Shown here piece by piece: positions 1-64,000 of a DNA stretch of 64,000 nucleotides. Positions within the stretch are counted from its first letter, which is position 1; each line of letters starts with the position of its first letter. Made by a program: the position numbers and the translations under genes. The notes beneath the pieces were generated by a model. It was not told the DNA's origin. It did no database searches and saw nothing but the letters and a program-made list of their open reading frames with translations. Source of the stretch: Candidatus Kapaibacterium sp. (lineage in GTDB: Bacteria > Bacteroidota > Ignavibacteria > Kapaibacteriales > HRBIN21); NCBI GenBank assembly GCA_025059875.1, contig JANXCT010000008.1, positions 1-64,000 on the forward strand, written 5' to 3'.

Positions 1-2933
1 AACCCCCCTGCCACAATCCCCGACGCCGGCTCGTTCCCACCCGTAGCGTCCCTCCCAACGTTGTCAATCCGGTTCCCCCGAATCTCCGTCCCCTCCTCAT
101 ACCCTACCACTATCCCCGCTCCCCGCACGTTCGTGATCAAGTTCCCCACAATCCGGTTCCCAACGTTGTAGTACCGCCGCACCTTCGCCGGTCCTGCCTC
201 CTTCAACGGACCTAACCCCAGCGACACAACCCCATACCCAAACCCCTCGATCTCGTTGCCCTCAACCACGTTCCCCGAACACAACACCGTGTCCAATACA
301 TCCACCCCCTGAAATGCCGACAACCGCCAGTTCCGGATCACTACCCCAGCCGAGTACGTCACCGGCTGCCCCCCAACAATCCGCACATCCGGCTCCCACT
401 CAAACTGCCCCAACGCCGCATTGTACCTCACCCGCGGCAACGACGTCGCATAACTGGCCGACGTCGTCGGTGCATTCCCTATCAGACAGTTCTTCACCTG
501 CACATTGTGCACCCCTCGCCCTAAGTAGAACACCGCCCGCCGCGGCTGCGTCACCGGCGCCTCTAACTCAAACTTCAACGACTTCTGCGAACCACCGTCA
601 AAAATGATGTACCCAGAAAAGTTGGCGTACCGCGGCTCAGGGAAGTCACGGACTACTGCAAACGGATTGCCTGTCTGCAGGCTCTGCTCCATCATGATCC
701 CCACCCCCATACCGGACTTCAGCCGGATGGTAACACTGCCGCGCTGCAGCGCCCGCTGCCCGTACGCACGGAAGGTCACCGTGTTCTGGGCATTCACCCC
801 TAGGATCGCCGAACGTAGCTCAATTGCAGGTGCACTCACGTTGACATCTCCGACCTCATAGTAGGCATCGGTCAACTCAAAGATTACTGGACCACCAACA
901 CCCCGCTGGTAGAGCGCGTTGATAGCATCTTGTATCGTGTTGAAATTCCGTGGACTACCCGCAAAAAGCGTCCCAATCGTGTACGTCCCAGATAGAGGCC
1001 CCTGTACACTGAAGATCGCATGCGCCGTGTCGTTCAGCCGCACTGGGTCCTGTGGATGGTAGATGATGATCGTTGCCCGATAATCGCCTGTTGGAAGTGT
1101 CACAGCGTTGAAGGTATAGGGTACCTGGTTTGGAAACGTTGCTGGGATATCGGGCACATACGCTGACTGGCTGGCAACAACCTGCCCATCGGAGAGCCGT
1201 GTGATGATGAGTTGGACCGGCACGTTGCTCATGTCGGTCAACCCATTGTTCTGGAAGACCCCGATCGGGCGAAACGGACGCCCACCGTAGATGACACTCC
1301 CACTCGTCGGATAGGCTACGGCCACTGATGCCAGCTCAATGTCGTACTGAATCCGGAAGATCCACTCCGGAGCTCCTGCCCGCGGTACACAGTCATTGTA
1401 CGCCTGTTGATCTTGAGCGTTCAGCAAGGTACCACAGAGTCGAAGCTTGTAGTCGCCGACTTCCATTGTGTTGAATGGCTTGAAGCGAATCGTAGCCGTC
1501 TGTCCTGTCTGCAGCCCCGGTGTCTGCTGCCAAATGACAGTATCGCGGTAGACTACACTATTATCCGAAGCACGCCGTATCTCAGCGATCGCTCGGAAGG
1601 CAGTGATCTCGTCTAAGCCAACGTTCTTGTAAATTCCTTCTACTGGAGTGTTGACTCCTTGCGGGTACTGCGTATACGACGGTGGACGGTACGGAACCGG
1701 CATAGTGATAGCCTCTGCTGCCAGGTCATTGTTGTAAGCGACGACGAACTCCTTCTCCCAAATCGGCTCCTGGACATAGCCAGTTGTGAGATTTCGGTAC
1801 GATGCCTGGAGGCGATAGGTCCCTCCGAGCGCGTTGTTAGAGGCCAACGCTAGAGAACCGTTCGGCCCAGCGTACGGTCCTTTCGCGCTCGTGATGGGCA
1901 GCGTCACTAGTCCTGTAGTGCCAGCGGTGACGTCCAAGATCGTATCGTTCGGATTCCCCCCATCGGTAGCGATGTAGACCGGATTGGTGCTCGGGAGTGG
2001 ACCAATGATCCGATATGTCAATCGCAGCTGATGTCCGGTTGCCTGGCGGAAGGTGAGCGAAGGACGAGGGCGCTCTGGCGCTGAACCATCGTAGTTCCAG
2101 GTTGCCCGTAGGATATCCCCCTGGTTCGGGAACGAGGCCTCGATCCCTAACAGCAATGTCATGCGCATATTCGGGCAACCGTAGTAGTCGTAAGGCCAGG
2201 CACTGGAGGTCGTGTAGTCGTACTCTGTCCCAGAGTAGCAGTATGAATACCAGTAAAACAAGCCCAGCACCGTGTTGCGAGTGTTCCGCTCCGACGGTGT
2301 TGCTTCATAGATATACGTGCTTCGCCACAGCCCATACCCCCTGAGGTAGTCAGGGTACGAGGTAGGACAATTCTGGCTACAAGGATTCACAAACTCTATG
2401 ATCACCACCAGGTTGCCTCCGGTGTAGACGTAACCAGGGTTGAGCGTGAACCCATCCCACTGTCCTGCAGGGATGGTCTGAGTGAATGCTTTCCCCTCAA
2501 AAACGAGCTGGATGTTCTGCAAGCTCGTTGGAGCTGAACCGCTGATGAGCTGCTGGTAGGTTATCGCCGTGTATGGGAAGTTGGGTTGTGGAGAGATCGC
2601 CATGTAGACCCTGAACTGCTGGCCCCTATCGGTGAACTGACACAAAGTACCCTGTCCATACCACGGGTCTCCGTGAGCCTGGAATTCTATCCGGCTGATG
2701 AGCCCTGGGACCCCACCTGCCTGCTGAATGAACCACCCAGAATAGAGTAACGCCACATACTGTTTGCGCGGGTAGACGTAGTAGTCACCATAGCAATACT
2801 GGCTGTAGGGTGTATAGGGAATGTAACTACTGCTATTCGGATTCCCGATGACGACCTGGAGCTGCGCCTGCGTGGACGTGACTGTCACACCGAGGACGGC
2901 AAGGGAGGCGAGAAGTAGAGGGAAGCGTGCCAT
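1..2933 (-). CDS. large secreted beta-helix protein, T9SS-cargo-like (partial, C-terminus off window)
   Basis: An open frame runs from an ATG at 2933 to the left edge without a stop, giving at least 977 residues. GGAGG lies 7-8 bases before the ATG. The start MARFPLLLASLAVLGV is a signal peptide ending near TQAQ, so the protein is exported. Residues about 20-600 are Tyr/Gly-rich and beta-rich, with CARDB-like adhesion segments (for example GDYRATIIIYHPQDPV). A linker of the form GTYTIGTLFAGSPRNFNTIQDA introduces a right-handed beta-helix, with repeats such as GNEIEGFGYGVVSLG and GNRIVGNLITNVRGAGIVVG. This build is typical of T9SS cargo in this lineage; the sorting tail would lie beyond the edge. 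Exact function is unknown. Transcribed alone, away from valS. Confidence 0.8.
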   Translation of the reverse strand, partial: MARFPLLLASLAVLGVTVTSTQAQLQVVIGNPNSSSYIPYTPYSQYCYGDYYVYPRKQYVALLYSGWFIQQAGGVPGLISRIEFQAHGDPWYGQGTLCQFTDRGQQFRVYMAISPQPNFPYTAITYQQLISGSAPTSLQNIQLVFEGKAFTQTIPAGQWDGFTLNPGYVYTGGNLVVIIEFVNPCSQNCPTSYPDYLRGYGLWRSTYIYEATPSERNTRNTVLGLFYWYSYCYSGTEYDYTTSSAWPYDYYGCPNMRMTLLLGIEASFPNQGDILRATWNYDGSAPERPRPSLTFRQATGHQLRLTYRIIGPLPSTNPVYIATDGGNPNDTILDVTAGTTGLVTLPITSAKGPYAGPNGSLALASNNALGGTYRLQASYRNLTTGYVQEPIWEKEFVVAYNNDLAAEAITMPVPYRPPSYTQYPQGVNTPVEGIYKNVGLDEITAFRAIAEIRRASDNSVVYRDTVIWQQTPGLQTGQTATIRFKPFNTMEVGDYKLRLCGTLLNAQDQQAYNDCVPRAGAPEWIFRIQYDIELASVAVAYPTSGSVIYGGRPFRPIGVFQNNGLTDMSNVPVQLIITRLSDGQVVASQSAYVPDIPATFPNQVPYTFNAVTLPTGDYRATIIIYHPQDPVRLNDTAHAIFSVQGPLSGTYTIGTLFAGSPRNFNTIQDAINALYQRGVGGPVIFELTDAYYEVGDVNVSAPAIELRSAILGVNAQNTVTFRAYGQRALQRGSVTIRLKSGMGVGIMMEQSLQTGNPFAVVRDFPEPRYANFSGYIIFDGGSQKSLKFELEAPVTQPRRAVFYLGRGVHNVQVKNCLIGNAPTTSASYATSLPRVRYNAALGQFEWEPDVRIVGGQPVTYSAGVVIRNWRLSAFQGVDVLDTVLCSGNVVEGNEIEGFGYGVVSLGLGPLKEAGPAKVRRYYNVGNRIVGNLITNVRGAGIVVGYEEGTEIRGNRIDNVGRDATGGNEPASGIVAGG

Positions 2934-3001
2934 GGTATGACCTCCATGTAAGATGCTATGGAACATGCTAATTGTTCTCTTTGTTCTCTCTCTTTCAAAC
3001 A

Positions 3002-3039
3002 CCTTATCGCGCCCACAAGTTCTGGGCTTTGCGATAAGG
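3002..3039 (-). repeat. strong hairpin in the 5' leader of the secreted beta-helix gene
   Basis: CCTTATCGC (3002-3010) pairs perfectly with GCGATAAGG (3031-3039), and inside it GCCCA (3011-3015) pairs with TGGGC (3023-3027). It lies between a promoter-like element at 3055-3062 and the start codon at 2933, so it would fold in the mRNA leader. No T-run follows, so a plain terminator is less likely. It could stabilise the message or regulate its translation. Confidence 0.5.
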
Positions 3040-3054
3040 CCACCCTCTGCTGCA

Positions 3055-3062
3055 CAAATATA
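3055..3062 (-). promoter_or_regulatory. candidate Bacteroidota-type -7 element (TATATTTG)
   Basis: On the minus strand the sequence reads TATGTTTGTATATTTGTG; both TATGTTTG and TATATTTG fit TAnnTTTG. A TTTG further upstream (about 3075) could serve as the distal element, although spacing to the nearer copy is short. Transcription would start near 3048, giving a leader of about 115 nt that contains the hairpin. Confidence 0.4.
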
Positions 3063-3126
3063 CAAACATACTCCCAAACCACTACGATGCCATAGAGGGG
3101 CGATTCCCCCGCTCTGCTCCGCTGTG

Positions 3127-3134
3127 TAACTTTG
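3127..3134 (+). promoter_or_regulatory. candidate -7 element (TAACTTTG) for valS
   Basis: TAACTTTG matches TAnnTTTG and lies 30 bases upstream of the valS ATG. No good distal TTTG is visible at the usual spacing, so this rests on the -7 match and position. Confidence 0.35.
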
Positions 3135-3164
3135 TGTTGCCGAGGCTAACCTTAGGCTGCTAGC

Positions 3165-5882
3165 ATGAGCGGAGAGCACTTCCCCACAGCGTATACCCCA
3201 AACCAGGCGGAGCGTCGTTGGTATGCAGAATGGCTCCGCTACGACCTCTTCCGAGCAGACCCAAACTCCAGACGCCCCCCGTACAGCATCCTAATGCCAC
3301 CACCGAACGTGACCGGGATGCTCCACTTCGGGCATGTGCTCAACATCACTCTGCAGGATATCTACATCCGCTGGCATCGGATGTTAGGCTACGAGGTCTG
3401 CTGGTTCCCGGGGCTGGACCATGCTGGGATTGCTACTCAGGTCAAGGTCGAGCAGCAATTGGCTGCCGAAGGCTTGACTCGGCAGCAGCTCGGGCGCGAG
3501 CGCTTCGTCGAACGTGTCTGGCAGTGGAAGGAACGCTATGGCGGGATCATCCTAGAGCAGATGCGGGCTTTGGGAATTTCGTGCGATTGGAGCCGAACCC
3601 TGTTCACGATGGATGAAAGTGCCTCCAACGCCGTCCGCGAGGTCTTCATCCGGCTCTACGATGAGGGCCTCATCTACCGTGGGAAGCGCATCATCAATTG
3701 GTCTCCGCGACTGCAATCGGCGCTCTCGGACGAGGAGGTTGTCTACCGCCCCGTGACGGAGGAGCTGTTGGTGCTCCGCTACGAGCTGGAGGACGGGAGT
3801 GGCTCCATCCCCGTAGCTACCGTGCGCCCAGAGACCATCTTCGCCGACGTTGCCGTAGCGATTCACCCAGAAGATGAACGGTACAAGGCATACGTCGGAC
3901 GGCGCGTGCGTGTGCCGCTCACCGATCGCTTGGTACCCGTCATCGAAGACGAAGCCGTGGATCCGACCTTTGGGACTGGCGCCTTGAAGGTCACCCCGGC
4001 TCATGACCCACTGGACTTCGAGATTGGACAGCGCCACGGGCTCCCGCTGTTAGTGTGTCTAACCCCAGAGGGTGTGCTCAACGAGCTGGCTGGCCCCTTT
4101 GCAGGGCTAGAGCGCTTCGAAGCCCGTCGCCGCGTCACCGAACGCCTGCGAGAGCTGGGTCTACTGGAGCGCAGTGAGCCCTACACACACAACGTTGGCT
4201 TCTCCGAGCGGAGCGGCGAACCCGTGGAGCCGTACATCAGCGACCAGTGGTTTGTACGGATGAAGCCCTTGGCAGAGCCAGCTCTACAAGCCGTGCTAGA
4301 TGGGCACATCCGGTTTCACCCCGAACACTGGGTTAAGACCTACGAGCACTGGATGCGCAATGTGCGGGATTGGTGCATCTCGCGCCAGCTCTGGTGGGGG
4401 CACCGAATCCCCGTGTACTACGCTCCAGATGGCCGCTACACGGCCGCCCGGTCACCCGAAGAGGCCCGCCAACGACTGGGACTTCCCCCAGACGTCCCCC
4501 TTGAGCAAGACCCAGACGTTCTGGACACCTGGTTCTCCTCGTGGCTCTGGCCGCTGACCACGATGCGCTGGCTTGCCGACGGAAAGACTGAAGAGACCAC
4601 TGACCTTAAGGTCTTCCTGCCCACCAACCTCCTGGTCACTGCCCCGGAGATCATCTTCTTCTGGGTCGCCCGAATGATCATGGCGACGCTGAAGTTCCGC
4701 GGCACTATCCCCTTCCGCGATGTCTACTTCACGAGCGTCATCCGGGACAGCTACGGGCGCAAGCTCTCGAAATCGCTTGGGAACTCCCCTGACCCGCTGC
4801 CAATCATCGCCAAGTACGGCGCCGACGCAGTGCGGTTCACCATGATCTACCTTGCCCCACTGGGGCAGGATGTGCGCATGAAGATCGACGAGCGCGCTCA
4901 GGACATCCCCTCGATGGAAATTGGGCGGAACTTCGCCAACAAGCTGTGGAACGCTGGCCGCTTCCTATGGCTCAAGCGCCAGCAGTACGGGTTCTCGGAC
5001 ACCGCGCTGCTAGAATCTGAGCTCACCCTCCCAGAGCGCTGGATTCGTTCCCGATTTGCCGCAACGGTCCAAGCAACCGATTCAGCGCTCCGAGAGTACC
5101 GCGTCCACGAATACGCCCGCCTGCTGTACGACTTCGTCTGGAGCGACTTCTGCGACTGGTACATAGAGGCCCTCAAGCTGCTACTCCAGCGCTCAACTCC
5201 GCAAGAAGCAGCACGTAGGTGCCGTTTTGCGCTAAACCTCTACGAAGGTATCCTCCGGCTGCTGCACCCAGTTATGCCCTTCGTCACGGAGGAGCTCTGG
5301 CACCTCCTCTGGGAGCGCAGAGAAGGGGAGTTCCTCTGCACCGCGGCAGCCGCATCGGCACCACTGGAATGGTACTCGGCCGAAACTGAGGAAGCCTTCT
5401 CGCTCCTCCAGGCACTCATTGAAGAGGCACGGCGGCTGCGGGCCATCTTGGGTCTGCCACCGCAGGAGCGTCCACCCCTCCTCATTCGTCCCGCCGATGA
5501 CGGAACTTTGGCGATCGTCCGAGAGCACCTCTGGCTACTAGATGCTTTGGTACCCTGCCAAGCTCGGGTGGGAACTGACCACAGCACCGTAGACAAGGCG
5601 ATCAGCGGTGTTGTACGCGGGACGGAAGTCGTGCTGCCCATCAGCGCCGATCACGATCTCTCGGCGGAACTGGAGCGTCTCCACCGAGAGATAGCCCGTC
5701 TGGAGCGCTTGCTGGAGGAGAACCAGGCTAAGCTCCGCAACGAGGCCTTCCTCCAGCGAGCGCCTCAGCACATTATTGAACGGGAGCGTGAAAAGGAACA
5801 GAGCTTTTCGCAGTCGCTCAGTAGGCTGCGGGAGCGGCTGCAGCTTCTTGAGAGCCTGACCTCGGGAGGTGGAGATGCGTGA
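3165..5882 (+). CDS. valS: valyl-tRNA synthetase
   Basis: Charges tRNA-Val with valine in the cytoplasm. The 905-residue length fits the family. The class I HIGH signature is HFGH at residues 54-57, within [16 protein letters not shown]. The KMSKS loop is KLSKS near residue 533 ([10 protein letters not shown]). The editing domain lies between (about 190-350), the anticodon-binding domain follows at about 610-750, and the C-terminal arm is the expected coiled coil ([20 protein letters not shown]). The ATG at 3165 is preceded by only a weak ribosome site. The 3' end overlaps the thiolase start by 8 bases. Confidence 0.97.
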
Positions 5883-7077
5883 CGCTTTGATTGTCGACTA
5901 CGTACGCACCCCCATTGGCAAGTACGGTGGGGCACTCAGCAGCGTGCGCCCCGACGACATGGCGGCTTTGGTGATTGCTGAGCTGGTACGCCGCACAGGA
6001 GTCCCGCCAGAGGCAATCGATGATGTCATCTTCGGCTGTGCGAACCAGGCGGGCGAAGACAACCGCAACGTAGCCCGCATGGCACTCCTCCTGGCAGGTC
6101 TCCCCCACACGGTGCCGGGTGTGACGGTCAACCGGCTTTGTGCTTCCGGGCTGGAGGCAGTTATCCAAGGCCTGCGCGCAATTCGGCTCGGAGAAGCAGA
6201 GCTCATCATTGCCGGGGGAGTGGAGTCCATGTCCCGTGCGCCGTACGTGTTGGCCAAGAACGTCTCGGGCAAAGCCCAGTACGGGAACCTCATTGCCTAC
6301 GACACTGCCCTCGGTTGGCGCTTCCCCAACCCGCGTATGGAACGGATGTTTCCGCTGGAGTCGATGGGCGAAACGGCAGAGAATCTGGCCGAGCGGTACC
6401 ACATCAGCCGTGAAGAGCAGGACCTCTACGCCTTGCAGTCCCACCGACGCGCCGTCGCTGCTCAAGAGGCCTGCATCTTCGCGGAAGAGATTGTGCCAGT
6501 GCCCGTCGAACGGGGCAAAGGGGAGACGGTCCTCGTCGATCGCGACGAGGGCCCGCGGCCTGACACGTCGTTGGAGAAGCTGTCAGCACTCCCGCCCGTC
6601 TTCCGCACTGGTGGGACGGTTACGGCTGGCAACTCTTCTTCTCTCAACGACGGCGCTGCCGCTCTCCTCCTAGCAAGCGAAGCGGCGCTCCAGCGCTATG
6701 GCCTCCGCCCTCTGGCTCGCTACGTCAGCTCTGGTGCTGCCGGGGTAGACCCGCGGTACATGGGCATTGGGCCCGTGCCGGCGACGAAGAAAGCTTTGCA
6801 GCGTGCTGGGCTCTCGCTGGAGGACATAGACCTGGTGGAGCTCAACGAAGCCTTCGCTGCCCAGGTCCTAGCGTGCCTCCGGGAGATGCCGATAGACCCA
6901 GAACGGCTCAACATCTACGGCGGAGCTATCGCGTTGGGGCATCCCCTAGGGATGAGCGGTGCCCGGCTGGCTGGGACGCTGGTACGCTCGCTGCACCGAC
7001 GGAACGCTCGCTACGGATTGGCGACCCTCTGCGTCGGAGTCGGCCAAGGATTGGCCTTGATCGTTGAACGGGTCTGA
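5875..7077 (+). CDS. thiolase (acetyl-CoA C-acyltransferase family)
   Basis: A 400-residue type II thiolase: condensation of two acetyl-CoA or thiolytic cleavage of 3-ketoacyl-CoA. The nucleophile is Cys89 in LCASGLEAV; the second motif is [10 protein letters not shown] near residue 357 and the C-terminal acid/base Cys is in LCVGVGQG. The ATG at 5875 is preferred because GGAGG lies 5 bases before it; a GTG at 5869 is also in frame. It starts inside the last codons of valS, so the two are coupled. Thiolases are hard to assign by sequence: it could serve beta-oxidation, ketone or aromatic (3-oxoadipyl-CoA) degradation; no pathway partner is adjacent. Its last 132 bases overlap rnz on the other strand. 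Confidence 0.9.
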
Positions 7078-7989
7078 GCCCGTGATGGTCTCCCAGCGTA
7101 GCTCCTCCGCCAGTTCAGTGTTTGGAAAGATGGCGCATGCCTCCTGGAGCAAGGGCTCTGCTGAAGAGTAGCGTCCGCTGATGTGCACCAGGAGCAGTCG
7201 ACCAACCCCCGCAGCGGCAGCGACAGAAGCTGCCTCAGTAGCCGTGGAGTGGCAGGTCTCCTCTGCCAACTCAGCGTGGGCACCACTGAAGGTAGCCTCG
7301 TGAAGCAGGACATCGGCAGCTCGCGCCAGTTCAATGGCCTCTGGACAAGGGCGCGTATCCCCGCAGTAGACTAAGGTCGGCTGCGAACGCGGCCGAGTTA
7401 CTTGGTCTAACGTCACCCGCTTGCCCGTCGGGAGTTCAATCCACCCCTGGCGCTTGAGCTCGCCGAGGAGGGGACCCGACGCAAGCCCAAATTCAGCCAA
7501 ACGTTGGGGATCAAAGGCCGGTGGACGCCGCTCCTGAAGCCGGAAGCCGAAGGAAGGGATCGAGTGGCGTAATGGCACACAGTGCAGACTCCACCTAGAT
7601 GCGACGGCTATCTCCCCTCGGAAGTCCGGCGGGAGTTCTTGCACGTGGAGCTCAAACGGCAGCGTCACGTCCGTCCAACGTAGCGTGCTCTCCACAAGCT
7701 CCCGCAGGCCCTGTGGACCGATGAGATGGAGCGGGGCCTCCCGACGGTCAGAAGCCATACTCGCCAACAGCGGGACGAGCCCCAAAACGTGGTCACCATG
7801 CAAGTGCGTGATGGCAATGTACTGGATCTTGCCGCGGCTGACCCCCGCACGGATGAGCTGCCGCTGTGTCCCTTCACCACAGTCGAACAGGAAGACCGCC
7901 TCTTCAATCCGCGCGACCACAGCCGTGGGCATCCGCCGGAGTGTTGGAGCCCCACCGGCCCCTGTTCCCAAGACGCAGAAGCGTATCAT
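6946..7989 (-). CDS. rnz: ribonuclease Z (tRNA 3' processing)
   Basis: Metallo-beta-lactamase-fold endonuclease that trims tRNA precursor 3' ends. HLHGDH at residues 62-67 is the zinc-binding motif, with [11 protein letters not shown] just before it, and HISGRYS near the C-terminus is the RNase Z signature. The start ATG overlaps the rny stop (ATGA), so rny and rnz are coupled. At 347 residues it is about 35 longer than usual: the family normally ends soon after an [10 protein letters not shown]-like motif, and here the frame continues antisense into the thiolase gene. Confidence 0.93.
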
Positions 7990-9545
7990 CGAGCAACGGC
8001 GGTCTTTCGGACCTCACGAATGACAGTGACCTTGACCTGTCCGGGGTACTGCATCTCCGTCTCGATACGTGCAGCCAGTTGCCGGGCAAGTTCCTCAGCG
8101 CTCTGGTCGTCGATGCGCTCCGGCTCCACGATGACCCGAATCTCACGGCCTGCTTGGATGGCGTAGCTCTTCACCACCCCGGCGAAGCTATTTGCAAGCG
8201 ACTCCAACTGCTCCAAGCGGCGGACGTACTCTTCCAGCGTCTCCCGACGTGCACCCGGACGGGCACCGCTGACGGCATCGGCGGCTTGGACGAGTGCCGC
8301 AATTGGGCTCTCCATCGGGATATCCTCGTGATGAGCCCCCACAGCGTTACAGACGACAGGATGTTCATTGTAACGCTTCAGCAGTTCGTAGCCTACCAGG
8401 GCGTGGGGAGCATCAGCATTCTCCACGCACTTACCGACGTCGTGGAGCAAACCAGCACGCTTTGCTAGATGCGGATCCAGTCGGAGTTCGGCAGCCATGA
8501 TACCGGCCAGGCGCGCGACCTCGAGGGAGTGAGCCAACAGGTTCTGCCCATAGCTGGACCGGAAGCGCATCTTACCGATGTAGTAGAGCAGCTTCGGATG
8601 CAGATTGTGCAACCCTAGCTCAGCAGCGGCTTCTTGTCCAATCCGGGGCAGACTCTCTTCCAGCTCGCGCCGGACCTTCTCCACGACCTCTTCGATCCGG
8701 GCAGGATGGATGCGTCCATCTGCAATGAGTCGCTCCAATGCTATTCGAGCTACCTCGCGCCGGAAGGGATCGAAGCAGGACAGTACCACCGCCTCCGGAG
8801 TGTCGTCGATGATAAGATCCACGCCTGTAGCAGCCTCGAAAGCACGGATATTCCGTCCTTCACGGCCGATGATGCGTCCTTTCATCTCCTCGTTTGGCAG
8901 CTGCACCACCGTCACGGTCGTCTCCATACTATGGTCAGCAGCCGTGCGCTGGATAGCCTGGACGATGATGCTCTTCGCCTCGCGCTCGGCCGTCAAGCGG
9001 GCTTCCTCGCGGATCTGGCGGATATACTGAGCGGCTTCATTCCGGGCCTCGTTGAGGAGGTTCTCCATGAGGAGCTGCTTAGCCTGCTCCCGACTGATGC
9101 CGGCAATCTGCTCCAGTCGGGTTATCTGCTCCTGTACGAGCTGATGGGCTTCGTTGAGCTTCTGCTCCAACTGCTGCTGCCGCTGCGCTAGCTCCTGTTC
9201 CAACGTCTGGAAATGTCGCTCTTTGCGCTGGATGAGCTCCAGACGCTCTTGGAGTGCCTCTTCACGAGACTTCAGCTGCCGCTCGAGGGCTTGGAGCTTG
9301 TTTCGCTTGGCTGTAACTTCAGCCTCAAACTCCTGCCGTTGGCGCTGCCACTCCTCCTTGAGTTCCAGCAACTTCTCCTTCTTGAGAGCCTTCGCTTCCC
9401 GCTCAGCTTCCTCCAAGACACGGCGAGCCTGCCGCTCTGCCTCAGCTAATTTCGATGCCGCCAACCGTGAACCAATCAAGTACGCGACGACAAATCCGCC
9501 GATGAGTCCCAAGAGACTGGTGGCGAGAATCCAAAGTTCCGTCAT
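7986..9545 (-). CDS. rny: ribonuclease Y
   Basis: Membrane-anchored endoribonuclease that initiates mRNA decay. One N-terminal membrane helix (residues 4-25, ILATSLLGLIGGFVVAYLIG) is followed by a long charged coiled coil (about 30-200), a KH domain (GRIIGREGRNIRAFE, about 212-226) and an HD hydrolase domain (AHSLEVARLAG, then LLHDVGK). The ATG at 9545 gives 519 residues, the usual length; a GTG at 9608 would add 21 residues before the anchor and is less likely. Coupled to rnz downstream. About 280 bases separate it from zapA, enough for a separate RNA. Confidence 0.95.
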   Translation of the reverse strand: MTELWILATSLLGLIGGFVVAYLIGSRLAASKLAEAERQARRVLEEAEREAKALKKEKLLELKEEWQRQRQEFEAEVTAKRNKLQALERQLKSREEALQERLELIQRKERHFQTLEQELAQRQQQLEQKLNEAHQLVQEQITRLEQIAGISREQAKQLLMENLLNEARNEAAQYIRQIREEARLTAEREAKSIIVQAIQRTAADHSMETTVTVVQLPNEEMKGRIIGREGRNIRAFEAATGVDLIIDDTPEAVVLSCFDPFRREVARIALERLIADGRIHPARIEEVVEKVRRELEESLPRIGQEAAAELGLHNLHPKLLYYIGKMRFRSSYGQNLLAHSLEVARLAGIMAAELRLDPHLAKRAGLLHDVGKCVENADAPHALVGYELLKRYNEHPVVCNAVGAHHEDIPMESPIAALVQAADAVSGARPGARRETLEEYVRRLEQLESLANSFAGVVKSYAIQAGREIRVIVEPERIDDQSAEELARQLAARIETEMQYPGQVKVTVIREVRKTAVAR

Positions 9546-9639
9546 CGTTCCGCTGCTGCCTGTACGACATGTCCAAACAAAAGCGCCGCACCCAACTCGT
9601 AAGGTCACCGGGAGCTGAAGCGGTCCTGCATCGTACGGT

Positions 9640-9739
9640 GGGAGATAGCCTACCTACGTTTGGCTTCCTCCGAGCCACCAACGGCTCCTACCGCTAACGG
9701 TAGGCGAGGCCTGCCATTCGCAGGCAGAGTCCGTCTCCC
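9640..9739 (-). ncRNA. structured RNA in the zapA-rny gap, candidate 6S RNA
   Basis: On the minus strand, GGGAGA (9739-9734) can close with TCTCCC (9645-9640) around a run of hairpins: CTGCC/GGCAG (9727-9711), the perfect CCTACCG-TTAG-CGGTAGG (9704-9687) and GAGCC/GGCTC (9687-9672). The 3' part contains CGTTGGTGGCTCGG followed by GGAAGCCAAA, which resembles the terminal stem and 3' bubble of enterobacterial 6S RNA. ssrS lies next to zapA in Escherichia coli. The core is shorter than full 6S (about 180 nt), so ends are undefined. The fold and zapA linkage support an RNA; identity is an inference. Confidence 0.35.
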
Positions 9740-9823
9740 TTCTGCTCTTCAGTCTGCCGTTCGCTCACCGGACACGGCTGAGCACGAGCGGGTGCGGCGC
9801 CGTCTGCTTGTAAGAGTATGCTG

Positions 9824-10141
9824 TCAAAGAGCGATATCCGGATGCTCCGGGCTGACTCCAAGGGACGCCAAAACGTTGTCGGCGTAAGCAATCATACGTT
9901 CGACATTCTCCAGCGTATAGCGGAGGTCAGCCTCATGGCGAGAACGGACCTCATGGTACCGTTCCGCCAAGTTGAGCGCCACGAGTATCGCCATTGTCGT
10001 CGTTGATTGCTCCGGCACCTGTGCTTGGAGTTGCTGCCACTGCCCGTCAACTTCGCGGGCAGACTGTAGCAGCTTTCGCTCGTCCTCCCCACGGAGGACA
10101 TACTCGCGCCCGGCAATGGTGACGCGAACGGTGTGTTCCAT
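9824..10141 (-). CDS. zapA: cell division protein ZapA
   Basis: Small FtsZ-ring-associated protein of 105 residues. The N-terminus MEHTVRVTIAGREYVLRG is the ZapA beta-strand region, followed by the dimerising helix with MAILVALNLAERYHE. GGGAG lies 4 bases before the ATG at 10141, so this start is preferred over the in-frame ATG at 10171. It follows the coiled-coil gene by 32 bases and belongs to the pheT operon, a common arrangement in this phylum. Confidence 0.88.
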   Translation of the reverse strand: MEHTVRVTIAGREYVLRGEDERKLLQSAREVDGQWQQLQAQVPEQSTTTMAILVALNLAERYHEVRSRHEADLRYTLENVERMIAYADNVLASLGVSPEHPDIAL

Positions 10142-10173
10142 ACTGCTCCCGGTCTCGCTCTCACCGAACAAAA

Positions 10174-11079
10174 TTATGCCTTTTCCGGTGGCTGAGGGGA
10201 GGGTTCCTTCAGGAGACGCTCCAGGAGCTCAACGAGCTGTCGGAGCCGGGTAAGGAGCTCCTGCCGGTCCGGCTCTGGGAAGGGGAGAATGCTCTGGAGT
10301 TGTTCAGCCAGTTGTTGGAGCTCTGAGCGCAGAAGGGTTTGGAGCTGCTCTACCTGCACACTGAGCCGCTCTAAACGATCCACTGGGGCTGAGTACGACT
10401 CCAACAGCCGTAGCAGGTGGCGTTGGAGTAACTCCAACTCTTGCTCACTCTGGCGAGCTCGCTCCTGCGCCTTGGCCAGCTCCTGCCGAAGCTGCTCCCA
10501 TTCCTCTGGAGAGGCCCCCAGCTCTAGCCGACGCTTCAGCTCCGCGTTCTCCTCCTGAAGGGCCAGAAGCTGCTCCGAATAGGAAGCAAGCCGCTGCTCA
10601 CGCTCCTGGAGCTGAATCCGCAACGCTGCAAGCTCCGCCACCACGTCCGAGGAGCGTGCCTGCTGGAGCTGATCGCGGCACTCCTCCAGCTCCTTCTGCC
10701 GTGCATAGAGCTCGTGGTTGCGGCGGACAAGCTCCTGCTGGGCTAATCGCAACTCCTCCTGAACTCGTCGCAGCTCAGCCTGGCAGCTCTCCAACTGAGG
10801 CTGCAGGGAGGAGAGCTCCTCGCGGAGTTGCTTGCACGTCTCCTCGGCCTCTCGAAGCTGCTGCCGTAAAAGCTCGCGTTCTTGCTCTAACTGCTCAACC
10901 GTAGCTTGCCGCTCGTGAAGTTGGGCCACTTCGCGGCGAAGTTGCTGGAGCTGGTTACGCAGACGGAGATTCTCCGCCGCCACCTCCTGATAGCGCCCAC
11001 CGAAGAGACGTAGCCGCTCCCAGAGCCGCAACAGAGCAGCCTGGACCTCCGGACTGGGCTGTGGAGGATGAAGGTCCAT
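10174..11079 (-). CDS. coiled-coil protein between pheT and zapA
   Basis: A 301-residue protein, almost entirely Glu/Gln/Leu/Arg-rich heptads from about residue 30 to 285, with no signal peptide or membrane helix. The start ATG overlaps the pheT stop by one base (TGATG), so translation is coupled. A coiled-coil gene between pheT and zapA is common in related genomes; the link to ZapA suggests a structural or division role, but no enzymatic motif is visible. Confidence 0.8.
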   Translation of the reverse strand: MDLHPPQPSPEVQAALLRLWERLRLFGGRYQEVAAENLRLRNQLQQLRREVAQLHERQATVEQLEQERELLRQQLREAEETCKQLREELSSLQPQLESCQAELRRVQEELRLAQQELVRRNHELYARQKELEECRDQLQQARSSDVVAELAALRIQLQEREQRLASYSEQLLALQEENAELKRRLELGASPEEWEQLRQELAKAQERARQSEQELELLQRHLLRLLESYSAPVDRLERLSVQVEQLQTLLRSELQQLAEQLQSILPFPEPDRQELLTRLRQLVELLERLLKEPSPQPPEKA

Positions 11080-13490
11080 CAGCGGCGCAGCTGCGCTCCG
11101 AGTTGCTGCTCCACCTCAGAGATGATCCGCTCCAGAACTGGAGTGATCTCCTCTTCTCGCAGTGTTCTCTCGCGGGAGCGGAAGCGGAGAGCAAATGCAA
11201 CGCTCCGCTTCCCCTCTCCAAGAGCTGGAGAGGTGTAGACGTCGAAGAGCACCACTTCTTCCAACCACTCCCCGGCCACCTGCCGGATGAGCTCTATGAA
11301 GCGTGTAACGGGGAGAGTGGCATCGGCTACGAAGGCTAAGTCGCGTCGTAGGGCAGGATACTCGGCTACCGGTGCATACTGCGGAGGTGGCCCAACCCAC
11401 CGCTGTAGTGCCACAAGGTCCAAAACCCCTACAAAAGCCGCCTGCCCCACTTCCATGCTCTTCAAGACCCTTGGGCGCAGTTGTCCAATCCATCCTACCG
11501 GATCTCCCCCGCAGTAGAGGCGCAGTGCCGTAGCTGGAAGAATCCAGGCTGGCGTCTCCTCCCGCCAGGGTCGCCACTCCACATCCGCGATTCTAAGACG
11601 CTGCAGTAGCTGTTCGGCCACGCCCCGGAGATCGTAGAAATCCGTCTCGCGCTGGTGGATTCCCCACTGCAACGGAGCAGCCATGCCGCTCAGGAGTAGC
11701 CCAAGCTGGAGCCGCTCTTCGTAGTCACTGAGCTGCTGCCCGTCACCTCCACGCCGCCGGAAGCTCTTGCCCACTTCAAAGATCCGCACCGTCCTCTCTC
11801 CTACTCGCACGTTGTGTGCCAGCACCCGAACGAGCGAAGGGACCAACGACGGACGCAGCACTGAGGCCTCAATACCCAGAGCATTGACTAACTGAACTGG
11901 CTGCTGATCCCACTGTTGCGCCGTTGCGGGATCGATCAGGACCGGCGTAAAGACCTGCTGGAACCCCCACTCCACGAGTGCAGCCACCACTGCCTGCTCT
12001 ATGGCTAGGGGACAGAGCTCCTCCGGTAGCGGCTGTAGCTGGAGCGGTAAATAGGCACTCTCAGCCGCAGGGATACGGTCGTAGCCATACAGTCGTGCGA
12101 CCTCTTCAACGATGTCGATCTCCTCGGAGATATCAGCCCGGAAGAGTGGTACACGAAGCAGGCATCCATCTCCCGTCTGAGCCTCTACGCGGAATCCTAA
12201 GCGCTCTGCAAGCTCCACGACGTGGGAGGGCTGAAGCTCCACTCCCAGGACCTGATTGACACGGCTATACCGCACCAGCACACGCCGGCTGTTACTGGGG
12301 GGCTGACCTACCAGCAGTGGCGCCGTCATCGTCCCGCCACCAAGCTCTACCAACAGTTGTGCTGCACGAACGAGTGCTGGCACAACACCCTGCGGGTCCA
12401 CACCGCGCTGAAAGCGGTACGCAGCCTCCGTCTCTAAAGCATGGCGCCGAGCCGTGCGTCGGATGACTGTGGGGCGGAATAGAGCCGATTCTATCAGAAC
12501 ATGCCGCGTCGTGCTCGTCACCTGCGACTCCTGTCCTCCTATCACTCCAGCCAGTGCCAGAGGCTTCTGAGGGTCAGCGATGAGGAGGTCCTCAGAAGTG
12601 AGTCTGTACAGCCGTCCGTCCAGCCCACAGAAGTGCTCCCCGGGTTCTGCCCATCGGACTCGAAGCCGGTACTCGGCAATCGTGGCGTAGTCAAAGGCAT
12701 GCAGCGGCTGCCCGAGCTCTAACATGACGTAGTTCATCACGTCCACTGGCAGCGTATGCGGGCGAATGCCAGAGCGCCACAAGCGGACCTGCATCCACAG
12801 GGGGGCTTCCTGTGGCGATATCTCAGTCACCACGCAACACGCGTACAGTGAACACCCCTCCTGTGCCCCTATCTCTACGTCTACCTCTGCCTGAGGCAAG
12901 TCTGGTAGTGCCCCTACCTCTGGGAATTGCAAGGGCAGCCGACCGTAGGCAGCCAACTCACGAGCAATTCCAAGGTGGCTCGCACAGTCGCCTCGATTCG
13001 GAGTCAATGCGACCTCGTAGATGATGTCCTCCAAGAACGGCGCAGCCTGCACCAACGGGGTCCCTGGTGGGACATCAAATGGTGGCTCCCAAACCTCCTC
13101 CGCTTCCTCCCCAAGCATCAGCTCCCAGCGACTACAAAGCATCGCCCTAGACTCAACGCCAGCAATCTCTCGAGGCTGGATTCTCACCCCAGTCTGTGGC
13201 ACTATAGCCCCCGGCAACGCTACAACTGCTCGTTGCCCCTGACGAGGAGCCACACCGGCAACGATTTGGAGTTGCTCCGTTCCAATCCCTACACGGCAGA
13301 CCCAGAGCCCATCACGGTATGGGTGCGGAGCAATCTCTTCCACCACCCCGACCACAAACCCAGCGTATCGGCCGCGCCAGTCTTCCACAGCCTCCACTTC
13401 CAGGCCTAGGTTCGTCAAGATATCAGCAACCTCTGCCGGTGTCCACGGCAGCGCACAGAAGTCTTGCAACCACCGATAGGAGACCCGCAT
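11079..13490 (-). CDS. pheT: phenylalanyl-tRNA synthetase beta subunit
   Basis: Beta chain of the alpha2-beta2 enzyme that charges tRNA-Phe; 803 residues. Domain order is as expected: N-terminal MRVSYRWLQDF, tRNA-binding EMAP/OB domain (about 40-150), B3/B4 editing region (LTPNRGDCASHLGIARELA), B5 domain (DIVEEVARLYGYDRIP) and C-terminal ferredoxin-like anticodon domain (YPALRRDLAFV). The ATG at 13490 is chosen because it begins with the family's usual N-terminus; an upstream in-frame start at 13529 adds 13 unlikely residues. pheS is not in this window. Confidence 0.96.
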   Translation of the reverse strand: MRVSYRWLQDFCALPWTPAEVADILTNLGLEVEAVEDWRGRYAGFVVGVVEEIAPHPYRDGLWVCRVGIGTEQLQIVAGVAPRQGQRAVVALPGAIVPQTGVRIQPREIAGVESRAMLCSRWELMLGEEAEEVWEPPFDVPPGTPLVQAAPFLEDIIYEVALTPNRGDCASHLGIARELAAYGRLPLQFPEVGALPDLPQAEVDVEIGAQEGCSLYACCVVTEISPQEAPLWMQVRLWRSGIRPHTLPVDVMNYVMLELGQPLHAFDYATIAEYRLRVRWAEPGEHFCGLDGRLYRLTSEDLLIADPQKPLALAGVIGGQESQVTSTTRHVLIESALFRPTVIRRTARRHALETEAAYRFQRGVDPQGVVPALVRAAQLLVELGGGTMTAPLLVGQPPSNSRRVLVRYSRVNQVLGVELQPSHVVELAERLGFRVEAQTGDGCLLRVPLFRADISEEIDIVEEVARLYGYDRIPAAESAYLPLQLQPLPEELCPLAIEQAVVAALVEWGFQQVFTPVLIDPATAQQWDQQPVQLVNALGIEASVLRPSLVPSLVRVLAHNVRVGERTVRIFEVGKSFRRRGGDGQQLSDYEERLQLGLLLSGMAAPLQWGIHQRETDFYDLRGVAEQLLQRLRIADVEWRPWREETPAWILPATALRLYCGGDPVGWIGQLRPRVLKSMEVGQAAFVGVLDLVALQRWVGPPPQYAPVAEYPALRRDLAFVADATLPVTRFIELIRQVAGEWLEEVVLFDVYTSPALGEGKRSVAFALRFRSRERTLREEEITPVLERIISEVEQQLGAQLRR

Positions 13491-13599
13491 CGCCGATTGC
13501 AGGCGTATAACCACGAGCGAATTTAACAACTCATCCCCCGGAATCCTCCTGCACGATCGCTGTTGACGTCGCCCTTAGCAGTGCGCTGAAAAAGTTTGC

Positions 13600-13607
13600 T
13601 ATTTTTG
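13600..13607 (+). promoter_or_regulatory. candidate -7 element (TATTTTTG) for tRNA-Thr
   Basis: TATTTTTG fits TAnnTTTG exactly and ends 20 bases before the tRNA 5' end; TTAG at 13575-13578 sits about 21 bases upstream and could be a weak distal element. The same octamer recurs before ctaC and secG. Confidence 0.4.
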
Positions 13608-13627
13608 TGTGGCAAGTTTTGTGGATT

Positions 13628-13699
13628 GCCACCGTAGCTCAGTGGTAGAGCGGCTGATTTGTAATCAGCGGGTCGGGGGTTCGAATCCCTCCGGTGGCT
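13628..13699 (+). tRNA. tRNA-Thr (anticodon UGU)
   Basis: A complete 72-nt cloverleaf: acceptor GCCACCG/CGGTGGC, D stem GCTC/GAGC, anticodon stem GCTGA/TCAGC with loop TTTGTAA (anticodon TGT, reading ACA), variable loop GGGTC, T stem GGGGG/CCCTC with loop TTCGAAT, discriminator T. The CCA end is not encoded, so it must be added after processing. The small DNA-binding gene follows 77 bases downstream and may be cotranscribed. Confidence 0.97.
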
Positions 13700-13775
13700 C
13701 GGCGGTCTAAGCAGAGGGGACACGACGGGTGCGAGGACCACAGAAGTGCAGTACCGTAGCAGAAAGGAGAGTGCC

Positions 13776-13985
13776 ATGCCGAGGCGAGGTCGTCCGAAAG
13801 GTTCTCGGCGTCCTATCCTGTTCCAGAGGAGCAAGCGGCTGCTTTCGGTGATGCTCGACTCCAGCGACTACGAAGCATTGCAGCAGATTGCTCTCAACCT
13901 GGGACTAGCTGCTTCCACATTCGTGCGAATGCTCATCAAGCAGCAGATTCACGAGCACGCAGCAAAGCAGCAGCTAACGCAGTAA
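13776..13985 (+). CDS. small ribbon-helix-helix-like DNA-binding protein with AT-hook-like start
   Basis: A 69-residue basic protein. AAAGGAG lies 6 bases before the ATG at 13776, fixing this start. The N-terminus PRRGRPKGSRRP resembles an AT-hook (RGRPKG). The rest, LLSVMLDSSDYEALQQIALN then AASTFVRMLI, has the strand-helix-helix pattern of ribbon-helix-helix proteins. No antitoxin partner is visible: the next gene is rlmI. A small nucleoid or regulatory role is likely; its target is unknown. Confidence 0.7.
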   Translation: MPRRGRPKGSRRPILFQRSKRLLSVMLDSSDYEALQQIALNLGLAASTFVRMLIKQQIHEHAAKQQLTQ

Positions 13986-14018
13986 TCGCTCAGCCGAGCG
14001 AGGCACCGCAGCCTCCTG

Positions 14019-15188
14019 ATGCAAGAAGTCCGACTCCGTGCAGGTCACGAGCAGCGCGTCCGGAGCGGACATCTGTGGGTCTTCAGCAACGAGCTCCAGG
14101 AACTCCCACGCCTTTCCCCAGGCAGCATTGTGCGCGTCCTCTCGGCAAAAGGTGAGAGCTTCGGCGTTGGGCTCTACAATCCCCATAGTCTCATTGCTGT
14201 CCGGCTCCTTCGTACGGAGCTTGAGGACCTCAGCGTAGATTTCTTTGCAGAGCGCATCACCCAGGCTCTCGCCCTCCGACAGCGCCTCTGTCCTGGAGAA
14301 GAAGCATACCGGCTCGTCCACGGAGAAGCGGACCTCCTACCTGGACTTGTCGTTGACCGGTACGGTGACTACCTCGCCGTACAAACTCTCTCCGTTGGCA
14401 TGGACCTCCGACTACCAACGATTGTGGAGGCATTGCGACACGTACTGCCCGAAATTCAAGGAATCGTGGAGAAGAACCATTCCCGGCTACGCACATACGA
14501 ACAGCTCCCCTTTCGACAAGGGGTCCTGTACGGCACCATACCAGAACGGCTCCCGCTGCAGGAGTTTGGAGTCCGGATGGAGCTCCGACTGCTAGAAAGT
14601 CAGAAGACCGGGGCTTACTTAGACCAGCGCTACCACCGGGCATTGACGGGACGGTTGGCATATGGCCTACGAGTCCTTGACTGCTTTACCTACCACGGCG
14701 GCTTCGCCCTCCATGCCGGCCTCCATGGAGCCCGAGAGGTTCTCGGGGTAGATAGCTCCGCCACCGCCGTAGAGTGTGCTCGCCGAAACGCCGAACTGAA
14801 TAGCCTGACACAAGTCCTCTTCTGCGAGGCTGACGTATTTGACTTCCTGCGGCAGCAAGTCGCCGACGGTGCCCAGTGGGACATGGTCATCCTGGACCCA
14901 CCCGCTTTCGCCAAGAGCCGACGCCATGTGCCCGCTGCCAAACAGGGCTACGCAGAGCTGCAACGGCTAGCCCTCCTGTTGCTGCCAAGCGGCGGTTATC
15001 TGGTGACAAGCAGCTGTTCACATCACGTCTTTGAAGCTGTCTTCCTGGAAGTCGTTTTCACAGAAGCTGCACGCTTAGGACGCCAGCTCCGGCTGCTCTA
15101 CCGAGGCACTCAACCCCCTGACCACCCGATCCTACTTAGCATGCCGGAGACGCAATACCTGAAGTTCTTCATCTTCCAGGTACTGTGA
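14019..15188 (+). CDS. rlmI: 23S rRNA (cytosine) methyltransferase, RlmI family
   Basis: Class I SAM-dependent methyltransferase of 389 residues. The N-terminal PUA domain (QRVRSGHLWVFSNEL...) is followed by the RlmI/RlmK-type central region and a Rossmann catalytic domain with VLDCFTYHGGFALHA (SAM-binding loop), VILDPPAFAKS (catalytic motif) and TSSCSHHV. In E. coli the family modifies C1962 of 23S rRNA to m5C. It begins 33 bases after the small DNA-binding gene. The exact target base here is inferred from the family. Confidence 0.88.
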   Translation: MQEVRLRAGHEQRVRSGHLWVFSNELQELPRLSPGSIVRVLSAKGESFGVGLYNPHSLIAVRLLRTELEDLSVDFFAERITQALALRQRLCPGEEAYRLVHGEADLLPGLVVDRYGDYLAVQTLSVGMDLRLPTIVEALRHVLPEIQGIVEKNHSRLRTYEQLPFRQGVLYGTIPERLPLQEFGVRMELRLLESQKTGAYLDQRYHRALTGRLAYGLRVLDCFTYHGGFALHAGLHGAREVLGVDSSATAVECARRNAELNSLTQVLFCEADVFDFLRQQVADGAQWDMVILDPPAFAKSRRHVPAAKQGYAELQRLALLLLPSGGYLVTSSCSHHVFEAVFLEVVFTEAARLGRQLRLLYRGTQPPDHPILLSMPETQYLKFFIFQVL

Positions 15189-15254
15189 GCCCTCAGAACT
15201 GGCACGAATTTTTCACGAGCTCTTGGTGTGACCCTGCCTCTGTGCGCTGTGCGG

Positions 15255-16319
15255 ATGCGCATCCGAACCTACATTGGCACCACTCCACAAGAAGCACTCC
15301 AGGCAATGCGCCGAGAGCTCGGCGAGGATGCTCTCATCCTCAGCAGCCGCACGACTCATACCGATGGCAGAGAAGTAGTGGAGATCATCGCCACTTCTGA
15401 GCAGGAGGCCCGTTCTGCGGCTACTCCAGTACCGCACCATTCCTCCTACCAGGATGCTTTGCTCTTCGTACAGCTTCGGCAAGAGGTCAATCAACTACGG
15501 CAGCAAGTTGCTGAATTAGCTACTTTCCTACGTTACTCTACCGCTGCCGATCCTCGGTGGCGCCAGCTCTACCAACAGCTCGTCTCGGAAGGGTTCACCG
15601 AAGAGTTCCTGGCACACCGGCTCTCTCCGACAAGGCCTTTCCCCTCGTGGAAAGAGGCGTTAGAGCAGGCGCGGGAACTGCTCACCGCCCACCTACAGTG
15701 TCAGGACCTGCCTCAACCCAAAGGAGCTTCGCTGCGACTCTGCGTCGTTGGGATGCCGGGGGCTGGCACTACAACGACCCTGCTGAAGTTGTTGCTCGTC
15801 TACAAGCTCTCCTTCAGACTTCCTGTCTGGCTCATTGCAACTGACGCCTATAAGCTAGGCGCGCTGGAACAATTGCAGCTCTTCGCTTCTGTCGCGGATA
15901 TCCCACTGCAAGAGGCATATACACCTTCCGAACTCCAACAGGCGCTCTCCCGCCTCCCAACAGTTGCTGGCGTCGTTGGTGTGGAACTTCCAACGAACGG
16001 CTCCGCCCCTGAACTCCAGGAGTTGTGGAGCCGGTTCTACGCAGTCTTGCGCCCGGCTGCGCTCTACGCTGTCGTCAGTGCAACGGACTCACTGCCAGTA
16101 CTACGCCGTTGCTTCTCCCTATGGCAGATGGTGAGAGTCTCCGGCATCATCGTCACGAAGCTAGACCAGACCCCGGGTATAGGTGCTCTAATACAGGCGC
16201 TGGAGGAGTACCCGTTACCGATCGTCTGCCTCTGTGCCGGGGCAAGCATCCCCGATGATATTGCACCAGCAACGCGTGGGGCATTAGCATGTCGGATTGG
16301 GACCACAGAGAGCACATGA
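15255..16319 (+). CDS. FlhF-like SRP-family protein with degenerate GTPase motifs
   Basis: FlhF is an SRP-type GTPase that places polar flagella. This 354-residue protein keeps the layout: N-terminal MRIRTYIGTTPQEALQAM and ELGEDALILSSR (B domain), a linker with short coiled coil, an N domain, and a G domain with TDAYKLGALEQLQLFA and TKLDQTPGIGALI (G4). The P-loop reads GMPGAGTTTT (residues 166-175): the essential Lys is Thr172. The usual DTAGRS of G3 is replaced by ELPTNGSA. It is therefore probably unable to hydrolyse GTP normally. The ATG at 15255 is chosen because it begins the conserved FlhF start; 15228 is also in frame. No flhA lies upstream. Confidence 0.8.
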   Translation: MRIRTYIGTTPQEALQAMRRELGEDALILSSRTTHTDGREVVEIIATSEQEARSAATPVPHHSSYQDALLFVQLRQEVNQLRQQVAELATFLRYSTAADPRWRQLYQQLVSEGFTEEFLAHRLSPTRPFPSWKEALEQARELLTAHLQCQDLPQPKGASLRLCVVGMPGAGTTTTLLKLLLVYKLSFRLPVWLIATDAYKLGALEQLQLFASVADIPLQEAYTPSELQQALSRLPTVAGVVGVELPTNGSAPELQELWSRFYAVLRPAALYAVVSATDSLPVLRRCFSLWQMVRVSGIIVTKLDQTPGIGALIQALEEYPLPIVCLCAGASIPDDIAPATRGALACRIGTTEST

Positions 16320-17137
16320 ACGACGGGATGCCTTCCTTCCCTCTCATTGTTGCTGCCTGTAGCGGGCGTACAGGCGTTGGGAAGAGTACGACACTGCTGA
16401 ACATGGCATTTGCAGCACGTGAGAGCGGCTTCCGCTGCCTTCTGTGGGATGCCGATTTGCGGCGCCCCAACCTCCATTCCTTTCTCGGGCTCTCTCCCCT
16501 TGCCACTGCAGCAGACAGCTACTTAGGCCATATTCGAATTGAAGACGTACCCATCCCTCTCCAATCCGGAATGTGGCTCGTCCCAGAGCGCCCTGCGAGC
16601 CATACCGAAACAGAAATCCGTTTCAGCATCGCCTTCCTGAATCTCCTCCGCATGCTCTGCGAACGGCTCCAACCCCACATCGTCCTCGTAGACACGGCTG
16701 CTGGCTGGTCAGAGAGCGTTGCTGCCATCTGTCGCACGGCTAACATATGTTGCCTCTTCATGGGGGATGATATCGGCTCTATCCTGGACGCCTATGGACT
16801 ACTAAAGGCCTTCACAGCACAGCAAAGCGACCGACTCCTACGATCAGCGGGCTTTGTCATCACGAACGTAGTGGAAGAAGAAGACGCCGACTTAATTGCC
16901 CAGAAGCTCTCCACCGCCACGCAGCACTTCCTCGGCCTTTCACTCCCCCTCTTCGGCTCTGTCCCCTACGACGCTCGCCATCGGGAAGCCCTCCTTCTGC
17001 AGACACCCTTCATTGTTAGCTTCCCCTGTACGCCCGCAGCCCAAGCGCATCGCAGCTTAGTCTACCATCTTGCTCATCATCTTGCTACTGAGTCTGCAGC
17101 GGTCCTGAGCCATGACGCCTCGACACCGCCTGCATAG
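16316..17137 (+). CDS. flhG: FlhG/MinD-like ATPase
   Basis: A 273-residue ParA/MinD-type ATPase. The deviant Walker A is SGRTGVGKSTT (residues 16-26), followed by LLWDADLRRPN (A') and IVLVDTAAG (Walker B). FlhG/YlxH proteins control flagellar number and stimulate FlhF GTPase. The ATG at 16316 overlaps the flhF stop as ATGA, so coupling fixes this start over an in-frame ATG at 16289. Unlike the FlhF partner, its nucleotide motifs are intact. The usual C-terminal membrane-targeting helix is not clear. Confidence 0.85.
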   Translation: MNDGMPSFPLIVAACSGRTGVGKSTTLLNMAFAARESGFRCLLWDADLRRPNLHSFLGLSPLATAADSYLGHIRIEDVPIPLQSGMWLVPERPASHTETEIRFSIAFLNLLRMLCERLQPHIVLVDTAAGWSESVAAICRTANICCLFMGDDIGSILDAYGLLKAFTAQQSDRLLRSAGFVITNVVEEEDADLIAQKLSTATQHFLGLSLPLFGSVPYDARHREALLLQTPFIVSFPCTPAAQAHRSLVYHLAHHLATESAAVLSHDASTPPA

Positions 17138-17363
17138 TCCGAGTGCCACTGTTCGCTTCGTGCCCAATGTCGGCTTGTTCACCGGTTGTGTAGCACTCGT
17201 TATTTTTTTGCAATCGGAGCTGTCAGCTGTTGCCCTCGTTCTGCGGGCATTCGTGGTCTTTGTTGTTGCCGTTGGGCTAACGACGCTCGCTATCCTCCTG
17301 CTGCGGCGCAGTGGCAATTCCTCACGAAAGGAGAACCCTCTGGAGGACAGCACGGAAGTGTAA
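17112..17363 (+). CDS. small two-helix membrane protein
   Basis: An 83-residue protein with two hydrophobic segments (about residues 20-33 and 40-65, VLRAFVVFVVAVGLTTLAILLL) and basic ends. It overlaps the end of flhG by 26 bases and ends 10 bases before the sigma-factor start. No family recognised. Real-gene status rests on its tight fit in the operon and its coherent hydrophobic pattern. Confidence 0.55.
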   Translation: MTPRHRLHSPSATVRFVPNVGLFTGCVALVIFLQSELSAVALVLRAFVVFVVAVGLTTLAILLLRRSGNSSRKENPLEDSTEV

Positions 17364-17373
17364 AGAGGTGTTG

Positions 17374-18169
17374 ATGGGAACTCGCCGTCAACAGTTGTCC
17401 CCCCAGGAGCTCCAGCAGGTGTGGCAGCGTTACTGGGAAGGGCGGTCTGATGCCGATCGCCAGCGACTCATTCTCCACTACCGCTGGCTTGTCCGGTATG
17501 CTGTCCACTCCCTGCGGCTGCCGGAGCAGAGCCTCTTGAGCGAAGAAGACCTGGAACACACCGGCATCCTCGGCCTCAACGAAGCCATCGAGCGATTTGA
17601 CCCCAAGCGTGGAACCAAGTTCGAGACGTACGCCCTAACCAGGATCCGCGGTGCAATCCTAGACGAGCTCCGCAAGTTGGACTGGCTCAGCCGGACTGCA
17701 CGGCGCAAACTCCAAGCCTATCAGCAGGCTGCTGACCTACTCCAGCAGGAGAGAGGGGGTGAGGTCTCTACTGAGGATGTCCGGCAGCGCTTGGGCCTTT
17801 CTCCGGAGGCCTACCGCTCGTACCTCCATGCCGTTGAGGCCGCCTATGCTTCACTCTCGCTGCACGACTCCCAGTGCTCTATCCCCACCGAGGATGAAGA
17901 CGAACCCGCCGATCCTGCGGAGGAACTCCCCGACTCAACTGCCGTCCCTCCTGCTGAACAACTCTGCCGGCAACAGTTGGTCAATGCTATTACCGCCTAC
18001 CTAGAGCGCCTCCCAGAGCGTAAGCGACTCGTCATAGTGCTGTTACGAAGGGCTCACCTTCCGAGAGATCGGGGAGCTGCTCCAATTGACGGAGAGCCGT
18101 GTGTGCCAAATCCATGCGAAGGTCATCGAGGAGCTACGGCACTACCTGCAAGTACACCAACATGCTTAA
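17374..18169 (+). pseudogene. fliA: sigma-28 (FliA/WhiG-type) sigma factor with frameshift in region 4
   Basis: Regions 2 and 3 are clear: WLVRYAVHSL, LEHTGILGLNEAIERFDPKRGTK split across region 2, ILDELRKLDWLSRTARRK, then region 3 and LPERKRLVIVL. The reading frame breaks after CTG at 18040-18042. In the +1 frame the missing region 4 follows at once: YEGLTFREIGELLQLTESRV, then CQIHAKVIEELRHYL, ending at TAA 18167-18169, which overlaps the HDOD start. Unshifted translation runs to 18249 with unrelated sequence. GAGG 5 bases upstream supports the ATG at 17374. The break may be mutation, assembly error or, less likely, recoding. As read, the protein lacks -35 recognition. Confidence 0.82.
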
Positions 18170-19088
18170 AACTCCGTTTCACCACCTGGCTCGTGTTGAG
18201 CACCTCCCTAGTGTTCCACCCATCGTCACGGAGGCTCTGCAGCTCCTAACCCAAGCAGATGTCAACGCTGCTACAGTTGCCTATGTCATCGAACGCGACC
18301 AGGCCCTTACGGCGCGTCTCTTGCGGATGGCCAACTCGCCACTCTACGGCTTTCCACGCAGGATTACAACTGTCCGGCTTGCCATCTCGCTACTTGGGAA
18401 CGATGCCGTCCGCGAGCTCCTAGTGGCTGCAACACTGTATGAGCTCCTCCATACGGGCCCTTCCTCTCCGCTAGAACCGGAGCCATTCTGGCGATACTGT
18501 CTCTACTGCGCTGCTGCCGCCCGCTGCCTTGCTCGCTACTTGGGATACCGCCTCGCCGGAGAAGCCTTTACAGCAGGGCTACTCCACGATATCGGAGTGC
18601 TGCTCATCGCCACCTACTTTCCAGCAGAGTTCCTTGCAATCAAGCGTCACCAGCAATCCACAGCTATCCCATACATCGAAGCAGAGTACGCCGTATTAGG
18701 AACGACTCACGCCGAGCTGGGCTCATGGCTAGCAGAGCGATGGCAGTTGCCGACCCCACTGACAGCCGCAATTGCTTATCACCATACAGAAGAGCCTCCA
18801 GCAACAGAGCTCCCTCCTGCTCCGCTCCTCCCCTCCTCCCCACTGAACGGCATCGCCCAGCCATTGACTGCTCTGACAGCCCTCGGAGAATCCCTTGCTC
18901 ATAGTGCTGGGCTACGCCAGTGGTACGCTACGGAGTCGATTTCCTGCCCTCTCTACATCCCTCCATCCCTCCGCGACTACCTTTTGGCACGTGGCCTGAT
19001 AGAGGCTTCTGGAGCCCCCACCCCTCCGTTGAAGGAGGAGGTGGAGCGAGTATACCAGTCTCTATCAACAGTGATGGCTCGTGGCTGA
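18162..19088 (+). CDS. HDOD-domain signalling protein
   Basis: A 308-residue HDOD protein (non-hydrolytic HD relative). The core reads LPSVPPIVTEALQLL, then RLLRMANSPLYGFPRRITTV, AISLLGNDAVREL and GLLHDIGVLL; AHAELGSWLAERWQLP follows later. Such proteins often sit beside motility or two-component genes and act as scaffolds in signalling. The ATG at 18162 overlaps the restored fliA stop (ATGCTTAA), which is why the longer in-frame start at 18099 is rejected. The histidine kinase gene begins 5 bases after its stop. Confidence 0.85.
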   Translation: MLKTPFHHLARVEHLPSVPPIVTEALQLLTQADVNAATVAYVIERDQALTARLLRMANSPLYGFPRRITTVRLAISLLGNDAVRELLVAATLYELLHTGPSSPLEPEPFWRYCLYCAAAARCLARYLGYRLAGEAFTAGLLHDIGVLLIATYFPAEFLAIKRHQQSTAIPYIEAEYAVLGTTHAELGSWLAERWQLPTPLTAAIAYHHTEEPPATELPPAPLLPSSPLNGIAQPLTALTALGESLAHSAGLRQWYATESISCPLYIPPSLRDYLLARGLIEASGAPTPPLKEEVERVYQSLSTVMARG

Positions 19089-19093
19089 GCAGG

Positions 19094-20382
19094 ATGCTAC
19101 ACAACCAGCATGAGCAGTACATTCACTTGCTGGAACTCCACTGCGATTTGCTCCAGCGGGAGATCGAACACCTCCGACAACGTATCACTCAGGATGCCGT
19201 CATCCGTACGGGTGTATCCCCGGAAGCCATTGGCGAGCTTCTCCATTCTACCTCCGTTCCAGAAATTTTCCACCACTCCTGCCAGCTCATCCAGACTTGG
19301 ACAGGGGCTTCAGACGTATATGCACTCCGCCTCCGCCCAGATGGTGCCCTGGAAGTGTACCCACCTGAGCACACTGAGCATGCTCGTGCGCTCGTAGAAG
19401 AGGGCATCGTTGACTGGGCTGTCAAGCATGGGACCTCAGCGCTCTTGCCGGAACTGTTCGGTGCAGGAAGCTCTTTTCTCTTCTTGATCCCCCTCGAACG
19501 AGACCGACTCGGAGCTCTCGTCGCTCTCGGAGTCCCCGCCACCCTATCCGTGGACTCCCTTCCTGCAGACCCCTCCTCTTTTGGCCTTCTCGTTCAGGTC
19601 CTAGTGGACAATGCCGAAAGCGCGCAGACTGTTGCATTGTTACAAGCCGAACTGCGGCGCCTCCGGCAAGAGTGTCGTGGGACTGAAGCCCTGGCAACAT
19701 CAGACCGAATCACCAGCATCGTGCTCCATGAAATCAGCAACCCGCTACAAGCTCTCCTCTCGCATGCTGAGCTCATAGAGGGCTCCACAGAAGAGGCTGC
19801 TGAACATGCACGCTGTATCCGAAAGGAGCTCCTTCGCTTGCAAACCCTCATCGGCGAACTCCGAAGTCTGCTTCAAAGATCGGCTCCTGCTCCTCTAGCC
19901 CCTGTGGACGTAGTCCCAATCCTGCAGCGGACCCTCCAGTTCCTATACCCGCAATTCCAGCGTGACCGCATCCGAATCCACCTGGAAGTTGCTGCTGAAA
20001 CAACGACCATCCTTGGCAATCCAGAACGGTTGGAACAGGCATTCCTGAACCTCTTCCTCAACGCACGTAATGCCATGCCGCAAGGAGGAACCTTGCTGGT
20101 CTCACTCCGGTTGGAGGGTACAACGCTAGTCATCGAGTGCTCTAACACCGGGGTCGGCATTCCCTCAGAGGCGTTGGCCCACGTCTTCGATCCCCCCACA
20201 CAACTAAGTCCCACAGCTCAGGGCTCGGACTCTACATTGTACGCGAGGTTGTTCGGCAACATGGGGGAAGCATCCGTATTACTTCCCAGAGCGGGCTAGG
20301 GACAGTAGTCTCTGTTTGCTTCCCGCTTGCAGCACACGTCCAATATCCCAGGGATGCGGAATGCATACCCTCTACATCCTAG
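19094..20382 (+). pseudogene. GAF-type sensor histidine kinase, frameshifted in the ATPase domain
   Basis: Coiled coil (about 1-35), a GAF-like sensor (about 45-185), a HisKA dimerisation helix with His in IVLHEISNPLQALLSHAE, and an HATPase domain with NLFLNARNAMPQGG (N box) and NTGVGIPSEALAHVFDP (G1/F). After FDP the frame is lost. Adding one C to the six-C run at 20192-20197 restores PHTTKSHSSGLGLYIVREVV, then RQHGGSIRI, the normal G2 box, up to TAG at 20380-20382. As read, translation ends at 20299 without the G2 box. No membrane helix, so a soluble kinase. Its response regulator is not in the window. Confidence 0.82.
20192..20197 (+). other. six-C homopolymer at the kinase frameshift
   Basis: Seven Cs here would keep the histidine kinase in frame through its G2 box; six Cs break it. 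Homopolymer slippage in the cell or in sequencing could both explain it. Confidence 0.7.
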
Positions 20383-21374
20383 GCATTGCTTGTTTGCTCG
20401 TTCTTGAGACCTCAGGGAGGGTGCTTGAGCGAGTTGAGCGCGATAGCCTGGGACGCGTCCTACTCTTCTTCTCCGAAGCCCCAGAGGGATGGTATTCGGA
20501 TCTGTCGGCTGATAAGCGCCGTATCCTTCTATCCTTCCCTCACTGCACGCTAGCCCCTACAGTCCGCTCGCGTTCGTGGGTGGAAGGGACAGTACGGGAA
20601 GCATACCTCAAACAGGATAGCACTGATCTCCGCATCTTCCTGTCGCTGGCAGCTCCTCAGGGATACAGCGCCGTCTGGCTGCCTCTGAGTTACTGCCTCC
20701 TCGTTACACCGATCCGTTGGGACACGCTCCCCCCAAGCGAGGACCTCTACCACAGCGCCCTCTTAGCCTTGGAGCTCAGAGCCGACACCGTTGCCGACAG
20801 CCTGCTAACAGAGGCAGCGCTCCGTGGTTCTTCGAATGCTGCTGCGCTACTTGCAATCCGGGCGCTTAGCCGAGGACATGCTAGCACTGCGCTCCACTGG
20901 TTGCGACAGGCATTTGGACGGAGCTCGCTGCCAGACTACTACGCTGTCATTGCTTACACTGCGGAATTCACCGGGGATGCCCGGCTGTGGGCATGGGCAC
21001 AAACCCGCTTTCAAGCATTGACTCAGCGAAAACTGCCTCCCCCGCCGCCACTGAGCCCCGACAGCTTAGCAGTCTTAATCGACGCAGCCCTCTCTTGGCC
21101 ACTTGCAGACACTCTCCCGTTGGCTCCCTCGCCTCCAGCGGCAACTGTTGCTGCTGCGGTGGACTCCAGCGCCGTTTCCCCGTCATCCCCACTGCAGCAG
21201 AGAGCCCCAGAATGGCTGCTGACGGCAGCACCCGCACTCTTCGGCCTCTTCGGAGCCGCAATTCTCCTCCTCATCCTCCGCCACCTCTCCCAAGCCGCCC
21301 GTCGAAGAGCCGCTGACTCCCCGAAGAACGAGACACAGTCCTCTGCACCCCCTTTTCGGACTACATCCGCGTAG
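20361..21374 (+). CDS. exported/membrane protein of unknown function, probably 3'-truncated by frameshift
   Basis: The ATG at 20361 begins a signal peptide (MHTLYILGIACLLVLETSGRV). An AMIN-like beta region follows (RVLLFFSEAPEGWYSDLSAD ... LRIFLSL), then an Ala/Leu-rich helical section (about 125-215), a Pro/Ser linker and one membrane helix (about residues 290-312, ALFGLFGAAILLLIL) with a basic cytoplasmic flank. The stop at 21374 may be artificial: one extra C at 21319-21322 would continue into the next open frame to 21823, giving about 487 residues. No named family. It overlaps the restored kinase stop by 22 bases. Confidence 0.65.
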   Translation: MHTLYILGIACLLVLETSGRVLERVERDSLGRVLLFFSEAPEGWYSDLSADKRRILLSFPHCTLAPTVRSRSWVEGTVREAYLKQDSTDLRIFLSLAAPQGYSAVWLPLSYCLLVTPIRWDTLPPSEDLYHSALLALELRADTVADSLLTEAALRGSSNAAALLAIRALSRGHASTALHWLRQAFGRSSLPDYYAVIAYTAEFTGDARLWAWAQTRFQALTQRKLPPPPPLSPDSLAVLIDAALSWPLADTLPLAPSPPAATVAAAVDSSAVSPSSPLQQRAPEWLLTAAPALFGLFGAAILLLILRHLSQAARRRAADSPKNETQSSAPPFRTTSA

Positions 21375-21418
21375 CTCTCCAGCACTACGCTGCTGCGGAA
21401 TCCCAACGGCAGTTCCAA

Positions 21419-21823
21419 GTGGATACTGCTGCCGCCAGTACGCACCGACTTGACATGCCCCACGAGGAACAATCCCTCGATACGGGCATCGCTATGACCG
21501 ACCCCTCAGAACCACCACCAGTCGATGAGCACCGAACCTCTCATAGATTACCATCGCCACTGGTGGAACTATGGCGGCAGCGCCTCCGCTATCGCTCCCA
21601 GTATCTCCGGGACGTCCTGCAGCAGCTCCAGCCTGAATCCATTCCAGAGAGCACAGTAGGTCGTGCCCGTCTCGCCCGTCGCCTGCAGATTCCGCAGGAG
21701 GGCTTGGAGCTCCATCTACGACTCACCGCTGCCTCCCCGGCTCCCGCAGCACAGCGCACCCAGGATTCACCGTCGTTCGTCTCTACGGCCGTCTCACGAG
21801 CTCCAGATGGAAGGGTGGAATGA
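21419..21823 (+). CDS. open frame coupled to the next gene; likely cytoplasmic tail of the preceding protein
   Basis: The frame is open from about 21305 and contains TPFSDYIRVALQHYAAAESQ before any good start, so the GTG at 21419 is only nominal. The C-terminal part has a helical Arg/Leu-rich stretch (LVELWRQRLRYRSQYLRDVL). Its TGA overlaps the next ATG as ATGA, which argues that the frame is translated. Best reading: it is the C-terminal half of the gene at 20361, split by a one-base loss in the CCCC at 21319-21322. A separate short gene is the alternative. Confidence 0.45.
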   Translation: MDTAAASTHRLDMPHEEQSLDTGIAMTDPSEPPPVDEHRTSHRLPSPLVELWRQRLRYRSQYLRDVLQQLQPESIPESTVGRARLARRLQIPQEGLELHLRLTAASPAPAAQRTQDSPSFVSTAVSRAPDGRVE

Positions 21824-22233
21824 AGCATGCAGCGACTGTATTGCTTCTGCTCATAGCCACAACCCTCCTCCACGCCCGTTGGACTTCTCCCCAGCGAGTG
21901 GAGGGCACGCCTGCACCCCCGGCAGCAGCGCCGCAATACGTAGAGCGACGCGCCATCGCCGATTCCTTGCCGCGTGAGAATCGTATTCAATCCATTCGCG
22001 AAGCTGAGGGAGGGTTCATCGTCGTCGTAGAGCTTGCTTCTGACCAGCGGCGCCTGGACATTGGCATCTACAACCTGCTCGGCAAGCGAGTAGCAACGGT
22101 CTACCTTGGGAGAGCTTCAGCAGGCATTCGGGAGTACCCTATCCCAACTGCAGGCCTACCGAATGGCATATACATCTGCGTCGCCCAAGGCGATGGATTC
22201 CGTGTGGCCCATAAGTTCATACTCTCCCGTTAA
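21820..22233 (+). CDS. small secreted protein consisting mainly of a T9SS-type C-terminal domain
   Basis: 137 residues: signal peptide (MKHAATVLLLLIATTLLHA), a short Pro/Ala linker, then a beta-sandwich of the T9SS sorting-domain type: VVVELASDQRRLDIGIYNLLG, then KRVATVY, AGIREYPIPTAGLPNGIY and KFILSR at the end. In this lineage such tails direct cargo through the outer membrane; here there is almost no cargo. The start is coupled (ATGA) to the preceding frame. The next gene encodes a PorV-like barrel, so the two may act together. Confidence 0.75.
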   Translation: MKHAATVLLLLIATTLLHARWTSPQRVEGTPAPPAAAPQYVERRAIADSLPRENRIQSIREAEGGFIVVVELASDQRRLDIGIYNLLGKRVATVYLGRASAGIREYPIPTAGLPNGIYICVAQGDGFRVAHKFILSR

Positions 22234-23218
22234 GCCACTCTTTGGCCTGCTCATCGCATCCGCGGGCTGGGCCCAACCTCTAACAGAGGGGGTGGCGCTA
22301 AGCTCACTCCAGCGTCCTGCTGGAGCCCGGGCCCTCGGGCTGGCCGGAGTATATACGGCAATCGCCAACGAACCCAGTGGCTGCTTTGCCAACCCAGCCG
22401 CCTCCGCATGGCTCTCGGAACGTCCCCAAGCCGCTATTTCGGTATCGTTACTGGGAATCGGGCGAGTCTACTCCAGTCTGGCCTATGCTCAGTCCATTAG
22501 CCAAATCGTCGGCGTGAGCGCAGGACTCCGTAGCTTTTCTGGCGGTAGCTTCACCGCCCGAACCTCTCGCGGTGAGCCACTTGGGAGCTACGTTCCACAG
22601 GACTATGCCCTTGCCCTTGGCGGAGCCTTCCGTTGGGATTTCTTCAGTGTTGGGGTGCTGGGAAAGTACCTCTGGAGCGGGCTGCTCGGCGGGGGGATTG
22701 CTGGCAACGGCTTTGCTGCTGACCTTGGTGCCCTGTTCCAGGTCTCCAATGCGGTCTCGATAGGAGCAGCTCTGTCGAACCTTGGCGGGTTCATAGCATG
22801 GCAAGGCCATCGAGAGTCCCTCCCGCTCAGTATCGCTGTCGGCGTTGCCACAGAACTCCAACTGGCCCCGTCTACGCGTCGAGAGCGTCACCCCATCACT
22901 GGGGAGGAGACCGTCGTATGGATTCCATCACCACAGTACCTGCTCATTTCCACTGAGGCCCGCTACACCCAAGGGATAGCGCGCCCCTCTCTATTGGTAG
23001 CAGTCGAAGTAGCCCCTCTCTCTGGCTTCTCACTCCGGACCGGCCTAACCATCGTAGGAGACGATGCTGGGCGCGTCCGGTGGTTCGCTCTCTCCCAGCT
23101 TGGGGGAGGCATCGGCATCCAGATGCCACCACTAACACGGCCTACCCTTCCACCTCCAGCTGGACTACGCCCTGTCGTACGATTACAGCAGTCCCTTGCG
23201 CTTGATGCACAGCATTAG
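22193..23218 (+). CDS. PorV/PorQ-family outer membrane protein
   Basis: A signal-like segment (VKPLFGLLIASAGWAQ) precedes the signature RPAGARALGLAGVYTAIANEPS then NPAASAWL, typical of the PorV/PorQ (FadL-like barrel) family that includes T9SS components. Alternating beta-strands follow to the end (341 residues). PorV shuttles T9SS cargo to the attachment machinery; whether this paralogue does so is inferred. The start is uncertain: ATG 22193 or GTG 22202; both overlap the preceding gene by about 40 bases. Confidence 0.75.
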   Translation: MDSVWPISSYSPVKPLFGLLIASAGWAQPLTEGVALSSLQRPAGARALGLAGVYTAIANEPSGCFANPAASAWLSERPQAAISVSLLGIGRVYSSLAYAQSISQIVGVSAGLRSFSGGSFTARTSRGEPLGSYVPQDYALALGGAFRWDFFSVGVLGKYLWSGLLGGGIAGNGFAADLGALFQVSNAVSIGAALSNLGGFIAWQGHRESLPLSIAVGVATELQLAPSTRRERHPITGEETVVWIPSPQYLLISTEARYTQGIARPSLLVAVEVAPLSGFSLRTGLTIVGDDAGRVRWFALSQLGGGIGIQMPPLTRPTLPPPAGLRPVVRLQQSLALDAQH

Positions 23219-23230
23219 CTTGATAGCTGA

Positions 23231-24394
23231 ATGGGCCCCATAAAATACCGAGGCTTCTCCACACGTGCCATCCATGTCGGACAAGAGCCAGACCCGACAA
23301 CAGGCGCAGTCATTCCTCCCCTTCACCTGAGCTCTACGTACGCGCAGGAAGCTCCTGGCCAACATCGAGGATTTGAGTACTCCCGGACGAACAACCCTAC
23401 GCGGCAGGCCTGGGAACGCAACATTGCGGCCCTGGAGGAAGGCAGTGAAGCCATTGCCTTCGCAAGCGGCATGGCCGCTATCGACGCCGTCATCCGGCTC
23501 TTGCGTCCGGGAGACCACATCGTGGCCTCCGACGACCTCTACGGCGGGACTTTCCGGCTCTTCGAGCGCATCTGGTCTCACTTCCACATCTCGGTCACGT
23601 ACGTGGATACGCGCACGCCAGAAGTCGTCGAAGCCGCCTTTCGCCCAACAACGCGGATGCTCTACGTCGAAACCCCATCCAATCCACTACTCCGACTGGC
23701 TGATATCGAGGCTCTTGCTGAAGTAGCCCATCGCCACGATGCGTGGCTGGTCGTTGACAACACCTTCGCAACACCATATGCTCAGCAGCCACTCACACTC
23801 GGTGCAGATGTAGTCGTCCACTCCACCACGAAGTACCTCGGGGGGCACTCAGATATCATCGGCGGGGTCATAGTGACCCGGAATCCAGAGATTGCGGCAT
23901 CTCTCCGCTTCCTGCAGAATGCCGCAGGTGCGGTTCCTAGTCCTTTTGAGTGCTGGCTCTGCCTCCGCTCGGTAAAGACCTTAGCAGTGCGGATGGAACA
24001 GCATGCACGCTCTGCTCAAGCCTTGGCAGAACTCTGTGCCCGCCATCCTGCCGTACGTGCAGTGTACTACCCTGGACTTCCAGACTATCCTCAATACGAG
24101 CTCGCACGCCGCCAGATGCGCAACTTCACTGGCATGCTCTCGATTGACCTCGGCTCTGCCGAGCGGGCAATTCGGTTCCTCCAAGCCCTCCGTATTTTCA
24201 CGCTCGCGGAGTCGCTGGGAGGCGTGGAGTCTTTGGCTTCTCATCCTGCAACGATGACCCACGCCAGCATCCCCACGGAACGCCGCCATGCTCTCGGGAT
24301 CACAGAAGGACTTGTGCGTCTCTCGTGTGGGCTCGAAGACACAGAGGACCTTTTAGAAGACGTCGCCAATGCCCTTGAGCTCGCTTCAGCTTAG
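23231..24394 (+). CDS. cystathionine gamma-synthase/lyase family PLP enzyme
   Basis: A 387-residue Cys/Met-metabolism enzyme. The PLP lysine lies in HSTTKYLGGHSD; phosphate-binding ASGMAAIDAV and YSRTNNPTR are present, with the aspartate in VVDNTFATPY. Family members make cystathionine from O-acyl-homoserine, cleave cystathionine, or split methionine; sequence alone does not separate them. It starts 12 bases after the PorV-like gene. Its TAG overlaps the convergent yidC TAA. Confidence 0.9.
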   Translation: MGPIKYRGFSTRAIHVGQEPDPTTGAVIPPLHLSSTYAQEAPGQHRGFEYSRTNNPTRQAWERNIAALEEGSEAIAFASGMAAIDAVIRLLRPGDHIVASDDLYGGTFRLFERIWSHFHISVTYVDTRTPEVVEAAFRPTTRMLYVETPSNPLLRLADIEALAEVAHRHDAWLVVDNTFATPYAQQPLTLGADVVVHSTTKYLGGHSDIIGGVIVTRNPEIAASLRFLQNAAGAVPSPFECWLCLRSVKTLAVRMEQHARSAQALAELCARHPAVRAVYYPGLPDYPQYELARRQMRNFTGMLSIDLGSAERAIRFLQALRIFTLAESLGGVESLASHPATMTHASIPTERRHALGITEGLVRLSCGLEDTEDLLEDVANALELASA

Positions 24395-26223
24395 CGCCGT
24401 TTCTTCTGCCGCTTCGGAGGCTTTGGCGGCTCTACCTTGAGCCAGCGAGCTAGGCTAGGGGGCAGGCGTTCTGCTTGTTCTTCCGCTAACGCTTGGGCTT
24501 CGCGGAGGCGCCGCATCAGCCATCCTTCCCGCTTCGGCTGCCGCTTAAGGTCTTCCAGGGTCAGCTTCTTCCTGCTGAAGCGCGTCAAGTAGAGCTGGTG
24601 GCCAATGCTGAGCAGGTTGAAGGTGAAGTAGTACAGGTTTAGCCCCGCTGGGAAGGCCGAGAAGAGCAGCGTCAGAAGGATGGGGAAGAAGTACACCATC
24701 CACCGCTGACGTGGGTCTGTGATGCTGAGGCGCTGCTGGATCAAGAGCGCTGCTCCCATCAGGAGGGCCACACCCGAAATGTAGTCGAAACCGAACAGCG
24801 GTATTCGGAAGGGCAGTTGTACGAGCCGGTCTGGCACAGAGAGGTCGGTGATCCAGAGCACAAACGGCGTCTGCCGCAGCTCGATCGAGTAGTTCAGCAC
24901 CGCCCAGAGTGCGTAGAGTATCGGGAGCTGTAGCAGCATTGGCAGACAGCCGCTCATTGGATTGACACCGTACTCTTGGTAGAGCCGGAAGAGCTCCCGC
25001 TGCTGGGCCTGCAGATCATCCTTGTACTTCTCGCGAATCTTCTGCAGTTCTGGCGCCAACAGCTGCATCCGCTGGGCCGAACGGAGCTGCGGCAGAATCA
25101 GCGGGTGCATCAGAATCTTCATGAGGACGGCAAACAGAATGATGGCAACCCCGTAGTTGGGGATGAGCCAGTGAAGTGCCTTGAAGACTGGTAGCATGAA
25201 GAACTCCCCGATCGGGCGCACCAGCCAGCGCAGCCCGAAATCCACCATCGCCTCCAACCCGTATCCCTTGACGATGTCGTAAGCCAAAGGTCCGCCGTAG
25301 ACCTGGAAGACCATACTCTCATCTCCCTCCCGATACGGCAGGCGAATGGAAAGCTCATACCGCTCTACAACGCCGTCATTCGGCGCATGGAAGCGCTGTC
25401 CTCGAGCAAACACTGTCAACTCCTTGGGACGCGGAACGGGAAGGAGAGCCACCGCGAAGTACTTCGTCTTCAATCCTGCCCAGTCTACCTGCCCGGTAGC
25501 CTGAGTCTCCACTGGCTGAGCAAAGTCGTGGGCATCCAACTCCTCGATGCTCCCTGCCAGGGAGATCATTGCCTTTGCGCTGTGGGACTCATCCACGCTG
25601 TTGTATTCCTGGTACTTCAGTCCCCCAGGCCAGAGGAGGTCATAGCGCCGCTGCGCAATGACATCCTGCATGTTGACTAGCCGAATCCCGGCCTGGATAT
25701 GGTACCGGTTGCCGTAGATCACGTACCACCGCTCTAAGAAGCGGAGCGAATCCACCATGTATCGGGCCCGGACGACGAGCGAATCCTGGCCTGAGATCCG
25801 GTAGAGGCTATCGGTTGGCAAAAGGAAGGTAAACGGGAAGCGTCGGGTATCTACTCGCTGCCCCTGTTGGTCGTAGTAACTCACCGCCAGTACACGGTTC
25901 TCCCAGGGAATGAGCCGAACTGGCTCCTTGCGCCAATCCCTATATGTCCGCAATTCCCACTGAGCAACCGTTGCCCCATAGCTACTCAGTCGCAGCCGGA
26001 GGAGGTCCGTTTCCACCTCTATCCAACGCTCCGGCGGCATATGGGTCGTATCTGCTGCTCCTATGGCAGCCCTTGTCGGCACTCCCCGAATCTCTCCCCG
26101 CCGCACTTGTGTGGTGGTATCCGCAGGAGGTACCCTCGGCGCAAAGTAGATGGAGGTGTAGACCATCCAGATGGTGGTTAGGAGGGCTATCAAAAAAATG
26201 CCAAGGAGGGTTCTCTTGTCCAT
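24391..26223 (-). CDS. yidC: membrane protein insertase YidC
   Basis: 610 residues, inserts proteins into the inner membrane alone or with SecYEG. N-terminal helix (LLGIFLIALLTTIWMVYTSIYF), a large periplasmic beta domain (about 50-345), then the conserved 60 kDa core of five helices (about 355-575) with PVFKALHWLIPNYG and MNPMSGCLPMLLQLPILYALW-like motif (split here by NP). The C-terminal tail is Lys/Arg-rich, as in ribosome-binding YidC. Last gene of rpmH-rnpA-yidD-yidC, 10 bases after yidD. Confidence 0.96.
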   Translation of the reverse strand: MDKRTLLGIFLIALLTTIWMVYTSIYFAPRVPPADTTTQVRRGEIRGVPTRAAIGAADTTHMPPERWIEVETDLLRLRLSSYGATVAQWELRTYRDWRKEPVRLIPWENRVLAVSYYDQQGQRVDTRRFPFTFLLPTDSLYRISGQDSLVVRARYMVDSLRFLERWYVIYGNRYHIQAGIRLVNMQDVIAQRRYDLLWPGGLKYQEYNSVDESHSAKAMISLAGSIEELDAHDFAQPVETQATGQVDWAGLKTKYFAVALLPVPRPKELTVFARGQRFHAPNDGVVERYELSIRLPYREGDESMVFQVYGGPLAYDIVKGYGLEAMVDFGLRWLVRPIGEFFMLPVFKALHWLIPNYGVAIILFAVLMKILMHPLILPQLRSAQRMQLLAPELQKIREKYKDDLQAQQRELFRLYQEYGVNPMSGCLPMLLQLPILYALWAVLNYSIELRQTPFVLWITDLSVPDRLVQLPFRIPLFGFDYISGVALLMGAALLIQQRLSITDPRQRWMVYFFPILLTLLFSAFPAGLNLYYFTFNLLSIGHQLYLTRFSRKKLTLEDLKRQPKREGWLMRRLREAQALAEEQAERLPPSLARWLKVEPPKPPKRQKKRR

Positions 26224-26233
26224 CGGATCACCC

Positions 26234-26443
26234 TCACGGTACTGGGTCTATCCCGCCAGGATGCCACGGATGGCATCGCAGGAGACGGCGGAGCGCCAGC
26301 CAGCCCCCTCGCAGGAGGCCGTAGCGCTGTAGCGCTTCCGCCGCATACTCAGAACAGCTCGGGTAGAAACGACACGCTGACGGCAGCCACGAGGATAGGA
26401 AGCGATGGTACCAGCGTAGGAGTCCGACGAGCAGTAACCGCAT
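26234..26443 (-). CDS. yidD: membrane protein insertion efficiency factor YidD
   Basis: A 69-residue protein with [14 protein letters not shown], the family signature [15 protein letters not shown] and [13 protein letters not shown] at the end. It assists YidC-dependent insertion. The ATG overlaps the rnpA stop by one base (TAATG). Confidence 0.94.
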
Positions 26444-26829
26444 TACGGATGCAGATTTGACGCTTGCACTTGCTGGAAGAGCTCACGCAGAGCCAGCATG
26501 AGATGCGATAGCCGAAGCCGCCGAAGCTCCTCTTCCGTAAGGCTACCACGCCATACTACGCCAATCTCTCGCACAGGCAGCTTTAGTCCCTTTTCCGAGG
26601 CCTCCTGACAGAGCCTTCGTACCCCCTCCCGCAAGAGGCGACGGAGCCGATTCCGCAGCACAGCCTTTCGAACCCGCCGGCGGGGGACACTAACAACGTA
26701 TCCGATGGCATTCGATCCTTCGGATGTGGGAAGCACCACCAGGGTGAGCATCGGATGGGCGTACCGCTGCCCCTTCTCCCACAGTCCTTCAATGTCCTTA
26801 CGGCGCTTTAGCGGGTGTAGGCTTACCAC
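26443..26829 (-). CDS. rnpA: ribonuclease P protein component
   Basis: A 128-residue basic protein that assists RNase P RNA in tRNA 5' maturation. [17 protein letters not shown] is the N-terminal region and [14 protein letters not shown] carries the RNR signature. GTG start at 26829, overlapping the rpmH 3' end by 7 bases as is common for this pair. Confidence 0.93.
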
Positions 26830-26978
26830 TTCTTGCGCTCGTCGCTCACCGTAAGCTTGTGCCGCCCTTTTGCCCGACGGCGTGCAAGGACCTTACGCCC
26901 ATTCCGAGTCTTCATCCGTGCTCGGAAACCGTGTTTCCGCAACCGTTTAACTCGGCTCGGTTGGTACGTCAGACGCAT
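26823..26978 (-). CDS. rpmH: 50S ribosomal protein L34
   Basis: A 51-residue, very basic protein: [19 protein letters not shown] then [20 protein letters not shown], the universal L34 core. It continues to [12 protein letters not shown], slightly longer than typical. First gene of the rnpA operon, with a promoter-like element 46 bases upstream. dnaA, often next to rpmH, lies elsewhere (52.5 kb). Confidence 0.96.
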
Positions 26979-27024
26979 TGCCGGTTGGTTCTATGCACGC
27001 TAACCGGACTCCACAAGTGTGCCG

Positions 27025-27032
27025 CAAAATTA
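27025..27032 (-). promoter_or_regulatory. candidate -7 element (TAATTTTG) for rpmH
   Basis: The minus strand reads GCGTAATTTTGCGG; TAATTTTG fits TAnnTTTG. Transcription would begin near 27018, giving a 40-nt leader before rpmH. Confidence 0.45.
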
Positions 27033-27069
27033 CGCTTCCCCTAGCGGAGCGTGCAGCCGAAGACAGCTC

Positions 27070-27333
27070 CTATACCGCCTCCAGCACTCGCGAACGCTGT
27101 GATGGCCTACGGATCACGGATGTGCGCTGACGCCGCCTCCACCGCCAAACCACAGCGCCAACACAGAGACCCAACAAGTAAGGCATAACCAGCAACAGTA
27201 GAATCCCCGAGCGCAGCGCCTCAGCAAATGCAGGGTCCCCACTCTCAACAGCCGAACGGCATAGCGAGCACTGTGCTACTGCCAGAGCGCTCCCTGCAAA
27301 GAAGGATGACACTGCAAGCGTAAACCTCCACAT
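27070..27333 (-). CDS. small CxxC membrane protein at the end of the oxidase operon
   Basis: 87 residues: a signal-like helix (LAVSSFFAGSALAVA), a short exported loop with CSLC and RSAVESG, one more membrane helix (GILLLLVMPYLLGLCVGAVV) and a basic tail. It starts one base after the subunit IV stop, so it belongs to the oxidase operon. The CxxC pair on the outer face suggests a redox or copper-related accessory role; this is inferred. Confidence 0.65.
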   Translation of the reverse strand: MWRFTLAVSSFFAGSALAVAQCSLCRSAVESGDPAFAEALRSGILLLLVMPYLLGLCVGAVVWRWRRRQRTSVIRRPSQRSRVLEAV

Positions 27334-27334
27334 C

Positions 27335-27667
27335 TTACCGCCGCAAGAATACCGAGATACCGTCGGGCAATAGTCCCACCAGCATCACCACAAGGAAAAT
27401 GATCGGAGCAACGATAGCATAAACGAGACTCAGGCGCTCAAAGCGCAGATGCATGAAGAACGCCATGATGAGTCCTGCTTTCATGAGCGCCAAGAGGGAG
27501 AGCAGGATAACCTTCAGCCAACCGACAAGGTGTACGACATCAACGAAGTAGGCAATCGCGCTGAGCACAAAGAGCCAACCCCACACCGTCAAGTAGGTCC
27601 GAATCGGAGCGTGGACCGCCCCGGGCTGCTCTCCATGGTGGACTTGCATCTGCTCTACCATCGTCAC
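27335..27667 (-). CDS. ctaF: cytochrome c oxidase subunit IV (CtaF/CyoD type)
   Basis: 110 residues with three membrane helices (about 27-45, 50-71 and 80-102). The motif HLVGWLKVILLSLLALMKAGLI then FFMHLRFE (split here) is the prokaryotic COX4 pattern. It follows subunit III by 3 bases and probably helps assemble or stabilise the complex. Confidence 0.82.
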   Translation of the reverse strand: MTMVEQMQVHHGEQPGAVHAPIRTYLTVWGWLFVLSAIAYFVDVVHLVGWLKVILLSLLALMKAGLIMAFFMHLRFERLSLVYAIVAPIIFLVVMLVGLLPDGISVFLRR

Positions 27668-27670
27668 CCC

Positions 27671-28351
27671 TTAGAACAGGTAGAACATCGTGAAGATGAA
27701 CACCCAGATGAGGTCTACGAAGTGCCAGTACAGCCCAGCTATCTCCACGTTCGCGTACGATCCACGCCGGTCGTATACCCCTTTAGCAACTTGACGGGCG
27801 ATGATCCCCAAGTAGATCACCCCGCTGAGCACATGCAGCCCATGGAAGCCTGTCAAGGTGAAGAAGTACGCCCCAAACTGTGGCGGTCCGAAGGGATTCC
27901 ACCAAGGTCGGACGCCGTAGTCAACGATCAGATGCGTCCACTCGTACGCCTGGCAGCCCACGAAGGTTAGCCCTAAAGCCATCGTCAGGAGTAGGTAGCG
28001 GATCGTCTCCTTCTTCCGCCGCTCGTAAGCATTCGCCACGGCTAGCGCCATCGTTCCGCTACTGCTGACCAGAATGAAGGTCATGACAGCAATTAACAGC
28101 AGCGGAACTTCCGACCCTCCGACGTGAAGGGCGAAGACCTTTCCCGCATTGACCCAGCTACCAATGCTGGCTCGACTCGTAGCGTAACTGACAAGGAAGC
28201 TACCGAAGATGAAAGCGTCCGACAGGATAAAGATCCACATCATCAGTTTCTGCCAGCTCACCCCGAAGGGCGAAACTCCACCTGCCCATACGGAGGGGCG
28301 CTCAACCTGTTGTGCCATAACTTCAGCCGCCATCGCTCCCTTTACACTCAT
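27671..28351 (-). CDS. ctaE: cytochrome c oxidase subunit III
   Basis: 226 residues, several membrane helices, with the COX3 motifs GFHGLHVLSGVIYLG, the conserved Glu in YEWTHLIV and WHFVDLIWVFIF at the end. Translation is coupled to the preceding gene (TAGGATG); in-frame ATGs at 28333 and 28318 are alternative starts. It is the canonical subunit III; a second, more divergent copy lies just upstream. Confidence 0.9.
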   Translation of the reverse strand: MSVKGAMAAEVMAQQVERPSVWAGGVSPFGVSWQKLMMWIFILSDAFIFGSFLVSYATSRASIGSWVNAGKVFALHVGGSEVPLLLIAVMTFILVSSSGTMALAVANAYERRKKETIRYLLLTMALGLTFVGCQAYEWTHLIVDYGVRPWWNPFGPPQFGAYFFTLTGFHGLHVLSGVIYLGIIARQVAKGVYDRRGSYANVEIAGLYWHFVDLIWVFIFTMFYLF

Positions 28352-28352
28352 C

Positions 28353-28979
28353 CTACCGTGCTTGCAACACTGCTAGCAAGCCAATCCAGACCAGCGCCAT
28401 GAAGTGCCAGTAGGTAGCCACTGGTCCAAGGCGATGCCGGAAGAGGAGTGTACGCTTCCGGACGGCAAAGAGCAGCAAGAGGGCAACAATACCGCCAACC
28501 ACATGAAGCCCATGGGCCGCCGATAGTACGTAGAAGAAGCTAGCTGCTGGAAAACTAGGCAATCCAATCCCGGCACGCACCAGCTCCATCCATGCGACAG
28601 CTTGTCCGACGAGAAACAGGAGACCTAGTCCCACACCAATCCACAGCAGGCGCAGGGCTAAGGTATCCACTGTCCGGTGGGCTCTGACGTGCCACTGTAC
28701 GGCTCCCAGTGCAGCGCTGCTAATCAAAAGCACAACAGTGTTCAACCACACGATGCTTGGCAATCGGAGCATACGCCCGTCAATGCCAATGCGGACTATC
28801 GCAGCACTGCTCAGGGCAGCAAAGAGCATCGTTACCCCGACGATGAGCAGCCATACGAAGAGCTGCCCCGTCGGCATCAAAGGGCCACCACCCCATGGAC
28901 TACCGTCTCCCCCTGGGGCTTTACCCTGTCCTGCAATATCCCAGGTTCTCTGTATGCTCGCCTTCACAAACGGCATCAC
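28353..28979 (-). CDS. second subunit III-like protein of the oxidase
   Basis: 208 residues with about five helices; the C-terminal motifs AAHGLHVVGGIVALLLL and TYWHFMALVWIGLL show the COX3 family. It overlaps ctaD (ATGA). Adjacent duplicate subunit III genes are known in Bacteroidota/Chlorobi caa3 operons; they may form a split or paired subunit III. Confidence 0.85.
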   Translation of the reverse strand: MMPFVKASIQRTWDIAGQGKAPGGDGSPWGGGPLMPTGQLFVWLLIVGVTMLFAALSSAAIVRIGIDGRMLRLPSIVWLNTVVLLISSAALGAVQWHVRAHRTVDTLALRLLWIGVGLGLLFLVGQAVAWMELVRAGIGLPSFPAASFFYVLSAAHGLHVVGGIVALLLLFAVRKRTLLFRHRLGPVATYWHFMALVWIGLLAVLQAR

Positions 28980-30883
28980 AGAGCACCACCGTTTGTGGAA
29001 CCATCCACCTTACCAGGCGAACCCCCACCGTTGGTACCGTTGGTTCCACCATTCACGGCTGCCGACGGTATATTGACTGCCGCTGGAACGTACCTATGGT
29101 ACCGCTCTCCTGTCGGTTCCTGGTCTAACGGTACTGTCTGCGGGACGAAATCTTGGGAAGCCCCTGGGACACTATAGTCGTACGCCCAACGGTAGACAAC
29201 TGGAAGCTGCTCCCCCCAATTCCCATGAGGTGGAGGAGACGGAGCTTGCCACTCCAGCGTCGTGGCTTGCCAGGGATTAGCCTCTGCCCGCTTACCCCGC
29301 AGCAGGCTGTAGACGACGTTGAAGAGGAAGATGAACTGCGCCGCTCCAGTAATGAACGCCGCTATGCTAATGAAGACCTGAATCGCCTGGGCATCTACTG
29401 GGAGGTACTGGAGCGCGTTGAAACTGTAGTACCGTCGCGGGACTCCAAAGAAACCAAGGTAGTGCATGGGGAAGAAGATGGCGTACATTCCCACAAAGGT
29501 GAGCCAGAAGTGCAGCTTCCCCAACCCTTCGTGCATCATCCGCCCAAACATCTTCGGGAACCAGTGGTATATCCCTGCAAAGACCCCAAACACAGAGCTG
29601 GTCGCCATGACGATATGGAAGTGCGCCACCACAAAGTAGGTATCGTGGAGCTGAATGTCGATCGTCGGATTCCCCAAGAAGATTCCTGTCAGCCCCCCGG
29701 TCACGAAGGTTGACACAAAGCCGATAGCGAACAGCATAGGCGTCGTGAACCGGAGCTTACCACGCCAGAGCGTTCCTAACCAGTTGAAGGTCTTTACCGC
29801 CGAGGGCACGGCAATGATCAGCGTCGTCAGCGTAAAGGCGGCACTGAGCCAGATGTTCATCCCGCTGACGAACATGTGATGCCCCCAGACGATAAAACTG
29901 AGGAAGCCGATCGCGATGATGGAGTAGACCATCACCCGATATCCAAAGATCGGCTTCCGGGAGTTGTTGGAGATGATTTCGGAGGCAATCCCCATAGCCG
30001 GCAGGATGAGGATGTACACCTCCGGATGTCCCAAGAACCAGAACAAATGCTGCCACAGCAGGGGATTGCCTCCCTCACGAGCAAGATGGTGTCCTGCTAC
30101 CACCACGTGGTCCAAGTAGAAGCTGGTCCCAAGATGCCGATCCAGCAACAACAGTACGACGCCTGCAAAGAGTGCCGGAAAGGCCAGCAATCCTATGATT
30201 GCTGCTACGAAGAGGGCCCAAACTGTCAGTGGCAGGCGCATCATCGAGAGGCCCTGCGTCCGAAGATTGAGCACCGTCGTGATGTAGTTTAACCCGCCCA
30301 TAACTGAGGACACAATGAAGACAGCCATGGAGATCAGCCACAGTGTCTGCCCAAGTCCAGAGCCAGCCGCTGCCTGTTCTACAGCGCTCAGAGGCGGATA
30401 GGCCGTCCACCCTGATCCTGCTGCCCCGCCGGTGACGAAGAGCGACGCCAACATGACGAGGCACGACAGCAGAAAGACCCAGTAACTCAGCATGTTGACA
30501 AACGGGAATGCCATGTCCCGAGCGCCACATTGGAGGGGGATCAGCAGGTTCCCAAACCCACCGAGGAAGATAGCCGTCAGGAAGAAGAAGATCATCAGCG
30601 TCCCGTGCATCGTCATCATCGCCAAATACGCATCGGGACGCAAGACTCCGCCCTCAAACAATCCCGGAAAGAGCTTTGCGGCAATCGGCACAGACTCACC
30701 CGGCCACGCCAGCGGGATCCGCATCAGCCAGGACATCACCAGCCCGATGATCCCCATGATGCCGGCGGTGATGATGTACTGGATGGCGATGACTTTGTGG
30801 TCTGTGCTAAAGATGTATCGCCGCCAGAAGCTCTTCGGCTCATGGTGGGTAGCAACCGTTTCTATCGCATGAGTCGTTGCCAT
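28976..30883 (-). CDS. ctaD: cytochrome c oxidase subunit I (A1-type heme-copper oxidase)
   Basis: 635 residues, the catalytic subunit reducing O2 to water with proton pumping. Metal ligands are present: MHGTLMIFF (heme His), WFLGHPEVYILILPAMG (Cu-B His and the cross-linked Tyr; the Glu marks the A1 D-channel), HHMFVSG (Cu-B) and HDTYFVVAHFHIVM (heme ligands). Twelve or more helices; the C-terminus is Gly/Asn-rich (VNGGTNGTNGGG). It follows ctaC by 15 bases. The organism is thus able to respire oxygen. Confidence 0.96.
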   Translation of the reverse strand: MATTHAIETVATHHEPKSFWRRYIFSTDHKVIAIQYIITAGIMGIIGLVMSWLMRIPLAWPGESVPIAAKLFPGLFEGGVLRPDAYLAMMTMHGTLMIFFFLTAIFLGGFGNLLIPLQCGARDMAFPFVNMLSYWVFLLSCLVMLASLFVTGGAAGSGWTAYPPLSAVEQAAAGSGLGQTLWLISMAVFIVSSVMGGLNYITTVLNLRTQGLSMMRLPLTVWALFVAAIIGLLAFPALFAGVVLLLLDRHLGTSFYLDHVVVAGHHLAREGGNPLLWQHLFWFLGHPEVYILILPAMGIASEIISNNSRKPIFGYRVMVYSIIAIGFLSFIVWGHHMFVSGMNIWLSAAFTLTTLIIAVPSAVKTFNWLGTLWRGKLRFTTPMLFAIGFVSTFVTGGLTGIFLGNPTIDIQLHDTYFVVAHFHIVMATSSVFGVFAGIYHWFPKMFGRMMHEGLGKLHFWLTFVGMYAIFFPMHYLGFFGVPRRYYSFNALQYLPVDAQAIQVFISIAAFITGAAQFIFLFNVVYSLLRGKRAEANPWQATTLEWQAPSPPPHGNWGEQLPVVYRWAYDYSVPGASQDFVPQTVPLDQEPTGERYHRYVPAAVNIPSAAVNGGTNGTNGGGSPGKVDGSTNGGAL

Positions 30884-30898
30884 GGGGAGCCAAGCATC

Positions 30899-31729
30899 CT
30901 ATTGAGACAGACCAAGGGTCTTCGCCAACGTCGGCTGTTGAGCTAACCAGGTTTCAAAGGCAGTATCCGACTCTACCACCATCTGCCCCCGCATAATGTA
31001 ATGCCCCTGCCCGCAAAGCTCTGCACACGGGATGTCGTAGGTGCCGGTCTTCGTAGGGATGAACCAGAACCGTGTCGTCATCCCTGGCACAGCATCCTGC
31101 TTGACTCGCAGCACAGGGACAAAGAAGCTATGGAGTACATCCTTGGAGTTCAAGTAAGTGACGACTGGCCTGTTGACAGGGAGATGCAGCTCCGTTGCAA
31201 TGATGTCGTCCTTCGCCGCTGGATCGTTAGGATCGATCCCGAACGGGTTCGTATCACTGACGTACCGAGGATGGAACCGTCCCAGCTGTCCATCCAGCCC
31301 CGGGTACTGGAAGCGCCAGGCGAACTGCTCTCCAATTACCCGCACTGGAAGCGCATCCTCAGGTGGTGGCCCTTGGATCCAGAACCACGCCCACGTTCCC
31401 GCCGCCACCAGTCCAGTCATCGTCACCGCAGGAATAACGGTATAGACAACCTCCAGCGGACGGTTCTCCAGGTAGAAATATGCCCGCTGCTCCGGTGAAC
31501 GCGCCCGATAGCGCCAGACGAAGTAGGCTAACAACAGATGCACCAGCACGAAGACTATCCCCGTCACCACCAGCGTGACAATGAAGAGTTGGTCCATGAC
31601 CGCACCATGGACTGATGCCAGAGGTGGCAGCCACCACCACTGGTCCCCAATCGTGATGACGCCAATTCCCACTAGTAGCAAGACAGCCAGGGCAAATAGC
31701 ACTCCGTGGTATGAATCTCGGGGTGCCAT
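30899..31729 (-). CDS. ctaC: cytochrome c oxidase subunit II (CuA)
   Basis: 276 residues: two membrane helices (about 12-33 and 46-72), then the cupredoxin domain. CuA ligands appear in SKDVLHSFFVP (His) and CAELCGQGHYIMRG (two Cys, Glu, His, Met). No heme-c motif is fused. The ATG at 31729 is preferred because AGAGGAA lies 5 bases upstream; the frame extends to 31816. First gene of the oxidase operon. Confidence 0.95.
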   Translation of the reverse strand: MAPRDSYHGVLFALAVLLLVGIGVITIGDQWWWLPPLASVHGAVMDQLFIVTLVVTGIVFVLVHLLLAYFVWRYRARSPEQRAYFYLENRPLEVVYTVIPAVTMTGLVAAGTWAWFWIQGPPPEDALPVRVIGEQFAWRFQYPGLDGQLGRFHPRYVSDTNPFGIDPNDPAAKDDIIATELHLPVNRPVVTYLNSKDVLHSFFVPVLRVKQDAVPGMTTRFWFIPTKTGTYDIPCAELCGQGHYIMRGQMVVESDTAFETWLAQQPTLAKTLGLSQ

Positions 31730-31773
31730 CGCTTCCTCTCTTCTGTAACGGCTCAGAGTCAACTGGCGCCACA

Positions 31774-31781
31774 AAAATAGT
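31774..31781 (-). promoter_or_regulatory. candidate -7 element (TATTTTTG) for the oxidase operon
   Basis: The minus strand upstream of ctaC reads CACTATTTTTGTGG, an exact TAnnTTTG, about 45 bases before the ATG. The octamer and its flanks resemble those before tRNA-Thr and secG. Position is good to a base or two. Confidence 0.45.
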
Positions 31782-31820
31782 GTTTGGCGAACAACGTGCT
31801 GATGATTGTCACTCACACCT

Positions 31821-31854
31821 CTGAGCTATCGCAGGCCTTCCGACAAACGATAGC
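31821..31854 (-). terminator. inverted repeat after the MFS gene
   Basis: GAGCTATCG (31821-31829) pairs perfectly with CGATAGCTC (31846-31854), just downstream of the MFS stop and upstream of the oxidase promoter. No T-run follows, so it may be a processing or factor-dependent terminator. Confidence 0.4.
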
Positions 31855-31858
31855 TCGG

Positions 31859-33142
31859 TCACTTGCTACTGCGTAGCGGGTAGCGGAGCATTGCTAAAAG
31901 AATGCCTCCAATCCCAAAGAGTGCCGCAATAACCGCCACGGAGAGCCGATAGCTTCCGCTCCACTGCAACACCATTCCAAAGAGCAGCGGCCCCATCCAG
32001 CTACTCCCACGGTCACTGAGCTCGTAGAGGCTGAAGTACTGCGCCTCCCGCCGCTCGGGAATGTACAGCGAAAACAACGAGCGGCTCAGAGCCTGCGTAC
32101 CCCCTAAGACCAGCCCAACCAGCATCGCCATGACGACAAACTCCTCTGCGCTCCGGAGTCCTAGAGCAACGTAGCTCAGAACGCCAATCCAAACTCCCAA
32201 GCTCCACAGAAGGACCCGCTTGGCACCGAACCGTTGTGCGAGCATCCCGAAAGCGAGAGAGCCAACCAAAGCAACGAACTGAACAGCCAGTAGCGTTCCC
32301 GTAATCGTCTGGATCGGCAGCCCCAACTCGCGACTGGCGAACTGTCCCGAGAGAGCAATCACGGTCTGCACGCCGTCGTTGTAGAAGAAGTATGCCGCTA
32401 AGAAGAGCACAGCCGGTCCCTGGAGATGTCGTAGTGTCTCCCAAAACCCGATGCCACTGCTAGAGACATGTTGGTATCCTCTGCTGCCTTCCCACTGCTG
32501 CCGAACGTTAGGTAGCCCTATGGCAGGGATGAGTGTGAAGATGCCCCACCATACTCCCGCAGAAGCCAGGCAGAGACGTACCGCATGCTCTGTTGCTATA
32601 CCAAGGTGCTCGGCAGCGCTCAGGAACAGCAGATTCAACCCCAACAATGTTCCCCCGCCGGCATACCCCACCGCCCAGCCTCGCGAGGAGACGGCATCAC
32701 GCTCGTGCGGAGCAGCAATGTCAGGCAGAAAGGCGTTGTACATGACGATGGAGGCTCCGAAGCAGAGATTGGCCACTACAAACAGAACCCCACCGAGGAT
32801 GTACCGATCTCCCTCCACCCAATACAACCCCACCGTAGCAGCAGCACCGACGTAAGCGAAGAGAAGAAGCAGCAGCTTCCTCCGGCCCCAAGCGTCTGCT
32901 ATCGCACCCGCGAGAGGCAAGATCAATAGTTGGAGCACCACTGATACCGACACCAGGAAGGGGTAATAGGCATCGGCTGCAATTTCAAGCCCCAGTACAG
33001 AAAGCCTGCCAGAAGCATCCGCTGCTCGAAGGGCAACGTGGGTCAAGTAAGGTCCCAGCAGCACCGTCAGAACAGTCGTGGGAAAAGCAGAATTGGCCCA
33101 GTCGTACATGTACCACGACCAGCGTACCCGCCGAGCCGACAT
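31859..33142 (-). CDS. MFS transporter, UMF1/Atg22 family
   Basis: About 427 residues with 12 hydrophobic helices. SWYMYDWANSAFPTTVLTVL is the UMF1 signature; MFS loop motif GAIADAWGRRKLLL follows. The substrate is unknown; relatives include amino-acid effluxers. Start: ATG 33142 leaves a 16-base gap to the preceding permease, while ATG 33178 would overlap it by 20 bases; neither has a clear ribosome site. Confidence 0.85.
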   Translation of the reverse strand: MSARRVRWSWYMYDWANSAFPTTVLTVLLGPYLTHVALRAADASGRLSVLGLEIAADAYYPFLVSVSVVLQLLILPLAGAIADAWGRRKLLLLLFAYVGAAATVGLYWVEGDRYILGGVLFVVANLCFGASIVMYNAFLPDIAAPHERDAVSSRGWAVGYAGGGTLLGLNLLFLSAAEHLGIATEHAVRLCLASAGVWWGIFTLIPAIGLPNVRQQWEGSRGYQHVSSSGIGFWETLRHLQGPAVLFLAAYFFYNDGVQTVIALSGQFASRELGLPIQTITGTLLAVQFVALVGSLAFGMLAQRFGAKRVLLWSLGVWIGVLSYVALGLRSAEEFVVMAMLVGLVLGGTQALSRSLFSLYIPERREAQYFSLYELSDRGSSWMGPLLFGMVLQWSGSYRLSVAVIAALFGIGGILLAMLRYPLRSSK

Positions 33143-33158
33143 TTGAGCTATGCGCGGT

Positions 33159-34397
33159 TCACTCGTACCGAAGAGCATCCACGGGGTTCAGCGTCGCTGC
33201 CTTCCAGGCTGGATACGTCCCCCACAGCAGCCCTAACGCCACGCAGAGGAAGAAGCTTAGCCCCATCCACTGCCACGGCAGACTCGGGGGTATTCCTACT
33301 AGAGCACTGATCCCCCAGCCGGCACCAATACCGGCAACGATACCGACAACGCCGCCACAGAGGCTGAGCACAACAGCTTCCGTCAGAAACTGGACAAGGA
33401 TCCAGCTCCGCCGAGCTCCGACCGCTTTCCGAATCCCAATCTCACGGGTACGCTCACGGACAGCGACCAGCATGATGTTCATAATCCCGATCCCCGCCGC
33501 TACCAATGCGATCACTCCTGTCCCCGTCCCGAATAGCCCAACGAACTGTGTCAGACCTGAAAGCTGGGCCTGCAATCCTTCGTTGGTCGTTACCTCAAAG
33601 TTTTCCGGCTGCCATGGTTTCAAGCCACGGAGACGCCGCAGTATCCCTACAGCTTCGCTGAGTGTTGCCTGGAATTCTCTCCTACTGCGCGGCTGAACAA
33701 TCAGCGTCAGGGAGCCCCACTCTTCGGAGGCGAAGAAGCGCATGAAGTAACCGACCGGAATGAACACGAAGTTGTCCTGGCTCTGCCCAAAGATGCTCCC
33801 GCGCGGCCGAGCAACCCCGATGACTTCAAACAGATGTCCACGAATCCGCACCTGCTGTCCAACTGGGGAAGCCGAGCCGAAGAGCTCCCTTGCTACATCA
33901 GCTCCCAGAATCGCCAAAGGCCGCATGAAGGCAACGTCGGCTTCTGCAAACGGCCGTCCTTCCGCTACCTGAACATTCAGAAGGCGGAAGGCCATCTCAT
34001 CAGTCCCCATGACCGATACGTCGGGATCGGTCGCTCGATTCCCCCACTGGACCTGCTCGTCAGAAGGCTGAACAGCATACAAGCAGACGAACGGCGTCCA
34101 GAGTGCCATCTGGCGCTTGAATTCCTGTCCCTGCTGATAGGTGATGGGTGGACGTCGCAGATACTCTCGCCATTCACGGCCCGACACTCCAATCGGCGGC
34201 ATGCGAGAGATGAAGAAACTGCTCTCCCCGAGCTGGAGCAGCTCCTGCGAGATGGCGCCCTCCAACGAATCCGTTGCCGTCCCCGCTACCATGATTGCGA
34301 AGACCCCGAGAGCAACGCCGAGGACCGTAAGGCCGGAGCGCAACCGATAAGCTCGTAAGCTCTCCAACGCCCCTCGTGCTATCTCTGCCCATACCAT
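33159..34397 (-). CDS. MacB/FtsX-type ABC transporter permease
   Basis: 412 residues: membrane helix near residues 20-42 (RSGLTVLGVALGVFAIM), a MacB periplasmic core (about 45-285) and three C-terminal helices of the FtsX domain with NIMLVAVRERTREIGIRKAVG, the family's conserved loop. Such permeases export peptides, lipids or antibiotics in partnership with a LolD-type ATPase. No ATPase gene is adjacent, so the partner must be elsewhere. The ATG at 34397 fits the start of the cytoplasmic helix; the frame extends upstream to 34658 without family-like sequence. Confidence 0.87.
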   Translation of the reverse strand: MVWAEIARGALESLRAYRLRSGLTVLGVALGVFAIMVAGTATDSLEGAISQELLQLGESSFFISRMPPIGVSGREWREYLRRPPITYQQGQEFKRQMALWTPFVCLYAVQPSDEQVQWGNRATDPDVSVMGTDEMAFRLLNVQVAEGRPFAEADVAFMRPLAILGADVARELFGSASPVGQQVRIRGHLFEVIGVARPRGSIFGQSQDNFVFIPVGYFMRFFASEEWGSLTLIVQPRSRREFQATLSEAVGILRRLRGLKPWQPENFEVTTNEGLQAQLSGLTQFVGLFGTGTGVIALVAAGIGIMNIMLVAVRERTREIGIRKAVGARRSWILVQFLTEAVVLSLCGGVVGIVAGIGAGWGISALVGIPPSLPWQWMGLSFFLCVALGLLWGTYPAWKAATLNPVDALRYE

Positions 34398-34551
34398 GGA
34401 GATGGAGACTCCGGACTCAGCTCGTCCCGCCGTAGGACGTTGCCCAACGGCTAGCAGTGTGTTCAGGTGAGCATTGAGGAGGGTTGCTATAGCCCTGCAA
34501 ACACGTATTTTGCTTGGAGACTGTTCCGTACAATGTTGCGGCGAGGACATA

Positions 34552-34743
34552 ATGAAGCATGTCGTGACATTAGCAGCCCTTGGAGCAGCTCTCCTCTGCC
34601 TGCTACTGGGAGGCATCGGTCGCCTATTGGCAACCCACTTTTGGCTTACCAATCCCACGTGGCATGAACTAGCTCAGACCTTCCTACTCTTCGCGATTGC
34701 CTGGGGCATTTACCAGATCCAGCTTCAGTCACCCCAGCGATAG
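34552..34743 (+). CDS. small two-helix membrane protein
   Basis: 63 residues with two membrane helices (about 4-24 and 35-53) and WLTNPTWHELAQTFLLFAIA. GAGG lies 6-7 bases before the ATG at 34552. It is divergent from the permease and upstream of secG. Family unknown. Confidence 0.55.
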   Translation: MKHVVTLAALGAALLCLLLGGIGRLLATHFWLTNPTWHELAQTFLLFAIAWGIYQIQLQSPQR

Positions 34744-34773
34744 CCTCTGCCATGCTAGCGCAAGCATTCTCGC

Positions 34774-34781
34774 TATTTTTG
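34774..34781 (+). promoter_or_regulatory. candidate -7 element (TATTTTTG) for secG
   Basis: CGCTATTTTTGCAG fits TAnnTTTG exactly and lies 28 bases before the secG ATG. Confidence 0.4.
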
Positions 34782-34809
34782 CAGTGTAGCTCATGAGGCC
34801 CGGTAAACG

Positions 34810-35166
34810 ATGTTCACAGTCATTGTCATCTTGATGATCTTCATCTCCGTTCTCCTCATTGCAGCGGTGCTGATCCAGCCTGGCCGTGGCGAGCTCACAC
34901 CCAGTTTTGGGGGCTTAGGTGGGCAATTCGGAAGCCTCTTCGGCATGCGCCGGACGATGGACTTCTTGACGAAGCTAACGATAGGGCTCGGTGCAGCCCT
35001 GTTGATCCTTTCGGTCATTGCTAACAAGTTCTTCCTCAGCACCGCTACAGAGGAACGACAACCGGTCACCGTAGGGGCACCGGCCAGTATGCCCCAACCA
35101 GCTCCGCCAATAACCCCAACGCAGCCTATAGCGCCTCCGGGACAACCTCCACAGGGCAGCCCGTAG
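34810..35166 (+). CDS. secG: preprotein translocase subunit SecG
   Basis: 118 residues. First helix with VLLIAAVLIQPGRGE, then the conserved SFGGLGGQFGSLFGMRRTMD and a second helix (LTIGLGAALLILSVIAN). The Pro-rich tail (PAPPITPTQP) is common in this phylum. It assists SecYE in export. Confidence 0.92.
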   Translation: MFTVIVILMIFISVLLIAAVLIQPGRGELTPSFGGLGGQFGSLFGMRRTMDFLTKLTIGLGAALLILSVIANKFFLSTATEERQPVTVGAPASMPQPAPPITPTQPIAPPGQPPQGSP

Positions 35167-35187
35167 CGGTATGCACCCTTTGTGTTC

Positions 35188-35844
35188 ATGGTCCACTTCC
35201 TTAGCTTCACAGGGCTGCTCTCCGTCTCCGTAGGAGTTTTGTCTGCCCTCTTGACGGCACCACTCCCCGCATCTCCGACACCAGCAGCTACCACAACCAT
35301 CTACTTAGTACGAGAGCGCTGGCATACTGGCATCGTCATACCCCGCCATGTAGCTATCCGCTGCATCCCAGAGGTAGCCCACCTCCCGCCGACCCCCTGG
35401 GTAGACTTGGGCTGGGGAGAGGCAGAGTTCTACCAAACCCCAGGATTCGACCTCCGGCTAGCATTGGAGGCGATCTTCCTTTGGAACGAGAGTGTGCTCC
35501 GCATCGCCGCGGTACCACAGGAGCTACGGCGGTACTATGGTCCAGAAAGCTGGCTTCTGCCTCTCTGCCTGGATAGTGCTGCTATTGCCCGACTCTGCTC
35601 CTTCTTGCAGCACACTCTGGTACGGGATAGCCAAGGTCAGGCCATCCTCACCAGCTCCCAAGCCGACGGATGGGTCCGCTTCTACAAGGCCCACGGGACT
35701 TACTGGGGACTACAAACCTGCAACACCTGGGTAGCAAAGGCCCTTGCTGCAGCCGGTCTGCGGATTGGGTGGCAGGGGATCGTCGTCGCCGAGCAGCTCT
35801 TTGCCGCCGTCCAATTCTACCGATGTCCGCAGGCACCTTCGTGA
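35188..35844 (+). CDS. DUF2459 family exported protein
   Basis: About 218 residues with an N-terminal signal/anchor (FLSFTGLLSVSVGVLSALL). Family motifs: RERWHTGIVIP, DLGWGEAEFYQ and CNTWVAKALAAAGL. The conserved His and Cys suggest a papain-like (NlpC-related) fold, but activity is not established. Start ATG 35188 or GTG 35182. It begins about 20 bases after secG. Confidence 0.82.
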   Translation: MVHFLSFTGLLSVSVGVLSALLTAPLPASPTPAATTTIYLVRERWHTGIVIPRHVAIRCIPEVAHLPPTPWVDLGWGEAEFYQTPGFDLRLALEAIFLWNESVLRIAAVPQELRRYYGPESWLLPLCLDSAAIARLCSFLQHTLVRDSQGQAILTSSQADGWVRFYKAHGTYWGLQTCNTWVAKALAAAGLRIGWQGIVVAEQLFAAVQFYRCPQAPS

Positions 35845-36051
35845 CATAGGCCCTGTGTGGCGCACACATCACACTGTGACATTATTCGAGGCCGCAATCT
35901 CTACCGTGAGAAACTAGGCTTGGAAAGATCACCTGCTCCGAGTTGGTCGGCAGTTGCGAGGTAGTGCGGTGGGACCTTCTTCATTGGTGGAGAGGTAATG
36001 TGGCAGGTTCTTGAATTGAAGTAGAAAGCTTCTTAGCAGGAGGAACGCACG
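35845..36051. other. intergenic, no gene seen
   Basis: No open frame or RNA recognised. A short stem GTGTG-GCG-CACAC shortly after the DUF2459 stop could be part of a terminator. Confidence 0.4.
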
Positions 36052-36186
36052 ATGTTGCAGATTGCCAAAGAGCTCGATAGAGGGATCATGGAGGCCGTTA
36101 TGCAGATCAAGTCGTTGCTGTCCTCGGAGGAAATCGCCAAGCAGTTCAGGTCATTGCCGTCCTCAAGCCTCGATAAAGGAACTTAG
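36052..36186 (+). CDS. short repeat-containing open frame (possible remnant)
   Basis: 44 residues with an excellent ribosome site (AGGAGG at 36038-36043, 8 bases from ATG). Reads MLQIAKELDRGIMEAVMQIK then SLLSSEEIAKQFRSLPSSS. After the TAG the same frame continues to about 36372 with similar sequence (MRIWALLSLEETVKQIESLL), so this looks like the start of a longer repeat protein cut by a stop codon. Function unknown. Confidence 0.45.
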   Translation: MLQIAKELDRGIMEAVMQIKSLLSSEEIAKQFRSLPSSSLDKGT

Positions 36187-36440
36187 GAGGCCCCTATGAG
36201 GATCTGGGCGTTGCTGTCCTTAGAGGAGACTGTCAAACAGATTGAGTCATTGCTATCCTCAAACCTTGGAACTCGCTCAGCAGATCAAGTCAATCCTGTC
36301 CCCGAAAGAGCGGGGTTAAGGAGATTGCTAAACAGATTGGGGGGGGTCGTTGATGTTCTCAAAACAAGCTGATTAATTGCTGTCCTAATCCATGTGCGAA
36401 GCTTCAGAGGGGCACTGTGCTTTATCCTTGCTGTCGCATT
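36100..36440 (+). repeat. degenerate short direct repeats, core TTGCTGTCCTC
   Basis: The core or close variants recur at 36115, 36154, 36211, 36250, about 36292, 36377 and 36428, with intervals of mostly 39-57 bases. Flanks also repeat (CAGATCAAGTC before; GAGGAAATCGCCAAGCAG after). Translated, the unit resembles QIKSLLSSEEIAK. Later copies are shifted in frame (KEIAKQIG appears in another frame near 36320). It reads as a decaying internally repeated gene. Confidence 0.6.
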
Positions 36441-36915
36441 AGCCTTCGATGCCGGTGCAGCAACGGTAACGGTGTAGTCTAAGGAGTTCCGGGCTTATCG
36501 AACAGATGTTGGCAGAGGCTTTGGCATCTCTACTAAAGCCTCGCGATGAGCGCCTGGCTTTCGGACCAACCAACACAATCTCAGACAGCCCTACTGCATA
36601 GGAGTCGTTATCCACGTCCCCATACGAGCTTCCCAGGTGTAGGTATCTGCCTACATCCCGGGTTTTTGCTTCCGTCAACCAGAACTTCTGTAGCGTGCCT
36701 GTGCTATTATGCGCACACTTGTAACGGGAGCATGCGTCACAATCGGTCGTAGGTGCGCTACAGTGCGCAACGTCGAAGAATCTCACGTGCGCGGCCGGCG
36801 GCATCACGGCGGCTGAAGGGGCCATAACTGTGTAGAGCAGCAGGTACCCCGTAGTTCTTCACTTCTGCCCCGAAGTACCGATAATTCCCATCGGTGCGAG
36901 AAGGACTCCTGGGAT
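36441..36915. other. intergenic, no confident gene
   Basis: A minus-strand frame (36439-36825) contains GSSYGDVDNDSYAVG, faintly like an FG-GAP/VCBS calcium loop, but no coherent family or ribosome site. Possibly a gene remnant. The promoter of the following glycosyltransferase should lie here but I cannot place it. Confidence 0.3.
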
Positions 36916-39180
36916 ATGGGCATCAGTGTATGCATTATCGCTCGAGATGAGGAAGCATCGCTGCCTGAATGCGTAAAGTCGGTACAGAGCATCGCTGACG
37001 AGGTCATCGTTGTTGATACTGGCTCCACGGATGCGACTGTAGCAATTGCTCGGCGTATGGGATGCCAAGTCTTCTCATTCCCCTGGAACGATGACTTTGC
37101 TGCTGCCCGGAACTATGCTCTCGAGCAAGCGCACGAAGAATGGATCCTCAGCATTGACTGCGACGAACGTCTCCGAAATCCGGAGGTAGTACGGCGAACC
37201 TTACAGGCAGTCTCCCCGAAGGTGGATGCACTGTTGGTCCGCTGCATCTCTCCGGCCGAGCACGGAAGCACTTCCATAGCTCTCGTCGCCCGTCTATTTC
37301 GGCGGCACCAGGAGATTCGCTTCCGCGGGCGCATCCACGAGCAGGTGGCGAGACTTAACGGCGAGCTCCGAATTGCCCAGTCAGAGATTGAACTTTGGCA
37401 CGAAGGGTATGCCCGAGGGGAGGGTATACTGCGAGCAGAGCATGAACGGAACCTTCGGCTCCTCCAGCAGGCACTGTCGGAGGAACCAGGGAATGCATAC
37501 CTATGGCTCCAATATGCTCGGTCGGCCCTGGTCTTACAGCGCTTGACAGAAGCTTCCCAAGCGCTCCAGCAAGCGCTGCAGATGAGTTCTCCCGAATCCC
37601 TCCTCTACTGGCAGATTCGGTGCTGGCAGGCTCAAGTGGCGCTGTCACTCCGTGCCCCCAGAGAGGCTCTACGCTACAGCCACGAAGTACTCCAACGCTA
37701 CCCCGGGCAGACATTTGCTGCCAGCATTGCTGCAGAAGCATACGTGATGCTTCAAGAGTGGTACCACGCCGCTACCTTCTACGAGCAATGGCCAGTCTGG
37801 CAAGAGCAGCCAACGACGGAGAGCCTGCTCATCGGACATCTACGGCTATCGCCTGCAGAGTTAGCCTTTCGGCTGGGACGTTGCTACGTCGGGTTGGGAC
37901 GGTGGGAAGAAGCAGAGCGTCTCCTCCGAGAAGGCCTGGAGAGCGAGACAGACCATCTCCCCTGTCGACTGCTGCTCACGGAGTTGCTCATCACCCGAGG
38001 GCGGCTCGCTGAAGCCGACTCATTCCTCCAAGACCTCCGCCACAGGCAAGTCCCATCTCATCTCTTGGAGGAATTGCTCCGCCACCGACATCGGCGAGAG
38101 CGCACTACGCTGACCCTCTCGCGCCCCCTCCTTTCATTGAGCAATCGTCCAGAACGAAGCCGAACGACTTGCCCACTGCTTGGAATCTCTCTCCGCGGAG
38201 TTGTGGACGAGATCGTCGTCGTTGACACGGGCTCCAGCGACACAACTATTGAAGTTGCCCAATCCTACGGGGCCCGTGTATACTCATTTCCGTGGAACGA
38301 TAGCTTCGCCGCAGCCAGGAACGAGTCCCTACGCCACTGCACTGGCGAATGGATCCTCTACCTGGATGCCGACGAACAGCTACACCCGGCGTCCCTCAAC
38401 ATCTTGCTGGAGTTCCTCTGTGACCTACCGGACGACGTCGGCGGCGTGGCCTGCACGATTGAGAGCCCACACCGACGTGCAGATGGAACCATAGAGCTCC
38501 ACTGGAGTGCCTATCCCCGCATCTTCCGTAACTACGGTTACCCGCCGATTCACTTCCACGGCCGCGTGCACGAACAGATCAGCCCATCCATTCTGGCGCT
38601 GGGCAAGCAAATCATCCGCTCTCCGCTGCGAATCCTGCATAGTGGCTACGATCAATCCCCAGAGGTCCTCCAGGCGAAGGCATATCGGAACTACCGTCTC
38701 CTCATGCTCCAGGTTTAGGAGGAGCCGCTGGACGCCTATGCGTGGTATCAGTTAGGCCAGACTCTAGCCCGCCTGAAATTCTTCCGTGAGGCTGAAGAAG
38801 CACTGCAGTTCGCGCTCCACCTGGGAACCCTCCCCTTGGGCCTAACGGCATCGGCTGCGATGAACTTAGCCCAGCTCTGTCTGCAGAGTCAACGGTACAC
38901 CGAAGCACTCAGTTGGGCCGAGCATGCGCTCCACTACGCTCCTGACCATGCTCTCGCCCGCTTCCTCAAAGCACAGTCGCTGCGTCTCCTCGGACGCCGA
39001 AGTGCAGCTGCAGAGATCCTCTATGAGCTCCTCTCGGAGCCGACGGCAACCCCTAACTGCAGTCCTACGTCTGCCGCCTTCCACATCGCCCTCCCCTTAG
39101 AAGCGATTCAGCGAGAATTGAAGCTGCTCAATGATTCGATGAGTGCAACGAGTGCCGCCGCCAGCCCTTTGTCCGGATAG
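36916..39180 (+). pseudogene. tandem double glycosyltransferase-2/TPR protein, interrupted by an amber codon
   Basis: Two copies of one module. Module 1: GT2 domain (ISVCIIARDEEASLPECV, VIVVDTGSTDATV, SIDCDERL) then TPR helices (about 175-395). Module 2: VDEIVVVDTGSSDTTIEVA, FPWNDSFAAARNE, YLDADEQ, then TPR. A TAG at 38716-38718 stops translation at 600 residues; the same frame then continues EEPLDAYAWYQLGQTLARL to 39180 (754 codons), matching EEPGNAYLWLQYARSAL in module 1. Between 38140 and 38193 the start of module 2 is out of frame: the true sequence AIVQNEAERLAHCLESL is in another frame, and an extra A plus an extra TC compensate. Likely a surface-polysaccharide enzyme in decay. Confidence 0.78.
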
Positions 39181-40151
39181 TGCCAGGCCGCTCCTCGGCA
39201 GTGCCGAACGATATAGAGCTGCTCAATCTGCTCCGGAGTCTGCAGGAGCCTCAGCCTCCCTTGTTGAAGTAGCCACCGGTCAACAGCTCCGATGCGTCCA
39301 GCGAAGACTGAATATGTCAGGGTCCCCAGGAGTGCAGCCTCTCGGTTCATCGTACCACCTCCGGAGATCACTGCGTCCGCCCAGTACAGCAGCTGCAGCC
39401 CCGGAAGGGCCTGCTGCGCGATTCGGACATTCTCAATCCCATACCGACGGCACACTTCTACGACCCACCTCCGGTCCTCCTCAACACGTGGGAGCACGAG
39501 CCCCACTACAGAAGGCTCACGCCCGAGGCGACGGAGCACTGCCTCAAAGAGGCGGAGGCTAGCCGACGTTCGGTAGTTCGCTGTGACACTGGGGGGACGC
39601 AGAACGACTAGACACTCTCCTTCAGCAACCCCCAATCGCTCTCGGAACCCAGCCTGAGGAACGAAGTCGGGAAGGTAGACCTCCTCTTTGAGCCCGGGAT
39701 ATGACCGCACTCGGTGGGATGGCAATCCCGCCTCCAAAGCCGCGGCCAGAGCTACCTCCGGCACAACGATGCACTGCGCCCCCCAGCGGAAGATCCAGCG
39801 CTCCGTCCACTCGTAGTCCATGCAGACGAAGGCTGGAATGCCAAGACTACGAGCAGCCAAGACCTGCGAGCGTGATCCATGGCTGAGTGCAAGTGTCGGA
39901 CGATGTCTACCGACGGAACGATGCAGCTCCAGAGCACGCCGCACTAAAGCAGATAGCTTTCCAGCTAGAGAAGCACCCCCGTACTTCCCAACAGGAATGA
40001 CTGGCAGCCCGTAGTGGGACGCGAGCTCCAGCGTCTGCGCATAGTCTCGGGCCGTGATGACGATGTCGTGTCCTCGACGACGGAACTCCCGCACCAAGGG
40101 GGCAAAGAAGGGGATGTGTGGGGAGTTGTCCAAGTCAATCCAAATCCGCAT
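39108..40151 (-). CDS. DUF354 family protein (glycosyltransferase-like)
   Basis: 347 residues. MRIWIDLDNSPHIPFFAPLV is the DUF354 signature, followed by HRPTLALSHGSRSQVLAA and DAVISGGGTMNREAALLGTL near the C-terminus, the GT-B-like donor region. The family is linked to cell-surface carbohydrate synthesis. ATG 40151 chosen over TTG 40163. It overlaps the toroid-protein stop by 17 bases and the tail of the convergent glycosyltransferase by 73 bases. Confidence 0.82.
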   Translation of the reverse strand: MRIWIDLDNSPHIPFFAPLVREFRRRGHDIVITARDYAQTLELASHYGLPVIPVGKYGGASLAGKLSALVRRALELHRSVGRHRPTLALSHGSRSQVLAARSLGIPAFVCMDYEWTERWIFRWGAQCIVVPEVALAAALEAGLPSHRVRSYPGLKEEVYLPDFVPQAGFRERLGVAEGECLVVLRPPSVTANYRTSASLRLFEAVLRRLGREPSVVGLVLPRVEEDRRWVVEVCRRYGIENVRIAQQALPGLQLLYWADAVISGGGTMNREAALLGTLTYSVFAGRIGAVDRWLLQQGRLRLLQTPEQIEQLYIVRHCRGAAWHYPDKGLAAALVALIESLSSFNSR

Positions 40152-41342
40152 GCCGTTGAACAAGGTGGTGAGCCCGTACCAGCTCTGCTAATGCTGCGAA
40201 CATCCATGCGACTGACCAGCGCATGAAGACGACAGACTGCCGCCAGAGGCGATAGCGCCGATAGGCGAATGAGCCATCCGGATGCTGCAGCCATTGGATC
40301 GCCCACCGTGCAACCCTCTCTGCGGTTGCAAAGTCCCCAAAGCGGCTCAGAGTCCGGATCGCCTGCGCACAGACAGAGGCGTCGATCGGATACGTTTGGC
40401 GGGAGGTATACCGCGGCAGTCCGTCGGGCGTGAACAGATGGCCTCGGTAGTAGAGCCAACCTCGGTGGAGCGCCGGGCGTACGCTCTCATCGCCTACGGA
40501 GTGGATATAGTCATGGAGGCACTCAAGGACATAGCCCGTGTGGAGATGATCAACCCAACGCCGTGGATCGCCGCCAACAGCATAGGGAAAGGCGCCGTTC
40601 GGAAGCTGGTGCTGTAGTACGAACGCTACGCTCCGGCGGGCATGCGAGAGGAACTCTGGGTCTGCTTGTAGGACATATGCATGGGCGCAGATTGTAGGAC
40701 ATATGCATGGGCGCAGAGCCGAGCCCCCATGAGCGTCGCGTTCAACACCTGTTGGTGGTCGTACGGGGAATATGCCCAACAGAGCTGCGTCGGTCCATCA
40801 TAACTCTTGGGGAATCGCTGGATGAGCTCCTCAGCAGCTCGGAGGCAGAGAGCTCGGGCCTGGAGATGGCCTGTCACTTGGGCTGCCCGAAACAGGGCAG
40901 CGGTGATAATGCCCGTTGCCACGATCGTCGGCGCATACGCCGGCAAGGACATCCGCCGAGCTTCCCAAGGGAAGTCGTAGCCCCAGGCGACATCCCACCC
41001 TGGGCTGCGCAGCCGAAGGAGCTCCGTGATGCACCGTTGGATCCGCTCTTCCCATAACTTACGCTGTTCTGGCAGGCTCTCCCAAGCAGCTACATAGCCT
41101 TCCAAGGCTAGCCCAAAGGTTACTGGGTTCTGGCCTGGCCGAATTCGTAGAAGTGGTCGTAGGTTAAGGGGGCACCGTAGGATGAGCTGCTGCCCTACAC
41201 GGCGCAGCAGACGCCACGAGCGCAAAAGAGGGAGCCTCCACATCGGCGCGCAGAGTCCATCATAAGGATCGTAGCCACGGTACTCCACGGCCTCCATGTA
41301 CTCACGGCACCGTTCCCAAGCCCCCACAATACTCTCCACCAT
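40135..41342 (-). pseudogene. alpha/alpha-toroid polysaccharide-locus protein, broken by a 26-bp duplication
   Basis: The first half (from ATG 41342) reads EYRGYDPYDGLCAP, a hallmark of toroid-fold proteins of exopolysaccharide loci (often misnamed delta-aminolevulinic acid dehydratase), then WDVAWGYDFPWEAR and SYDGPTQLCWAYSPYDHQQVLN. At GARLCAHAYVLQ the frame shifts and ends at 40626. The second half continues in another frame with AHAYVLQADPEFLSHARRSV, HLHTGYVLECLHDYI and DPRRWV. Removing one 26-base copy (40666-40717) rejoins them into one protein of about 393 residues ending at 40135. Probably cooperates with DUF354 and the glycosyltransferase. Confidence 0.78.
40666..40717 (-). repeat. 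exact 26-bp tandem duplication
   Basis: Two identical 26-base copies, 40666-40691 and 40692-40717 (each begins TTGTAGGACATATGC on the plus strand). Because 26 is not a multiple of three, it shifts the reading frame of the toroid gene. Loss of one copy would restore it. Confidence 0.95.
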
Positions 41343-41349
41343 GGCCCTG

Positions 41350-41357
41350 CAAACTTA
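41350..41357 (-). promoter_or_regulatory. candidate -7 element (TAAGTTTG) giving a nearly leaderless message
   Basis: The minus strand reads TTTGCTAAGTTTGCAGGGCCATGG. TAAGTTTG ends 8 bases before the A of the toroid-gene ATG (41342), so transcription would start only a few bases from the start codon. Confidence 0.35.
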
Positions 41358-41487
41358 GCAAATGGCCCTTGCTGCTCTCGAACTTAGGCCGCCCTGTAAC
41401 GCGAAACTACCTCACGGGTTACTGGCAGTAGGAGCGTCGCTCCTCACCTTGCATGTGTAGTACGTCTCACAACTCCGTGGTCGTACA

Positions 41488-42174
41488 ATGTGGTACTCCA
41501 GGGTGAACTGGGCAAAGCTGGCGGCAGGAGCTATCATTGGCGTGTGGTTCCTAAACATTGGTGCCTGTCAGTCAAGAGACCAGATCGCGGCGCCAGACCA
41601 AAACCTCGTTCCAGAGCTTCCCCAACCAGCGGCTTTCCCGAGCTCCGTCAGCGGCAGGAATATTACTGAAGACTTCGCTCTCCATCCACCGCGGGAAGAC
41701 GGCCGGCGAGGGCCGCTACACATCTGGAGATGCCTGGGTTTGGACTCCGCTCAACGGGTTGCTGTCCAAGTCTGTTTCCGCATCTACCGTGACAGTGTTC
41801 ACGCCGTTCTCAAGGCTCTTCGAGAATCGGAGCGTCAGTACTGGCAACAGGCACGTGAGATGCGGAGGGCCGTCTTAGACTCGTTACGTCAGGGCCTTTT
41901 GGACCGACGGACAGCAGCTCAACGGCTCCGAGAGATTGCCCAGTGGTTGCGGCAGCAGCTCGCTAACAATCCAATGCGCGAGTGGGCAGCCCAGGAGTTG
42001 GTCCGCCTTCGGCAAGTGCTCTGCGAGTGCGTTGCCCCTATCCTAACCCCTGAGCAGCTGCAGATTTGGGAGTGCTGGTGCAGCGGTAGAACGGACTGCT
42101 GCCCTCCAAACGGCGGTGACAAGGAAGGTGGCCGGCGTGACCGTGACACTTTGCCGCCGGTTCGGCCGCGGTAG
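41488..42174 (+). CDS. lipoprotein with a periplasmic helical domain
   Basis: 228 residues. A hydrophobic segment ends in the lipobox IGAC, so Cys27 is probably lipidated. A Gln/Arg/Leu-rich helical region (about 90-185) is flanked by Cys pairs (VQVCFRIYRDSV; LCECVAPILTPEQLQIWECW), with the LTPEQ motif reminiscent of Spy/CpxP-type periplasmic helical proteins. Function unknown; envelope stress is one possibility. Tail is charged and Pro-rich. Confidence 0.65.
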   Translation: MWYSRVNWAKLAAGAIIGVWFLNIGACQSRDQIAAPDQNLVPELPQPAAFPSSVSGRNITEDFALHPPREDGRRGPLHIWRCLGLDSAQRVAVQVCFRIYRDSVHAVLKALRESERQYWQQAREMRRAVLDSLRQGLLDRRTAAQRLREIAQWLRQQLANNPMREWAAQELVRLRQVLCECVAPILTPEQLQIWECWCSGRTDCCPPNGGDKEGGRRDRDTLPPVRPR

Positions 42175-42184
42175 TCCCTATCTA

Positions 42185-43450
42185 TCACTGGAGAGCCTGC
42201 CTAGGCGAGCCCTCGCGGGGAACCCTGCGGGGGCTCGTCGTTTGCCTATAGGCGGGTAATTCTATGACAAACGTGCTCCCCTGGCCAAGGACGCTCTCCT
42301 TCAGATAGAGCGATCCGCCATGGTAGTCCTGAATGATGCGCCGTGCCAACGTCAATCCGAGTCCCCAACTACGCCGCTTCGTAGTGAAGCCTGCCTCGAA
42401 GATACGGTGCCGCAGACTGGGAGGAATTCCTCGGCCAGTATCAGAAAGTTCTAAGACGACGTTGTGCTCATTAGCGGTCAACCGCAACCGGAGCTGTCCT
42501 GGCGGGCGTTCGATAGCCTCAGCACCGTTTTTGAGGATATTCTCCACCGCCCAAGCGAAGAGCTCAGGATTGAGTGCAGCGATGGCATTCGGGTCCAGCT
42601 CCGACTCTATTTGAATCTGCTTGCTGCGTGGTAGCCGAGGCTGGAGGTATTGTACGACCTCCTCTACAATTGGAGCAACAGGCTGGGGCGTCAGTAGTGG
42701 CCGTGCCCCAATGTGGGAGAAACGGACAGCAACGCTCTGAAGACGGGCAACGTCACGCTCCAGCTCCTGTAGGATACTCCTGAGGTCACTCTCGTGAAGC
42801 TGCTGCCGTAGTAGCTCTAACCACCCAAGGACACTGGAGAGCGGGGTCCCAAGCTGATGGGCTGCTTCCTTGGCCATCACCACCCAGAGCCGACTTTCTT
42901 CTGCCTGTCTCAGGAGGCGTAGTGACCACCAACCGGCCGCAAGCAGCGCTACTATGAGCACGGCCTGAGCATACGGGATCCACCGCACCCAGCGCACCAG
43001 CTCGGAAGTGGAGTAGTAAATCCGCGCCAGTTCTACTCCATTGCGGTCTGTCACAATGATCGGGGGAAACTCTTCCCGCATCTGCGCTAGCAGACGCTTT
43101 AAGTACCGGCGTTGCACCTCTGCCGACCACGCAGTATCCAGCCCCACATTGAGCGTGTTCTGCAGGTACGGGTAGAGGGGCTCGCCTTGGGGATCGGTGA
43201 CGATCACAGGGAAGGAGATCGTCGGAACAACGTGGTCCAGGAGGACAAACAGGAAGGGGTCTGCCACCAGGAAAGGGTCAGAGAAGATTCGAAGCATCTC
43301 GGCGTAGAAACCGACGCTCTGACGTTCCCGTAGCACAATCTCCCGAACAATGGCCTGAGTTGTCACGAAGCTCAGGGCTACGATGAGTAAGCCCATAGCT
43401 CCAACCAAAGCGTAGACGTGCCAGCGTCGGAACGGCAGCACACGCCTCAT
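42185..43450 (-). CDS. membrane sensor histidine kinase
   Basis: 421 residues: two membrane helices (about 11-32 and 158-178) around a periplasmic sensor, then HisKA with AKEAAHQLGTPLSSVLGWLE (His within), N box (AVENILKNGAEAIE), G1 (LELSDTGRGIPPSLRHRIFE) and G2 (RRSWGLGLTLARRI). The H-box with GTPLSS is typical of Bacteroidota kinases. The start overlaps the upstream gene (ATGA). No response regulator is adjacent. Confidence 0.9.
   Translation of the reverse strand: MRRVLPFRRWHVYALVGAMGLLIVALSFVTTQAIVREIVLRERQSVGFYAEMLRIFSDPFLVADPFLFVLLDHVVPTISFPVIVTDPQGEPLYPYLQNTLNVGLDTAWSAEVQRRYLKRLLAQMREEFPPIIVTDRNGVELARIYYSTSELVRWVRWIPYAQAVLIVALLAAGWWSLRLLRQAEESRLWVVMAKEAAHQLGTPLSSVLGWLELLRQQLHESDLRSILQELERDVARLQSVAVRFSHIGARPLLTPQPVAPIVEEVVQYLQPRLPRSKQIQIESELDPNAIAALNPELFAWAVENILKNGAEAIERPPGQLRLRLTANEHNVVLELSDTGRGIPPSLRHRIFEAGFTTKRRSWGLGLTLARRIIQDYHGGSLYLKESVLGQGSTFVIELPAYRQTTSPRRVPREGSPRQALQ
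42204..42235 (+). terminator. GC-rich hairpin, likely terminator of the lipoprotein gene
   Basis: CGAGCCC (42204-42210) pairs with GGGCTCG (42229-42235) around a second stem (CGCGGG/CCCTGCG, one bulge), followed by TCGTTTG. It lies 30 bases after the lipoprotein stop and inside the last codons of the convergent kinase, where Arg/Gly/Pro codons may reflect it. Confidence 0.5.
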
Positions 43451-43854
43451 GGCAGCAGCTCTGCAATCGGTGCACCGACGACACTCTGCTGGAGTAATAC
43501 CGCCAAGGGTGGTAAGAGGCGCAGTAGGAAGCGCTGAGAACGCCGCCCCAACTCAAGCGTGCAGTAGCACCTCTCTACCCCCTTCGGAAGGCAGTCCGAG
43601 TAGTGGGCAACGGCAGGAGCATCGCCTTTCGTTCCAGCAGTAAGGAGCCGTATCCCCTGGAGCTGGATGTAGAGCTCTGGAATTCCTCCGTCTGTCAGAC
43701 GGGTCTGCCCAGAAACCTCCAGAGCGTAAGCAAAGCGGAAGGCGCTACGAGTCTCTAGCCGCAGAAGGACGCACACACCCTCGTCTACGCTCCCCCGACA
43801 GGTCACGAACAGCCGATACGGAGGGACATCACCGAGAAAGGGCTTGGCGCACAT
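43447..43854 (-). CDS. hypothetical protein between hisS and the kinase
   Basis: About 135 residues from ATG 43854. Alternating hydrophobic strands (YRLFVTCRGSVDEGVCVLLR, ELYIQLQGIRLL) suggest a beta-rich soluble fold; no signal peptide and no family recognised. It overlaps hisS by 26 bases and the kinase by four (ATGA), so it is cotranscribed with both. It may feed the kinase, but this is only suggested by position. Confidence 0.55.
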   Translation of the reverse strand: MCAKPFLGDVPPYRLFVTCRGSVDEGVCVLLRLETRSAFRFAYALEVSGQTRLTDGGIPELYIQLQGIRLLTAGTKGDAPAVAHYSDCLPKGVERCYCTLELGRRSQRFLLRLLPPLAVLLQQSVVGAPIAELLP

Positions 43855-45079
43855 TCTTGGGTAGCTCCTCAAGGGAGCACTCCCACTGGGTACTGTCGCT
43901 GAGGAGTCGTACGATAACGCTGCGGCGCTGCCATTCGCTCTCGCCGACGATGACAGCTACCCGAGCGCCCAGACGGTCAGCCTCCCGCATCTGAGCCTTG
44001 AGCGAACGTCGCTGTAGATCTCCTACAGCACGGTAGCCAGCAGCACGCAACGAGGAGACTACTGCCCGAGCCGCTTCCATCATGCCCACAGTGGCTACGT
44101 ACACGTCCACTGCCGACTCTGCAGCCACGTCCGGCATCAGCAACAGCAGGCGCTCAACCCCGAAAGCAAACCCTACTCCAGGGACCGGTGGCCCACCGAA
44201 GCTCTCTACCAGCCTATCGTACCGGCCTCCGCCGCCAAAAGCATTCTGCGCCCCCAGGCGTGGGCTCACGAACTCAAAGACCGTATGCGTGTAGTAGTCC
44301 AGTCCTCGAACGAGGCGTGGGTTGAGCGCCACCGGCACTCCCTCTGCCTGCAATGCCTTGTAGACAGTCTCGAAGTGCTGACGGCTCTCCGCATCTAGGA
44401 AGTCCAAGATGCTGGGTGCCTGCTCGATGAAGGGCTGATCGCTCGGGTGCTTGGAATCCAAGATGCGCAGTGGGTTCCGTACCAAGCGTTGCTGGCTCTC
44501 AGGGGAGAGATGGTCCCGAACGGCAGCAAAGTGAGCAACAAGCGCTCCTCGATATCGGCTCCGCACGTCCGGTGTCCCCAGTGTGTTGAGCTGCAGGGAA
44601 TACTCCCGAATTCCCAGCTCTCGTAGGATTGCCGCTGCCAGGAGGATGACCTCTATGTCGCTTTCGGGATACGGCGAACCGAAGCACTCTGCGCCGTATT
44701 GATGGAAGAGACGGTAACGTCCCTTCTGCGGTCGTTCGTAGCGAAAGGCGGGGCCGTAGTACCAGAGCCGCCAGAGAGACCGGCGTTGGAAAAGGCGATG
44801 CTGTAGGAATGCCCGAACAACTCCAGCCGTTAGCTCCGGCCGCAGTGCCAGTAGGTCGCCCCCGCGGTCTGTGAAGGTGTACATCTCTTTGACGACGATG
44901 TCGCTGCTGTCGCCGACGCTACGGCTGTAGAGAGCGGCGTACTCAACGATCGGCGTGCGGATCTCTTCGTACCCGAAGCGAGCCGAAACCGTGCGGCAGA
45001 CTTCCTCCACACGCCGCCACCGCGGCAACTCCTCGGGCAGCACATCGTGCATGCCCCGCACGGCCTGGAGCTCACTCAT
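43829..45079 (-). CDS. hisS: histidyl-tRNA synthetase
   Basis: 416 residues, class II synthetase. Motif 1 region begins VRGMHDVLPEE; motif 2 is WYYGPAFRYERPQKGR; the histidine-specific loops LVRGLDYYTHTVFEF and GGGGRYDRLVE are present, and the C-terminal anticodon-binding domain follows (VDVYVATVG). Its start overlaps the ptsN-like gene (ATGA). Confidence 0.96.
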   Translation of the reverse strand: MSELQAVRGMHDVLPEELPRWRRVEEVCRTVSARFGYEEIRTPIVEYAALYSRSVGDSSDIVVKEMYTFTDRGGDLLALRPELTAGVVRAFLQHRLFQRRSLWRLWYYGPAFRYERPQKGRYRLFHQYGAECFGSPYPESDIEVILLAAAILRELGIREYSLQLNTLGTPDVRSRYRGALVAHFAAVRDHLSPESQQRLVRNPLRILDSKHPSDQPFIEQAPSILDFLDAESRQHFETVYKALQAEGVPVALNPRLVRGLDYYTHTVFEFVSPRLGAQNAFGGGGRYDRLVESFGGPPVPGVGFAFGVERLLLLMPDVAAESAVDVYVATVGMMEAARAVVSSLRAAGYRAVGDLQRRSLKAQMREADRLGARVAVIVGESEWQRRSVIVRLLSDSTQWECSLEELPKNVRQALSR

Positions 45080-45549
45080 AGGTTACTCTCGTGGAGTGCC
45101 TCTGCTTGCTCAAAGAGCTCCACGACTTCTTGAGGTACTTGGGCCTGTAGGAGATGGGCTCGAAAGCTTGCGTTCATCATCAAGCGCGACAACCGGCTCA
45201 GCAGCCGCAAGTGGGTACCGACATTGTCTCCCTGACCGACGAGCAGGACGACAACCTCCACAGGGCGCCCATCCGGAGCATCCATCAGCATGGGCGGTTC
45301 TAAGGTTGCCAGGGCTGCCACCGGAGCCGTAACGGCAGACGTCCTACCGTGAGGTAGTGCCACTCCATGGCCCACACATGTCGTCATCCGGTGCTCCCGC
45401 TCAAAGATCGCGCGGCGCACCTCCTCTAAGTTCCGCACTAGTCCGGTTGTCGGCAGGGTTGCCAACAGGCGCTCCAGCACCTCCTCCTTTGAGTGAGCAT
45501 GCAGGCGGAGAAGGATGGTCTCTTCATGGAGCAATGCCGAAAACCGCAT
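45076..45549 (-). CDS. PTS EIIA-type (PtsN-like) protein
   Basis: 157 residues. The phospho-accepting His is in GVALPHGRTSAV, after EHRMTTCVGHG, the EIIA-fructose/nitrogen pattern. No sugar-permease genes are near, so a regulatory role like PtsN is more likely than transport. Coupled to hisS. Confidence 0.85.
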   Translation of the reverse strand: MRFSALLHEETILLRLHAHSKEEVLERLLATLPTTGLVRNLEEVRRAIFEREHRMTTCVGHGVALPHGRTSAVTAPVAALATLEPPMLMDAPDGRPVEVVVLLVGQGDNVGTHLRLLSRLSRLMMNASFRAHLLQAQVPQEVVELFEQAEALHESNL

Positions 45550-45597
45550 GTGATGTTCTCTGCGCCGAACTCCGGCGCCATAGACGGCTGAGAGGCG

Positions 45598-48087
45598 TCA
45601 CTGTTGCCACTGCTGTACGAGACGGGCGTACTCTTGCGCTAGCCCCTCTGCTCCCTCCGCTGTCTCCGCTTCTGCGATGACCACCATCGCTGCCGATTGG
45701 CGGTCAGGGAAGATCAGCACCGAACCAGCGTCGAAGAGGAGCTTGACACCATCTATCACGAGCCGATCCCTTGCCGTAGAACACTCCATCGCACGGCGAA
45801 GCACACCCCCCTTACGCTCCCACGGGCACGGGACGAGCACCTCCCGTTGATACCGACGCGGCAATTCGGCATCCAGCTCGGAGAGCTCCCAGCCCGTCAG
45901 CGCTATCATCTCCAGGAGCTTGGCTGCCGAGAACATGCCATCTGCAGCAAAGAGGTACTCCGGGAAGATGAAGTCCCCGCGCGTTCCGCCAACGAAGCGG
46001 ACCGTAGGGTCACGTGTGGCCTCCATCATCGCTGAATGGGAGTTCCGCACCCTCACGACGCGGACGTTGTAGTCTGCCGTGACAAACTCCACTTCCGCGC
46101 TAGCAGCAACCGGGACGGCTACAGTGTACGGCTCCTCCGCCCGATGCGTAGAGAGGAAGAGCTTCAGCATCAGTGTCAGGAGCCGAGCAGGGTTGATCCA
46201 TACCCCATGCCGATTCATGACGCTGATACGCTCAGCGCCAACATCGATGCGGATTCCCAGCTCGCAGCCGAAGGCTCGGATTGCTTCTGCCAAGACTACA
46301 TCGTCTGTCGGGGGCGTCCGGCCGAGCGGATCTACGTAGTTGTTCACAGCAAACGCCTGGCAGCCGAGTGTGCCGAGAATCTGCGGGAAGAGGGTTGCCG
46401 CCAGCCCACAGGAGTAGTCCACCAGTAGCCGGAACGAATGCTGCCGAATGGCCTCAACATTGAGTGCGCTCAGGAACTGCTGCAGATAGCCCTCAGCCGA
46501 CCGCTCTGCAAAGCTCAGCCCGCCGACCTGCTGCGCTGGGGCACGGCGGAAGTCCTCGCTGTAGAAGATCCGCTCTACCGTCTTCGCGAACCCGGAAGGA
46601 ATGTCCCGCCCGTCAGCGCCTAAGACGATGATTTCCGTCTTCCTGGGCTCTCGTGGGGAGCTCCTCACGTGGACACCGCCTGCGTAGCGGCGGGTACGGA
46701 GCTCTTGCCGCGTCTGCGGAATGGAGGCAACCTGCAGGTCAACCACATTGACCCCCGAAGACATCAGCCCCGCCATCACCGCGCGGGCAACCATGCGGGA
46801 GGCATTGCTTGCATCCCGGCTCGTTACCACGGCCGTGCCCATACCCATAGCACTACCCAAAGCAACACCAAAGCGAGTGGCAAATTCCGGGGTGATCTCC
46901 ACGTTGGAATCACCAGCAACCTTAGCGTTCAGGAAGAGCCCATGCGTCCAGCGCTCCTCATGCACAAGGCTATAGGTTACTGCTGCCCTGGGCTCCACCA
47001 CCTTACCGGGCCATAGCTTCACCCCTGCCACAACCAGCACTTCCTCACCCAGTCGGCACTCTTCGGCCACAATTGCCCCTTCCTCCACGCTGCAGCGCTC
47101 TCCCAACGCCACGCCACTAGCGATGATCGCCCCGTCAAGAACCGTCCCCGCACCAACGCTGACCCGGTCCCACAGTATGCTCCTCACAACCCGGCTTCCA
47201 GGGCCAATCACGCATTCGCTACCAATGAAGCAGTCCGACAACTCTGCGTGAGGGCCTACCATGGTCCCATCCCCTAAGAGCACACATCCGCGCAGCGTAG
47301 CTGTAGGGTCTATGCGGACTCCCTCACCGTACCAAACATTCCCATCCCGGTGCAGCATCGGTAGCTCAAGTCGTAGCGTGCCTGTGGTGAAGTCACGGTG
47401 CGTCTCCCAGTACTCGCGCACGTTCCCGATATCTCGCCAGTAGCCGTCAGCCACGTAACCGTAGAGCGGTAGCCCTTTCTGCAGCATCTGCGGGAAGAGC
47501 TCTTTGCCAAAGTCCATCTCCTGCCTGTACGGGATGAGCTCCAGCACTTCGGGCTGCAGGATGTAGATGCCCGTGTTGACCGTGTCGGAGAAGAGCTCAC
47601 CCCAACTGGGCTTCTCTAGGAAGCGCACAATTCGGCCATCGCTTTCTGTCAGCACAATCCCGTAGGGCAACGGATTCACCACTTGCGTCAGCACTAGCGT
47701 CGCCTGAGCCCTCCGCTGGTGGTGGAACGCGATCGCCGCACTCAGGTCCACGGTCGTTAACACATCTGCGCTGATGACCACGAACGGCTCCGGAGCCAAT
47801 AGTTCAGCAGCGTTGCGAACGCTGCCAGCGGTGCCGTAGTCGGCCTCTGCCTGGACATACCGGAGGTGGACTCCCCAGGCTGAGCCATCTCCAAAATGGC
47901 GACGGATGATCTCCCCCTGGTGGTACAGTAGGCAGACACACTCCCGAATCCCGTGGCGTGAAAGCAGCCGGAGCACATGCTCCATGATCGGGTAGCCCAA
48001 GACGGGGACCATCGGCTTCGGACGGCGAATCGTCAGAGGTCGGAGGCGAGTCCCGAAGCCTCCCGCCATGATGACGGCCTGCCGCAT
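45598..48087 (-). CDS. sugar-nucleotidyltransferase / phosphomutase-like fusion (mannose-1-phosphate guanylyltransferase type)
   Basis: 829 residues. N-terminal nucleotidyltransferase (about 1-235): MAGGFGTRLRPLTIRRPKPM, then EADYGTAGSV, GYWRDIGNVREY. A left-handed beta-helix follows (about 250-370). The C-terminal phosphohexomutase domain (about 375-825) has GGVHVRSSPREPRK where classical enzymes carry a TASHNP Ser, as in known fused relatives, so mutase activity is doubtful. Likely supplies GDP-mannose or a similar activated sugar for surface glycans. GGGAG 5 bases before ATG 48087 fixes the start. Confidence 0.87.
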   Translation of the reverse strand: MRQAVIMAGGFGTRLRPLTIRRPKPMVPVLGYPIMEHVLRLLSRHGIRECVCLLYHQGEIIRRHFGDGSAWGVHLRYVQAEADYGTAGSVRNAAELLAPEPFVVISADVLTTVDLSAAIAFHHQRRAQATLVLTQVVNPLPYGIVLTESDGRIVRFLEKPSWGELFSDTVNTGIYILQPEVLELIPYRQEMDFGKELFPQMLQKGLPLYGYVADGYWRDIGNVREYWETHRDFTTGTLRLELPMLHRDGNVWYGEGVRIDPTATLRGCVLLGDGTMVGPHAELSDCFIGSECVIGPGSRVVRSILWDRVSVGAGTVLDGAIIASGVALGERCSVEEGAIVAEECRLGEEVLVVAGVKLWPGKVVEPRAAVTYSLVHEERWTHGLFLNAKVAGDSNVEITPEFATRFGVALGSAMGMGTAVVTSRDASNASRMVARAVMAGLMSSGVNVVDLQVASIPQTRQELRTRRYAGGVHVRSSPREPRKTEIIVLGADGRDIPSGFAKTVERIFYSEDFRRAPAQQVGGLSFAERSAEGYLQQFLSALNVEAIRQHSFRLLVDYSCGLAATLFPQILGTLGCQAFAVNNYVDPLGRTPPTDDVVLAEAIRAFGCELGIRIDVGAERISVMNRHGVWINPARLLTLMLKLFLSTHRAEEPYTVAVPVAASAEVEFVTADYNVRVVRVRNSHSAMMEATRDPTVRFVGGTRGDFIFPEYLFAADGMFSAAKLLEMIALTGWELSELDAELPRRYQREVLVPCPWERKGGVLRRAMECSTARDRLVIDGVKLLFDAGSVLIFPDRQSAAMVVIAEAETAEGAEGLAQEYARLVQQWQQ

Positions 48088-48155
48088 CGGTACTCCCTGC
48101 ATGGTGCTCGGACCAGCGAAAATTAGCCGATTTTCAGCACTCCCCGTGCTCCGGC

Positions 48156-48452
48156 TCAGTACTCCCTCAGCACCTGGCGGGCATATGCGCCGTAAGCCCT
48201 CGGCACAAAGAGCTTCACAATAGCCAAGGCACCGACGGTGAACATACGGGTGCTGTCACGCTGCGATAGTACCTGTGCAGGAATTCCTACGCTTCGGAGC
48301 TTCCCACAGAGGAGTTCTGCCTCCCATTCGGTTGGAAGCTCTACCAGGACTTCCCAAGGCTCCAGCTCTACTCGACTGCCACAGAGGTGGCACTCTGTCG
48401 GGAGCTCCTCCAACCAGGCCTCGCAGTACGGACACACTACTGGCTCCTCCAT
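48156..48452 (-). CDS. zinc-ribbon protein with DUF2007-like domain
   Basis: 98 residues. CPYCEAWLEELPTECHLCG is a four-Cys zinc ribbon; WEVLVELPTEWEAELLCGKL then GIPAQVLSQRD matches the DUF2007 alpha/beta fold. ATG 48452 lies inside the end of the upstream permease gene. Role unknown, perhaps signalling. Confidence 0.75.
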   Translation of the reverse strand: MEEPVVCPYCEAWLEELPTECHLCGSRVELEPWEVLVELPTEWEAELLCGKLRSVGIPAQVLSQRDSTRMFTVGALAIVKLFVPRAYGAYARQVLREY

Positions 48453-49747
48453 GGCCAAAGGCGGCGGTACCACGCACCGTACTGGATTCGGCTGACCAAT
48501 CCCAATCCAAGCAGCAGGACGACCACATTCCCCCACCACATGCCGAGCACAGGCGAGATGTAGCCTCGATCTGCCAGCTTCTCACCGCTGATGAGTGCTG
48601 CCCAGTAGAAGATGTAGAACCCCAAGCTGACGAGGGCACTCGTTCCGAAGTTACCACCGCGGGTCATGATCCCTATCGGTGCCCCAGCGAGCGCAAAGAG
48701 CAGGCACGCGGCAGCGATGGCGTACTTCTTGTGGATCTCCACTTGGTACTGCCGTTCCCGCTGCACTGCAGCAGCATACTCAGCAGCTAAGTTCTCCAAT
48801 GTACTGCGGACCGCCAGCAATCGCTGCTGGATACGGGCTGCCGAGGGCTCTTCCCAGCTCGGCCCCAGCGAGAGGAGCTCCTGCCAGTGCCGCGAGAGGA
48901 CCTCTTCCGCCTGTCGGCGTAGCCGCTCCTGCTGCTGCTGCGCTTCCTGCACGACGGACTGCATCTGTTCGATGCTCATCTCGCGCTCGCCACGGGCAAA
49001 CAGCCGAGCATCGGAACGGACGAAGGCATAGTCCTGCGCAGGGATGCGCACCAGAAGGCGCTCAAACCGCACCCACCGAGGGTCTCCCCGTTGTTGAGGG
49101 AGTTGGTGCAGCTCGCCGGATCTCAGCTCCAGAACGAACTCCGTCAGCCCTGTGCTGAGCCGGAGCCGCGCTGTATCGGCTGAGATGATCTGCACCCACC
49201 CTAGTCGTGTAGCGTCGTAAATCGTCACCCCAAGGAGCCAACGCCCGCTTGTATCGCGCGACCGAGCTAGCAGCGTGTAGCCCTCTAACTGGCGCGTGAA
49301 GTGCCCCGGCTCTATGAGCAGGCTCGGACGCTTTCGTTGGATATCGGCCAGCATCACCTTCGCTTGATGATTGGCCTCGGGGAGGACTCGGTCGCTGAAC
49401 CAGACTAGCCCCATACTCGCCAACAGCGCTGCTCCCAGCACAGCCCGCATCATCTGCCAGGCACTCATGCCGCTAGACTGCTGGATTGTCGTCTCATGCT
49501 CCGCCGCTAGCGAGCCGAACGTATACACCGTGGCAAAGAGCACCCCCATTGGAACTGCCAGCACGAACATCCACGGCAGATTCAGTGCCAAGAGCTGAGC
49601 AATGACGATGAGCTCCAGCCCCTTGCTGAGGAGCTGCTCCCCGTAGCGCATCAGGAACTGCATGAGGAAGAGGAACATCACCACCGACGCCCCGAAGGCG
49701 AAGGGGGCCGCGTGGAGCCGCAGGACGTACCAGTCAAGAATCCGCAT
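48437..49747 (-). CDS. LptF/LptG-family lipopolysaccharide export permease
   Basis: 436 residues: helices near the N-terminus (AFGASVVMFLFLMQFLMRYG; LLALNLPWMFVLAVPMGVLF), a periplasmic beta-jellyroll with an inserted coiled coil (about 225-300), and C-terminal helices. Motif TVYTFGSLAAEHETTIQQSSG is the YjgP/YjgQ signature. It extracts LPS from the inner membrane with LptB. Start overlaps the TPR gene. Confidence 0.88.
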   Translation of the reverse strand: MRILDWYVLRLHAAPFAFGASVVMFLFLMQFLMRYGEQLLSKGLELIVIAQLLALNLPWMFVLAVPMGVLFATVYTFGSLAAEHETTIQQSSGMSAWQMMRAVLGAALLASMGLVWFSDRVLPEANHQAKVMLADIQRKRPSLLIEPGHFTRQLEGYTLLARSRDTSGRWLLGVTIYDATRLGWVQIISADTARLRLSTGLTEFVLELRSGELHQLPQQRGDPRWVRFERLLVRIPAQDYAFVRSDARLFARGEREMSIEQMQSVVQEAQQQQERLRRQAEEVLSRHWQELLSLGPSWEEPSAARIQQRLLAVRSTLENLAAEYAAAVQRERQYQVEIHKKYAIAAACLLFALAGAPIGIMTRGGNFGTSALVSLGFYIFYWAALISGEKLADRGYISPVLGMWWGNVVVLLLGLGLVSRIQYGAWYRRLWPWRSQ

Positions 49748-50624
49748 TCCGCAGGCGTTCTTCCAATCGCGCCACGGCAGCCTCGTAGGAAGCTCGCTTC
49801 TCTGGGTACCGTGCCACTAGCTCACGGTAGATACGGAGCGCTTGCTCGTAGGCACCTTGCTGCTCGTAGATACGGGCCATTGTCTCAGTTGCTACCATTG
49901 GCAGCACTTCCGATCGCTCTTCTGGAGGAGTCGAAGCAGCTTCCTCTTCTGCCAGCTCCTCTTCGGGTGGACGGATGCGGGCACGCTCCAAGCGCTGCGC
50001 CAATTCCTCTAGGGGCGAAAGCGATTGCTGCAGTTCCTCTGTCGGCCGCTGCGCCTCTCGGAGCGCCTCTTCAACGAAGGCCGGGAATGGGGGCGGCGGA
50101 GGAAGGGCTGCCCATCCGCTCGCTACTGGAACCGGCTCGTACCGCAGGGGCGCGAATTCCAAGCCCGGAATGAGGCGCACGATGTTACTACGAAGCTGGA
50201 CTGTGGACTCGCCGATACCCTCAACCAATCGCAGAATGGGCTCAGTCTTTGGAGCAGAGGGATGAGCGCCTGCTGCTGAAAGGTCCTCAACAACCTCCTC
50301 AGTCTCTGGCTCTGAGCTCTCCAGCAACTCTGAGTGGGATCGGGCACTCTCTGTTGCCAGCATAGGTAGCTGCTGCTGGAGCTGCTCGAGTGCCTTGCGG
50401 ATACCGGCATGGCGGGGGAAGCGCTGCTTTGCGCGTTGGAGGAGACTTACAGCCTCTTCCCATCGGTGCTGCAGCATTGCAACGCGTGCTGCTAGTAAAT
50501 ACGCCGTCGGATACTCCGGGAAGCCCTGTAGTAGTTCTTGCACCAAGCCCCAGGTCTGTTCTCCTTGCTCTGCGTCTATGGCACGTTCTATGGCTCGGAC
50601 GAGCTCCTGCGGTGCCGTTACCAT
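49734..50624 (-). CDS. TPR-repeat protein
   Basis: 296 residues, no signal peptide. TPRs at the N-terminus (about 5-95) and the C-terminus (ETMARIYEQQGAYEQALRIY), joined by an acidic, Pro-rich linker. Its start overlaps the polyprenyl synthase stop (ATGGTAA) and its end overlaps the LptF/G start, so it is cotranscribed. Probably a scaffold; partner unknown. Confidence 0.75.
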   Translation of the reverse strand: MVTAPQELVRAIERAIDAEQGEQTWGLVQELLQGFPEYPTAYLLAARVAMLQHRWEEAVSLLQRAKQRFPRHAGIRKALEQLQQQLPMLATESARSHSELLESSEPETEEVVEDLSAAGAHPSAPKTEPILRLVEGIGESTVQLRSNIVRLIPGLEFAPLRYEPVPVASGWAALPPPPPFPAFVEEALREAQRPTEELQQSLSPLEELAQRLERARIRPPEEELAEEEAASTPPEERSEVLPMVATETMARIYEQQGAYEQALRIYRELVARYPEKRASYEAAVARLEERLRNADS

Positions 50625-51601
50625 GTACGCTCAACGGCGAAGTGAGCAAACCCTTCTAATGCTCGGCTTGCTTCTGAGGGAGGTAGGTGCTGGAGCCATT
50701 CCAGTGCTCGTTGCACGTAGTCCCGTGCTATTGCTGCCGTGTAGTCTATCCCACCGTAGTGAAGGACGGCCTGTGCGAGCGGCTTCATTGCTGCCCGGGC
50801 CTTCGCTGCTGCTTTCCAAGAACGGACGAACTCCCGACGCTCAGCCGCCGGCATTCGTTGGAGCGCAACCAGGACGGGGAGTGTTAGCTTCCGCTCCTGG
50901 AGATCCTGCCACGCTGGCTTTCCCAACACTCCCGCTCGCCCGACGTAGTCCAGCATGTCGTCCTGGAGCTGAAATGCAATCCCGATGGCCTCCCCGAACT
51001 CCCGCAGAGCCCGCCGCGCTTCAGGCCCACTACCAGCGCTGACGGCACCGATTTCACAGCAAGCAGCAAACAAGGCCGCTGTCTTCCCACGAACGACCTC
51101 CAAGTAGGCCGCCTCGTCCAGGATCAGCTTTCGATTGAGCTGAAGGTGGCGCAGCTCTGCAGCACTCATCCGGCGGACCGCATCCGAGGTGATACGCAAG
51201 AACTCGTGCTCCTCGTGCTCCATCGCCAACAATAGTCCCCGAGCGAGCAGGTAATCCCCAACAAGGACCGCCACGGAATTCCCCCATAGGGCGTTGACTG
51301 AAGACACGCCACGCCGCCGAGGAGCTTCATCGACAACGTCATCATGCAGCAGCGTCGCCGTATGGAGCAGCTCTACCAGCGCCGCTCCAACGAAGGCCCG
51401 CTCTGTGAGCCGGCCACAGGCTGCCGCACTGAGGAACACCAGCGCTGGCCGCAACCGCTTGCCTCGACGACGGAAGATGTACCATAGGACCAGGTCCAGC
51501 AGTGGCACGTTCGTTCGGACAACTCGGCGCACGTATGCTTCGAACTCTCGTAGCTGCTGCGATACCGGCTCCAAAACCTCCTGGAGAGAGCCAACAGTCA
51601 C
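50618..51601 (-). CDS. polyprenyl diphosphate synthase
   Basis: 327 residues. Both aspartate-rich motifs are present: LLHDDVVDEAPRRRG and FQLQDDMLDYVG; GKRLRPALVFLSA is the substrate-binding start. Makes long isoprenoid chains for quinones or the lipid carrier. GTG start at 51601 overlaps the tatC stop (GTGA), which fixes it; the longer in-frame 51790 start lies inside tatC. Confidence 0.92.
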   Translation of the reverse strand: MTVGSLQEVLEPVSQQLREFEAYVRRVVRTNVPLLDLVLWYIFRRRGKRLRPALVFLSAAACGRLTERAFVGAALVELLHTATLLHDDVVDEAPRRRGVSSVNALWGNSVAVLVGDYLLARGLLLAMEHEEHEFLRITSDAVRRMSAAELRHLQLNRKLILDEAAYLEVVRGKTAALFAACCEIGAVSAGSGPEARRALREFGEAIGIAFQLQDDMLDYVGRAGVLGKPAWQDLQERKLTLPVLVALQRMPAAERREFVRSWKAAAKARAAMKPLAQAVLHYGGIDYTAAIARDYVQRALEWLQHLPPSEASRALEGFAHFAVERTW

Positions 51602-52395
51602 GATCGACGTGCTTCGATGAGACGGACCGCGAAGATGCCGACCTCGTAGAGTAGCCACAGTGGAAAGGCAAAGATAAGCTGGTTGATCGGGTCTGGCGTT
51701 GGGGTCAGCACGGCTGCCAGTACTAAGATGGCGACGACAGCATGCCGGCGATACCGGCGGAGCGTCTCTGCCCGAAGAATCCCTGCCCATGCCAGTATAC
51801 CCAGGACAACCGGCACCTCAAAGACAACCCCCATCACTAGTGCCGTGGTTGTGACGAAGCCGTAGTACTCCGTCACGTCAACGACCGTTCGGATCTGTTC
51901 TGAAGAGAAGCCTGCTGCAAACCGCAGCATCGCTGGGATCAAGACCCCGTAAGCGAACGCCACTCCTGCGAGGAAACATACCGAGGTCCACAAGGTCAAC
52001 TGCCGAACCAGCCGGCGCTCGTGCAGATAGAGACCCGGAGCGACGAACTTCCAGAGCTGGTAGAGCACGACGGGTGCCCCCAGAATGAAGCCAGCCACCA
52101 CAATCACCTTCACGTACAGCATCACCATTCCAAACGGCCGAAGGTTCTGCAGCGGCAATCCAGCTTGTCGGGCTGGGTACAAGAGTGCCTCCTCTACCAA
52201 CCACCTTACTTGCCATGCAGCCAGAAGACAACCGAAGAGAACTCCCACCAGCCCTCGGAGGAGTCGCTGTCGCAGCTCCCCAAGGTGGTCCCAGAAGCTC
52301 ATTTCGCGCTCCTCTGCTGGCTCCAGCGGTTCTGTCTCAGCGGCCTTCTGAACGGGCTCTTGCTCCATGCTTACCGATGGCTTGCTTACGTGCAA
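51598..52395 (-). CDS. tatC: Sec-independent (Tat) translocase subunit TatC
   Basis: 265 residues with six membrane helices. SFWDHLGELRQRLLR is the conserved N-terminal motif, and FVAPGLYLHERR and LTPTPDPINQLIFAFPLW are characteristic. It recognises twin-arginine signals such as that on the Rieske protein in this window. tatA is not seen here. Confidence 0.95.
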   Translation of the reverse strand: MHVSKPSVSMEQEPVQKAAETEPLEPAEEREMSFWDHLGELRQRLLRGLVGVLFGCLLAAWQVRWLVEEALLYPARQAGLPLQNLRPFGMVMLYVKVIVVAGFILGAPVVLYQLWKFVAPGLYLHERRLVRQLTLWTSVCFLAGVAFAYGVLIPAMLRFAAGFSSEQIRTVVDVTEYYGFVTTTALVMGVVFEVPVVLGILAWAGILRAETLRRYRRHAVVAILVLAAVLTPTPDPINQLIFAFPLWLLYEVGIFAVRLIEARRS

Positions 52396-52463
52396 AATTC
52401 GCGCTTTCGCTCGCCGAGGCTGACCCCAGCGATCTTAGCCCTGAGGCATGAGGCATAAAGCTA

Positions 52464-54080
52464 GTGCATACAAAATGTGCTGCAATCTTGGCCGCAGCTG
52501 AAGGTAGCGCATCTGAGCCCGTTGTTGCATTTTTGCGTCGTTCACTTCCAAGCGCAAGCGGTTGGTCAAACAGCACAGAGGGGCTGCGATTGCCGAAGTC
52601 ACGACGCACATTGGAGCTGTTTCCGGAGCTCTCCGCTGCATCACCAGCACCAAGCCAACCGGCAGAGAAGGACTCCTCCGAAGAGCTCTGGCACCGCTTC
52701 CTCCAGCTGATTCGCGACAACGTGCCACCGCAGGCCTTCAAGACCTGGTTTGAACCATTACGCTTCCTGCGGTGGGAGAACAATGTCCTAACAGTCCAGG
52801 TCCCCAGCCAATTCTTCTGCGAGTGGCTGGAAGAGCACTACTACGGCCTCCTGCAGCGGGCGCTCGTGAAGGTCTTCGGAGCCAAGGCACGGCTGGAGTA
52901 CGACATCATGCTGGAGAAAGGAGACGATATCCAACAACGCACAGTCCGCATTCCAGCATTCCGAACACCACCACTACAGCAACCGTTGCCGCTCCAGACG
53001 CCACCCCCAACCATTCCCGTCTCACCGATCAACCCCCGCTATACCTTCGAGCGCTTCCTCTGCGGAACCAGTAACCGGCTGGCGTACACGGCTGCACGTG
53101 CTGTTGCAGAGCAGCCTGGGCAGACCCGCTACAATCCGCTCCTCATCTATGGTGGTATCGGCCTGGGCAAGACGCACCTCATCCAGGCCATCCACAACTA
53201 CCTGCTGCAGCGGCGACTGCCTCTACGGCTCATCTACGTCAGTAGCGAGTACTTCACAACAGGCTACATCAGCGCCCTACAGCACAACCGGGCCCACGAG
53301 TTCACGGCTTTCTACACCAATGCGGACGTCCTCCTCATTGATGACATCCAATTCCTCGCGGGTAAGGAGAAGACGCAGCAGCACTTCTTCCACATCTTCA
53401 ACACCCTCTACCAGGCCGGCAAGCAGTTGGTCTTCACCAGCGACAAACCTCCGCGAGAGCTCGACGAGCTGGACGAACGGCTGGCCTCCCGGCTCCAATG
53501 GGGCTTGGTTGCCGAAATTCAACCTCCGGAGTACGAACTCCGGCTGGCCATCCTCCGACGCAAGAGCGCTGATGAAGGATTGGAGCTCCCCGAGGAGGTG
53601 CTCCAGTACTTAGCCCGGACCATTACTAGCAGCGTCCGCGAGCTTGAAGGCTGCCTCATCCACCTACTGGCTCGAGCAACGCTGGACCGGTGCGAAATCA
53701 CCGTGGAGCTCGCCCAGGAAGCCGTAGCAAAGCTTGGACATCGCACAGCCTCGGATGCCTTCAAGGTCGCCCATGGGTCAGCGCCAACTCCTGACACCAT
53801 CCTCTCCGCCGTCGCTCAGTACTACGGTCTAGCAACCTCTGTACTGACCGGAAAGACCCGCAAACGCGAGGCAACGGAAGCCCGGCACGTGGCTATGTAC
53901 CTCCTCCGCAAGCACCTCAAGCTTCCTTTGAAGATGATTGGGCAACTCTTCGGAGGACGGGACCATACGACAGTGATGTACGCTTGTGAGAGCATAGAAC
54001 GAGAGCTCTCTACTTCCAGCACCCTCCAGCTGGCCATTAGCCAGATAGAACACAGCCTCCGGCTCATCTCTCGTCTATAA
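52464..54080 (+). CDS. dnaA: chromosomal replication initiator DnaA
   Basis: Domain I (SEELWHRFLQLIRDNVPPQA), a Pro-rich linker (domain II), AAA+ domain III with Walker A GGIGLGKTHLIQAIHN and Walker B LLIDDIQFLAGK, and DNA-binding domain IV with GGRDHTTVMYACESIE. The start is uncertain: GTG 52464 gives 538 residues with an unusual 65-residue N-terminal extension; no in-frame ATG exists before domain I, and TTG codons further in are alternatives. No DnaA-box cluster is visible nearby, so I do not place oriC here. Confidence 0.95.
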   Translation: MHTKCAAILAAAEGSASEPVVAFLRRSLPSASGWSNSTEGLRLPKSRRTLELFPELSAASPAPSQPAEKDSSEELWHRFLQLIRDNVPPQAFKTWFEPLRFLRWENNVLTVQVPSQFFCEWLEEHYYGLLQRALVKVFGAKARLEYDIMLEKGDDIQQRTVRIPAFRTPPLQQPLPLQTPPPTIPVSPINPRYTFERFLCGTSNRLAYTAARAVAEQPGQTRYNPLLIYGGIGLGKTHLIQAIHNYLLQRRLPLRLIYVSSEYFTTGYISALQHNRAHEFTAFYTNADVLLIDDIQFLAGKEKTQQHFFHIFNTLYQAGKQLVFTSDKPPRELDELDERLASRLQWGLVAEIQPPEYELRLAILRRKSADEGLELPEEVLQYLARTITSSVRELEGCLIHLLARATLDRCEITVELAQEAVAKLGHRTASDAFKVAHGSAPTPDTILSAVAQYYGLATSVLTGKTRKREATEARHVAMYLLRKHLKLPLKMIGQLFGGRDHTTVMYACESIERELSTSSTLQLAISQIEHSLRLISRL

Positions 54081-54112
54081 GCCCTAGTACCACTGCGATA
54101 GAGGGTTATGCC

Positions 54113-54925
54113 ATGAGCTACGATGTGCAGGACTTCCAGCGTGAAGTCATCGAGCGGAGCTACTCTGTCCCCGTGTTGGTAGACTTCTGGGCAGAATGGT
54201 GCATGCCTTGCCGGATGCTCTCCCCTGTGCTAGAACGCCTGGCACAGCAAGCCAACGGACGCTGGGTGTTAGCGAAGGTCAATACCGAGGAGCATCCAGA
54301 GTTAGCCTACCGCTATGGTGTTCGCAGCATCCCGAATGTCAAGCTATTCGTCGATGGTAGAGTCGTGGACGAGTTTGTCGGTGCCCTGCCAGAGTACGTC
54401 ATTCAGCAGTGGCTACAGCGCGTACTACCCAGCCCCCAGCGGAAGCTCCTTCAGCAGGCAGTAGAGCTGCTCCAACAGCAGCGAACTTCTGAGGCCCAGG
54501 CGCTCTTGGAAGAAGTCCTTGCGGCTGAACCAACCAACGAACAGGCACGCGTCCTCTTGGCTCGCCTTCTGCTCTTTGCCGACCCACAGCGTGCCACAGA
54601 GCTGGTTACCCCAATCGAAGAGAGCTCTGAGCACGAAGAGCTGGCTACCGCCATCCGAACCCTGGCTCCGATCCTGCAACTACGCTCCGAAGAAGAGCTC
54701 CCCGAATCTACTGTCCGCCCGCTCTTCTGGCAAGGTGTCCAGGCACTACAACAAGGCAACTTCGACGCAGCGCTGGAGCGGTTCATCGAGGTCATCCGGC
54801 AGGAACGGTACTACCACGATGATGCCGCCCGCCGCATTTGCATTGCGATCTTCAAGTTCCTCGGTGAAGACCACCCCATCACGCTCGGCCGCCGTCGGGA
54901 GTTCAGCAGTGCACTATACATCTAA
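54113..54925 (+). CDS. thioredoxin-TPR protein (CnoX/YbbN-like)
   Basis: 270 residues. N-terminal thioredoxin domain with WAEWCMPCRM (active site CMPC) and the cis-Pro in RSIPNVKLF; C-terminal helices (about 115-260) form TPR-like repeats. Resembles CnoX/YbbN, a redox-responsive chaperone helper; the intact CxxC means it could also act as a reductase. No signal peptide, so cytoplasmic. Confidence 0.88.
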   Translation: MSYDVQDFQREVIERSYSVPVLVDFWAEWCMPCRMLSPVLERLAQQANGRWVLAKVNTEEHPELAYRYGVRSIPNVKLFVDGRVVDEFVGALPEYVIQQWLQRVLPSPQRKLLQQAVELLQQQRTSEAQALLEEVLAAEPTNEQARVLLARLLLFADPQRATELVTPIEESSEHEELATAIRTLAPILQLRSEEELPESTVRPLFWQGVQALQQGNFDAALERFIEVIRQERYYHDDAARRICIAIFKFLGEDHPITLGRRREFSSALYI

Positions 54926-54942
54926 GCCCTGCCAGCTCTGGC

Positions 54943-54962
54943 CCATCTTATCGGGCCAAGAG
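54943..54962 (+). terminator. hairpin after the thioredoxin gene
   Basis: GGCCC and GGGCC flank an eight-base loop just after the thioredoxin-TPR stop; no T-run. The rest of the gap to 55100 has a second stem (AGAGGT/ACCTCT) and no gene. Coordinates are approximate. Confidence 0.3.
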
Positions 54963-55100
54963 GGTAAGGCTATGGTCGAATACGGCCCCCCAGAGGTATG
55001 CAGACCTCTCCACGCCACGCAGTAGCACAAGGTAGTGGGAAACTTTTGAGCAAGGACGAGCGTTTATCTCCCCGTGCTTGTATCCCTGGGAACCCATAGG

Positions 55101-56267
55101 ATGAGCCTCCTCTGGGGAGGGATGTGGATTGCGGCGCTGGGCCTCTGTCAACCTGTGGCAGCAATTCCGACCTTTACGCTGCTGACAAGCAACCGATGCA
55201 TCGCTTGCCACGTTAGCCCAACTGGCGGGGGCCTTCGGAGCGAGCTGGGATGGTACACAATGCACGACGTTGGGCTCTTCCAGTGGCGTCAACTCGGACT
55301 CGGCTGGCTAGAAGAGCGGTGGCGACAGCAGGGAAACGGCTTCTGGGGAGGGCGCCTGCTACTCGGGGTTGATGCCCGTCTACAGGGCTTCCAATCTCAC
55401 AATCCAACCCTCCAGCCCCGATGGCGCCTCTTCCCGATGCAGGGTGCGCTCCACATCGGAGTCCAGCCAATCAAGGCGGTATCGGTCGAAGCGACCCTTA
55501 ACGGCGGCCGCCTCGTCTTCCCTGGCCAGCAGCGATGGAGCGGCTCCGCCACCCTCCAGCCACTACCAGTACTACCACAGCTCCGGGTAGGATTCTTCCA
55601 ACCAGCGGTGGGTCTGCGCTACGACGACCATACGATGCTTACCCGGCGCCTGCCGGGAGCGCGTTACGACTCGCCGCAGGAGACTTACCTCCTGGCACCG
55701 AACTTCGCGCAGTGGGGCACACACCTACAGTGGTTCTCGCTCCCTTGGCTCTCGCTGACGGCCGGTGTCTTTCGAGCAGGAGCCCTAGCAGACGTTAGAC
55801 TGCGTAGCCCTACGGGACAGAGTCCTCTCACAGCTGCTTCCCAACTGGTATGGAACGGACACCTTTGGCTGACACCAAGTGCTACCCTATGGAACTTTTC
55901 GCTGGGAGCCTCGTGGCTGGGTAACCGCGATTTCGATCTCTGGAATGCCTTTGCTGGAACTGGCTGGATTGACCGCTTCGCCATCTGGGCAGAAGCTAGC
56001 ATACTGCGGGCTCCTGTACTGTGCCGCTGGACGATTTCGGCAGAGGCCAGCCTCTGGCTCTGGAATGCTGTCCTGCCTTACTTCCGTGCTGAACATGGAG
56101 CCGTCACGGAACCAGCCTTCGCAGCAACCCCGTATACGACGCAACTCGTGCTTGGAGCCCAGCTCTTCGTACTCCCGTTCGTGGAGGTACGTCCAGAGTA
56201 CCGATGGGCGGATACTGAAGCTTACCGCAGTGGGAGAGTTGCCGTCCAGCTCCATGTGTTCTATTGA
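55101..56267 (+). CDS. outer-membrane barrel with an N-terminal CxxCH heme motif
   Basis: 388 residues. Signal peptide (LLWGGMWIAALGLCQPVAA), then TSNRCIACHVSPTGGGLR, a c-type heme-binding CIACH near residue 40, then a long run of alternating aromatic beta-strands ending HVFY, typical of a barrel. A heme at the mouth of a porin-like barrel suggests electron transfer across the outer membrane or a heme sensor; this is inferred. The ATG at 55101 begins the signal peptide better than the in-frame 55074. Confidence 0.72.
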   Translation: MSLLWGGMWIAALGLCQPVAAIPTFTLLTSNRCIACHVSPTGGGLRSELGWYTMHDVGLFQWRQLGLGWLEERWRQQGNGFWGGRLLLGVDARLQGFQSHNPTLQPRWRLFPMQGALHIGVQPIKAVSVEATLNGGRLVFPGQQRWSGSATLQPLPVLPQLRVGFFQPAVGLRYDDHTMLTRRLPGARYDSPQETYLLAPNFAQWGTHLQWFSLPWLSLTAGVFRAGALADVRLRSPTGQSPLTAASQLVWNGHLWLTPSATLWNFSLGASWLGNRDFDLWNAFAGTGWIDRFAIWAEASILRAPVLCRWTISAEASLWLWNAVLPYFRAEHGAVTEPAFAATPYTTQLVLGAQLFVLPFVEVRPEYRWADTEAYRSGRVAVQLHVFY

Positions 56268-56279
56268 GGCAGCGCAACG

Positions 56280-56579
56280 ATGCGAGGGTGGAAACTTCTA
56301 CAGTGTCTTGGTGTGCTCGTCGCTATATCCACCATCTCCCTTTGGCTGCTCCATGGCAGGCACATCTTCACGAAGGACCGACAAATGGTCATCTACCGCG
56401 AAGCTGACCCTATCTTTGGCACAACGCGTGAGCGTGTAGAGTGGAGACCAGACTTCCGGCTAGGTTTAGATGTTGCCGGTCCACTAGTTGTGGCCGGCAT
56501 CGGGGCGTGGCTGTTTGGCTGGTGGCGACAACGACAGCACCGGCTAGCAATGTCCCATAAGGATGGCGATACCTCATGA
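56280..56579 (+). CDS. small membrane protein in the redox cluster
   Basis: 99 residues, two membrane helices (about 8-25 and 63-82) around an outside loop rich in charged residues. It begins 12 bases after the barrel gene and overlaps yceI by four bases (ATGA). No family recognised. Confidence 0.6.
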   Translation: MRGWKLLQCLGVLVAISTISLWLLHGRHIFTKDRQMVIYREADPIFGTTRERVEWRPDFRLGLDVAGPLVVAGIGAWLFGWWRQRQHRLAMSHKDGDTS

Positions 56580-57256
56580 CAGTCCGTCTGATCAGCTGCT
56601 TGCTAACGGGCCTTCTCGCTTTGTCCTCTACTACCTCTGCCGCAACTCGGCTCCCCCTTCCCGTCAATCAGAAGAAGACCGTAACCCTATCGAACAATGT
56701 TGGCCCCAACCTGTGCAAATTCCTAAGCTCGGCCCCACTCGAAGAGTTTGAGGGAACCGCAGACGGTATCTCTGGCAGCTTTACGGTTGACCCTTCCAAC
56801 TTAGAAGCAACCTCGGGTCGTATTCAGGTGACAGTGGCTAGCATGCGCACCGGAATCACCCGCCGGGACGAACACCTCCGGAGCCCTGAGTGGCTAGATG
56901 CCGAGCGATACCCTACCATCAGCTTCGACGTCCGGGAGCTCAAAGAGGTCCGGATTACTGAGCAGAGTCGAGACCGAGCCACCCTCACGGCAAAGGCCGT
57001 TGGGACCTTCACTCTGCATGGTGTATCGAAACCGATGGAGCTCCCTATCACACTAACCTACGTGCTGGAGAATCTCGAGACACGGAAACGGGCCCCTGGG
57101 GACTTCGTCATGGTGCAGAGCGAGTTTACTATCTCGCTGCGCGACTTCAACATCCGCGGGCGTCAAGGGATCGTTGGAAGCCGTGTCGGAGAGACGATTC
57201 GCGTCTGGGTAACCCTCTATGGCTCGACCGCAGCTAGTCCAACAGGCACTCGGTAG
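56576..57256 (+). CDS. YceI-family exported protein
   Basis: 226 residues with a signal peptide (LISCLLTGLLALSSTTSA). The YceI lipocalin-like barrel shows FEGTADGISGSFTVD, RRDEHLRSPEWLDAERYPTI, GTFTLHGVSKPMELPITL and FTISLRDFNIRG. Family members bind isoprenoid quinones or lipids in the periplasm, which fits its redox neighbours. Confidence 0.88.
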   Translation: MTVRLISCLLTGLLALSSTTSAATRLPLPVNQKKTVTLSNNVGPNLCKFLSSAPLEEFEGTADGISGSFTVDPSNLEATSGRIQVTVASMRTGITRRDEHLRSPEWLDAERYPTISFDVRELKEVRITEQSRDRATLTAKAVGTFTLHGVSKPMELPITLTYVLENLETRKRAPGDFVMVQSEFTISLRDFNIRGRQGIVGSRVGETIRVWVTLYGSTAASPTGTR

Positions 57257-57260
57257 GCCG

Positions 57261-57728
57261 ATGTGCAGGGAGACCTCTGCTGACCGACGCCAATTCCTGC
57301 AGGTAACCGCAGCAGTTCTGGGGACAGGTCTATGCCTACCGGCACTTCTCAACTGGCTATCCGGTTGCGTCTCCGAAACCAAACAAGCAACAGAGCCGAG
57401 CGGGACAGTAGAACTGGACCTGTCTAGCGTCCCAGAGCTGCAGCAGGTCGGCGGGGCAGTGAAGAAGCCCTTTGAGCCCTACAACAATGGGCGCAACGTG
57501 CTCATCATTCGACTGGGGCAGATGGAGTTCGTTGCCTTTTCGGTAGCCTGCCCCCACGCGAACTGTGACGTCGGCTACCCCACTGGGGACGTCATACCGT
57601 GCCCTTGTCACGGTGCTCAGTTTGCCGTGCGGGACGGCCGGGTACTGCGAGGACCAGCAGAGCGCCCTCTGCGGCGCTTCCCCTGCGAATATGATGCTGC
57701 CCGCAATGTTCTACGGATAACCTTCTAA
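57261..57728 (+). CDS. Rieske [2Fe-2S] protein with Tat signal
   Basis: 155 residues. Twin-arginine signal DRRQFLQVTAAVLGTG, then the Rieske cluster sites: CPHANCDVGY (Cys, His and a further Cys) and CPCHGAQF (Cys and His), ending RGPAERPLRRFPCEYD. ATG 57261 lies 5 bases after yceI. No cytochrome b is adjacent, so it is not a standard bc1/b6f operon; it may serve an alternative complex or the surface electron chain. Confidence 0.88.
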   Translation: MCRETSADRRQFLQVTAAVLGTGLCLPALLNWLSGCVSETKQATEPSGTVELDLSSVPELQQVGGAVKKPFEPYNNGRNVLIIRLGQMEFVAFSVACPHANCDVGYPTGDVIPCPCHGAQFAVRDGRVLRGPAERPLRRFPCEYDAARNVLRITF

Positions 57729-57760
57729 AGCGTCCGTATCACAGCTAGCCGGAGATGACC

Positions 57761-60256
57761 ATGACTGCTCTCCTACTCTGCCTCCTTGGCTGGGGAATCT
57801 ACTCTGCAGCCGGCTACTCCTCTGGCACCGTCGGCATGACAACCTCGGGTTGCACCTGTCATGGTACCAGCTCGTCTGCAACGACACTGACCGCTCAGAG
57901 TAGTACCGGGAGCTTCCGTACCCGTCCGGGACAGACGCTGAACCTGACCGTCATCGTCGCCCACAGCACTCAGTCTGCCGCTGGAGTCAACATCGCCGTA
58001 CATAATCAGTTTGGGCAGAACGCTGGAAGCCTTTCACCTGGCTCTGGTTCTGGACTGCAACTGTCCAATAACGAGCTTACCCATACTCAGCCGAAGACAA
58101 TGAGCGGCGGACAGGCCTCTTTCAACTTCTCATGGACAGCACCCACGACACCGGGAACGTATACCCTACGCGCCGTTGGGAACGCTGTCAACGGTAACGG
58201 AAATACTAATGGCGACGCATGGAACTTCATGACCCCAGTTACCCTCACTGTTGCTGGCATCACTGTACTAGAGCCCAATGGCGGAGAGACATGGTGCGCT
58301 GGTAGTACCCGAACCATCCGCTGGAACAGCACAGGCGTAGACTACGTTACCATAGAGCTCTCCTCGAATGGCGGACAGACCTGGACAACGCTCGCAACGA
58401 ACGTCCCGGCCTCTTCCGGTAGCTGGAGCTGGACGATCCCATCGAACCAGCAGCCAGGTTCCCAGTACCGCATCCGCATATCCGACGCCTCAGATGCACA
58501 GCTCTTCGACGGCAGCGATGGCAACTTCTCCATCAGCGGTCCACCGCAGATTACCCAGCAGCCGCAGCAGCCACAGCCTGTCTGTGAGGGCACTCCTGTT
58601 ACCCTTAGTGTTGTCGCCCAGGGTACTGGACTGAGCTACCAATGGCGCCTCAACGGCCAGAACATTCCTGGGGCCACGACGGCAACCTACCAGTTCACCG
58701 CTACGACCAGTACTGCTGGCGTCTACGACGTCGTGGTGAGCAATGTCTGCGGTTCGGTCACGAGCGACACGGTACGCCTAACAGTGAAGGAGCGTCCTCG
58801 CATCACACAGCACCCACAATCGCTCACCGTCTGCACCGGCCAACAGGCGATCTTTCGGGTGACAGCCACAGGGACCAACCTCCGCTACCAGTGGCGAAAG
58901 AACGGCACTCCTATTCCGGGAGCCACGACAGCAACGTACACAATTGCCTCCGTCCAACCAGCGGACTCCGGGCTTTACGATGTCGTCGTCTCTGGCGACT
59001 GTGAGCCCCCTGCCTACAGCATGCAAGCCAGACTAACCGTCGTAGAGCCACCCGTCATCACAGAACATCCCCAATCTCAGACAGTCCGCGTGGGCCAGTC
59101 TGTTACCTTCCGCGTGGGAGCCCGTGGAGTGGAGCTACAGTACCAGTGGCGCAAGAACGGGGTTGCGATTGCTGGAGCAACGCGTCCGGAATACACCATC
59201 ACCGCTGCTCAACTCTCGGACGCTGGCTCTTACGACTGCGTAGTCTGGAACAGTTGTGGCCAGACAGTCAGCCGAGCAGCACAATTGACTGTTAGGCAGC
59301 CGGGCCAGCCTGTACTGGCACTGCGGCAATCGTCCGTGGACTTCGGAACGCGAGAGCTCGGGGATAGCGTTGCTGTAGAGCTGCAAGGTGTTGTCTACAA
59401 TGCTGGCGATGATACACTCCGCGTCACGGCTGTTAGTGTCGTAGGTCCACATGCCGCTGACTTCCGACTTCTCAGTGGTGGTGGCAGCTTCACTCTAGCG
59501 CCGCAGCAGGAGCGAACTCTGGCGATTGCCTTCATCCCCAGAGCTTCAGGCGAGCGCACAGCAGAGATCCAGTTTACAGCAAACGTCAGCACACCTCCCA
59601 GCCTTGCCCTGCGTGGCGTAGGTGCAGTCCCGTGGCTCCTCGCTAGCCCGGCCCTCCTAGACTTCGACACCGTAATGCTCGGCACGCGCAAGGAGCTGTC
59701 ACTGAGGCTGATCAACCCCGGACCACTGAGAGTCTCCATCACAGAGCTCTCGCTCGGCGTGTCAGCCCATATGGCGTTTGGACTCGTCAATCCTCCCCAG
59801 ACGCCTGTGGCACTCGACTCCGGGCAGAGCCTTGAGCTGACTCTGCGGTTTGCCCCCATCAACGAGGGCACCTTCTACCAACTCCTGGAGGTGGCATACG
59901 CCGGCAACTTCCGCAGTGACACCTTGCGCGTAGAGATTCGAGGAGTTGGAAAGCAGCCTGCCAGCGTGCAGGAGGAGCTCCTACTAGGAATCGTACTCCG
60001 TGTCCTCCCGAACCCCAGTGCTGAGGTCTTCACTGTGGCGTATACCCTACCCAAGACCACACGGCTCTTCGCCGCTGAAGTCGTGACGAGTGAAGGGAGG
60101 AGGATTCGCCAACTCCCAATAGAGCACCCCACCCAAGGCATCCTGAGATGGGATGGGCGTACAGACTCAGGGGACCTCTGTGCCTCAGGACAATACTGGC
60201 TGCGCCTCTCCCTTGGACACCGCCAGTATGCTATCCCGCTGCTCCTCCAGCGGTGA
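57761..60256 (+). CDS. large T9SS-exported protein with choice-of-anchor V and Ig-like domains
   Basis: About 831 residues. Signal peptide, then a choice-of-anchor-V-like domain beginning GMTTSGCTCHG (a CxCH in place of the usual CxxCH; heme binding uncertain), a Kre9-like domain (LEPNGGETWCAGSTRTIRW, about 170-260), three Ig-like repeats with QWRLNGQNIPGATTATY, QWRKNGTPIPGATTATY and QWRKNGVAIAGATRPEY (about 265-515), HYDIN/ASH-type domains (about 520-725) and a T9SS tail (VLPNPSAEVFTVAYTLPKTT ... GQYWLRL). Start: GGAG 6 bases before ATG 57761. Probably surface-bound. Confidence 0.82.
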   Translation: MTALLLCLLGWGIYSAAGYSSGTVGMTTSGCTCHGTSSSATTLTAQSSTGSFRTRPGQTLNLTVIVAHSTQSAAGVNIAVHNQFGQNAGSLSPGSGSGLQLSNNELTHTQPKTMSGGQASFNFSWTAPTTPGTYTLRAVGNAVNGNGNTNGDAWNFMTPVTLTVAGITVLEPNGGETWCAGSTRTIRWNSTGVDYVTIELSSNGGQTWTTLATNVPASSGSWSWTIPSNQQPGSQYRIRISDASDAQLFDGSDGNFSISGPPQITQQPQQPQPVCEGTPVTLSVVAQGTGLSYQWRLNGQNIPGATTATYQFTATTSTAGVYDVVVSNVCGSVTSDTVRLTVKERPRITQHPQSLTVCTGQQAIFRVTATGTNLRYQWRKNGTPIPGATTATYTIASVQPADSGLYDVVVSGDCEPPAYSMQARLTVVEPPVITEHPQSQTVRVGQSVTFRVGARGVELQYQWRKNGVAIAGATRPEYTITAAQLSDAGSYDCVVWNSCGQTVSRAAQLTVRQPGQPVLALRQSSVDFGTRELGDSVAVELQGVVYNAGDDTLRVTAVSVVGPHAADFRLLSGGGSFTLAPQQERTLAIAFIPRASGERTAEIQFTANVSTPPSLALRGVGAVPWLLASPALLDFDTVMLGTRKELSLRLINPGPLRVSITELSLGVSAHMAFGLVNPPQTPVALDSGQSLELTLRFAPINEGTFYQLLEVAYAGNFRSDTLRVEIRGVGKQPASVQEELLLGIVLRVLPNPSAEVFTVAYTLPKTTRLFAAEVVTSEGRRIRQLPIEHPTQGILRWDGRTDSGDLCASGQYWLRLSLGHRQYAIPLLLQR

Positions 60257-60284
60257 GAGTAGGGTCTCCTGGAAAGCTATGGCT

Positions 60285-60334
60285 GCCCAGAGAGGCAAAG
60301 CACTACGGTTGACGCCACAATAGCCCCTCTGGGC
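60285..60334 (+). repeat. inverted repeat between the surface-protein gene and rpoD
   Basis: GCCCAGAG (60285-60292) pairs perfectly with CTCTGGGC (60327-60334) across a 34-base loop. It could terminate the upstream gene or shape the rpoD leader. Confidence 0.4.
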
Positions 60335-60397
60335 GGTCGTCCTATTGGCATGCTCTGAAGCTCCGATGGCCTGTTCCACCAGCTGAGAGTAGTGCCC

Positions 60398-61261
60398 ATG
60401 CGCATTACGAAACAGTATACGAATCGCGAAAGCCCGTCATTAGACCGGTACCTGCAGGAGATCGGGAAGTATGAGCTCCTGACTCCAGAAGAGGAAATCG
60501 AGCTAGCACGGCAGATCAAGCGCGGTGGACCGGAGGGCGAGCGAGCCCTTGAGAAGCTTGTGAAAGCCAACTTGCGCTTCGTCGTCAGTGTAGCGAAGCA
60601 GTACCAGAACCAGGGACTTTCGCTCGGAGATCTCATCAACGAGGGCAACCTTGGGCTCATCAAGGCAGCCCGTCGGTTCGACGAGACACGCGGCTTCAAG
60701 TTCATCTCCTACGCCGTGTGGTGGATACGGCAGTCCATCCTGCAGGCATTGGCGGAACAGGCCCGTCTGATTCGCCTGCCACTCAACCGAGTCGGGGCAC
60801 TAAACAAGATCAGCCGCAAGTACAGCGAGCTCGAGCAGATCTATGAGCGAGAGCCTACCCCGGCTGAGCTGGCACAAGAGCTGGACATGAACCCCGAAGA
60901 AGTCGCTGAAACCCTACGCCTGGCTGGCAGGCACCTCTCCGTTGATGCCCCATTTGTACAGGGCGAAGACAGCCGCTTACTGGACATCCTGCCCAACGAG
61001 GATGAACCCGACCCCGACGAGCCAACGATGCAGGAATCGCTGCGGCAGGAGATCCGGGCACTGCTCAACCGCTTACCGAAGCGTGAAGCAGAGATCCTCC
61101 GCTACTCCTTCGGCCTGGACGGCTATCCGCAGCTGACGATAGAAGAGATTGGCGAGAAGTTCAACCTAACTCGCGAGCGAGTCCGCCAGATTCGTGAGAA
61201 AGCTCTCCGCCGCCTGAAGCACATGAGACAGGTGCAAGAGCTGCGCATCTACCTCGGCTGA
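60398..61261 (+). CDS. rpoD: primary sigma factor RpoD/SigA (short, Bacteroidota type)
   Basis: 287 residues without region 1.1. [20 protein letters not shown] begins region 1.2; region 2 has [17 protein letters not shown] and [14 protein letters not shown]; region 3 [13 protein letters not shown]; region 4 has [20 protein letters not shown] then [18 protein letters not shown]. This short form with TNRES start is typical of Bacteroidota, whose promoters carry TAnnTTTG. ATG 60398 fits that start; GTG 60392 is also in frame. Confidence 0.94.
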
Positions 61262-61294
61262 GCCGAGGGAGAAGGGCACAAGTGGGCAGTGCAG

Positions 61295-62194
61295 ATGGAT
61301 AGTCTCCCCCTCATCTCCCTACCGGTCCTCTCGCAGGTACCGCCACGGACGCTGCGCCCGGAGTGGTTGAAGGTGCGCGCTCCTGGAGGCGAGAACTACG
61401 TCCGTCTCAAGCGGATGATGCGGGCGAAGTCACTCCATACGGTCTGCGAGGAGGCCCGATGCCCCAACATCGCTGAATGCTGGGGTGCTGGCACAGCAAC
61501 GTTCATGATTCTGGGCGACATCTGCACCCGTTCCTGTGGCTTCTGCGCTGTCAAGACAGGCCGCCCGCTGCCGGTTGACCCCGATGAACCACGGCGTGTC
61601 GCAGAGGCAGTCCGCCAGATGCGCATTCGCCATGCTGTCATCACTTCCGTCAATCGAGATGAGCTGCCCGATGGCGGCGCCATCTGGTTTGCTCGCACCA
61701 TTCAGGAGATTCGCCGCCTCTGCCCTGGGGTCACCGTGGAAGTCCTCATCCCCGACTTCAAGGGCAAGAAGGAAGCGCTCCAGTTAGTCATTGACGCTCG
61801 ACCTGATATCCTCGGGCACAACACCGAAACCGTTCCCCGCCTCTACCGACGCGTCCGCCCGCAGGGCAAGTACCACTGGACCCTGAGCGTCCTCCAAGAA
61901 GCGAAGTGCCAGGGCATGCGAACGAAGACGGGCCTCATGCTCGGGCTGGGCGAACGGCTGGAAGAGGTGGTAGCCGTCATGCAAGACCTCCGAAAGGTCG
62001 GGGTAGACATCCTAACCCTCGGACAGTACCTGCAACCGACTCCTAACCACCTACCAGTGGAGCGGTACGTCACGCCTCAAGAGTTCGATGAGCTCCGCCG
62101 AATTGGCCTAGAGATGGGGTTTGAGCACGTGGAGGCTGGGCCCCTTGTGCGAAGTTCCTACCACGCCGAGCGCCACGTAGCACAACCTCGATAA
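61295..62194 (+). CDS. lipA: lipoyl synthase
   Basis: Radical-SAM enzyme inserting sulfur into octanoyl groups. Auxiliary cluster Cys in [15 protein letters not shown], radical-SAM [10 protein letters not shown], and RSSYHAERH at the C-terminus (auxiliary cluster Ser). About 299 residues, normal. Start ATG 61295 or GTG 61289. It follows rpoD by about 33 bases. Confidence 0.95.
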
Positions 62195-62229
62195 TCGAAC
62201 ATCGCTGTCACATCAAGCTGGACACCATC

Positions 62230-63042
62230 ATGCGGAGCTACATCACCGCCGCTAAGGTCGCGCTCTCATGGAGCCCTCTGCTACTTGCCCAACCCGACAC
62301 TTTCCATGCCGTCTGGGACAGCCTACTCCAGCGGTATGTCTGGGCAGGGCGAGTCAACGCCTTCGGAATTGCGCGAGAACCCAGCTTTCGGGCATACCTA
62401 GACTCACTGGCCGTGGCAGTGCCAGAGCAAGGCCCACGGGAATCCCAAATGGCCTTCTGGCTCAATGCCCACAATGCCTGTGTCGTTGCTGTGCTGGCGC
62501 GACATCCCGGATTGCGCTACGCTGGGGCATGGGACTCCCTGATGCGGCTCGATACCTTCTGCATCGCCGGCGAGGAGCATACTCTGCTAAGCCTCCGCGA
62601 CCGCCTGCGCCGCTTTGGAGATCCGCTCCTCCACTTCGGTGCCAGCGGCATCACGCAGGGCTTTCCTCCCTTGGCCCGCCGTGCCTTCACAGCAGCCAAT
62701 CTCCAGCGCCGACTCCGTGAGAATGCCCGCGCCTTCTTGCGCTCCCCACGCGGCTGCGTCCTGGATGTGGAAAGCAACACGCTCTGGCTCTCCCCACTCT
62801 TTGCCTGGTATCGCGCGGACTTTGAGCGTGATGGACGCACCCTCCTCCATTTCGTGGCTGACTACGCCGAGCCAACTGTAGCGGCCTACATCGCCGCCCG
62901 GCAGCGCGAGCTCCGCATAGACTTCCTGGAGCTGGACCGGCACACAATCGCCCGCTTCGGACCGGTGACGACTTCACGCATCAATCCCCTGGAGACCCGC
63001 TCTGAACAAAAGCTACGTCGTGGCAGCCGCAAGCGGCGGTGA
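62230..63042 (+). CDS. DUF547 family exported protein
   Basis: 270 residues. The N-terminus resembles a signal peptide (AAKVALSWSPLLLA). FWLNAHNACVVAVLARHPGLR and GCVLDVESNTLWLSPLFAWYRADF are DUF547 motifs; the family has a papain-like look but no proven activity. The C-terminus is very basic (EQKLRRGSRKRR). Confidence 0.82.
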   Translation: MRSYITAAKVALSWSPLLLAQPDTFHAVWDSLLQRYVWAGRVNAFGIAREPSFRAYLDSLAVAVPEQGPRESQMAFWLNAHNACVVAVLARHPGLRYAGAWDSLMRLDTFCIAGEEHTLLSLRDRLRRFGDPLLHFGASGITQGFPPLARRAFTAANLQRRLRENARAFLRSPRGCVLDVESNTLWLSPLFAWYRADFERDGRTLLHFVADYAEPTVAAYIAARQRELRIDFLELDRHTIARFGPVTTSRINPLETRSEQKLRRGSRKRR

Positions 63043-63058
63043 CAGAGCAGACAGAAGC

Positions 63059-63859
63059 TCACGACACGCTCCCTGGCCAAGAATCCTGCAGTGGCTCTTC
63101 AAGACTTGCGGTGCGCACTCCCTCGTGCCCTAGCCAGATTCCCATTGTCGGGATTCCAAGCGGCGTCAGTGCCAGAAAGGCTTCTGCGTACCGCACTCCA
63201 ACCCGAGAGCCGAAGTAGCGCGCCCGCAGCTCCAACAGTTCCCAGAACTCCGGTCGCGAGAGCACCGTCTCAGGCTCACCCTCAGGGGAGACCCCCGGAA
63301 CGTACACCTGCGATGCATGTGCCTGTACAGCGCGCACCTTTTCGGCGTACACGTCGCTGATGTCCACGTAGAAAGTCGGCTGGAACTCGTAAGCCTGCAT
63401 GTAGCAGAACAGCAGTGGCGGACGGTACGGCTGCTGCGGCTGCCCGTCCATTCCGTACGTGACTAGCTTTGCTAAGCCACTGTGGAACCACGCCGCACGC
63501 ACCAGTCGGTGGACCTGTTCGTGATCTGGATGCCGCTCAAACGGTGGCGGGAAGAGCACGATGCGTGGGCGATAGTGCCGAAAGAGCCTCGCCAGTGCCT
63601 CGATCGCCTCCGGTGTTGGAGCAACATAACCATCGGGAAGCCCCAGGTTTTCGCGCGCAACAGCCCCAATGATGGCGGCCGCCTGCGCCGCTTCCCGAGC
63701 CCGGACCTCTACCGTCCCCCGGCTTCCTAGCTCACCACGTGTACAGTCCACAATTGCCACTCGCCAGCCCTCACGGACAAGCTTGATGAGCGTACCACCA
63801 CAGGACATCTCCACATCGTCAGGGTGGGCTCCAACGGCCAGCACGTCTACGAGCTGCAT
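63059..63859 (-). CDS. bshB1: bacillithiol-type deacetylase BshB1 (PIG-L/LmbE family)
   Basis: 266 residues. AHPDDVEMSCGGTL carries the zinc ligands (His, Asp), with DCTRGELGSRGT and FPPPFERHPDHEQVHRLV downstream. BshB1 deacetylates GlcNAc-malate in bacillithiol synthesis, a thiol used by Bacteroidota. The start follows rpiB by 3 bases with GAGGG just before it. bshA and bshC are not in this window. Confidence 0.88.
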   Translation of the reverse strand: MQLVDVLAVGAHPDDVEMSCGGTLIKLVREGWRVAIVDCTRGELGSRGTVEVRAREAAQAAAIIGAVARENLGLPDGYVAPTPEAIEALARLFRHYRPRIVLFPPPFERHPDHEQVHRLVRAAWFHSGLAKLVTYGMDGQPQQPYRPPLLFCYMQAYEFQPTFYVDISDVYAEKVRAVQAHASQVYVPGVSPEGEPETVLSRPEFWELLELRARYFGSRVGVRYAEAFLALTPLGIPTMGIWLGHEGVRTASLEEPLQDSWPGSVS

Positions 63860-63862
63860 CCC

Positions 63863-64000
63863 TCAGCGCTCTGTCAGTTGGTGAATCTTGCCAACCCGCC
63901 GCTCATGCCGGCCCCCCTCAAAAGGGGTCTCCAAAAACACCTGCACGATCCTCCACGCCTGCTCAAACGGCATCAGCCGTGCTCCGAACGTGAGTACATT
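63863..64000 (-). CDS. rpiB: ribose-5-phosphate isomerase B (partial, N-terminus off window)
   Basis: The last 45 codons of a minus-strand gene entering from the right edge. NVLTFGARLMPFEQAWRIV then FLETPFEGGRHERRVGKIH match the C-terminus of RpiB/LacAB isomerases, which interconvert ribose-5-phosphate and ribulose-5-phosphate. Confidence 0.85.
   Translation of the reverse strand, partial: NVLTFGARLMPFEQAWRIVQVFLETPFEGGRHERRVGKIHQLTER

Follow-up and report, generated by a model that had tools for sequence, protein, structure and literature searches.

Five consecutive genes in the window form a real cluster that is widely conserved in a deep lineage of the Bacteroidota. By the window we mean the whole 64,000-nucleotide stretch that was analysed, bases 1-64000 of contig 8 of a 1.97-Mb genome that is 98% complete. 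The genes lie at 55101-60256, all on the plus strand, and encode an outer-membrane barrel, a small protein, a YceI protein, a Rieske protein and a surface protein (Table 1). We think it probable that this cluster is a Cyc2-like outer-membrane electron-transfer module in which the barrel has a Rieske partner. That it has a redox function at the outer membrane is likely, since the barrel and Rieske genes are conserved together and have multiheme neighbours in relatives, and a first-pass annotation that saw the cluster as redox-active was probably correct.

Gene layout and conservation

Both the gene calls and the family matches agree with the first-pass annotation, which had described five adjacent plus-strand genes. 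The block is flanked by dnaA-thioredoxin on one side and rpoD-lipA on the other. The same block is present in three other loci (L034-L036). Its flanking genes in L035 and L036 are those of the window, and the dnaA and thioredoxin genes of L034 are located away from the block.

Table 1. Coordinates of the five genes and of their sequence motifs in the window
Feature	Position	Strand	Remarks
Monoheme barrel (putative heme)	55101..56267	+	signal peptide ~55101-55163; CIACH 55197-55211
Small two-TM protein	56280..56579	+	two hydrophobic helices, conserved K-D...DPLFGT...LGL loop
YceI-like periplasmic lipocalin-type protein	56576..57256	+	PF04264 1.1e-27
Tat-exported Rieske [2Fe-2S] lipoprotein	57261..57728	+	PF00355; 57261 = best start
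Rieske motifs	RR 57285-57290; lipobox Cys 57366-57368; CPHANC 57549-57566; CPCH 57600-57611	+	
Surface protein	57755..60256	+	signal peptide; CTCH 57851-57862; NF041895

Homologues of the barrel occur in 135 of the 197 genomes of the class and in 98 of the 123 genomes of the order. When a profile built from 13 Rieske homologues was run against the order, a Rieske gene was found within 5 kb and on the same strand for at least 90 of 127 barrel genes, in at least 80 of the 98 barrel-bearing genomes. Some barrel genes without a Rieske match lie near contig ends, so that 90 is a lower bound. Among the matches listed for the order, the Rieske gene is downstream of the barrel in 90 cases and upstream in none, which rules out a chance neighbourhood. 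The gaps between the two genes cluster mostly near 40, 350 and 1000-1400 bases, sizes that fit zero, one (the small protein) or two (the small protein and YceI) intervening genes, and the loci that were fetched show the same. The small-protein family sits between the barrel and Rieske or YceI in many loci, and the pair is often accompanied by both the small protein and YceI, with the surface protein present in two families. The first-pass annotation held that the genes would be unrelated if they were not conserved together; barrel and Rieske turn out to be paired across many genera.

Gene order varies further out. Several further families of the class (L049, L056, L060, L062-L064) have the Rieske gene upstream of the barrel, and the farthest barrel homologues (L070-L073) have a barrel without Rieske. 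In a sample of the phylum, 60 of the 61 genomes with a barrel match belong to one class of Bacteroidota, and the match in the single genome outside it is limited to 38 plug positions.

The barrel and the Rieske lipoprotein

The barrel protein consists of a signal peptide, a plug of about 60 residues with the CIACH motif and a beta-barrel ending in ...VQLHVFY, which bears out the earlier description of a CxxCH-bearing outer-membrane barrel as far as signal peptide, motif and a predicted barrel signature are concerned. It has no Pfam or NCBIfam match, and a profile search of the PDB gave no real match. An AF2 model built from the window barrel and L034-L036 only is mostly beta, at low confidence (pLDDT 53 from 4 sequences). 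A Foldseek search with this weak model ranked general 16-strand porins at the top, including OmpU, OmpC and the R. blastica porin, with E-values down to 4.5e-7. The hydrophobicity profile of the barrel alignment has 16 amphipathic windows after the plug, and 19 over its whole length versus 11.8 +/- 2.3 in shuffles.

Conservation within the barrel is strict. CxxCH is kept in all 45 aligned barrels, in agreement with a separate 25-row alignment, and the G, R and G that follow it are invariant in the same 45, as are a Met (precursor residue 113) and a D-H pair with His 177. The C-terminal residue is Tyr or Phe in 45 of 45. We propose that the N-terminal plug would hold one c-type heme, whose second ligand is probably Met113 or His177 of the barrel (precursor numbering).

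In L073 a separate exported protein (10687-11436) adjoins the barrel, with a plug-type segment (CANCHVNPNGGGARN; also given as CANCHVNPNGGG) and a T9SS-like C terminus. Judging from this protein, the plug may be able to occur by itself as a mini heme domain.

One could instead suppose that the barrel CxxCH carries no heme and is a disulphide or metal site, and that the operon is shared for envelope maintenance only. Heme attachment is a prediction, and the host cluster contains no other cytochromes, both of which suit this explanation. We consider it very unlikely, in view of the motif in 45 of 45 barrels, the segment of the same type in the exported protein of L073 and a redox partner of the Fe-S type whose ligands are conserved.

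This partner scores 45.6 bits against PF00355 (cut-off 20.3) with its C-H/C-H ligands present, and carries a twin Arg (Tat) motif and the lipobox LSGC. Tat motif and lipobox are found in nearly all Rieske homologues, and the [2Fe-2S] ligands are invariant across the 13 that were aligned. The disulphide cysteines (the second Cys of each box) are both present in 30 of 40 homologues and both absent in 10, with no mixed cases, as expected for a disulphide that is gained or lost as a unit. In the Rieske protein of L039 a pattern search missed the boxes and alignment shows them. A second Rieske-like protein that has lost the cluster ligands adjoins the first in L052 (8423-9190). A search of genome contigs with the window Rieske protein returned three close relatives only (HRbin21, JAUQPR010000002 and JAUQPL010000008).

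The PF00033 search for cytochrome b found no match in the whole genome, which rules out a bc1 subunit. The claim of a Tat-exported Rieske protein without cytochrome b therefore holds, both for the adjacent genes and genome-wide.

In Capnocytophaga, another member of the Bacteroidota, C-X-K-(D/E)2 after the lipobox Cys is the surface-lipoprotein (LES) export signal (PMC5080379). The window Rieske reads CVSETK after the lipobox, which does not match this signal as defined in other Bacteroidota. Two or more acidic residues occur at +2 to +6 after the lipid Cys in 24 of 40 Rieske homologues, and a few homologues have CEKDE; these residues are no more than suggestive of surface export.

Accessory proteins, respiratory context and proposed function

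The YceI protein scores 97.7 bits against PF04264 (cut-off 23.7), and its PDB relatives include polyisoprenoid-binding YceI proteins. The small protein is probably in the inner membrane, going by its predicted topology. These two would be accessory, with a part in assembly or in lipid or quinone handling.

The surface protein matches NF041895 (choice_anch_V) with 113.4 bits versus a cut-off of 42, and has Ig-like (Ig_3) and choice-of-anchor D/ASH domains and a FlgD-like C-terminal domain (weak FlgD_ig). It stands directly 3' of Rieske in its own genus and in L043, L047 and L050 (two families). Its CTCH is a CxCH and not a CxxCH, and homologues have CTCH, CGNCH or CGGVGCH at the site; with such spacing and variability we reject it as a canonical heme motif, and heme on this protein finds no support. 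No T9SS sorting-domain model matched the C terminus, where FlgD_ig fits weakly. Export of the surface protein by T9SS is plausible because SprA is encoded in the host genome (5.9e-41). The choice-of-anchor-V protein would be a surface component in some lineages. Among related exported proteins (L044:10426-10827, L054:7654-8049 and the choice-of-anchor-V proteins of L043, L047 and L050), CX2CH and CX4CH alternate at one site, so the spacing of this putative heme motif varies.

The strongest functional evidence, by association, is the multiheme neighbours in relatives. In L065 and L067, which belong to another family, a lipoprotein with 5-6 hemes and an MtrC/MtrF-like domain flanks the barrel-Rieske pair, as do a monoheme cytochrome c, a cytochrome with 13 hemes and a fusion of cytochrome b561 and NapC. 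Taken as a whole these operons (L065:8375-15468 and L067:7979-15541) resemble a complete extracellular electron-transfer chain. Lipoproteins with 5-6 hemes flank the pair in L068 and L076 as well, and PSCyt1-type heme lipoproteins are found near it in other relatives. The adjacent multiheme cytochromes that had been suggested as something to look for are thus absent at the window locus and present beside the same pair in these four loci.

Two further explanations can be weighed against these neighbours. The first is a module for respiration or redox stress that works within the periplasm only, with the barrel heme and Rieske shuttling electrons for a periplasmic enzyme or for repair and nothing reaching the outside. 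The periplasm and inner membrane are indeed where YceI and the small inner-membrane protein would belong, and the full C-X-K-(D/E)2 signal is missing from the Rieske protein of the window (PMC5080379). However, the outer-membrane barrel and the relatives' operon with MtrC-like, surface-type multiheme lipoproteins argue against it, and we regard it as unlikely. Less likely still is a main role of the barrel in solute transport, such as the uptake of metal or heme, in which its one heme would serve for gating or for sensing the redox state and Rieske would be its redox partner. The general porin fold, the single heme and the far relatives with a barrel without Rieske are consistent with such a role, but it sits poorly with the multiheme respiratory neighbours in relatives and the very strict conservation of the heme motif and of the barrel Met and His.

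The host encodes Alternative Complex III (L089), whose ActA is pentaheme, together with monoheme cytochromes c. It has three COX1-family genes, and one of these is in the window at 28976-30883. Genes for an aa3-type cytochrome oxidase occupy 27671-31816 of the window, on the minus strand. Beyond ActA no multiheme protein scored above the cut-off of PF14522, the sole family searched, in the host genome. Across the order, heme-copper oxidases are present in 96 of 98 barrel-bearing genomes versus 19 of 25 others (Fisher p 0.0009, a value that ignores kinship).

In the electron-transfer module that we favour, the barrel would exchange electrons with a Rieske lipoprotein whose anchor is in the outer membrane, with both location and path predicted, and Rieske or a soluble cytochrome c would provide the link to the respiratory chain of Alternative Complex III and heme-copper oxidases. 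Electron uptake from an outside donor seems slightly more likely in the host than export, because the host has oxygen reductases and PF14522 found no multiheme cytochrome beyond ActA. Several points count against the module. A single heme cannot span the membrane alone, the location of Rieske is predicted from sequence signals, the farthest homologues lack Rieske, and PF14522, the single family used, gave no multiheme surface cytochrome in the host. A bolder and rather doubtful version is a new type of conduit, in which electrons cross the outer membrane by way of a monoheme porin and a Rieske lipoprotein that may sit on the cell surface, and in which multiheme cytochromes are optional.

If the module is real, profile searches overlook an outer-membrane redox system in a large, class-level lineage of Bacteroidota, because no Pfam or NCBIfam family matches the barrel. 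Single-heme porins would then extend beyond Cyc2, and a Rieske protein would be at work in the outer membrane, apart from any bc complex. The cluster could also serve as a marker for external electron exchange in organisms otherwise read as oxygen-respiring only.

Comparison with known systems

The cluster is undescribed in the literature searched, where nothing joins YceI, Rieske and the outer membrane. Literature that pairs YceI with Rieske appears unrelated by title and abstract, and none was found on Kapabacteria and extracellular electron transfer.

Like the Rieske subunits of bc1 and b6f, the window protein has a Rieske domain with CxHxxC and CPCH boxes and a Tat signal. It differs from them in being a lipoprotein in a genome without cytochrome b, in scoring far below the bc1/b6f equivalog cut-offs and in belonging to a family where a quarter of the members lack the disulphide pair. 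With MtrCAB and MtoAB/PioAB the cluster shares an outer-membrane barrel with redox partners and, in relatives, MtrC-like or multiheme neighbours. In the window, however, the putative single heme is on the barrel chain and the barrel is small, and PF14522, the one family used, found no MtrA-like multiheme plug in the genome.

The closest comparison is with Cyc2, a fused monoheme cytochrome-porin and iron oxidase that is defined by AXPXFAR or PXFAR[Q/K][T/Y] just upstream of CxxCH and by PXL 4 residues after it (PMC8406198). The window barrel likewise has a signal peptide, a short N-terminal segment, a porin of about 16 strands and a P-x-F ahead of CxxCH, and its 389 aa exceed the 365-aa limit used for Cyc2. 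It carries a single N-terminal CxxCH in an outer-membrane porin, with fold support that is weak but consistent. Upstream of the motif, however, it has PTFTLLT (PTFTLLTSNRC), which keeps the P and F and replaces FAR[Q/K], and after the motif it has PTGGG (CIACHVSPTGGGLRSELG) instead of PXL, with a family pattern of GGG-x-R. As both FAR[Q/K] and PXL are missing, we do not class the barrel as Cyc2 proper, going by the motif definition. The barrel also differs from Cyc2 in having a Rieske lipoprotein as its partner and in belonging to a family that, in the phylum sample, is nearly confined to one class of Bacteroidota.
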